DNA from: a virus
DNA length: 28,297 nucleotides
Direction: 5' to 3' (one strand)
IMG/VR virus record: IMGVR_UViG_3300037847_001506
Coordinates: 1 to 28,297 of that record
Positions 1-28,297 of the stretch are shown one piece after another (positions within the stretch are counted from its first letter, which is position 1; every line of letters begins with the position of its first letter). A model generated the notes under the pieces. The model was not told the DNA's origin and searched no databases. It saw only the letters and a list, made by a program, of their open reading frames with translations. A program made the position numbers and the translations under genes.

Positions 1-971
1 GGGTTCATAATTAAGTCGATTGCATCTTCAATACGACCACTCTTTTGCAACCTTTGTTGCTGCTTTCGGCGAGCAGAACCTACAGGATCGGCAACCTTCT
101 TTGCGCCAGCCTTGACAACAGGTTTAGCTTTCTTGCTCTTAGCTTCTGCTTTTTTCCTGTTTGCCACAATACGCTTATACTTCATCGCATCATTAGCCAT
201 TTCTATGTAGCGTGCATCTGCGGTGGCAGCGATTTCTTCATCACTAAAACCATACTCACGCCCAACGCCCATCAACGCATCCCAGTGAGCTTTGCTCTTG
301 CTAGTGTCTGCGAGTTCAGGGATTTTGGCTTTGATTATCTCAGCTTGCTCTGCAAGATATACCCGATGTTCTTCATCGGCCTGCTTTTGCTTCTGCGCTT
401 GCAATTGCTGCATTTGGTATTGTTGTTGTTGGTACTGTTGCAAATCGGCGTCGTACTTAGCTCTTTGCTCCATATAAGCTATAGGGTCACTCTCAGCCAA
501 AGTGTGGTCTGGCATTTTGGGTGGTGCCGCAAAACCTTGCTGGGCTTGAGCGTACATTTGTGCGATCTGTTGTTCTCTCTGTGCTATCTCGGCTTGTTTC
601 TCTTCCAGTTGCTTACGTGTCTGGGCGATCTCCTGAAACCGATTGTTAATTGCACCTTGGCCTGCCGCAGATTGCTTAAGCTGATCTAGTGTCCAATGCT
701 CTTCTTTGCCGTCAATTTTTACGGGGATGAGATTGTTTTCCTCAGTAGCCTCTACTTCGTCCTCGGTCTCTATATCCACATCTTCGTAATCTTCTTCAGA
801 TGCTTCTAGTTCATCTAACGTATCGCCTTCATCAATTACCTCGTCATCAGTTTCTTCAACCTCTGGCTCAATAATTTCTTCAACTGCTTCTGTTAGATTT
901 TCTTCGCCTGTTTCTTCTTGCGCTGGCGCTATGAGTTTTTCTACTGCGCTGTGTAGGTCAGTCGCTTCCAC
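1..971 (-). CDS. Capsid scaffolding protein (3' end cut by window edge)
   Basis: The frame is open from a GTG at 971-969 to the left edge, giving 323 visible residues. A GGAG ribosome site at 982-979 lies 7 nt upstream. Residues 1-80 are very acidic. Residues 83-112 carry a conserved-looking segment around KIDGKEEHWTLDQLKQ, followed by a Gln/Glu-rich coiled coil (about 113-145) and a poly-Gln stretch (178-197). A Lys/Arg-rich region begins near 270. An acidic N-terminus, long helices and a basic C-terminal part, directly after the portal gene, are typical of phage scaffolds, which shape the procapsid and bind major capsid protein through a basic C-terminal helix. Major capsid protein should follow just outside the window. 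The non-ATG start means an ATG-only gene finder would miss or shorten this gene. The role comes from composition and position, not a decisive motif. Confidence 0.8.
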   Translation of the reverse strand, partial: MEATDLHSAVEKLIAPAQEETGEENLTEAVEEIIEPEVEETDDEVIDEGDTLDELEASEEDYEDVDIETEDEVEATEENNLIPVKIDGKEEHWTLDQLKQSAAGQGAINNRFQEIAQTRKQLEEKQAEIAQREQQIAQMYAQAQQGFAAPPKMPDHTLAESDPIAYMEQRAKYDADLQQYQQQQYQMQQLQAQKQKQADEEHRVYLAEQAEIIKAKIPELADTSKSKAHWDALMGVGREYGFSDEEIAATADARYIEMANDAMKYKRIVANRKKAEAKSKKAKPVVKAGAKKVADPVGSARRKQQQRLQKSGRIEDAIDLIMN

Positions 972-982
972 GGTACTGCTCC

Positions 983-1219
983 TTATTGTTTACGATCTAA
1001 AAGTGTCTCTGCCATTATAGCGGCGTCAAGTTCCACTTCGATCTTGGTTAATGCACGCAATATTGCGTGCGCCTCTTCGCGTTGCTCAATGTCTTGAGCG
1101 CCGCTAGTCGTAAAAAGCCTGATTTGCTCATTACGAACGTCCTGTATGAAATCGCTAAAAGCGGTATCACTTTTTAACCGCTTTGCGTCTTCTGCCTTTA
1201 TTCTTGTTTCTACTGTCAA
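983..1219 (-). CDS. Small conserved-type virion-region protein, TTG start (78 aa)
   Basis: This 78-residue, mostly helical, charged protein lies between the portal and the scaffold. The start is the TTG at 1219-1217, which overlaps the TGA of the preceding 59-aa gene as TTGA, so it is probably translated by coupling. No upstream in-frame ATG is usable. The sequence has no Cys, no membrane segment and no signal peptide; the middle contains SDFIQDVRNEQIRLF and the end an Ala/Glu helix. Small proteins in this slot are common in tailed phages, but I do not recognise a family. A role in head assembly is inferred from position only. Confidence 0.7.
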   Translation of the reverse strand: MTVETRIKAEDAKRLKSDTAFSDFIQDVRNEQIRLFTTSGAQDIEQREEAHAILRALTKIEVELDAAIMAETLLDRKQ

Positions 1220-1395
1220 ATGCCTGCCATTCTCATCATAGATTCATTATGCATACGTTCTTTATCTTGCTCTGCTTTTATCTTAGCTAAATCAACAGCT
1301 TGCCCATACTGACCTGCAAGTGTTGCTGCATCTACATATAGGTCTTGCGCCATCTGATCTCTAGCTAGGTCATCTTTCATCGCCATCTCATGCAT
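1216..1395 (-). CDS. Tiny gene overlapping the portal stop (59 aa), possible detached portal tail
   Basis: The ATG at 1395-1393 lies inside the last codons of the portal gene (ATGCATGA), and the TGA at 1218-1216 overlaps the TTG of the next gene. The 59-residue product is helical and charged, with a middle segment YGQAVDLAKIKAEQDKERM and several Met near the end. Its composition continues the Gln/Ala/Lys-rich helix at the portal C-terminus, and many related portals carry a longer tail of this kind. It may therefore be a split-off extension of the portal, in the +1 frame, or an independent small protein. Tight coupling on both sides supports translation. Function unknown. Confidence 0.65.
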   Translation of the reverse strand: MHEMAMKDDLARDQMAQDLYVDAATLAGQYGQAVDLAKIKAEQDKERMHNESMMRMAGI

Positions 1396-3298
1396 TTTGA
1401 GCTTTAGTCATATCAACTTGTGCTTTTGTTTGCGCTTTCATTGCTTCTGCCTGCACCATAGCTTGCGCTGGGTCAGATGGTTGCTGACCTGCTAATGCCG
1501 CTTGTTGCTGCTGTTGCATCTGCAAGAGTTGCATCTCTATCTCTGGTGTAATTGGCGCGAAATAACGATCTGCATTTCTAATCCCGCTCGATGCTAATAT
1601 GTCTGCAAGAGTGTTGCGGATGTTTGTAAGCGATACTAAGCCATTCATAGGGCCGTATGTCTGATAGACCATAGTTTGCTGTTGCAATGCCATAGCCAGA
1701 GCATTTGTTTTTTCCTCTTCTCTACCAGTGCCTAGACCTACGTTAATGCTAACGTCCATGTCTATGTCAAAAGCTTTTGGATCGACAGGTTGGAAACGCC
1801 CATTCATACGCATCATTGCGCCGTTTTCCATGTTCTTTTGTAGCAATCTTAGCATTAAGCCAAACAAGTCTCTTGCGCCATCTGCTAGGTTACGCACCAT
1901 CACCTCTACCTGCCCTGCTGCGGCCTGCACAGTGGCTTGTACAGCAGCTTTAGTTGTGGACTGCATTGCATCAGGGTCTAGCCCCATAGACGCTCTGGTA
2001 ACGCCTGTCTTGCCCTCTACAAGCTGATCTAGGTATGTAAGTGCGCTTAGTGTTTGCCCTGCGGTAAATGGCACAGCTAAATCCTGTACTGCTCCAGGTT
2101 GCCTCATACGCACAATCGCGCCAATCTCATTATTTAGCACATCGTCTATGTTAACTGAGCCATCAACTATACCAACGCGAGGATTGTTTGTCATAGCTAC
2201 GTTATCGAGTATGCCACGCAGTATGCTTGTTGCTGCGTCTTGGTCATCAATCACAATGTCTGCAATGCTTCTGCCATAAAAGGTGTGCGGCTCTGGATCA
2301 ACTTCAAATTTTGCAAAAGGTATTTCGTCTGCGAGTTCGTAATCTAGCAGTCTGTACTTTGTCCCGCCGCACAAGAACTTGTGTAACACAGCTACGCCTG
2401 TGCCGTCCACATCCATACGCATGTATGCTTCTGTTACAGTAACCTGACGCATAGATGGGTCAGAGCTTGTTTCGTTAAAATCATCTTCATAACCTTGACG
2501 CTCAATACGCTCCGCCTCAGTCATTTCTGTGCCTGCGTCAAAGCTGTCTAGGTCAAGAATTGTTTCTGGGTCAAAACCCATCGCAATCAAATCACCTGCA
2601 CGCATCTCTGTGCGGTGAGCAATAACATGAGCATCTTCTAGCGTTCTACAGTTTCTATCTACAAAGAACTCTTCTGGCGGCACGCTTTCTATACGCAGCC
2701 TGCCTGTAGTTTCTCTGCGCGATACTTTAGCAGAATGAACAGGCGTTTGCACCTCAACGCCTTGCTCATCCATGCTCATTTCCTGCTCGACTGTATGCTC
2801 AAGAACCGTTACGTCATCGTCCTGCACCAAAAACGTGTATTCATCATCGTCTAGGTTAGTGTAGGTATATATCTCTGCGGTAGGCATTTCTTCCCAATAT
2901 GCCTTTACTATGCCTTGCTTTTTAATTAGCGCATCGTGAAAAGCATCGTTTAGCACTCTGTAGCCGTTGCTTCTCTGAAACTCATAATGCACATAATCTG
3001 TGGCTTGCTCTGCCATATTCACATCTTCTGGGCCATGCGGCATAAACTCTACAGGCTTTGCAGTGCTTAGAAATACACGCATCAATGATGGTTTAATCGC
3101 ACGCACCGTATCTCGAACCTTAGTAGCGACTACTTTGCTTCGACCATCCTCGTAGCCTATATCTACCTCACCATCGTAGTAACGTTGCGATCTAATGCGA
3201 TCTTCTGATATTTCGCTTTCTACAAAGTCTACCGCATCGTCTATAGCGTTCTGAACAATAGTCTCTATCTCGCGTTCTGTTTTTGCTTTTAGTTCCAT
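1388..3298 (-). CDS. Portal protein (636 aa)
   Basis: The portal is the dodecameric ring at one capsid vertex through which the terminase packages DNA and to which the tail attaches. The N-terminus is helical and acidic, with RYYDGEVDIGYEDGRSKVV near residues 39-57 and a conserved-type KPSLMRVFLSTAKPVEFMP near 89-107. The middle contains the FEVDPEPHTFYGRSIADIV segment and a long helical stem region with TRASMGLDPDAMQS. The last 50 residues are Gln/Ala-rich and coiled-coil-like, as in the C-terminal barrel tails of P22-type portals. The length lies between T7-like (about 540) and P22-like (725) portals. The ATG directly abuts the TAG of the 537-aa gene, and the next gene overlaps its stop. 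The role follows from sequence character and from its place before the scaffold. Confidence 0.88.
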   Translation of the reverse strand: MELKAKTEREIETIVQNAIDDAVDFVESEISEDRIRSQRYYDGEVDIGYEDGRSKVVATKVRDTVRAIKPSLMRVFLSTAKPVEFMPHGPEDVNMAEQATDYVHYEFQRSNGYRVLNDAFHDALIKKQGIVKAYWEEMPTAEIYTYTNLDDDEYTFLVQDDDVTVLEHTVEQEMSMDEQGVEVQTPVHSAKVSRRETTGRLRIESVPPEEFFVDRNCRTLEDAHVIAHRTEMRAGDLIAMGFDPETILDLDSFDAGTEMTEAERIERQGYEDDFNETSSDPSMRQVTVTEAYMRMDVDGTGVAVLHKFLCGGTKYRLLDYELADEIPFAKFEVDPEPHTFYGRSIADIVIDDQDAATSILRGILDNVAMTNNPRVGIVDGSVNIDDVLNNEIGAIVRMRQPGAVQDLAVPFTAGQTLSALTYLDQLVEGKTGVTRASMGLDPDAMQSTTKAAVQATVQAAAGQVEVMVRNLADGARDLFGLMLRLLQKNMENGAMMRMNGRFQPVDPKAFDIDMDVSINVGLGTGREEEKTNALAMALQQQTMVYQTYGPMNGLVSLTNIRNTLADILASSGIRNADRYFAPITPEIEMQLLQMQQQQQAALAGQQPSDPAQAMVQAEAMKAQTKAQVDMTKAQNA

Positions 3299-4912
3299 CT
3301 ATTGCCCCTGAAAATATTGCATTAATTGATTAGATATTGCTGGCTCAAGTTGACTAGACACTGCTGGCGCACCTGCCCTAGCAGCTACATTTGGAAGAGA
3401 TATTACATTAGCAGTAAATCTTGGCACTCCATAACCTAATGCAGTTCCCGCAACTCCAGTTGCCATTGCAGCGCCAGTTCTAAGAGGTTGCTTAAAAAGC
3501 CTATCTAGAAAATACATAAAACCAAGTCTTCCTGCTGACCCACTGTCTGGAATAGTTTTACCCATAACATCTTGCGCCTGTTGAGCAAATTCTTGCTGTA
3601 TTCCTTGCCCTCTAGCTGTAGCAAGTTTTCTTCTAGTATTATCAACAGCTTTTGATGCAGATAATAATTGCGCTGGAGTAAATACGCCGCCCGTTCTTGT
3701 AGCGTTAGCTACTGCTTTTTCTACTGGAAGTAATGTTTTGAAAGCTTTTTGAACTCTATTATAATCAGCCATTACATCTTTATTTGCACTTTTTAGGCTA
3801 TCTCGTAAAAGTGCTTGAAAATCAAACAAAGCATCTCCAACCTGTCTTTCAACGGCTAAATTGCTTTTTCTAAAAGTTGTAGCTGCTAATCCTAAATCGC
3901 CATCAACGCTTTTTAACACATCACCAGTTCTATTTTGTGCCAACCTTGAAAACTGCTCTGTTAATATGCCATCCATAACTTTAACATATTCGTCTGGTAA
4001 CTTAGCTGATCTATCGCGAAATATTTTTTGAATACCATTAATAAATTTATCATCTACATTTATTGAAAGTTTTGGGATTACTTCATCATAAGCAGCCCTA
4101 ATTGCGTCATCTGCAATCGTAAAAGCCTCATTGCCAGAAACACCTGATGGTATTTTTACTTGCTTTTTAGGATTTTTACCCATGATAAAACTAAAAGCAG
4201 CCTTTATTTTGCCTTTATTTTTATTTTGATTCAAAACGTCTATGGCTTCATTCATAGTAGCCCTACCAAAACTTTCTAAGTTCTGCGCTTCTTTTTTCTT
4301 TATAAAATCACCAATTATTGGAATAGATGCTGCGGCCTCTTCTGCCATTCTCATTCTGCCGCCAAGAGCCTGGCCTGGAGTAAGGTTTACCCCCTTCTTC
4401 ATAAGATCACTTGCTGCTCTAGAAACATTTGGTAAAATTACATCTCCAGCTTTTCCTAAAGCTGCACTTGTTAATCCTGTTGTTGCAGCAGCTTTTGCTC
4501 TATCAAGAGCATCCCCTTCAGCAGAGCCAGCGCCATATGCCGCGCCCTCAATACCAGCAACTTTAAGCGCACCTTTTACGCCAAGCCTAGCAAGCCCAGC
4601 ACCGCCTGCGATAGCTGTAGGTAATGATCCAGCAATCTCTAAACCTAACGCTGTTTTTGGGTTTTCTTTAGCAAACTGTTTTATTTCGTTTCTAATTTCT
4701 TTTACGTTTTCAGCATATGTCTGATCACCCATCAAAGCTCTAAAAGCAGCTTCAGCTTCATCAGCAGTTCCAAAAGACAAGCCTTGCAAAACAGCCCTAG
4801 CCATACCGCCTATTTTGCTTTTCTTATCATCAGACTTTGGCTCAGATTCTTCTTTTTGCTTGTCTTGAGCTTGCTTTAGTAGTGCCTGCCTTAATAATTC
4901 TTCTTTGGTCAT
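3299..4912 (-). CDS. Candidate DNA-ejection (internal virion) protein, 537 aa
   Basis: The N-terminus is a charged helix (residues 1-33). It is followed by a motif common in phage internal proteins, GLSFGTADEAEAAFRALMGD (about 44-63), then PKTALGLEIAGSLP and a long Gly/Ala-rich amphipathic stretch (about 85-165) that could insert into a membrane. The middle is helical (about 200-400). The C-terminus has another Gly/Ala hydrophobic stretch near 480-500. Proteins of this build in podoviruses are stored in the capsid and ejected to form a conduit for DNA; no lytic transglycosylase motif is visible here. It is the largest of three consecutive genes with this character, immediately upstream of the portal, which is the usual neighbourhood. 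The ejection role is inferred. Confidence 0.65.
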   Translation of the reverse strand: MTKEELLRQALLKQAQDKQKEESEPKSDDKKSKIGGMARAVLQGLSFGTADEAEAAFRALMGDQTYAENVKEIRNEIKQFAKENPKTALGLEIAGSLPTAIAGGAGLARLGVKGALKVAGIEGAAYGAGSAEGDALDRAKAAATTGLTSAALGKAGDVILPNVSRAASDLMKKGVNLTPGQALGGRMRMAEEAAASIPIIGDFIKKKEAQNLESFGRATMNEAIDVLNQNKNKGKIKAAFSFIMGKNPKKQVKIPSGVSGNEAFTIADDAIRAAYDEVIPKLSINVDDKFINGIQKIFRDRSAKLPDEYVKVMDGILTEQFSRLAQNRTGDVLKSVDGDLGLAATTFRKSNLAVERQVGDALFDFQALLRDSLKSANKDVMADYNRVQKAFKTLLPVEKAVANATRTGGVFTPAQLLSASKAVDNTRRKLATARGQGIQQEFAQQAQDVMGKTIPDSGSAGRLGFMYFLDRLFKQPLRTGAAMATGVAGTALGYGVPRFTANVISLPNVAARAGAPAVSSQLEPAISNQLMQYFQGQ

Positions 4913-4916
4913 ATAA

Positions 4917-6236
4917 TTAGTCCGCTGGCTGTGAAATCATTTCCGATAATATTTCTTGGTATCTTACTAAATCTGGCCCAAATACGTTTGACAAATCTGC
5001 CGCCGATCCAGATTGCATCGCAGTTGTTATTATTGCCCTTAACTCGTCATCACTAAGCTTTCTATCTCCGCCAGTTGGTGGAGGGTCTTTAGGTTTTAAA
5101 ACAGACCTGTCTGGCGTAAATATAGATTTATCAATTTCAAATGGCTCTATTTGTTCATACCCAGACTCACTGTAAACTTGTTTTACAGCATTGTTGTGTA
5201 GCTTTGTTTTTCTATTTAAAGAATTAGCTTTATCCTCGTAAAGACTAGCAAGCTGTTGTGCTACAATTTCTTTATTTTGTAATAAATTAACATCGCCACC
5301 AAGGTTAGCTATAATTCTCAATGCGTCCTGCTCGGTCATTACACCGCCGCCAACAGTTTCTATTCTAAACCTACCAATTAAACCTTGAAGTCTACCTTCA
5401 GCTAACCTGTTATTTATTTCAGTTTTACTCAATGTAGTAAAATCATCTATGTTAAAAGCTCTTTTTAAAAACCCTCCAAGTAAAGTTTTTGCAGTTGCAG
5501 AAAATTGATCTGCTAATCTTAACAAGCCTTCATTAGTATTATTAACCGTAGACATATATTCTGCTAAACGGCGCATACTTGCCCTGTCTGTATTTAGTTC
5601 ATCAAAATTCTTAGTAAATTGAGCAAAGTTAGGAATAGTTTTCGCAAACGTTGCATCAGTTACAGGACTATGCGCTGTTATATCAATATAATTTTTTTGC
5701 TGAGTAATAGGGTCGTACTGAAAATACTTCCCATCATACGGGTCAAAATTAACCTCACCAATAATTTCACCTGTTTCTCTATTTTTATAAACACCCTTAC
5801 TTTGTATTGAAACTTTATTTCTCATATACTGATCAAAAGTAAGGTTTGGATTTTCTAATTTTAACGCTTGATAATTTTTATAATCTGATGTGTCAAAGTC
5901 TGTTCCTTTTAAGCTGTCTAACCCAGCCTCAAAAAGCGCAAGCTCTTTATCTCTCTCAAACTTAGCATCTGCTTGTCTCATTTGCATTTGCTGCTGAAGT
6001 ATTGTTGACAAGCCTTGATCTGCTTTTAATGCACCAGTTTCAATCATGTCTGCCATTTGTAAAGCATCTGGCGTTCCAAGTTCACGCAAATACTCAATAG
6101 TTTTATTTTTCGCTCTTTTAGCAGTTCTTTGCTGCCTTATTGTTTGTAGCCGAGTATCTAATCCAGGGTCTGGCCTTAACCTCATTTGGTTAAAACCTGA
6201 TGCTAATTCAGCAGCTACATCACGAAAATCTACCAT
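4917..6236 (-). CDS. Candidate internal virion / ejection protein, 439 aa
   Basis: The first 110 residues are helical and rich in Arg, Gln and Leu (IRQQRTAKRAKNKTIEYL, then a QQQMQMRQ run), which is coiled-coil-like. The rest is mixed, with Asn/Asp-rich loops, a segment near 145-185 resembling small beta repeats, and a helical region near 215-345. The start ATG follows GAGG by 6 nt, and that ribosome site lies in the end of the 211-aa gene. No enzyme motif is seen. Position between two other internal-type proteins and composition suggest a structural or ejected protein. The exact role is not recognisable. Confidence 0.6.
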   Translation of the reverse strand: MVDFRDVAAELASGFNQMRLRPDPGLDTRLQTIRQQRTAKRAKNKTIEYLRELGTPDALQMADMIETGALKADQGLSTILQQQMQMRQADAKFERDKELALFEAGLDSLKGTDFDTSDYKNYQALKLENPNLTFDQYMRNKVSIQSKGVYKNRETGEIIGEVNFDPYDGKYFQYDPITQQKNYIDITAHSPVTDATFAKTIPNFAQFTKNFDELNTDRASMRRLAEYMSTVNNTNEGLLRLADQFSATAKTLLGGFLKRAFNIDDFTTLSKTEINNRLAEGRLQGLIGRFRIETVGGGVMTEQDALRIIANLGGDVNLLQNKEIVAQQLASLYEDKANSLNRKTKLHNNAVKQVYSESGYEQIEPFEIDKSIFTPDRSVLKPKDPPPTGGDRKLSDDELRAIITTAMQSGSAADLSNVFGPDLVRYQEILSEMISQPAD

Positions 6237-6244
6237 TTAATGCC

Positions 6245-6880
6245 TCACATAAATCTTGCCGCAGCAGATGCAGCAGTTGTTAAGTAATCAAACAATCCAG
6301 GCTGATATGACTCCGACTCACCTTGAGTTCCCCTTGTTAAGTTTGCACCACCAAACATCGTTGCTAAACCTGCTGCTGGAGATGCAGCATAACCTTGATA
6401 TTGCTTTCTTGCCGCATCAATTAAACTCTGCATGGCGGCTTGTTGCATTGCGCCTTGTTGCATCTGCTGTCGGTTTACAGCTTGCCCCATGCCAAATGCT
6501 TGCTGCCCTACGCCTTGCAATCCCTGTGCCGCCGTAAAAGCATTATTCATAGCTTGGTTGTAACCTGCTTGCCTCATACGAGCAGATTGATCTGCCATTT
6601 GCTGAGTAAAGTTTTTAGCCATCTCTGCTTCAGCTATGCCATGCCTTGAGCCACCGTAAGCGCCTGCTTGCTGTGCCTGTGCGCCCAACACGTTTTGCGC
6701 TTTTAACGCTTGCTGGCCCACATCCCTCATAGTTGCTTGAACAACTTGATTTTCGTATGGATTCATAAGATTAGCCGCAGCCGCAGCAGGGTTTGCAAAA
6801 GTTTGCATTGCCCCCATGTTTGCCATTGAGGCACGTTGAAATGGATTTGCCACCATATTTGGATTTGCTGAAGCACCCAT
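6245..6880 (-). CDS. Ala/Gln-rich internal virion protein (211 aa)
   Basis: Almost the entire chain is Ala, Gln, Met, Asn and Gly, with few charges. The core contains NPYENQVVQATMRDVGQQAL and, near residues 75-87, AYGGSRHGIAEAEM, a signature I associate with podovirus internal or tail-associated proteins. Predicted structure is long low-complexity helices with Gly breaks and a hydrophobic C-terminus (FDYLTTAASAAARFM). A good AAGGGG ribosome site precedes the ATG. Such proteins are probably carried in the virion and released with the genome. The motif match is from memory; the assignment to ejection is inferred. Confidence 0.65.
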   Translation of the reverse strand: MGASANPNMVANPFQRASMANMGAMQTFANPAAAAANLMNPYENQVVQATMRDVGQQALKAQNVLGAQAQQAGAYGGSRHGIAEAEMAKNFTQQMADQSARMRQAGYNQAMNNAFTAAQGLQGVGQQAFGMGQAVNRQQMQQGAMQQAAMQSLIDAARKQYQGYAASPAAGLATMFGGANLTRGTQGESESYQPGLFDYLTTAASAAARFM

Positions 6881-6881
6881 G

Positions 6882-7328
6882 TTACTTACCCCTTCTTCCG
6901 CCTTGCATTTCTAATGCTACTGGTTGGTTTCCTGCTGCTCTTGATCCAAGCTGTCCTGTTACTGGATCTACAGTAAAACTATCTATGTAACTTGCCTGTC
7001 CAGGTCGTTCAGCAGCAAGTTGATCTTGCGCTTGTTCAAAAGCAGGCGCAGATGAATAGCCCTGTATACCACTATCAAATGTTTGGGCTTCAGGCATATA
7101 TTGCTGACCGCTTGCGGTTGGCATGCCAAATGCTTGCGCCATTTGATTAGTTCCCTCAAATGCCGCTTGTTGCTGTGGAGAGAACGCCGCTACATCTGGC
7201 CCATAATATGGAACATAACCAGTCGCAGATACATCTTCTGCCATTCCAATGCCTTGCTGCAAAGCTGTTTCTGCAAACTTTGGCATTGTTACTTCATTGT
7301 TTCGGCGTCCACCTTTGCCACCACTCAT
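6882..7328 (-). CDS. Small Gln/Ala-rich virion protein (148 aa)
   Basis: The frame is open further upstream, but the ATG at 7328-7326 is chosen because a strong AAGGAGATATAAA site sits just before it, inside the last codons of the 124-aa gene. The product starts MSGGKGGRRNNEV, then has GYVPYYGPDVAAFSPQQQAAFEGTNQMAQAFG near residues 38-69 and a Gly/Gln-rich loop, and ends in a basic GGRRGK tail. It resembles the N-terminal part of longer low-complexity phage internal proteins and adjoins the 211-aa gene, so the two may be halves of what is one protein elsewhere. No catalytic motif is seen. Confidence 0.65.
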   Translation of the reverse strand: MSGGKGGRRNNEVTMPKFAETALQQGIGMAEDVSATGYVPYYGPDVAAFSPQQQAAFEGTNQMAQAFGMPTASGQQYMPEAQTFDSGIQGYSSAPAFEQAQDQLAAERPGQASYIDSFTVDPVTGQLGSRAAGNQPVALEMQGGRRGK

Positions 7329-7329
7329 T

Positions 7330-7704
7330 TTATATCTCCTTTTGAAATGAAGCGTGCAGTGGTTCCCAACCATGCGCCTTCAAAGGTTTCTTCCATCCAA
7401 AACGACCTGTAATCGTCAAAGCCTCACATCCATAGCTCTTTGCCCAATCTGTAACATCACTATGCATATCTAACAACTGATCTAGTTCTCCGCCGCCTAA
7501 AAACACATTTAGCGTCTTTTTTTTAGGATATACCACAATTTCTGTGACAATGCACCCCCTTGGACTAGGCCATAGCTGCATACGGCCTTCAACAATACCT
7601 TTTGCCACATCTTCAAATTCATGTGTGCCGCCGCTATACTCCAAAGCCGCCTCTATCCAAGGGCGGCATCTTTCTAATTCATTCACTTGTGTATCTTTAG
7701 GCAT
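7330..7704 (-). CDS. Conserved phage protein of GNAT-like type (124 aa)
   Basis: The sequence reads as one compact alpha/beta domain: an N-terminal helix with RCRPWIEAALEYSGGTHEFED, a strand with MQLWPSPRGCIVTEIVVYP, a second strand LNVFLGGGELDQLL, then WAKSYGCEALTITGRFGWKK and a final LKAHGWEPLHASFQKEI. I recognise this pattern from many tailed phages, where it sits among tail or ejection genes. The order of strands and the final hydrophobic helix-strand resemble an acetyltransferase (GNAT) fold, but I do not see a convincing acetyl-CoA loop, so enzymatic activity should not be assumed. Its location among internal virion genes suggests a virion or assembly role. Confidence 0.7.
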   Translation of the reverse strand: MPKDTQVNELERCRPWIEAALEYSGGTHEFEDVAKGIVEGRMQLWPSPRGCIVTEIVVYPKKKTLNVFLGGGELDQLLDMHSDVTDWAKSYGCEALTITGRFGWKKPLKAHGWEPLHASFQKEI

Positions 7705-8052
7705 TTAATATGTAGACAGTGCTACCCTCTTCCAAATTGCTGTACTGCCATCGTGTGTAGCCGTACAAATATAAATATAATTAGTATCCCAAGCTATCAT
7801 GCCAGCATCATCACCAGCCGCACCGACACTCGAACTAGGTGTTGTCTGTTTCATAGCAACTTGCTTAAAAGCGTTCTGTGCTGACACAACAGGGTAATTC
7901 TTGTTTTCATCCCATAAAAATATACCATTTTCGCTAGGATTATCCTCTGTTGTCTTATGATATAGCTTACCTAAATTTCGTGTAAGAAACAGATTTAGCT
8001 GTCTGCCCCACTGCCTTATGTCTTCGCCAAGAATAGGTGGTGTAACTGGCAT
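7705..8052 (-). CDS. Small tail-region protein (115 aa)
   Basis: The ATG at 8052-8050 shares one base with the tail-hub stop codon (TAATG), so translation is coupled to the hub. The N-terminus contains GEDIRQWGRQLNLFLTRNL, likely a helix. The second half looks like a small beta domain with IAWDTNYIYICTATHDGSTAIWKRV, a pattern found at the tips of phage fibre and tail proteins where a Trp-containing strand closes the unit. This may be a small tail appendage or needle-like subunit. No specific family is recognised. Confidence 0.65.
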   Translation of the reverse strand: MPVTPPILGEDIRQWGRQLNLFLTRNLGKLYHKTTEDNPSENGIFLWDENKNYPVVSAQNAFKQVAMKQTTPSSSVGAAGDDAGMIAWDTNYIYICTATHDGSTAIWKRVALSTY

Positions 8053-11000
8053 TAGCGCCTACCCCCTGCCTTAACGTCTAATCTCATAACGCCTACACGC
8101 CAATCTGTAGCCTGATCACCTTCAACGCGCATTTTAACCTGTCTGCCAGTAAATCTTACTGACGTTGGGTTAGAAGGGTTAAATGGGCCAAAAGTACGTT
8201 CTGTATCGTTAGGATGAAATCGTGTCTTAAATTTTAAATCTACGTCACCTTGAGTTTTTTCATCCGTTATAACTTCAGTAACTTTTGCAACCTGATCACC
8301 GTTAACAATGCTTACTGGCCCTGTTTCGCAGAAAATAGACGAACCCTCGTAGTTAAAACCTATTTCATGGTTCATAATATCCGTCTTTGCACCGTGTTTA
8401 GCCATGAATGGATATGCAAAAACACCGCGACTTACGCCTGACGTTCTTGATAAATTACCTATTAGCCAGTGATTATCTTTGAAATCATAAGCTACATAAC
8501 GATCTATTTCTGTAGATCCAGACGAACAGTAAAACCACCAAATTTCGTTGTTTGCACCATTGACCATACCCCACACTTTGGACTGTTGTGCCTGGTTAAA
8601 GTCATTAAATACATAATCATGAACATCACAGTTTAGTGTTTGTACGCTGTTACCATCGAAGTAATGAAAGTTTTCCTGACCGTACCAAAATGCACCTTGG
8701 TCAGTTGCTACCGCACTAAGCCTAGATACAGCACCACAATTTGTTCCTACACGTTGAAATGAATAAACATAAGGTGGAGCAATGTATTGCGCCATGTGAG
8801 CATCAGTATCAGTAATAATTAAGGTAACGCCTCTTGTTCTAACGCCGCACATAATCTGACCGCTTGTGGCAAGCTCTATATCTCCTGCCTCATTTGTTGC
8901 GGCTGGCGTCCACTGTGTATTGTTTTCTTTATCGCACCACTGAACTTTACGACTATTACCGCCAGCACCTAATGCAAAGATAAAGCGTTCTTCTGTTACA
9001 ACTAATCCTTTATTGTTAATAGGTGCGTTTGCTATTGGTTCTGCAACAGTCTTTTTCTTTAATGAGATATTATCAATATCAAAATTTGGTGTGTTATAAG
9101 CTTGCGGTATTATCTCTATTTTTACCGCCGTATCATCTGCACCAAATCTAAAGATATTTGACCCAACAGCTAGAGTTTCGTGAACATGAACCGTTGTGCT
9201 AGTTGTGCCAGTAACCTTGATTTTGACGTTAGGAACAGTGCTTGCGTCACTATCATCATTAGGGTCTATCAAATCAACGGTAACATCGTAGCTGTCTTGT
9301 ATGTCAGGCGTAACAACTAGACCGCTTACTGTTTGATCTAAATTACCAAAGTTAAGTCTTTGCAGTTGATGCGTAGAGCCAATGTCTTGCCTAATTACAT
9401 GGCTTGACCCAATGTCTAAATCAAAAGAATGATTAGTGCCTAATGATCCTGCAGGAGCCGTAAGGTTGATTGCAGAGCCGCCAGACGTTGCTGCTAGTTG
9501 AAATGTGTCCGTTGTTGCCCCTACAACAAAATAATTTGTTCCTGTTGTTAAGCCACCTATGTTTGTGCCGCCACCATTAGAATAAGTAACCTCGTTTCCG
9601 TTAGCTAAACCATGACCAGCAATTGTAATTGTTTCTGTATTGTAATCTATAGGAGCAACCGCAGATGCAGCGACAGTAGTAATAGTATTACCCATCCCTG
9701 CACCATGAACCGAACAAACGTAGGTCAAACCACTAGCAGGAGCATTTGCTGGAACAGCGAAGGTAACACTTGCGCCAGACGTTCCTGCCGTTCCTGTTGT
9801 TGTAACTCCTGTGGTATAACTTGCACCACCATTTTGAAAAACTAACGGATGTCCACTATTAGAAGCATCGGACATATCAAAAGTATATGTTGTACCTCTA
9901 ATTAATGTTAAAACTGGCGCTGTTACGCCATTAAAATGAAACCTGTTAGCACCACCTACATTAGCCACTGTTACTGTATTAGTTGTTGGGCTAACCGAAG
10001 CGCCGTTTGGATCAAAAGAAACATTTAGATCAGCCGTAAGATCTATAGCCGCACCGCCAGACGTTGCTGCTAACTGAAACTCTGTTCCAGAAGCGTTAAT
10101 AATAAAATAGTTAGTATTATTAACCAGACCGCCTATGTCTGTTCCAGATCCGTTAGAATAAGTAACTTTGTCACCATTAGAAAATGTGTTGGACGTTACT
10201 ATTTTATTATTTGTTACATCTTTTACAGCATTATCATCAGCGTCAAAAGTAACTTGCTTGTTTGCTAACAAATTAATAGCAGAGCCACCGCTTGTTGCAG
10301 CAAGCTTAAACGTGTTTGCAGTTGCAGAAACTATGAAATAATTTGTGCCGTTAGTCAGGCCATCTATAGCAGTTTGACCAGTTGGCACGACATAAGTAAC
10401 CTCGTCACCATCTGCAAAGTCATGTCCTGTTATTGTAATTGTGTCGTTTGCCACATCAACAATGGCTGTATCATCTGCATCGAACAATGGCTTGTATTGT
10501 GCATATGCAGCAACACCGCCAGAAATTGACCAGTTAGTACCCTTATTCCAACTAGCATCGGTTGCGTAATCACCATTAGTCACTAACTCAGCGCCAACCG
10601 TTGTTGTCAAATCCCATTCCCAAAGACGCCCATCATCGTTATGAAGACCAACCAAGTTTTCGCCAAAGTTATCTAATTGCCATGTTGTAGCTTCTTGAGG
10701 CACACTATCGCTTGTCACCGCCGCAGGTTGACCATAATAACCTATGCCGTAAAATCCAAACCCGTAACCAGTATTGACCGCCGCATCTTCACGACCAGCC
10801 GCTAAATCGTCAGGCGTAATATCGTAGCAAATTCCTGCACCTGTCATTCCCACTAACTGATCATGTGAGCCACCAGCCACCCATGCAGTACCATCGTTAG
10901 ATTGCCAAGAATGCATACCCCTGACAGGGTTATTAGCAAACGCTGCCTTGCGTGTTGTCCAACCTTTGATTGGCTTTAAACTACCGTCTAACCACCGCAC

Positions 11001-11090
11001 CAAGCTTCCATCACGCCACCGATTTGACGCCTCGAACTCTGTGCCGTTTCTATAAAATCCAGCGGGTAATTTTAAGGGTACTAAAGGCAT
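8052..11090 (-). CDS. P22 gp10-like tail hub (stabilisation) protein with large nested insertions, 1012 aa
   Basis: The outer parts (about residues 1-163 and 680-1012, some 500 residues together) resemble the phage stabilisation family of P22 gp10, which plugs the portal and anchors fibres. Markers are FYRNGTEFEASNRWRDGSLVRW (12-33), VTEERFIFALGAGGNSRKVQWCD (698-720), GVTLIITDTDAHMAQY and an NNEIWWFYCSS segment. The middle is a nested insertion. ELVTNGDYATDASWNKGTNW (168-187) begins a jelly-roll (CBM-like) domain that appears to resume at about 561 (HVIRQDIG) and end near 680. Inside it lie three repeats ending in AATSGG(S/A)AI(N/D)L. Between repeats two and three sits a cupredoxin-like unit (about 385-474). 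Start and stop both overlap neighbours (TAATG). The gp10-type assignment rests on pattern and length; the insertions are read directly. Confidence 0.78.
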   Translation of the reverse strand: MPLVPLKLPAGFYRNGTEFEASNRWRDGSLVRWLDGSLKPIKGWTTRKAAFANNPVRGMHSWQSNDGTAWVAGGSHDQLVGMTGAGICYDITPDDLAAGREDAAVNTGYGFGFYGIGYYGQPAAVTSDSVPQEATTWQLDNFGENLVGLHNDDGRLWEWDLTTTVGAELVTNGDYATDASWNKGTNWSISGGVAAYAQYKPLFDADDTAIVDVANDTITITGHDFADGDEVTYVVPTGQTAIDGLTNGTNYFIVSATANTFKLAATSGGSAINLLANKQVTFDADDNAVKDVTNNKIVTSNTFSNGDKVTYSNGSGTDIGGLVNNTNYFIINASGTEFQLAATSGGAAIDLTADLNVSFDPNGASVSPTTNTVTVANVGGANRFHFNGVTAPVLTLIRGTTYTFDMSDASNSGHPLVFQNGGASYTTGVTTTGTAGTSGASVTFAVPANAPASGLTYVCSVHGAGMGNTITTVAASAVAPIDYNTETITIAGHGLANGNEVTYSNGGGTNIGGLTTGTNYFVVGATTDTFQLAATSGGSAINLTAPAGSLGTNHSFDLDIGSSHVIRQDIGSTHQLQRLNFGNLDQTVSGLVVTPDIQDSYDVTVDLIDPNDDSDASTVPNVKIKVTGTTSTTVHVHETLAVGSNIFRFGADDTAVKIEIIPQAYNTPNFDIDNISLKKKTVAEPIANAPINNKGLVVTEERFIFALGAGGNSRKVQWCDKENNTQWTPAATNEAGDIELATSGQIMCGVRTRGVTLIITDTDAHMAQYIAPPYVYSFQRVGTNCGAVSRLSAVATDQGAFWYGQENFHYFDGNSVQTLNCDVHDYVFNDFNQAQQSKVWGMVNGANNEIWWFYCSSGSTEIDRYVAYDFKDNHWLIGNLSRTSGVSRGVFAYPFMAKHGAKTDIMNHEIGFNYEGSSIFCETGPVSIVNGDQVAKVTEVITDEKTQGDVDLKFKTRFHPNDTERTFGPFNPSNPTSVRFTGRQVKMRVEGDQATDWRVGVMRLDVKAGGRR
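9456..10484 (-). repeat. Triplicated beta-repeat array inside the tail hub gene
   Basis: Residues about 203-545 of the hub contain three related units of roughly 70-80 residues. Each has an opening strand (ITITGHDFADGDEVTY or ITIAGHGLANGNEVTYSN), a GG(L)(T/V)NxTNYF(I/V) centre and an F(K/Q)LAATSGG(S/A)AI end. Units one and two are adjacent (about 203-280 and 282-350), and unit three (about 480-545) follows the cupredoxin-like insert. The corresponding DNA also repeats, for example the stretch coding AATSGG near 10291, 10057 and 9475. This suggests expansion by duplication. Such units are probably protruding beta domains on the hub. Confidence 0.8.
9669..9938 (-). other. Cupredoxin-like domain in the tail hub, with apparent copper ligands
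   Basis: Residues about 385-474 read as a Greek-key beta domain: LTLIRGTTYTFDMSDASN, GHPLVFQ, VTFAVPANAP, then LTYVCSVHGAGMGNTI. The His in GHPL (414) and the C-x2-H-x3-M set (Cys459, His462, Met466) align with the type 1 copper ligands of plastocyanin, whose ligand loop is C-x2-H-x4-M. The loop here is one residue shorter. Related CxxH...M units occur in fibres of marine phages. Copper binding is inferred; a purely structural role is equally possible. Confidence 0.6.
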
Positions 11091-12220
11091 TATGTTGTAG
11101 CTCCGTAAATTGTACCGTTGTTAGTTATACTATAGCTATATCCGTTGTCCTCGATTGCTTTGCCACCAGCGCCACCGCTTGCACCTCTACCAGAACCACC
11201 AGAAGCTCCCCAGCCGCCGCCGCCACCGCCGCCATTATATAATCCGCCAGCGTATTGACCTGCGGTTATTCCTGCGCCGTTACCAGCGTTTCCAGCACTA
11301 CCCCCTGCACCACCAGACGCAGAGTTACCCGTAGCCCCAGTATGACCATTAGTATTACCTGACCAGTTTTGGCTGCTATCTGTAGCATGAAAGTAAGAAT
11401 AATAACCACCAATTCCAGGTAAAATTCTACCACCACCACCGCCTGGAGCGCCACCATTTTGAGCATTTGAGTGTCCGTGACCGCCGCCACCGCCTGAACC
11501 ACCGCCCCAAGCTGCGGCTTGATTGCTACCATAGTAACTATTTGTAATACTTCCACCTGAGGCGTTGAGAACACCACCGTTAGATGTGCTGTTGCCTCCT
11601 CCACTGCCACCGCCAGCGCCGCCCCCACCGCCAGCTACTTTTACATTGTTAGTGTCTGCAAAATAGCGACCACCGCCACCACCGCCGCCTCCACCAGCTA
11701 TGTAAGCGCCAGAGTTTAGAATGATGCTTACGCCTGATGATGTTATGCTAATTGCATTACCACCGTTTTGACCGTTTGTAGCAGATCCACTATTTACTGC
11801 GTCACTTCCTGTGTACCATCCACCATTTCCACCTCTACCAATAACTTTGCCACTTATATTAACAGTGCAAGGTATGTCTACAATCAAAGCAGGAGTGGAA
11901 ATACTATCTGACCATACCCAAAGATTAGAAGGTACATTAAGAGTACCGCCAGATGAAATGTATGTAGATGCAGTAATTTGTTTTAATTGAGCCTGCCCAT
12001 TAATGGTGCTTCCGCTTGTAGGCAGATCAACTTCAGATGCAGCGCCGTAATAATCTGCAAAATCTGTCTCGCTTCCTAAAGTAGAATTAATTGTTCTTCC
12101 TGCGGCTGCTTGCAAGCCTCTAATATCAGTGTCATTCATACTGGCTGTAGTACCAGAAGTGCCTCCTGCCTCTACATGGATGTCGTTAAGACTTATAGCA
12201 CCGCTAGTTTGAAGAGCCAT
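11090..12220 (-). CDS. Polyglycine-rich tail adhesin (376 aa)
   Basis: The N-terminal 60 residues (SGAISLNDIHVEAGGTSGTT, SMNDTDIRGL, DFADYYGA) form a module seen at the start of many marine phage fibre proteins, probably for attachment. Residues 60-125 are a beta domain. Residues 127-355 are extremely Gly-rich, with runs of five to nine Gly (nine at 176-184), interspersed with Ser/Asn and aromatic turns. The end is a short beta tail (SITNNGTIYG). Tail-tip adhesins of the T-even gp38 class fold such runs into packed polyglycine-II helices with variable recognition loops, so this is a good candidate receptor-binding protein. The gene overlaps both neighbours by one base. The link to gp38-like folding is by composition, not clear homology. 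Confidence 0.72.
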   Translation of the reverse strand: MALQTSGAISLNDIHVEAGGTSGTTASMNDTDIRGLQAAAGRTINSTLGSETDFADYYGAASEVDLPTSGSTINGQAQLKQITASTYISSGGTLNVPSNLWVWSDSISTPALIVDIPCTVNISGKVIGRGGNGGWYTGSDAVNSGSATNGQNGGNAISITSSGVSIILNSGAYIAGGGGGGGGGRYFADTNNVKVAGGGGGAGGGSGGGNSTSNGGVLNASGGSITNSYYGSNQAAAWGGGSGGGGGHGHSNAQNGGAPGGGGGRILPGIGGYYSYFHATDSSQNWSGNTNGHTGATGNSASGGAGGSAGNAGNGAGITAGQYAGGLYNGGGGGGGWGASGGSGRGASGGAGGKAIEDNGYSYSITNNGTIYGATT

Positions 12221-12696
12221 TAGACACTACCGTAAGCTGTTACGTTTCCTGTGACCGTTAAATTACCACTAGCATCTAGCTTCATTTTATTTGTGCCACC
12301 TGTTGCAAAATATAAAACACCGCCGCTTTCTGTTATTTTCCAGTTACCAAAAACAACACCGCCAGAACTATCATATACGACAGCTTTATTATTGACGACT
12401 GTTCCCGCCGCAGCGCCATCGAGTAAATCAAATTCCGTAGATGAAACGCCTGTCGCTCTTAAATCTTTTGCATAATTTAAATCGTCATGCGTACCAGTAA
12501 AACCATTTATTTTATTTAGCTCTGCCGCCGTTGTCGTAACAGTAGTGCCGTTTATTTTTAATGCGCTTAAATCAGGCGATACAGTGCCAGACGTACCATT
12601 AACTGTATCTTGTACAGCCGTTAGCGCCGTATTGATTGTCTGACCCCATGTGTCCTGACTACCACCCACTGTTGGAAGTGTTAAATTTAAAGCCAT
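12220..12696 (-). CDS. Tail fibre protein with TAAELN-type module (158 aa)
   Basis: The N-terminus MALNLTLPTVGGSQDTWGQTIN and the VTTTAAELNKINGF and SSTEFDLLDGA elements are characteristic of modular phage fibre shafts. A small beta end (WKITESGGVLYFATGGTNKMKLDASGNLTVTG) follows, a unit that in many fibres precedes a trimeric tip. The ATG is preceded by AGGAGATTATA, a strong ribosome site in one of the few real gaps of this operon (12697-12727). The protein ends abruptly after the small domain, so it may act as a short fibre or a connector for the adhesin gene overlapping its stop. Confidence 0.75.
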   Translation of the reverse strand: MALNLTLPTVGGSQDTWGQTINTALTAVQDTVNGTSGTVSPDLSALKINGTTVTTTAAELNKINGFTGTHDDLNYAKDLRATGVSSTEFDLLDGAAAGTVVNNKAVVYDSSGGVVFGNWKITESGGVLYFATGGTNKMKLDASGNLTVTGNVTAYGSV

Positions 12697-12727
12697 TATA
12701 ATCTCCTATTTATTAACACATATCATG

Positions 12728-13369
12728 TTATGCCGCTTCCGTCCATGTCTCAGATGGTGTGTCGGTTGTTTCTGTCCATATTTCTGCACCAACAGAAATT
12801 TCTGTGTAAATTTCGTCTGGCACACTAATTTCAGAAAATGGAAAACGTGCCGTTCCTATATCTACTAGCCCTGCACTTACTGGATTTGCTGAGAAAACAA
12901 TAGTTAGCGTAAGTGTGCCTGTTCCTATCGTCGGATTGCCAGTGTCAACAGTTGCCGCTACTAAATTGTGCGTCTGCGTTATTGTTGGGCTGCCAACAGT
13001 TGGGTTTTGCGTAGCTACGTTAGTGCCGACTAAATTGTAACTTACGCTTGCTGTTGGGCTTGCTATGGAAACTGCGCCGCTATCTACGTTTGTTCCTACA
13101 AGCTGATAATCATGGCTAAATGTAGCTGTCGCTATGTCTACCGCACCAGTATTTACTGCGGCAGGAGCAAAATATAATCCATAAAGTAAGGCGGCTGCAT
13201 CTATTCGTACAGAACCAGATATAACGTCTGGTGGATCAAAGCTTTCAATCTCCACCATAACGGCATTTGGTACTGTAGGTGCGTTTGCCGTGTAAACAGG
13301 GGTTAGGCTGTATTTAACAATGCCTACGTCTGCAATAGACGCTCCTGCTATAGGGGCAAAACCTAGCAT
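12728..13369 (-). CDS. Repeat-containing fibre-region protein (213 aa)
   Basis: Residues about 65-176 are imperfect tandem repeats of roughly 23 residues, with cores such as YQLVGTNVDSGAVSIASPT, YNLVGTNVATQNPTVGSPT and HNLVAATVDTGNPTIGTGT. These look like a beta-strand ladder with a fixed Asn/Gly turn. The C-terminus is rich in Thr, Glu and Trp (IYTEISVGAEIWTETTD, then SETWTEAA). The ATG abuts the TAG of the 60-aa gene. The build suits an elongated structural spike or shaft component. No known family is recalled with confidence. Confidence 0.68.
   Translation of the reverse strand: MLGFAPIAGASIADVGIVKYSLTPVYTANAPTVPNAVMVEIESFDPPDVISGSVRIDAAALLYGLYFAPAAVNTGAVDIATATFSHDYQLVGTNVDSGAVSIASPTASVSYNLVGTNVATQNPTVGSPTITQTHNLVAATVDTGNPTIGTGTLTLTIVFSANPVSAGLVDIGTARFPFSEISVPDEIYTEISVGAEIWTETTDTPSETWTEAA
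12842..13177 (-). repeat. Tandem ~69-bp coding repeats in the 213-aa gene
   Basis: About five degenerate copies of a 23-residue unit (roughly 69 bp each) run through the middle of the gene. The best-preserved part of each unit is (L)VGTNV or LVAATV followed by a GxxxI-type strand. At DNA level the copies have diverged. Copy number may vary between related phages. Confidence 0.65.
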
Positions 13370-13552
13370 CTAGTCGGCCTCTGCTATGGTGTTACCCTCT
13401 GCCACCCATTCTTGTATTGATTTCCAATGACGGTTGCCCTCAACACCTACTGGTATGTAAACAGTGCCTTCACCTTCAATCTCCGCTTTTACAACAGCAT
13501 TAACGTCTGGCATTTCTGGATTACAAATATATTTAGCTGAAGTAAAATTCAT
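13370..13552 (-). CDS. Small fibre-associated phage protein (60 aa)
   Basis: The protein starts MNFTSAKYICNPEMPDVNAVV, has a short beta middle (GTVYIPVGVEGNRHW) and ends SIQEWVAEGNTIAEAD. This small architecture, especially the closing WVxEGNTIxEAD, recurs next to tail fibre genes in many marine phages. Its role is not established; an accessory or chaperone function for fibres is plausible. A GGAG site sits 6 nt before the ATG, within the end of the 343-aa fibre gene. Confidence 0.75.
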   Translation of the reverse strand: MNFTSAKYICNPEMPDVNAVVKAEIEGEGTVYIPVGVEGNRHWKSIQEWVAEGNTIAEAD

Positions 13553-14584
13553 TTAAAACTCCGCATCTGCATTTATCGAACAATTTTGACCAAAATATAA
13601 ACCAACAGAAATGCCATTACTGGTAAAAGAGCTATGTGGATAAGTGTTTATTCTTATGCTTTGAGTGCTAGACGCACTTGTTCCACCATACTGAGTTCCA
13701 TTACCACTGCTCGTGCCTAGCCATGTATTATGATTGTACAGACTAAAAGTATCATTTGTTACAGCATCATTAGTACCTGTGTTATTAGTTCCTGTAAAAG
13801 TTACGGAAGGTACTGTTCTCATTTTTTCTGGCAAACTAAAATGCGTGCTTGTCACATTACTATAACTCCAACACGCATAACCATGAACTGGTCCTTCTAT
13901 TTTGGCATAATACCTTTGACACTTGGATAGGGTGGTTGTTATATTTTCATACTCGAATGGCGAAGCCTGTGACCCAACTTCTAGCATCAATCCTGTTATA
14001 TCAAGCTGCCAAGCATTTGTGCTTGTATCAGCATTAGGCTGTAATATAGCAATATCATATCTTGCATTAACTGAAGTTAGAGAAACGCTACTAGCGGTAG
14101 CAGTATCAAACGTTATTGCATACTTTGCCCAACTAGAAGTTATTGTTAAACTCTCTGACGCTCCATCATCTTGATTTGAACCGTCATACCAATAATGTGG
14201 AACTACAAAAGACCCTCCAGCTGGATTTGTACCCTTTGCCCAAAAAGATAATGTTAGTTTTTTACCTTGAGCGTGAAGAATGTCAGCGGCTTCTACATTA
14301 TAATAAAGTCCAGCATTATTGTTTCCTGCACTTAAATCTAATCTTAAATATTTATCAAAACCTGTTGTCGATCTATCAGAAGCCGACATAGTTTGTTGGC
14401 TCATTGTTCCTGTTCCACCAGATAAAGCAAAACGCATACGGTCAACCGAACCTATTGCAGGGTTTGCATTTGATTGCGAAGTGCCACGCTGTGCTACCTC
14501 CATAGCCCCATTTATAATAAGGTTCCTGTTCCCAAGCTGTCCTTCGCTAGGAAGATTGTCGGCAAGTTTTCGTGCGTTGCTCAT
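13553..14584 (-). CDS. Tail fibre protein with carbohydrate-binding-type jelly-roll (343 aa)
   Basis: Residues 1-30 (SNARKLADNLPSEGQLGNRN) form a short attachment stretch. From LIINGAMEVAQRGTS (about 22-36) to LDITGLMLEVGSQASPFEY (about 194-212) runs a domain of the CBM-like jelly-roll type common in phage fibres, with KKLTLSFWAKGTNPAGG and SSWAKYAITFDTATA as internal strands. CQRYYAKIEG starts a C-terminal beta tip domain of about 125 residues rich in Thr, Asn and Ser. The ATG follows GGAGGA by 4 nt, the strongest ribosome site among the fibres. It is probably a receptor-contact fibre that binds surface glycan; this is inferred from the domain type. Confidence 0.8.
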   Translation of the reverse strand: MSNARKLADNLPSEGQLGNRNLIINGAMEVAQRGTSQSNANPAIGSVDRMRFALSGGTGTMSQQTMSASDRSTTGFDKYLRLDLSAGNNNAGLYYNVEAADILHAQGKKLTLSFWAKGTNPAGGSFVVPHYWYDGSNQDDGASESLTITSSWAKYAITFDTATASSVSLTSVNARYDIAILQPNADTSTNAWQLDITGLMLEVGSQASPFEYENITTTLSKCQRYYAKIEGPVHGYACWSYSNVTSTHFSLPEKMRTVPSVTFTGTNNTGTNDAVTNDTFSLYNHNTWLGTSSGNGTQYGGTSASSTQSIRINTYPHSSFTSNGISVGLYFGQNCSINADAEF

Positions 14585-14593
14585 GTGTTCCTC

Positions 14594-15529
14594 CTAACCT
14601 AGTAAATATCCACCAAAAAAAGTGTATGCGCTTGATCCATAATAACCGCCTTGTTTATTTTCTACCCGAACTGCATCATTTGCTGACAAAGAAGCTATTG
14701 CTGTTATTGAGGTTGAACGATAGGTACTAGATGTATTTGGCCAACTTTCTTCTGTAACTGCGTATCTTGTACCGTTAATTTTCATATCTGCTCCTACATT
14801 CACTCCTGCTGCACTAAGCACAGTTGTAAACAAAAGATATTTACCTGCGATGGGGGCGGTAAAATTACCTGTGCTTGTACTATAGTGATTGCCCACATTT
14901 ACATCTGCTGTATCAAAAACAATAGTTCCAGTAGTGCCGTGACCTCCAGTCCTTCTAGCATGAAAACAAGGCTGATTAGGCATTGTCACACGGCCTGATG
15001 CATCAATCCTAAATCTTTCAGCCCCAGCGGTTCCATCATAAACAGTAAATGAACTATTTGCCCCTCCAATATCAACACCAGCATAATACGTTCTGTTTGC
15101 ACTTTGGAAGTTCGTGCTTACGCTATTAGAGGCACTGCTTGTCTGCAATGTCATAGAGGAGTTACCAGAAGTTGATATTGACAAGACGCCACTCATAGTA
15201 TCGCCAGTAGTGTTAACGTATCTTGTGTCGGCTGCACTTTTTGTATAGTGATCTGCGCTTTCAAAAGTTAGAAAAGCGGTGATAGTAACCTCATCTCCTA
15301 CGGCTGCACCAGATCCAAGCGTTACCGTAGTTGTCGTCGCGGTATAGTCACTCTCTTCGAGCTTAATACCGTTCATATGAACCATAATATCTGACGGTGA
15401 ACAGGCAAGCGTATTACCGTTTGCATCAGCGCCAGTGAAAGCTGTCTGATTAGCCGTGGCTGTATATGTAAAAATGTTAGCGGATTGTCTGCTAACTACC
15501 TTTGTTGGGCTACTACCGATATAAGCCAT
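14594..15529 (-). CDS. Tail fibre protein with MAYIG head and C1q-like tip (311 aa)
   Basis: There are three modules. Residues 1-95 are an N-terminal beta domain (MAYIGSSPT, IFTYTATANQTAFTG, IMVHMNGIKLEESDYT). Residues about 100-125 are a TRYVNTTGDTMSGVLSIS hinge seen in fibres of T4-like and marine phages. The C-terminal part has a FRIDASGRVTMPNQP connector and a trimeric C1q/TNF-like domain (FTAPIAGKYLLFTTVL, SANDAVRVE, FFGGYLLG). The 155-aa and 232-aa genes further upstream carry the N-terminal and C-terminal modules of this protein separately. It is likely a trimeric fibre for host contact. Confidence 0.8.
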   Translation of the reverse strand: MAYIGSSPTKVVSRQSANIFTYTATANQTAFTGADANGNTLACSPSDIMVHMNGIKLEESDYTATTTTVTLGSGAAVGDEVTITAFLTFESADHYTKSAADTRYVNTTGDTMSGVLSISTSGNSSMTLQTSSASNSVSTNFQSANRTYYAGVDIGGANSSFTVYDGTAGAERFRIDASGRVTMPNQPCFHARRTGGHGTTGTIVFDTADVNVGNHYSTSTGNFTAPIAGKYLLFTTVLSAAGVNVGADMKINGTRYAVTEESWPNTSSTYRSTSITAIASLSANDAVRVENKQGGYYGSSAYTFFGGYLLG

Positions 15530-15538
15530 TTTAGTTCC

Positions 15539-15805
15539 TTACTCTGGTGGTGTGGCCTCTGCATTTGTTTCGGCGGCTGTTTGCACAACTCCTAAATCAA
15601 ACGCTTGCGTTACTTGAGCATCTTCTCCAACAGCCAAAGCCACATTGTTAGCGTTGCAGTGAGCCACAAGCGCCGCAATAATTTCATCTTTAGCTATTCT
15701 AGCTCGATTGGTTAACGCATTGTCTGCCCAATCTTGCACACTAGCGGATGCATATTCTAAACACTTATTTTCTGTGTCTGTTAAACTTACTGTAATATCT
15801 GGCAT
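15539..15805 (-). CDS. Small helical fibre-region protein (88 aa)
   Basis: The chain starts MPDITVSLTDTENKCLEYAS and continues with helices (VQDWADNALTNRARIAKDEIIAALV), ending in an Ala/Thr/Glu-rich tail. Similar short proteins with an N-terminal strand and an RARIAxDEI helix are common beside fibre and chaperone genes in phages. It precedes a fibre gene and follows a tail-chaperone-type gene, so an assembly role is plausible but unproven. Confidence 0.7.
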   Translation of the reverse strand: MPDITVSLTDTENKCLEYASASVQDWADNALTNRARIAKDEIIAALVAHCNANNVALAVGEDAQVTQAFDLGVVQTAAETNAEATPPE

Positions 15806-15814
15806 TTTAATCTC

Positions 15815-16201
15815 CTATGATGGTTTTGTAGGCCAAGTCACATCATCTAAAGATGTTGCACTATCTGTTATGTCTCGAAGCGACTGACGGTAGGTTGTAC
15901 GCTCAGAACTCATGGTGAGGTCACTAGACGCCCACCAATCTGTTTCTGCTAAACGTCTATTACGTTCTTCACGAAGTAAGCGCATTGGCTCCGCATTGAC
16001 TAACTCAGTTTTTTTAGCTGATACCGCCGACCAGGTTGTGCCAAAGTCATCAGGATTGTCACTTTCTATAGCAGAACCGTTGCTATCTGCGCCTGTGACT
16101 TTGCGAAACATTTCGTTAAATTCTGCTTCTGAAGTGGGTTCGCCACGCAAAACCCATTCTGTTACGCCTAGTTCTGTTAATGCTGTTGCTATATCTGTCA
16201 T
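15815..16201 (-). CDS. Phage tail assembly chaperone-type protein (128 aa)
   Basis: The C-terminal part has the pattern RLLREERNRRLAETDWWASS, then SSERTTYRQSLRDI and DVTWPTKPS. This RNRxLxxTDW...YRxxLRD...WPxxP signature defines the small phage tail assembly chaperone family (Phage_tail_APC type). The N-terminal half (EWVLRGEPTSEAEFNEMF) is a variable domain. Members help fibres fold or assemble and are encoded beside them, as here. The gene order fits a helper for one of the adjacent fibres; which one cannot be read from sequence. Confidence 0.85.
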   Translation of the reverse strand: MTDIATALTELGVTEWVLRGEPTSEAEFNEMFRKVTGADSNGSAIESDNPDDFGTTWSAVSAKKTELVNAEPMRLLREERNRRLAETDWWASSDLTMSSERTTYRQSLRDITDSATSLDDVTWPTKPS

Positions 16202-16203
16202 TT

Positions 16204-16722
16204 TTACTGTCCTATTTCATAAACTAACATTTGTGATGGTGCGCCATATTGATTTACTCTAGCTACTGCGTTGCCATTTGTTGTGGTTGAACAAAAAGAT
16301 ATATTATACGTTCTAGCAGATGTGCTTGATGCGCTTTCTATATAAGCTATGGTAGATTTTCCTATTCTTTGAGTAGAATCATTACTCATGTAAAGTTCAT
16401 ACTGACTGTCATATAAAAAGGTTGTTCCAGAAGCACCGCCATAAACTCCAAGACGTAAACCTCTGTCTGCGTGTGACCCATAGGTTTCTCCTGCAATTAT
16501 ACCCTGAATAAGAATTTTACTTGTTGCTAACTTAGGCGTCATTGTTATCGACAAACCAGTTATATTTGCATGACTATTAGTATTATTGGTTTGTGCAGTT
16601 GAAGAGCTAGTTGCGTAATATGCTGCAATAATAGTGTTTGCTGTACTAAAACCTATGTCACTTAAATTAGGAGACGCCCCTGCGGTGGTCTGTATCGTAT
16701 CAACTTTAAGAATAGAACTCAT
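16204..16722 (-). CDS. Short tail fibre, ILKVDTI family, copy 3 (172 aa)
   Basis: The N-terminus SSILKVDTIQTTAGASPN is the family tag, followed by a beta-sandwich whose core strand LSITMTPKLATSKILIQG matches strands in the next two genes. The C-terminal part (GKSTIAYIESASSTSARTYNISF) has the strand that in relatives reads YIDTPNTTSATTYKL. Ala/Ser/Thr/Asn dominate, as in extracellular phage proteins. Start and upstream stop overlap as ATGA (16719-16722). It is probably a small host-contact fibre, one of three tandem paralogues. Confidence 0.75.
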   Translation of the reverse strand: MSSILKVDTIQTTAGASPNLSDIGFSTANTIIAAYYATSSSTAQTNNTNSHANITGLSITMTPKLATSKILIQGIIAGETYGSHADRGLRLGVYGGASGTTFLYDSQYELYMSNDSTQRIGKSTIAYIESASSTSARTYNISFCSTTTNGNAVARVNQYGAPSQMLVYEIGQ

Positions 16723-17276
16723 TGTTTAATCTCCAGCAATTCCATTAAGCTATGGTAATCACCACCATTATAATCACCTATTCTCCACTCTACCTGACTA
16801 CCATTATATAATCTTCCTTGTAACTTATAAGTTGTTGCAGATGTCGTATTAGGCGTATCTATATATTGCGTAATAAAAGGTGGGTAGTGATCAGTAGTAG
16901 CCCAATTACTATTAAAATAGTTTTGCCATTTAGCATGATAGATTTGTGTGCCATCCCTTAATATTCTATGATCTTGTGCAGAATTACCACTTTGACCACC
17001 TATTGTATTGTTTTGGCGTGTTTTAGAGAAAATACGAATGAGTATTTTTGAATTACTATATTTTGGTGTGATACTTAAACTAAAACCACCACCATCAGTA
17101 TAAGTTCCAGAATTAAAAGTTGTTGCAGCCGTTGGTTGAGTAAATAAATGCTGCACAACTTGACTTGCACTTGGCACAAGCGTTCCAGCACTTACGTCAA
17201 GCGTCTGACCACTAGGTATAACCACCCCATTGCCACTAGTCTTTTCGTTGATGGTGTCTACCTTTAAGATGCTCAT
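16719..17276 (-). CDS. Short tail fibre, ILKVDTI family, copy 2 (185 aa)
   Basis: The protein starts MSILKVDTINEKTSGNGVV, then carries IPSGQTLDVSAGTLVPSAS, shared with the 172-aa copy 1. The sandwich core GFSLSITPKYSNSKILIRIF and the late strand YIDTPNTTSATTYKLQGRL match the paralogues. The stretch between them is unrelated and Asn/Tyr-rich, so it is a candidate variable contact surface. The start shares a base with the stop of copy 1 (TAATG), and its stop overlaps copy 3. Confidence 0.75.
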   Translation of the reverse strand: MSILKVDTINEKTSGNGVVIPSGQTLDVSAGTLVPSASQVVQHLFTQPTAATTFNSGTYTDGGGFSLSITPKYSNSKILIRIFSKTRQNNTIGGQSGNSAQDHRILRDGTQIYHAKWQNYFNSNWATTDHYPPFITQYIDTPNTTSATTYKLQGRLYNGSQVEWRIGDYNGGDYHSLMELLEIKQ

Positions 17277-17794
17277 TACGCTATCTCCATCAGGGTAAGA
17301 TGACTTTGTGTATTATCTCCGTTGATATATACAGTGTTACCGTTACTAGATTTAAACCGTATTTTATATTCAGTAGCAGAGGTTGTACTTGGTGAGTCAG
17401 TATACTGAATTTGAACATTTTCATACTCATTAGCTGCAGTATACATTAGAGTTGCGCCTTGATGGTCACCTATTATCGTTCCCCCTCTACTAATAGCAAA
17501 CATGGGAGAAGTCTGAGTTGCTCCCTTATAAACTTCATACATATTTGCAAAAATAAGTATTTTGCTAGAAGTTGATGCTGGAGTAATTGTTAAAGCCAAA
17601 CCAGTATCAACTAAAGAAGTTGATGTTATGCCAAAAGAAGTATCGGTTGTCGTTGATAATACCTGAATAACATGACCAGCTGGTGTGATTAATCCATTAC
17701 TAGCATCAAGCGTCTGACCAGATGGGATAATAACTTTATTAGCATTACTGCCACTGCTAAGACCTTTTAGGTTTTCTACATGTAACGTACTCAT
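17276..17794 (-). CDS. Short tail fibre, ILKVDTI-like family, copy 1 (172 aa)
   Basis: The N-terminus is MSTLHVENLKGLSSGSNANK, a variant of the family tag, followed by VIIPSGQTLDASNGLITPAG. The sandwich core LALTITPASTSSKILIFANM and the strand QYTDSPSTTSATEYKIRF align with copies 2 and 3. It ends in LTLMEIA. The shared DNA catcaagcgtctgacca in this gene and copy 2 points to recent duplication or exchange. The start ATG overlaps the 155-aa gene by 4 nt. Confidence 0.75.
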   Translation of the reverse strand: MSTLHVENLKGLSSGSNANKVIIPSGQTLDASNGLITPAGHVIQVLSTTTDTSFGITSTSLVDTGLALTITPASTSSKILIFANMYEVYKGATQTSPMFAISRGGTIIGDHQGATLMYTAANEYENVQIQYTDSPSTTSATEYKIRFKSSNGNTVYINGDNTQSHLTLMEIA

Positions 17795-18258
17795 ATAATT
17801 ACCAAGTTTCCATTTACTGTAAGCGTAATATTAGACGCTATTGTTAAAGGCCCATTACAACTAGCATTTTCAGTGCTTGCTATGGTTGTGTCTGTGGACA
17901 TTGTTTGATCATTTGTTTGAAACAAAGCAGTCTTCATTGTGTTTTGCGTTGTGTCAAAAAGTGTAGCTCTAATGCTGCTTTGAAACGTGCCGCCTTGCGA
18001 CAGGCTAGGGGCATCTGCAACGCTGAAAGTATTATGGCAAGTTATGGTTATTTCGTCATTTAGCGCAGCCGCAGTGCCTAGAACAACGGTAGTACCTGTT
18101 GAAGCTGTGTAATCCGCAGGCTGTAGCAAAATTCCGTTTTGATGGACTTCGACTTGCCCCACATTATATACCGCATTGAACGTGCTTTGGGATGCAGTTG
18201 CCGTATAGGTGTAAACCCTTCTTGTGCCTTCAGTAAGTGTTTGTCCTATGTATGCCAT
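17791..18258 (-). CDS. Short fibre made of the MAYIG head module (155 aa)
   Basis: Residues 1-85 (MAYIGQTLTEGTRRVYTYTA, VEVHQNGILLQPADYT, LNDEITITCHNTFSVADA) match the N-terminal module of the 311-aa fibre. A helix-like stretch (STENASCNGPLTIASNITLT) and a short beta end follow. It lacks the C1q-like tip, which is instead the whole of the neighbouring 232-aa protein. It may be the base or attachment unit of a two-chain fibre formed with that neighbour. Confidence 0.75.
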   Translation of the reverse strand: MAYIGQTLTEGTRRVYTYTATASQSTFNAVYNVGQVEVHQNGILLQPADYTASTGTTVVLGTAAALNDEITITCHNTFSVADAPSLSQGGTFQSSIRATLFDTTQNTMKTALFQTNDQTMSTDTTIASTENASCNGPLTIASNITLTVNGNLVII

Positions 18259-18267
18259 GTGCTTATC

Positions 18268-18966
18268 CTAACCTAGTAAACGTCCACTAAAATGATTTTC
18301 GTGAGCATACATACTGAAACTACCAGTGTTTCTATCAGTTGCTACTAATTTAAAAGTGTCATTGGCACTTAAATAGACAACTTCGGTATAATCTATTTGT
18401 GTATGACCGCCATCGTTACCTGTCTGTTCATACCTGTTTCTTATAGAGCTGTTTACATAGCTGTATAAATCTAAATATTCACCTGTTCTAAAGTCATAAA
18501 ACAAAGATTTAAAAGTAAATATGTATTGACCTGCGACTGGTGCAGTGAAAATTCCGTTTGAGCTGTTGTATGAATTAGACTGGTTACTTCTTACTTCATT
18601 AAAAACTAATGTAACAGTGCCAGAGATTGATTGGCTAGAAGTTCTTTTTGCATTAAAGGCTGGCTGGTAAGGATTTGTTACATAGCCTGCATTATCTATC
18701 TTCATGCGCTCTGTGCCAGCAGTTTGAAATGACATTTTAGCATATACGCCACTAGCTTCAGTGTCTTGTGCGTTTAATATTACAGTACCGTCATTTTGAC
18801 CATCTGGGTTTGATGTAGATATTTTAAGACCACGATTTGCTGATCCTGATAAAGTTAAATGTGCGCTATTTGCTCCACCACTAACGCTCAATGCGCCTGT
18901 CATGCTATCGCCAGAGGTATTTACAAACCGTGTTTCACCAGTTGCTAAATCTTTCGACCTACCCAT
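18268..18966 (-). CDS. Fibre made of the GDSMTG hinge and C1q-like tip (232 aa)
   Basis: The protein begins MGRSKDLATGETRFVNTSGDSMTGALSVS, the hinge that is internal in the 311-aa fibre. It continues with a beta shaft (MSFQTAGTERMKIDNAGYVTN) and ends with a C1q/TNF-like tip (NGIFTAPVAGQYIFTFKSL, LSANDTFKLVATDR, HFSGRLLG). The lack of an N-terminal attachment domain is unusual. The ATG follows the TAG of the 110-aa gene directly. It is probably a trimeric receptor-contact protein. Confidence 0.77.
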   Translation of the reverse strand: MGRSKDLATGETRFVNTSGDSMTGALSVSGGANSAHLTLSGSANRGLKISTSNPDGQNDGTVILNAQDTEASGVYAKMSFQTAGTERMKIDNAGYVTNPYQPAFNAKRTSSQSISGTVTLVFNEVRSNQSNSYNSSNGIFTAPVAGQYIFTFKSLFYDFRTGEYLDLYSYVNSSIRNRYEQTGNDGGHTQIDYTEVVYLSANDTFKLVATDRNTGSFSMYAHENHFSGRLLG

Positions 18967-19299
18967 CTAGGTAATCTCCAAAATGCTCATAATGACATCA
19001 CAAGATGACGCTGCGCTGGACGTAACTTTGACACTATCACCAGTTTCCATAACTACTTTTTGATCACCACCAACTACGACCAAGGAACCACCACTAGGCA
19101 CTGTTGCAGTCTTAACCATAAAGTGATCATTAGAACCATCATTTAGCGCCACATCTACTGTAATGGCTGTTGTCGTACTGTTAGAACAAGTAAGGCCAAT
19201 GATGGTTGTTTGCGTAGAAGCTGCCACCGTGTAACTACCTACAGTAGCCGCAGATGTTCCTATGTTTCTGCTTAGTTTTCTTTTAAACGTGTTTGCCAT
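18967..19299 (-). CDS. Small beta-rich virion protein (110 aa)
   Basis: The N-terminus is basic (MANTFKRKLSRNIG), followed by an all-beta domain with TIIGLTCSNSTTTAITVDVAL, HFMVKTATVPSGGSLVVVGGDQKVV and METGDSVKVTSSAASSCDVIM. The strand pattern resembles a small sandwich of the kind found in marine phage head or tail proteins of similar length next to adaptor genes. The sequence favours a structural role in the connector-tail region. No enzyme motif. Confidence 0.7.
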   Translation of the reverse strand: MANTFKRKLSRNIGTSAATVGSYTVAASTQTTIIGLTCSNSTTTAITVDVALNDGSNDHFMVKTATVPSGGSLVVVGGDQKVVMETGDSVKVTSSAASSCDVIMSILEIT

Positions 19300-19302
19300 T
19301 TT

Positions 19303-19641
19303 CTATCCTAACGCAATCGCCATAGCTACTGGAACCGCCGCACGAGCATCGAAGTCATCCGCCGCCAAAGTAATAAAAACCGTTGATGTACCAGAAAGAT
19401 TTAACAAAGAACCAGTAGAGCTAGACGTTAAAGTTCTGCTTAGAGTTGTGCCACTATGCGTATATGTGCCAGTGCCTATCTCATAGTCGTTTCCGCTCTC
19501 GATAACGTAACGCACACTGTCACCATCACTTACACCGCCATTTGCAAAAGTCCTAAAACCAGTAACAGCATTGCCCAACGTAATCGTGCCTGTGCCTGTC
19601 GTAGTCGTTGTGACCTTTACTCTGTCTGCTACTTTAACCAT
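19303..19641 (-). CDS. Small virion protein with [12 protein letters not shown] module (112 aa)
   Basis: Residues 1-40 ([29 protein letters not shown]) and the middle ([20 protein letters not shown], then [12 protein letters not shown]) form a pattern I recognise from many marine and other phages, where it is a beta structural protein near the adaptor or tail genes. The end [16 protein letters not shown] is short and acidic to hydrophobic. It is probably part of the tail or a fibre anchor. Confidence 0.72.
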
Positions 19642-19644
19642 CTA

Positions 19645-20016
19645 CTAGCTCGGATCTGGTATGCCTATATCTAACGCAGATATATCAAATAAGTTACCAC
19701 TGTTAACAGATTGAGAAGCGTTCAATGCGCCTGTCACCAACAATCTACTGTTTGACGTATCTGTAATTGCAAAATGTGTTGCCGTTCCTGTGCCTGTCAC
19801 AGAAGCATCGCTGATTGCCGCTAAAGTGACTTTACGGCCTCCGCCCGTCCTGTCGGCTGGTGAACCTATGCTAATGCTGGTTGTATTGCCTAAAGTATAG
19901 GTTGATGTAGCCTCTGCATATGTTGTTGCTTCTTGGCTTGTAATGTCAAATCTGTTGGCCTCTGTGTCCAAAACCGTCAGCCCGTTATCAAGCACTCTGT
20001 CTGCTATACTTGCCAT
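19645..20016 (-). CDS. Small virion protein after the adaptor (123 aa)
   Basis: Starts MASIADRVLDNGLTVLDTEANRFDITSQEA and continues with beta strands (TYTLGNTTSISIGSPADRTGGGRKV, TATHFAITDTSNSRLLVTG). The DRVLDNGL...DITSQE opening is common in phage proteins located beside adaptor or connector genes. Its start shares one base with the adaptor stop. A tail-ring or connector-associated role is inferred from the position. Confidence 0.7.
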   Translation of the reverse strand: MASIADRVLDNGLTVLDTEANRFDITSQEATTYAEATSTYTLGNTTSISIGSPADRTGGGRKVTLAAISDASVTGTGTATHFAITDTSNSRLLVTGALNASQSVNSGNLFDISALDIGIPDPS

Positions 20017-20636
20017 TAGTAACTCCTTATCTTCATTCTGCGACCAGAGCCGCTAGTTTTTGACCGTTCGCTTTCTAAATTAATATCATTAATTGCCTTT
20101 TGATACAACGCCGCCCATGTGTTTGCACGAGTATCATCTTGCAAATATGGCGCAGAATGTATCAATGACCCATATAAATAAGCATCTGGAAAATTAGTTA
20201 ACACCCAGTTTGATGCTGTTTGTGCATTAAGTGGGTCAATAGTTTCATAATAAAGCATCTCTAATGTATAAGTTCCATCAGGCGATGGAAACACCTCAAT
20301 ACTACCATCAAGAATAGCAAAATTTATTGGTCTACCAGTTGTATTAAGGTTTTGCGCTCTAAGATTAGATATTTGAAAAGCATTAACCATTTCTAAAGTA
20401 TTCGTATCAGCCGTGTTTAAAGACATACGAATAGGCTCTAAAAAATCACTAGGTAAAGCCGTATATTGTGAGTCAAGCTGTGCTGTAGCACGCTTTTCCA
20501 TACGCCAATGCCGAACTTCTCTATTCATACCAGTTTCAGCAAGTTTAATAAAATCAGGTATTACTGACGTTAAATCATCTCTGTTCAAAAAGTCAGCTAT
20601 ACTAGCTTTTAGTTCGTCATAAGTTGATAACGCCAT
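20016..20636 (-). CDS. Head-tail adaptor, SU10-type (206 aa)
   Basis: The adaptor forms the ring below the portal on which the tail is built. Visible features are an N-terminal helix (YDELKASIADFLNRDDL), the segment IPDFIKLAETGMNREVRHWRMEKRATAQ (about 26-53), a PSDFLEPIRMSLNTADT turn, PDGTYTLEMLYYETIDPL and a helical C-terminus ending in a basic tail GSGRRMKIRSY. This combination matches the adaptor family first described in phage SU10 and relatives. The length of about 200 is normal for the family. The gene lies between the basic DUF6321-like gene and virion genes, consistent with the connector module. Confidence 0.85.
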   Translation of the reverse strand: MALSTYDELKASIADFLNRDDLTSVIPDFIKLAETGMNREVRHWRMEKRATAQLDSQYTALPSDFLEPIRMSLNTADTNTLEMVNAFQISNLRAQNLNTTGRPINFAILDGSIEVFPSPDGTYTLEMLYYETIDPLNAQTASNWVLTNFPDAYLYGSLIHSAPYLQDDTRANTWAALYQKAINDINLESERSKTSGSGRRMKIRSY

Positions 20637-20903
20637 CTAACAATTCCATCTTCTACGAGCAGCTTTGCCGCGTTCACCTGTCCAGCCTCTTGACCTAGCG
20701 CAAAAAGACTTCTTACGAGCCTTCTCTTTTGCAGTTAAATTTTTCTTTTTTGTTACAGCCGTCTTAAGCTTTGATCCAGGGTTAGCACGCCTATGCGCCG
20801 CTACACCCTTTGCAGTCATACCAGCACCCTCTTTTACAGAGCGGTAATTACGACCCTTACCTTTGGTCGTCTTCCGTATAGCTTTCTCAGGCTTTCGTGG
20901 CAT
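20637..20903 (-). CDS. Basic DUF6321-like protein (88 aa)
   Basis: The chain is rich in Lys and Arg, with GAGMTAKGVAAHRRANPGSK (about 26-45) and a C-terminal block FCARSRGWTGERGKAARRRWNC with two Cys. I recall this motif as a small family of unknown function (DUF6321) found in phages and some bacteria. The charge suggests DNA or RNA binding, or packaging with the genome. It is encoded in a coupled chain with other highly basic small proteins (21709-22116), which supports a shared role. Function not established. Confidence 0.75.
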   Translation of the reverse strand: MPRKPEKAIRKTTKGKGRNYRSVKEGAGMTAKGVAAHRRANPGSKLKTAVTKKKNLTAKEKARKKSFCARSRGWTGERGKAARRRWNC

Positions 20904-21709
20904 TAATACATTTCTATTTGATAACGTGCAAAATTTTCATCTGTTTTAGGAATACCTGCCGCATCAGCATATCTATAAAAAGAAGCAACAGCTTGTCGCG
21001 CCGCGTCACTTTTACCAAAATCAAGTAAACTAAATACATTCTGAAACTGTGAAGGTCTTGTTACGTTACTCATGCTAGGATCAACAGGTCTTGGCATAGG
21101 CATATCATAAGTTGGCCCAGCAAATGGGTTTGGAGTGTTATTAAAAGGCACTCCACTAACTTCATCTGGCATAACTGGTGGCGTATTGTTAAATGGAACC
21201 CCGCTTACTTCATCTGGCACAGATGGTGGCGTATTGTTAAATGGAACACCGCTTAACTCATCTGGCATGGTTTGCTCTGGTCTAATTCTTGGCCTTGGTA
21301 TTGCACCAGAAACAGCTTGCTGAATAGGTGATGTTGTGGGGCTAACATAAGCACGCTCACGTTGAGAGCCGTATGGCTTAACACCTATGTTGTTTAATAT
21401 TTCGCTTAATGGGCCACCTTTAAATGTATCGCCGCGAGTATCACTGCCACCACCGTCCATAGCGTCAATAAAAGCAGGAACGTAACGCTTGTTTACCTCA
21501 TCAAAATAACCAAACTTACCGTCAGAATTAGCCTTTGCACGATCTTCCGCAGATGTACTTTCATATCGAGCCGCACCTTTGTTAGACCCAAGACCACCTT
21601 TTCTCTCTCCAGCCCTAGCTTGTGCAGAATGAACAGCTTTAAACGGGTTAGGCTTGCCAATTATATCAAAATGTCGCTGTATCTTTTCAGCGTGTGTCAT
21701 CTCAGCCAT
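20903..21709 (-). CDS. Protein with three proline-rich 16-residue repeats (268 aa)
   Basis: The first 100 residues are charged, Gly/Ala-rich and probably helical. A Pro-rich linker follows, then three tandem units at about 149-164, 165-180 and 181-194 with core PDEVSGVPFNNTPP. Another Pro/Met-rich stretch leads to a C-terminal helical segment (FQNVFSLLDFGKSDAARQAVASFYRYADAAG). No known family is recognised. The build (rigid proline linker between two helical ends) would suit an anchor or spacer in the virion. It starts on the TAATG overlap with the 39-aa gene and its stop shares a base with the DUF6321-like start. Confidence 0.6.
   Translation of the reverse strand: MAEMTHAEKIQRHFDIIGKPNPFKAVHSAQARAGERKGGLGSNKGAARYESTSAEDRAKANSDGKFGYFDEVNKRYVPAFIDAMDGGGSDTRGDTFKGGPLSEILNNIGVKPYGSQRERAYVSPTTSPIQQAVSGAIPRPRIRPEQTMPDELSGVPFNNTPPSVPDEVSGVPFNNTPPVMPDEVSGVPFNNTPNPFAGPTYDMPMPRPVDPSMSNVTRPSQFQNVFSLLDFGKSDAARQAVASFYRYADAAGIPKTDENFARYQIEMY
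21128..21265 (-). repeat. 48-bp tandem repeat, three units
   Basis: Three direct copies (21218-21265, 21170-21217, 21128-21169) encode PDE(L/V)SGVPFNNTPxx. The copies are close to identical at DNA level (the core tggcgtattgttaaatgg occurs twice), which suggests recent duplication. Such repeats commonly gain or lose units between relatives. Confidence 0.85.
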
Positions 21710-21828
21710 TACTTCTTACCCTTCTTTTTTCTGCTCAGTTTTCTTAAATCTGCACCTGTGATCTTCTTACGCGGCGGAGCTACGGCTGCAAGCTTTTTCT
21801 GCTTTGGGCTATATTTTTTATACGGCAT
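21709..21828 (-). CDS. Micro-gene: basic 39-aa phage peptide
   Basis: The peptide starts MPYKKYSPKQKKLAAVAPPR and ends ADLRKLSRKKKGKK, with about 40 percent Lys plus Arg. I recognise the MPYKxYSPKQKKLAxVAPPRxKI pattern as a recurrent short phage peptide of unknown function. The ATG overlaps the stop of the 52-aa gene and its own TAA overlaps the ATG of the 268-aa gene, both as TAATG. This coupling and the recurring pattern support a real gene despite its size. Nucleic-acid binding is inferred from charge. Confidence 0.78.
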   Translation of the reverse strand: MPYKKYSPKQKKLAAVAPPRKKITGADLRKLSRKKKGKK

Positions 21829-21986
21829 TACTTTTTCTTCTTTTTTGCTGTCTTTGCCGCTTGCCTAAAGTTTTTAGCCGTTGGCGCACCCTTACTACCA
21901 GGTTTTCTCATCTTTTCGCCACTACCACCCTTGATACGCTTCCTCTTGGCATGAATATTGGCATACAATCCAGGTCTTTTAGCCAT
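21828..21986 (-). CDS. Micro-gene: basic 52-aa phage peptide
   Basis: The peptide reads MAKRPGLYANIHAKRKRIKG, then GSGEKMRKPGSKGAPTAKNF and a C-terminal AAKTAKKKKK tail. The GLYANIHxKRxRI...SGEKMRKPGSKGAPT pattern is one I have seen repeatedly as a small conserved phage protein. Its net charge is strongly positive. TAATG overlaps on both sides make it the third gene in the coupled chain. Role unknown; virion-packaged DNA condensation or ribonucleoprotein binding are possibilities. Confidence 0.8.
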   Translation of the reverse strand: MAKRPGLYANIHAKRKRIKGGSGEKMRKPGSKGAPTAKNFRQAAKTAKKKKK

Positions 21987-22078
21987 TACTTATACTTCGC
22001 TCCTTGACACTTTCCTGCTCTTTTGCACGCAGCTTTTGTCGGGCAACCAGAACAGGGCTTAAACTTACTACCATGCAT
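21986..22078 (-). CDS. Micro-gene: 30-aa four-cysteine basic peptide
   Basis: The sequence starts MHGSKFKPCSGCPTKAACKR and ends KCQGAKYK. Four Cys at 9, 12, 18 and 23 have the spacing C-x2-C-x5-C-x4-C, which could hold one zinc ion as a tiny knuckle. It is Lys-rich with no acidic residue. TAATG overlaps on both sides support translation. No family name is recalled. Zinc binding is inferred from the Cys spacing only. Confidence 0.7.
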   Translation of the reverse strand: MHGSKFKPCSGCPTKAACKRAGKCQGAKYK

Positions 22079-22116
22079 TACTTCTTCTTCCCGCCTTTTT
22101 TCTTACCATAGCCCAT
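22078..22116 (-). CDS. Micro-gene: 12-aa Lys/Gly peptide at head of coupled chain
   Basis: The peptide is MGYGKKKGGKKK. The ATG at 22116-22114 is preceded by AAAAGGAGAT with GGAG 6 nt away, the only strong ribosome site of the chain, and its TAA overlaps the next ATG. Alone it would be dismissed, but the site and the coupling suggest ribosomes load here and move through the chain. It may act as a short basic peptide or only as a translation entry point. Confidence 0.55.
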   Translation of the reverse strand: MGYGKKKGGKKK

Positions 22117-22147
22117 GACTATCTCCTTTTTTATGCAACGTAACACA

Positions 22148-23554
22148 TTATGCGATCCCACGCAAATTGCGTTTTATCTCTCCTCGCCAACTATTAAACG
22201 CACCAGATAACGCCGTTGCAGCGTCACTTGCCATCGTTAAACACAAAGCATCAGCTAAGTCTGGCGACTGCAAACCACGCTTACGCATCTCATCCTTACT
22301 CTCAGCCTTCATCTTGCCTGACGATGTAAAACTATACCTAATACCCGTTAACTCAGCCAGCAACTGGTCATCTTTCGGTAACTTACACGCACGATCTTCA
22401 AACCAAGCTTTCGTCTTAAACCACAACTCACTCCGCAAATTTAAATATGTGCCACCCATACTAGGCGCTTCTGCAACATTAATACCACGCACAGGCAAGC
22501 CTAACTCGCGCAACCTATCAACCACACCAGAACCTATACCAATGCTATCCACAAGTATCTCTCTGGGCTGCTTAGACGGCGCTAAAGCCTCATATTCAGC
22601 CACAACCCTACCCACAGTCTGCATCAAATCTAACCCAGACCAAGACCTAATCTCAGTTACAACAGAACCTTGACGCTTACACAGCGCCGTTTTGTCATTA
22701 CCAAACCGACTAACGTCCAAACCCCACACACTTGGCAGGTCTTCATCACCCTTAATATCACGATGTATTGCAGTCTCTACCAAATGAAACGGTATGATTG
22801 TGTCGTCATCTGCTTGAGGAAACTCGCCTAACACTCTGATTCTAAACGCATTACTGTCTTCGCCATAGCGCAGCTTCATCTCTTCAACAAACTCGTCACT
22901 CACCAAAGGACTATCCACACACGACCAACGCCTAGTCCACCAGCTACCAGCCATGCGTGTTTGGCTCTCAAAAAACGTGCCGCTAGACCTAGTGGGGTTA
23001 CTCAACATAATCGTGGTTGCATTATGACCAGACATAGACCCAGCAGCAGCCTCAAATACCTGCTCTGGCACACCAGATGCCTCATCCACAATCAACATAA
23101 CATGCTCAGAGTGTACACCAGCTAACGCCTCTGGTGTCTCCGCACGACTAGTCCTAGCTGAAATAAACATCTCACTCGGTGCAGAGGTATGCTCAACACG
23201 GTCAGACTTCACGTTTAACACCTCGTGAAACGCTTTAGGCAACTCATTGATCCACCGCTTCATCTCAGCAAACAATGCATCAAACAACTGGCTAGACGTA
23301 GGGGCAGTCACCACAACCTTATTCGGATAATGCATCAAAAAATACCACAACATAGCCCAAGACGCCGCCGTAGACTTGCCCGTACCATGCCCAGAACGAA
23401 TGCTAATCTTACGCTCACCAGACGCTATGGCTTCCAAAAACTCAGCCTGGTAATCCAAAGGCTCAACACCTAACACCTCACGCACAAACAATGTAGGCTT
23501 CCTAGCGTAACGCTGGGTAAACTCTATCATCGTGTTCTGCGATAGGTCATTCAT
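22148..23554 (-). CDS. terL: Terminase large subunit (468 aa)
   Basis: The terminase motor cuts and pumps DNA into the procapsid through the portal. The ATPase has a Walker A at 55-61 (GHGTGKS) and Walker B VMLIVDE with Asp157 and Glu158. The RNase H-like nuclease has Asp280 (GLDVSRFG), Asp336 (ILVDSIGIG) and an Asp pair 432/435 (SPDLADAL). The length is normal. The ATG at 23554 is preferred over a TTG at 23563 because AAGG lies 9 nt upstream; it overlaps the small-subunit stop by 8 nt (ATGAATGA). All expected catalytic residues are present. Packaging type (cos, pac or headful) cannot be read with confidence. Confidence 0.96.
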   Translation of the reverse strand: MNDLSQNTMIEFTQRYARKPTLFVREVLGVEPLDYQAEFLEAIASGERKISIRSGHGTGKSTAASWAMLWYFLMHYPNKVVVTAPTSSQLFDALFAEMKRWINELPKAFHEVLNVKSDRVEHTSAPSEMFISARTSRAETPEALAGVHSEHVMLIVDEASGVPEQVFEAAAGSMSGHNATTIMLSNPTRSSGTFFESQTRMAGSWWTRRWSCVDSPLVSDEFVEEMKLRYGEDSNAFRIRVLGEFPQADDDTIIPFHLVETAIHRDIKGDEDLPSVWGLDVSRFGNDKTALCKRQGSVVTEIRSWSGLDLMQTVGRVVAEYEALAPSKQPREILVDSIGIGSGVVDRLRELGLPVRGINVAEAPSMGGTYLNLRSELWFKTKAWFEDRACKLPKDDQLLAELTGIRYSFTSSGKMKAESKDEMRKRGLQSPDLADALCLTMASDAATALSGAFNSWRGEIKRNLRGIA

Positions 23555-24035
23555 GCTCAACAACCTTCATCTTACGCAAAGCATCTAAATGCAAATCACC
23601 AATGTTAATATTAATCTGCTGCTGGTTGCGCCCACCATACTTCTCAGGGTTCCAATTAGACGCCGCTAAATTGTGCTGACCAACCTTTTGTTTGAGCAAA
23701 CCTAAGTCAACCTGACTAACGTTAGCCTCGCTAATGTCACGATCCCCATTCAAGGCTTCCATAATCTCACGCTGCCTGCGCTCACTAACCTCAGAGATAA
23801 CCTCAAAGCCAGCCTCAAAATGAGCATCAGCCGCCGCACGCCTAGCCTCGTCTATCGCAGCCGTTAACTCAGGATCACGCAAAATCATATTACGCAAAGA
23901 GCCAGCATGAACATCCAAATCTTTCGCTAAACTAGAAATAGAGTTACCTTCTAACACCCACTCACGAAGATACTCACCGCCACCCCTGCGCTTAATCTCA
24001 GCAAGCGTTCTTTTTACCATCGGCCTACCAGCCAT
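23547..24035 (-). CDS. terS: Terminase small subunit (162 aa)
   Basis: It precedes the large subunit and recognises the packaging site. The N-terminal part contains a helix-turn-helix-like region (EWVLEGNSISSLAKDLDVHAG, then SLRNMILRDPEL; about residues 26-57), followed by an Ala/Glu helix (AIDEARRAAADAHFEAGFEV) for oligomerisation and a C-terminal NWNPEKYGGRNQQQ segment. The start is taken at the ATG of 24035-24033 because GAGG lies 6 nt upstream. An ATG four codons further upstream lacks a site. The gene lies just downstream of an extended -10 promoter. Identity rests on position, HTH and size. Confidence 0.85.
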   Translation of the reverse strand: MAGRPMVKRTLAEIKRRGGGEYLREWVLEGNSISSLAKDLDVHAGSLRNMILRDPELTAAIDEARRAAADAHFEAGFEVISEVSERRQREIMEALNGDRDISEANVSQVDLGLLKQKVGQHNLAASNWNPEKYGGRNQQQININIGDLHLDALRKMKVVEHE

Positions 24036-24056
24036 ACTGCACCTCATTTTTGCAGG

Positions 24057-24084
24057 ATTTTAGCATGATAGTCTGCAAAAGCAA
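24057..24084 (-). promoter_or_regulatory. Late promoter with extended -10, upstream of terS
   Basis: On the minus strand TTGCTT (24084-24079) and TAAAAT (24062-24057) are 16 bp apart, with TGC immediately before the -10 (extended -10). The expected start is near 24050, leaving a short leader with GAGG before the terS ATG. It is the best sigma-70-type promoter for the late operon. Confidence 0.55.
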
Positions 24085-24087
24085 TAC

Positions 24088-24110
24088 GGGGGTGGGGTGG
24101 GGTTGCTGGG
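24088..24110 (+). other. G-quadruplex motif 1
   Basis: Four runs of G (5, 4, 4, 3) with loops T, T and TTGCT on the plus strand, directly beyond the -35 of the late promoter. It meets the usual G3+N1-7 pattern. In AT-rich DNA this is conspicuous. Confidence 0.6.
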
Positions 24111-24214
24111 AGGTAAAATTTGTCTGCAATGGGAAAATACTTCGAAATTAGAACGCAACCCCTACCAAACACTGTAACACAAAATTTTATGTGTGGGAAT
24201 GTATAATAATAATA

Positions 24215-24242
24215 GGGGTAGGCAGGGGGCCAGACGGGGGGG
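24215..24242 (+). other. G-quadruplex motif 2
   Basis: G4 (24215-24218), G5 (24225-24229) and a G7 run (24236-24242) that can supply two tracts, on the plus strand in the same gene-free region. The first loop contains a GG. It meets the pattern if the G7 run is split. Confidence 0.5.
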
Positions 24243-24372
24243 TCAAAGCAAAAAACAAGCTAAAAACGGTCGAGCTATGCATATTCCGATAATAAATATT
24301 ATGTTAATTAATTTAGCGCTATCTTTCTAAGTGCTTGATATTGTTTAACTAATTTGCACTTTATAAAATTAT

Positions 24373-24465
24373 GCTGCACTGCAAATACTATGCACTGAGC
24401 GAATACCACAACATGTTGTGGCTGCATGTGCAGCAAAAAGCTTGACTTTTGCGCCGCAATGCAGC
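24373..24465. repeat. GCTGCA/TGCAGC hexamer cluster, palindrome and hairpins
   Basis: Hexamers GCTGCA at 24373 and 24421 and TGCAGC at 24429 and 24460. The middle pair forms an inverted repeat (24421-24434, 2-nt spacer). A perfect 16-bp palindrome, ccacaacatgttgtgg, lies at 24406-24421, and an imperfect hairpin (GCAAAAAG...CTTTTGC) at 24432-24452. This dense symmetry suggests protein binding, as in an origin or operator. Confidence 0.65.
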
Positions 24466-24545
24466 ACGCGCACGCACGCACGCGACCGATTCATTTAATG
24501 TCTGATTTGTTGTCTTTTTCTATAAACTATTTCTTTACAATATCT

Positions 24546-24574
24546 TTGTAATATATTAGAGTGATTCGTATAAA
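24546..24574 (+). promoter_or_regulatory. Early promoter candidate for the plus-strand block
   Basis: TTGTAA (24546-24551), a 17-bp spacer and TATAAA (24569-24574). Transcription would start near 24581, giving a leader of about 20 nt with GAGGA before the ATG at 24600. The -35 is only a partial match. Confidence 0.45.
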
Positions 24575-24599
24575 GACAAACAAACGAGGACAAAACAAA

Positions 24600-25061
24600 A
24601 TGACAAACTTATTACAAATAGCACACGAAATAAAAAACACATGTGAAGCAAGTGACCCCGTAGAAATACGGGAAGCTGTAGCGATGATTGCACCCTGCAA
24701 AATGTCGCAAGGTGATGATGATGTGAGAGTAACACTGGACGGTTGCGAATGGCGTTTTATTCGAGAGGATGCGATTGACAGCATCATGCAAGATGAACTG
24801 TCTAGCGATGAATATATTCTTGGCTGCTTTACTGACTGGTTTTTAGCTGAAATTTTAGAAATTGATATAGACGTTATTCAGGAAATGCAAAAAGCAGGAG
24901 CTTTTGAGGCACTAGGCAAGCTTGTAATGAGCACTGGTAAACTTAAAGAACTGCAAGAAAAGTATGTAAGGTATGACGGTTACGGTCATCATTTTGACCA
25001 TTACAACGGCGATGAAACATATTTAAACAGCCAACCTTATTACGCTTTCAAGTTGGGTTAA
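24600..25061 (+). CDS. Early protein of unknown function (153 aa)
   Basis: The ATG at 24600 is chosen because GAGGA (24586-24590) lies 9 nt upstream and other starts in this block have the same spacing and surrounding bases; the frame is open 13 codons further upstream. The N-terminal half has short beta-like segments (VRVTLDGCEWRFIREDAID). Then ILGCFTDWFLAEILEIDIDVI looks like an amphipathic helix, and the C-terminal end is Tyr/His-rich (YVRYDGYGHHFDHYNGDETY). It is acidic overall. No family is recognised. As first gene after the early promoter it is probably expressed immediately on infection. Confidence 0.7.
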   Translation: MTNLLQIAHEIKNTCEASDPVEIREAVAMIAPCKMSQGDDDVRVTLDGCEWRFIREDAIDSIMQDELSSDEYILGCFTDWFLAEILEIDIDVIQEMQKAGAFEALGKLVMSTGKLKELQEKYVRYDGYGHHFDHYNGDETYLNSQPYYAFKLG

Positions 25062-25074
25062 GGAGCATAGACAA

Positions 25075-25332
25075 ATGACAAAACATAACATTCACTTAAT
25101 AAATAAAAAATATCACAACATTATCAACAGCGTTGATCTTGACGATGAAGGAGTCGGCGTATGGCTAGAACGTCCTTACATATTTTCAGTGTCTGAAGCT
25201 AGCTGCACGTTCTTTCCCTTTGAGCTTTTCGAGGATGACAAAGACCCGTTTAAATCTGCTGTTAAAGCTTTGAATGAATGCATCAAACAAGAAGCAACAA
25301 AGATTGACCCTGAACAATGGGATAAAGGATAA
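25075..25332 (+). CDS. Early protein of unknown function (85 aa)
   Basis: AAGGAG with a 9-nt spacer precedes the ATG. The product has LINKKYHNIINSVDLDDEGVG, then a possible beta unit (VWLERPYIFSVSEASCTFFPFELF) and an acidic helix (KSAVKALNECIKQEATKI). It is small, acidic and without membrane segment or signal peptide. Function not recognised. It lies between the first early gene and a membrane micro-protein. Confidence 0.7.
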   Translation: MTKHNIHLINKKYHNIINSVDLDDEGVGVWLERPYIFSVSEASCTFFPFELFEDDKDPFKSAVKALNECIKQEATKIDPEQWDKG

Positions 25333-25338
25333 AACAAA

Positions 25339-25449
25339 ATGCCATTTAAAGAAATTATAGAGCTAATTAAACAAGCCACCCTATCAGATTGGTTAGGAGC
25401 GTTTCTAGTGTTCTTTCTAGTGTTCGCTTGGCTGTTTATCACACCTTAA
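25339..25449 (+). CDS. Early single-span membrane micro-protein (36 aa)
   Basis: The ATG at 25339 follows aaaggataaaacaaa. Residues 1-18 are a polar helix (MPFKEIIELIKQATLSDW). Residues about 19-34 form one hydrophobic segment (LGAFLVFFLVFAWLFI) that ends right at the C-terminus. It resembles phage inner-membrane micro-proteins that act in superinfection exclusion, lysis timing or host-envelope control, but none can be assigned. No holin-like partner is visible nearby. Confidence 0.6.
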   Translation: MPFKEIIELIKQATLSDWLGAFLVFFLVFAWLFITP

Positions 25450-25458
25450 CATATTGTA

Positions 25459-25488
25459 TTGATATTATCAGAATAATATGTTTATAAT
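25459..25488 (+). promoter_or_regulatory. Internal early promoter with consensus -10
   Basis: TTGATA (25459-25464, five of six to consensus), 18-bp spacer and a perfect TATAAT (25483-25488), lying in the 72-bp gap before the 61-aa gene. This is the best sigma-70 match in the window. Confidence 0.65.
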
Positions 25489-25508
25489 ATTATATAACGA
25501 ATCAAACG

Positions 25509-25524
25509 AGGATTAGACAAAATG
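25509..25524 (+). promoter_or_regulatory. Initiation cassette copy 1 (AGGATTAGACAAAATG)
   Basis: The 16-nt sequence includes the Shine-Dalgarno AGGA and ends with the ATG of the 61-aa gene. It is identical in copies 2 and 3. Confidence 0.8.
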
Positions 25525-25707
25525 GAATTTAAAAGAATTTATTCACAGGGCAACTTAAACTGTAAAGCATGGTCTGGACGTGCTGAGAATGCCCAACAAA
25601 TGGCTCAATTTGTACAAGATCAAATAGAGCGCGAGAAATCAGAAAAGATTATAAATAGAATTGATGAAATGATGAAGCAAATCATTAAAGCAAATGCAAA
25701 GGATTAG
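25522..25707 (+). CDS. Early protein of unknown function (61 aa)
   Basis: The N-terminus is FKRIYSQGNLNCKAWSG, followed by a long charged helix (AENAQQMAQFVQDQIEREKS, then IINRIDEMMKQIIKANAKD) that would form a coiled coil. The ATG is the end of an AGGATTAGACAAAATG cassette after a strong promoter. Its stop TAG lies inside the next copy of the cassette. Function not recognised; small helical early proteins often bind host factors. Confidence 0.7.
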   Translation: MEFKRIYSQGNLNCKAWSGRAENAQQMAQFVQDQIEREKSEKIINRIDEMMKQIIKANAKD

Positions 25708-25715
25708 ACAAAATG
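25700..25715 (+). promoter_or_regulatory. Initiation cassette copy 2 (AGGATTAGACAAAATG)
   Basis: Identical to copies 1 and 3. The TAG within the cassette (25705-25707) is the stop codon of the 61-aa gene and the final ATG starts the 127-aa gene, so it serves two genes. Confidence 0.8.
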
Positions 25716-26096
25716 ACAAACGATTTAGAAAACAACATCATCCAAGCGTTGCGCGACTACTCGCCGCTTATAGCCACAATTAAGCTTACTAAGACCATGT
25801 TAGATAAGCACATCATAGACGCTAATGCATCAGTAAGAAAGTTTAGCCGCCTGTATGATGTAGATTATGACAAGATGACAAACGGCGACAAGGTAAGCAT
25901 AGATGCACAATACGAAGACGGCACGCCTTGCAAGGTTAACTTTTACCGTACTAAAGCGCGTTCAGATAGGCGCGTTTCAATTAGCGGTATCAAGAAGCAA
26001 GCCATTGCAGGTGATACCGTTGCAATAACTTTAGTTAACAACAACACAATAATTGTAAACGTTAGCCGCAAGGTAAACGAACAATTGATAGCATAG
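25713..26096 (+). CDS. Early protein of unknown function (127 aa)
   Basis: The first 60 residues are helical (LENNIIQALRDYSPLIATIK, LTKTMLDKHIIDANASVRKF). The second half is beta-like (VSIDAQYEDGTPCKVNFYRT, VAITLVNNNTIIVNVSRKV), with a basic turn KARSDRRVS. The two-part build could form an oligomer, but no family is recognised. It starts from the initiation cassette, and its stop TAG overlaps the start of the next cassette. Confidence 0.68.
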   Translation: MTNDLENNIIQALRDYSPLIATIKLTKTMLDKHIIDANASVRKFSRLYDVDYDKMTNGDKVSIDAQYEDGTPCKVNFYRTKARSDRRVSISGIKKQAIAGDTVAITLVNNNTIIVNVSRKVNEQLIA

Positions 26097-26110
26097 GATT
26101 AGACAAAATG
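26095..26110 (+). promoter_or_regulatory. Initiation cassette copy 3 (AGGATTAGACAAAATG)
   Basis: Identical to copies 1 and 2, directly at the stop of the 127-aa gene (TAG 26094-26096); it ends with the ATG of the 87-aa gene. Confidence 0.8.
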
Positions 26111-26371
26111 AGAATTAAGCTAGACCAATGGGAATTAATGGAAGCTATAGAGCAATATCTAAATAAAAAAGATGTTAATTTCGATTTCGACAACACTTAC
26201 ACCGAATTGTACGCTCATGTTACTGAAGACATAAGGCGGCATAAAAAACATAAGAACGGTAAAGTCGTGAAGAACGAATACGGTTATCCAGAATGGGAGA
26301 AAGTAGGAGAAGAGACAAATGCTGTTCACATAAAACAATATGACGAAATAGAGATTTTTGTGGAGTGCTAG
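26108..26371 (+). CDS. Early protein of unknown function (87 aa)
   Basis: The N-terminal part has a helix (DQWELMEAIEQYLNKKDV) followed by an acidic Tyr-rich stretch (FDFDNTYTELYAHVTEDI), a basic loop (RRHKKHKNGKVVKNEYGYPE) and a final strand (IKQYDEIEIFVEC). Mixed charge with a Lys/His loop could contact nucleic acid. No family is recognised. It starts from the shared cassette. Confidence 0.68.
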   Translation: MRIKLDQWELMEAIEQYLNKKDVNFDFDNTYTELYAHVTEDIRRHKKHKNGKVVKNEYGYPEWEKVGEETNAVHIKQYDEIEIFVEC

Positions 26372-26373
26372 TT

Positions 26374-26628
26374 ATGATGAATTTTTTAGATAAACAGCTT
26401 GGTAAATTTTTACAGCCACCAAAGCATGAAATACAAATTGAAGCAGAAAAGCGAGATAAAAAATATTACATGCGTTTGCGCCGCCTTTGTCAAAAGCATG
26501 GCATCACTTATAAACGCGACTTATCTTATTGGGATTTTTCAGAGCCTATTGGAACGATTGGGATGAATGAAAACGTCGATGGATACGAAAACGCATACTA
26601 TTATGTAAAAGAAAAGTTAGAGTCATGA
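26374..26628 (+). CDS. Early protein of unknown function (84 aa)
   Basis: The start ATG at 26374 is chosen because GGAG (26362-26365) lies 8 nt upstream; a GTG nine bases before it overlaps the preceding stop and has no site. The N-terminal half is a basic helix (EIQIEAEKRDKKYYMRLRRL, then CQKHGITYKRDLSYWDF). The C-terminal part is Tyr/Asn/Glu-rich. It does not use the AGGATTAG cassette. Its stop overlaps the next start (ATGA). Function not recognised. Confidence 0.65.
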   Translation: MMNFLDKQLGKFLQPPKHEIQIEAEKRDKKYYMRLRRLCQKHGITYKRDLSYWDFSEPIGTIGMNENVDGYENAYYYVKEKLES

Positions 26629-26765
26629 CCAAGCAAGAATTAATTTCAGTCATTCACGAAGCCTTAAGCAAAACCGATGTAGATTGCGAACGGCTAACCG
26701 ACTTTGAACAAGACAACGACGAAATAGTAATGCGTTTTTTTCACGTTGATGAAGAAGAGGAATAA
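26625..26765 (+). CDS. Very acidic early micro-protein (46 aa)
   Basis: The ATG at 26625 overlaps the preceding stop (ATGA). Of 46 residues, 15 are Asp or Glu and only 4 Lys or Arg. It begins MTKQELISVIHEALSKTDVD and ends HVDEEEE. Small acidic early phage proteins sometimes mimic DNA and block host nucleases or restriction enzymes; nothing here proves that. It is coupled to neighbours and ends 3 nt before the next ATG. Confidence 0.6.
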   Translation: MTKQELISVIHEALSKTDVDCERLTDFEQDNDEIVMRFFHVDEEEE

Positions 26766-26768
26766 ATT

Positions 26769-26930
26769 ATGGAAAATGAAACAAAAAATTTACCACTATC
26801 AGAAAGAGTTATAATTCAATTGATCGAGGATTATCACAACAGATTTGCTAAAAAAATGGCAATCAAGCTAATTGATAATATAGATGAAGATACGCTTAAT
26901 AAATATATGGAAGGCGTAACATACGATTAA
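26769..26930 (+). CDS. Last early gene before terminator (53 aa)
   Basis: Starts MENETKNLPLSERVIIQLIE and continues as a charged helix (DYHNRFAKKMAIKLIDNIDE, then DTLNKYMEGVTYD). The region after LSERVIIQLIEDYHNR resembles an amphipathic helix that could form a homodimer or a small HTH-like fold. The gene is the last before the terminator at 26962-26988. It is too short for confident family assignment. Confidence 0.6.
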   Translation: MENETKNLPLSERVIIQLIEDYHNRFAKKMAIKLIDNIDEDTLNKYMEGVTYD

Positions 26931-26961
26931 AATTTCCTCGTAGCTGTAAAGCTAACAACTA

Positions 26962-26988
26962 AGCCCGATTAATCGTCGGGCTTTTTTT
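26962..26988 (+). terminator. Intrinsic terminator of the early block
   Basis: A 7-bp stem (agcccga with tcgggct) around a 7-nt loop is followed by a T run (26982-26988). It lies 31 bp after the last early gene and overlaps the 3' end of the convergent 74-aa gene. For minus transcription there is no T run after the stem, so it acts mainly on the plus strand. Confidence 0.85.
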
Positions 26989-27193
26989 CTGCGCCGCTAC
27001 CGTAGACTCTACGTAACAAGCTCAAAGCTTCATAGCTTACGTGTAATAAATCTTTAGGCGGTATAGTTCCCAGGTGTTTGCCATCTAACCACAAGCGCAA
27101 GCCATCGCTATAAACGCTCCACCTTATTTCGCTTGTTTTTTTAATATCTCTGCTTTTCTCCACAGTATCGCCTTTTTTTGTTCTTCGCTCCAT
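26969..27193 (-). CDS. Small protein overlapping the upstream gene by 70 nt (74 aa)
   Basis: The C-terminal 50 residues form the compact unit IRWSVYSDGLRLWLDGKHLG, TIPPKDLLHVSYEALSLLRR, a beta-beta-helix pattern. The first 23 residues overlap the 111-aa gene in another frame and are Lys-rich. An alternative start is the GTG at 27163, which has AAGG 7 nt upstream; the ATG has no good site. Function not recognised. The gene is minus-strand and follows the replication ATPase, which suggests an early or replication-related role. Confidence 0.6.
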   Translation of the reverse strand: MERRTKKGDTVEKSRDIKKTSEIRWSVYSDGLRLWLDGKHLGTIPPKDLLHVSYEALSLLRRVYGSGAEKKPDD

Positions 27194-27459
27194 TTGGGCA
27201 AATCAATCTGAAGGACTGAACGACGATTAGCAAATCCGCGCAATTCTTCGAGATCATCAATTGAGTTTAATTTGTCAGCAAACGTTAGCAACGGTTTTAT
27301 TTGGCTATCACCATGCGGATAAACTTTCGCTTTGCCCTCATTTATTTTTGTCTGCAAACTCTTAGAAAATTCTTTTTTCATTTTTTCGCTAATATTTATA
27401 CTACTAATACTAAACCTAGGGTGTTTAGTATAGTAGTAGTCATTAATATTTATATTCAT
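27124..27459 (-). CDS. Small protein after the replication ATPase, near-leaderless (111 aa)
   Basis: The N-terminus is Asn/Tyr-rich (MNININDYYYTKHPRFSISS), followed by a Lys-rich helix (KMKKEFSKSLQTKINEGKAK), a middle segment (PLLTFADKLNSIDDLEELRG) and a basic helix at the end (WSEEQKKAILWRKAEILKKQ). A TATAAT lies only 10 bp upstream of the ATG, so an mRNA from it would have almost no leader, and no ribosome site is seen. Another start could be Met27. No family is recognised; helical and basic ends suggest nucleic-acid contact. Confidence 0.6.
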   Translation of the reverse strand: MNININDYYYTKHPRFSISSINISEKMKKEFSKSLQTKINEGKAKVYPHGDSQIKPLLTFADKLNSIDDLEELRGFANRRSVLQIDLPKWSEEQKKAILWRKAEILKKQAK

Positions 27460-27544
27460 TATTACTACTATTATATACTAAAACTACTTTTTTCATACCG
27501 TAACCCTTTGTTTTTATTACATTTGCATTTTAGTATGTCTAAAA
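27407..27544. promoter_or_regulatory. Operator-like ATACTAAA repeats with -10 box
   Basis: Four copies of ATACTAAA or its complement lie within 140 bp: 27407, 27423, 27475 and 27528. The first two form an inverted repeat, ATACTAAAC-N7-GTTTAGTAT (27407-27431). The last is part of TTTTAG-N5-CTAAAA (27528-27544), which overlaps the stop codon of the ATPase gene. A minus-strand TATAAT (27475-27470) abuts the third copy; the corresponding -35 (GTATGA) is weak. This looks like a repressor or activator target controlling the 111-aa gene. Confidence 0.6.
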
Positions 27545-28297
27545 CGCTTCCTTTGCTCTGCCGTCTTTATCAGTAAACCAGATTTTACCCTCATTTATGG
27601 CAATATGACCGCCGCCTAGCAGCCCATCCACAGCCTGCTTATATGTTTGTGAAGGATTAGCCACGCCTGCCAATTTGCCTTTAAAGTGATCTTTGATTGT
27701 TTCTTCATCTATGCACCAATACTTGCCGCTTGTCGGCCACCCTGCGCCGCTTGGGTTTGGCTTGCCTATATTTTCGCCGCGCAACTGGTAGAACACCTCT
27801 TTAAACAGCTTTTGATTTTTGCCAGTTATGCGAGATTTAACGTTTTCTTCCATTTCTTCTGGTGTCGCTTCACGAATAACGCATGTTGTAACCTGATCGC
27901 CGTCTGCGTCTTCTCCAAGCTCAATCACTTGCAGAATAAAATTAATTTCTGCGCCTGTTTCTATGTCACGTTGTTTTGTAGCTCTTGCGGTTCTAATGCG
28001 CGTTTCATCGTCAAATGATAGCTCAATTTCAGTATCGCAGGCGGCGCGTAAAGAGCTTGCCCCGCGAGCGCCGCGAGATGTGTCTTTGCCTGAGTGGTGA
28101 ACAAGCATAATGTGAATACCTGTTTTTTCTCTAATTAGGTCTAGTCCTGCGATTAGTTTTGACATTGCTGAATTGTCATTTTCGTCCATGTTACCCAGAG
28201 CCGTTGCCCTGGATAGTGTGTCAATCACCATCATAGACACTTGACCACGTTTCTTGCTTATTTCTTTGATGATAGCTTCGACTTTTGCAATGTCTTC
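27539..28297 (-). CDS. RepA/AAA_25-like replication ATPase (5' end outside window)
   Basis: The frame is open to the right edge, so the true start and the Walker A motif are outside; 252 C-terminal residues are visible. Walker B is MMVIDTLSRA, with Asp26 counted from the window edge. LVHHSGKDTSRGARGASSLR with the HHS at 67-69 and an Ala-Cys-Asp stretch follows. These match hexameric RepA-like ATPases (AAA_25 type), which unwind DNA or load the helicase at origins. The C-terminal part (LFKEVFYQLRGENIGKPNPS and later IDEETIKDHFKGKL) looks like a winged helix. It is the lead gene of a minus-strand early block. Family assignment is from motifs; helicase activity is inferred. Confidence 0.82.
   Translation of the reverse strand, partial: EDIAKVEAIIKEISKKRGQVSMMVIDTLSRATALGNMDENDNSAMSKLIAGLDLIREKTGIHIMLVHHSGKDTSRGARGASSLRAACDTEIELSFDDETRIRTARATKQRDIETGAEINFILQVIELGEDADGDQVTTCVIREATPEEMEENVKSRITGKNQKLFKEVFYQLRGENIGKPNPSGAGWPTSGKYWCIDEETIKDHFKGKLAGVANPSQTYKQAVDGLLGGGHIAINEGKIWFTDKDGRAKEAF

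Follow-up and report, generated by a model that had tools for sequence, protein, structure and literature searches.

Domains inserted at the tip of short phage tails have been described in several systems. In SU10, four Ig-like nozzle domains of gp17 (PDB 7z4b, 7z47, 7z4f) lie between propeller blades 2 and 3 (PMC9509320). In the crAss001 muzzle protein gp44 (PDB 7qol), the domain IG1 (residues 163-292) also sits between blades 2 and 3, while IG2 lies in blade 3 and itself carries one or more further inserted domains; its authors note that muzzle length varies through inserts (PMC10172136). T7 gp12 reaches its nozzle tip through a loop of blade 3 (PMC6702177). P22 gp10 (471 aa, PDB 8eap) and the hub of Pa223 (513 aa, PDB 9nwi; named in PMC13299392) have the same core fold as the protein studied here, but neither has a comparable insert. 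The nozzle fold and the site of the tip domains are therefore already known. What we describe here is a predicted cupredoxin, the domain of copper proteins, that forms an exchangeable module of the nozzle and recurs, conserved, in the tails of marine phages; we found no precedent for it in the open-licence literature.

A podoviral tail hub with a separable insert

The window, that is the whole stretch of DNA analysed, is a 28.3-kb IMG/VR virus fragment that encodes an SU10-type portal (1388-3298), ejection-like proteins, terminase genes and several fibre-like proteins. The hub gene, an uninterrupted open reading frame of 1012 codons on the minus strand, sits amid the portal, ejection and tail genes; positions 9456-10484, to which the initial annotation had drawn attention, encode its residues 203-545. 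The features are listed from the 5' end of the gene, with the basis of each assignment.

8052-11090, minus strand: tail hub/nozzle gene, 1012 aa (open reading frame, phrog_3287 at E 4e-71, fold matches)
10608-11090, minus strand: N-terminal part of the hub core, residues 1-161, platform start and propeller blades 1-2 (alignment to relatives, fold)
9066-10607, minus strand: whole insert, residues 162-675, missing in many relatives (comparison with relatives)
10482-10607, minus strand: outer beta-sandwich, N-terminal piece, residues 162-203 (model strands, phrog_30593)
10254-10481, minus strand: beta repeat 1, residues 204-279 (repeat alignment)
10023-10253, minus strand: beta repeat 2, residues 280-356 (repeat alignment)
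9993-10022, minus strand: first strand of beta repeat 3, residues 357-366, severed by the cupredoxin (comparison with L104)
9669-9992, minus strand: predicted cupredoxin domain, residues 367-474, with H414, C459, H462 and M466 (fold, ligand conservation)
9435-9668, minus strand: remainder of beta repeat 3, residues 475-552 (repeat alignment, comparison with L104)
9360-9434, minus strand: short repeats of about 10 residues, IGSxHxxxxD, residues 553-577 (sequence)
9066-9359, minus strand: outer beta-sandwich, C-terminal piece, residues 578-675 (model strands, phrog_30593)
8055-9065, minus strand: C-terminal part of the hub core, residues 676-1012, propeller blades 3-7 and platform (phrog_3287, fold, profile)
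8376-8396, minus strand: loop, residues ~899-905, empty in the window and the site of a second cupredoxin in relatives (alignment)

Both sequence and fold identify the 1012-aa protein as a podoviral tail hub/nozzle. The outer parts account for the phrog_3287 match, and a profile search of solved structures returned the Pa223 hub (9nwi_Y, E 1.2e-23) and the VP1 nozzle (E 1.6e-14). We modelled the full chain with AlphaFold2 on 33 relatives (mean pLDDT 83.2, pTM 0.58); at this pTM, the placement of the insert relative to the hub is not fixed by the model. The predicted core is a propeller-platform fold, with Z scores of 24-32 against the hubs of Pa223, SU10, VP1, P22, Sf6 and Pam1. The individual alignments gave Z 31.7 over 452 residues for the Pa223 hub 9nwi_Y, Z 29.2 over 453 residues for the SU10 nozzle, Z 26.1 over 425 residues for the crAss001 muzzle, and Z 27.0 over 404 of the 471 residues of P22 gp10 (rmsd 3.1), in agreement with the initial annotation, which had proposed a gp10-type hub in the outer parts. 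In Pfam at E<=1, no gp10 family was matched and the sole match was a chance one, Cpn10 to repeat 2 (E 0.23); the protein thus has the gp10 fold without being filed in a gp10 Pfam family. By analogy with its relatives, the hub probably forms a hexamer.

The closest hub among annotated phages is that of Octadecabacter Antarctic DB virus 2, whose gene lies amid tail genes and upstream of the portal gene; this 492-aa protein is 52% identical and aligns with just the two ends of the 1012-aa protein. Immediately upstream of the window's hub gene lies a gene for a glycine-rich protein of 376 aa (11090-12220, minus strand), which matches the GP38 adhesin weakly and also phrog_2056, a host-specificity fibre family, and is possibly a receptor-binding partner of the hub. 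Two separate proteins further along (14594-15529 and 18268-18966, minus strand) both contain a C-terminal domain of family phrog_15750. In two of the other contigs, L028 (4413-7521) and L047 (439-1929), the hub gene is in two open reading frames, through either a true split or a sequencing error.

We scanned viral contigs for relatives and obtained 79 loci, more than half of which encode hubs of about 490-510 aa that lack the insert, which is the size expected by the initial annotation for a hub without its middle part (about 500 residues). The entire difference falls at residues ~162-675, and the flanking hub residues are continuous in the insert-free relatives. In L030, for instance, the core is ~70% identical to that of the window and a short linker replaces the insert; a viral hub of 493 aa without the insert superposes on the model with a TM score of 0.94, taken relative to the length of that hub. 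The insert is hence dispensable to the core, as had been proposed. Across relatives, the insert is anywhere from 10 to over 1000 residues long, and the architecture is common to many independent contigs, which rules out an assembly artefact.

The model places eight propeller strands (44-52, 56-63, 69-75, 79-83, 88-90, 137-142, 145-150 and 156-159) between the N-terminal platform strands and the insert. Judged by this strand count, the insert is predicted to come after the eighth propeller strand, at the junction of blades 2 and 3. This site is canonical, since the tip domains of SU10 and crAss001 lie between blades 2 and 3 and the T7 gp12 loop lies in blade 3. The SU10 nozzle is a close counterpart: it shares with our protein the propeller-platform core, the multi-domain beta insert at blades 2/3 and, within the phage, the type of portal, whereas its insert is Ig-like, and the sections of PMC9509320 consulted describe neither a cupredoxin nor tandem repeats. 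crAss001 gp44 shares the core, an insert starting from residue 163 and nested insertion, but its domains are Ig-like and of the crass fold, and the host of the nesting is IG2, in blade 3.

The suggestion that the hub is a platform that accepts additional domains was borne out, since relatives carry inserts near residues 47, 93, 161 and 905. A second cupredoxin is found near residue 905 in eight loci (L020, L026, L027, L028, L072, L105, L106 and L110), and L075 and L077 have an insert of ~65 residues near residue 47. In the model, residue 905 is part of a hairpin that belongs to the last propeller blade, and this hairpin may be near or equivalent to the position of the fibre dock loop at the edge of blade 1 in SU10 (PMC9509320). 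The marine or lake isolates HTVC027P, CRP-901 and DSL-LC04 (L115, L116 and L117) have an insert resembling the beta repeats after residue ~93; it follows a DITP motif, at a hub position different from that of the window.

Nesting and turnover of the inserted units

The initial annotation had read the insert as nested, in the order hub, outer domain, repeats and cupredoxin, and each layer found a comparator. The first level, a hub without the insert, is provided by L030 and many other natural hubs. For the second level, we rejoined the two halves of the outer domain after removal of the array, and the joined sequence matches phrog_30593 across the join (over its residues 7-53, with 6.7e-8 as the best E for a family member). 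We looked among the loci for a hub with the outer domain but without the array and found none, and this level of nesting is the weakest-supported of the three. For the third level, the insert of L104 aligns end to end with that of the window except for window residues ~361-474. This gap follows the first strand of repeat 3, implying that the cupredoxin lies inside repeat 3, and it shows in addition that the cupredoxin is not essential to the insert. The layers proposed initially therefore stand with slightly shifted boundaries (insert 162-675, array 204-552, and cupredoxin 367-474 instead of 385-474). The nesting itself stands too, but its rarity had been overstated, inserts at blades 2/3 being known from crAss001 (PMC10172136) and SU10 (PMC9509320), and nested insertion from the crAss001 nozzle as well.

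The strands of the outer domain in the full-chain model fit a beta-sandwich, as had been suggested. Its proposed carbohydrate-binding identity is not supported: the rejoined domain gave no CBM family and no useful match in Pfam, the PDB or phage records. The three repeats, of ~77 aa each, are 51-60% identical and align with scores of 160-190, against a mean near -6 (SD about 11) and a maximum of 38 for shuffled sequences; the DNA repeats D3, D4, D6 and D7 agree with them. These beta repeats match tail and baseplate PHROGs, and their match to E1_FCCH (PF16190; E 0.12, 12.9 bits) falls below the curated cut-off of 29.5. The short IGSxHxxxxD repeats are present in three copies between repeat 3 and the outer domain, and more copies occur in L018 and L103, which have long arrays.

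To follow the insert across lineages, we built a tree from the hub cores with the insert left out. On this tree the insert state needs two changes, and a single insert-bearing clade is rejected (AU p 2.6e-52): L104, which has the insert and is the one contig that represents the second insert-bearing lineage, groups as sister to L112, a hub without the insert. Between L104 and the window, identity is 57.6% for the hub and 64.9% for the outer domain; within the window's clade the relation is usually the opposite, the outer domain diverging more than the hub. The simplest reading of these sequence comparisons is that the insert was transferred between hub lineages, repeated loss being the alternative. 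Units also turn over within the insert. L005 and L014 differ by one clean in-frame cupredoxin unit of 339 nt, while the rest of the gene is 89-99% identical, and this extra cupredoxin is 74.5% identical to that of L018 and 48.6% identical to its own neighbour. Arrays span from three repeats and no cupredoxin in L104 to many repeats in L018 and L103, whose hubs reach ~1460-1540 aa. The insert thus appears to be a mobile and variable cassette that occurs in two hub lineages and whose units vary between near-identical phages, a finding that is new here.

The predicted cupredoxin fold and its putative ligand set

Residues 367-474 modelled alone gave a confident prediction (pLDDT 96.3, pTM 0.87). 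The best fold match is the N-terminal cupredoxin of the three-domain nitrite reductase of Hyphomicrobium (2dv6; Z 10.4, rmsd 2.2 over 97 residues), and all 50 fold matches listed are cupredoxin-containing enzymes, namely nitrite reductases, laccases (among them small laccases) and a multicopper oxidase; Foldseek also matched rusticyanin and amicyanin. In type-1 copper proteins the ligands follow the order H, C-x2-H, M, and the window has His, Cys, His and Met in that same order. In contrast to known cupredoxins, the domain is embedded in a phage tail protein. It gave no significant sequence match to known cupredoxin families and no Pfam copper-binding family, plastocyanin scoring E about 0.6; for this reason its membership rests on the predicted fold and on the ligands. 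Weak matches of the CxxHG..MG end to superoxide reductase (desulfoferrodoxin; Pfam best E 0.038, PDB E 0.12) were also weighed. This identity is disfavoured, since cupredoxins lead the fold matches and the domain retains its Met; the fold matches listed do not include superoxide reductase, an absence that proves nothing alone.

The initial annotation had missed that the metal-ligand set is conserved. We compared 49 distinct domains, some of them from tail proteins of cyanophages, pelagiphages and a methylophage; in every case that could be scored, H414, C459, H462 and M466 are invariant. To avoid selecting for the ligands, we also searched with the first 40 residues of the domain, which contain none of the four, and found at least 379 stretches that encode a relative. 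Among the 71 distinct domains drawn from the best 80 of these, 70 keep His and Cys-x2-His-(x2-4)-Met, and domains as little as 32% identical still keep the ligands. The exception, a cupredoxin of L177 (start near 1501), has lost all four at once, and a metal site would be expected to disappear in just this all-or-none way. This pattern of conservation argues that the ligands are under strong selection and that the domain most likely binds copper in the virion.

We found the domain in 97 phage records, nearly all of which have names that point to the sea, and its carriers include phages of Pelagibacter, Prochlorococcus, Synechococcus and Methylophilales. Among the PHROGs, it was found in families annotated as tail fibre, baseplate wedge and virion structural protein; the second His and the Met are separated by three residues in the window and by two in the tail-fibre form. 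A search of the open-licence literature returned no paper linking cupredoxin or plastocyanin-like domains with phage tails, and the paper on viral nirK deals with a metabolic gene, not a tail domain. The nearest published idea is that of the iron-binding HxH tail fibres and their Trojan Horse role (PMC11705849): there too, a metal is carried on a marine phage tail and possibly serves in host contact, but the iron is held by pairs of His in a trimeric fibre that has no cupredoxin site.

Roles considered for the nozzle extension

We propose that the hub/nozzle protein, which closes the short podoviral tail, has a conserved propeller and platform core that carries an interchangeable nozzle extension at the opening between blades 2 and 3. 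The extension would consist of a root beta-sandwich, then a stalk of beta repeats, plus the cupredoxin unit, and by analogy with SU10 and crAss001 its six copies may project around or beyond the tail tip. It appears to move between phage lineages, its units come and go in the exchanges described above, and as a set of exposed surface modules it may meet the cell envelope. The cupredoxin would bind copper in the virion and would most likely make contacts during adsorption, as a module that the metal stabilises or that depends on the metal. Taken as a whole, an interchangeable nozzle extension with a metal-binding cupredoxin is the account that we consider probable, with moderate confidence.

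An unlikely but serious alternative is that the insert is an ordinary structural extension of the nozzle as in SU10, which would rearrange on adsorption and lengthen the DNA exit channel; the cupredoxin would then be a stable beta-sandwich brick, and its H/C/H/M residues would coordinate either a metal with a structural part or no metal at all. The site shared with the tip domains of crAss001 (PMC10172136) and SU10 (PMC9509320) fits this explanation, as do the Ig-sized beta units of the array and the existence of the cupredoxin-free array of L104. However, four chemically specific residues are retained together in an alignment whose other columns mostly vary, and the range in insert length is odd for a precisely fitted channel.

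Rather unlikely in our estimation, and tentative, is the stronger proposal that marine phage tails carry working type-1 copper centres (in nozzles, fibres and baseplates), either as a metal- or redox-dependent trigger of attachment or DNA release or to engage copper-handling proteins of the host surface. This would be the equivalent, for copper, of the Trojan Horse idea put forward for iron.

More doubtful still is an adhesin for glycans or another receptor, in which the outer beta-sandwich would bind a surface sugar, the repeats would be a spacer and the cupredoxin fold would be reused as an Ig-like surface for binding, in which metal plays no part. Turnover and exchange are typical of adhesins, the modules are common to tail-fibre families and fibre-like genes lie nearby, but the outer domain matches no carbohydrate-binding family and the persistence of the ligands at low identity is unexplained without a metal. 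Finally, the idea that residues 203-550 are integral to the hub core, the apparent nesting being one elongated fold, is highly improbable: nothing was found in its favour beyond the uninterrupted reading frame, and it is refuted by the many natural hubs without the whole insert and by a core that aligns to solved hubs without it.

For the interchangeable, metal-binding extension that we favour, the natural pairs with and without each unit offer a clean system for the function of tail-tip domains, and the copper claim can be reduced to one small domain and its ligand mutants. If the cupredoxin does bind copper, phages would make up a population of copper-binding particles in the ocean that has so far gone uncounted, and the infection of major marine hosts could be influenced by metal or redox state.
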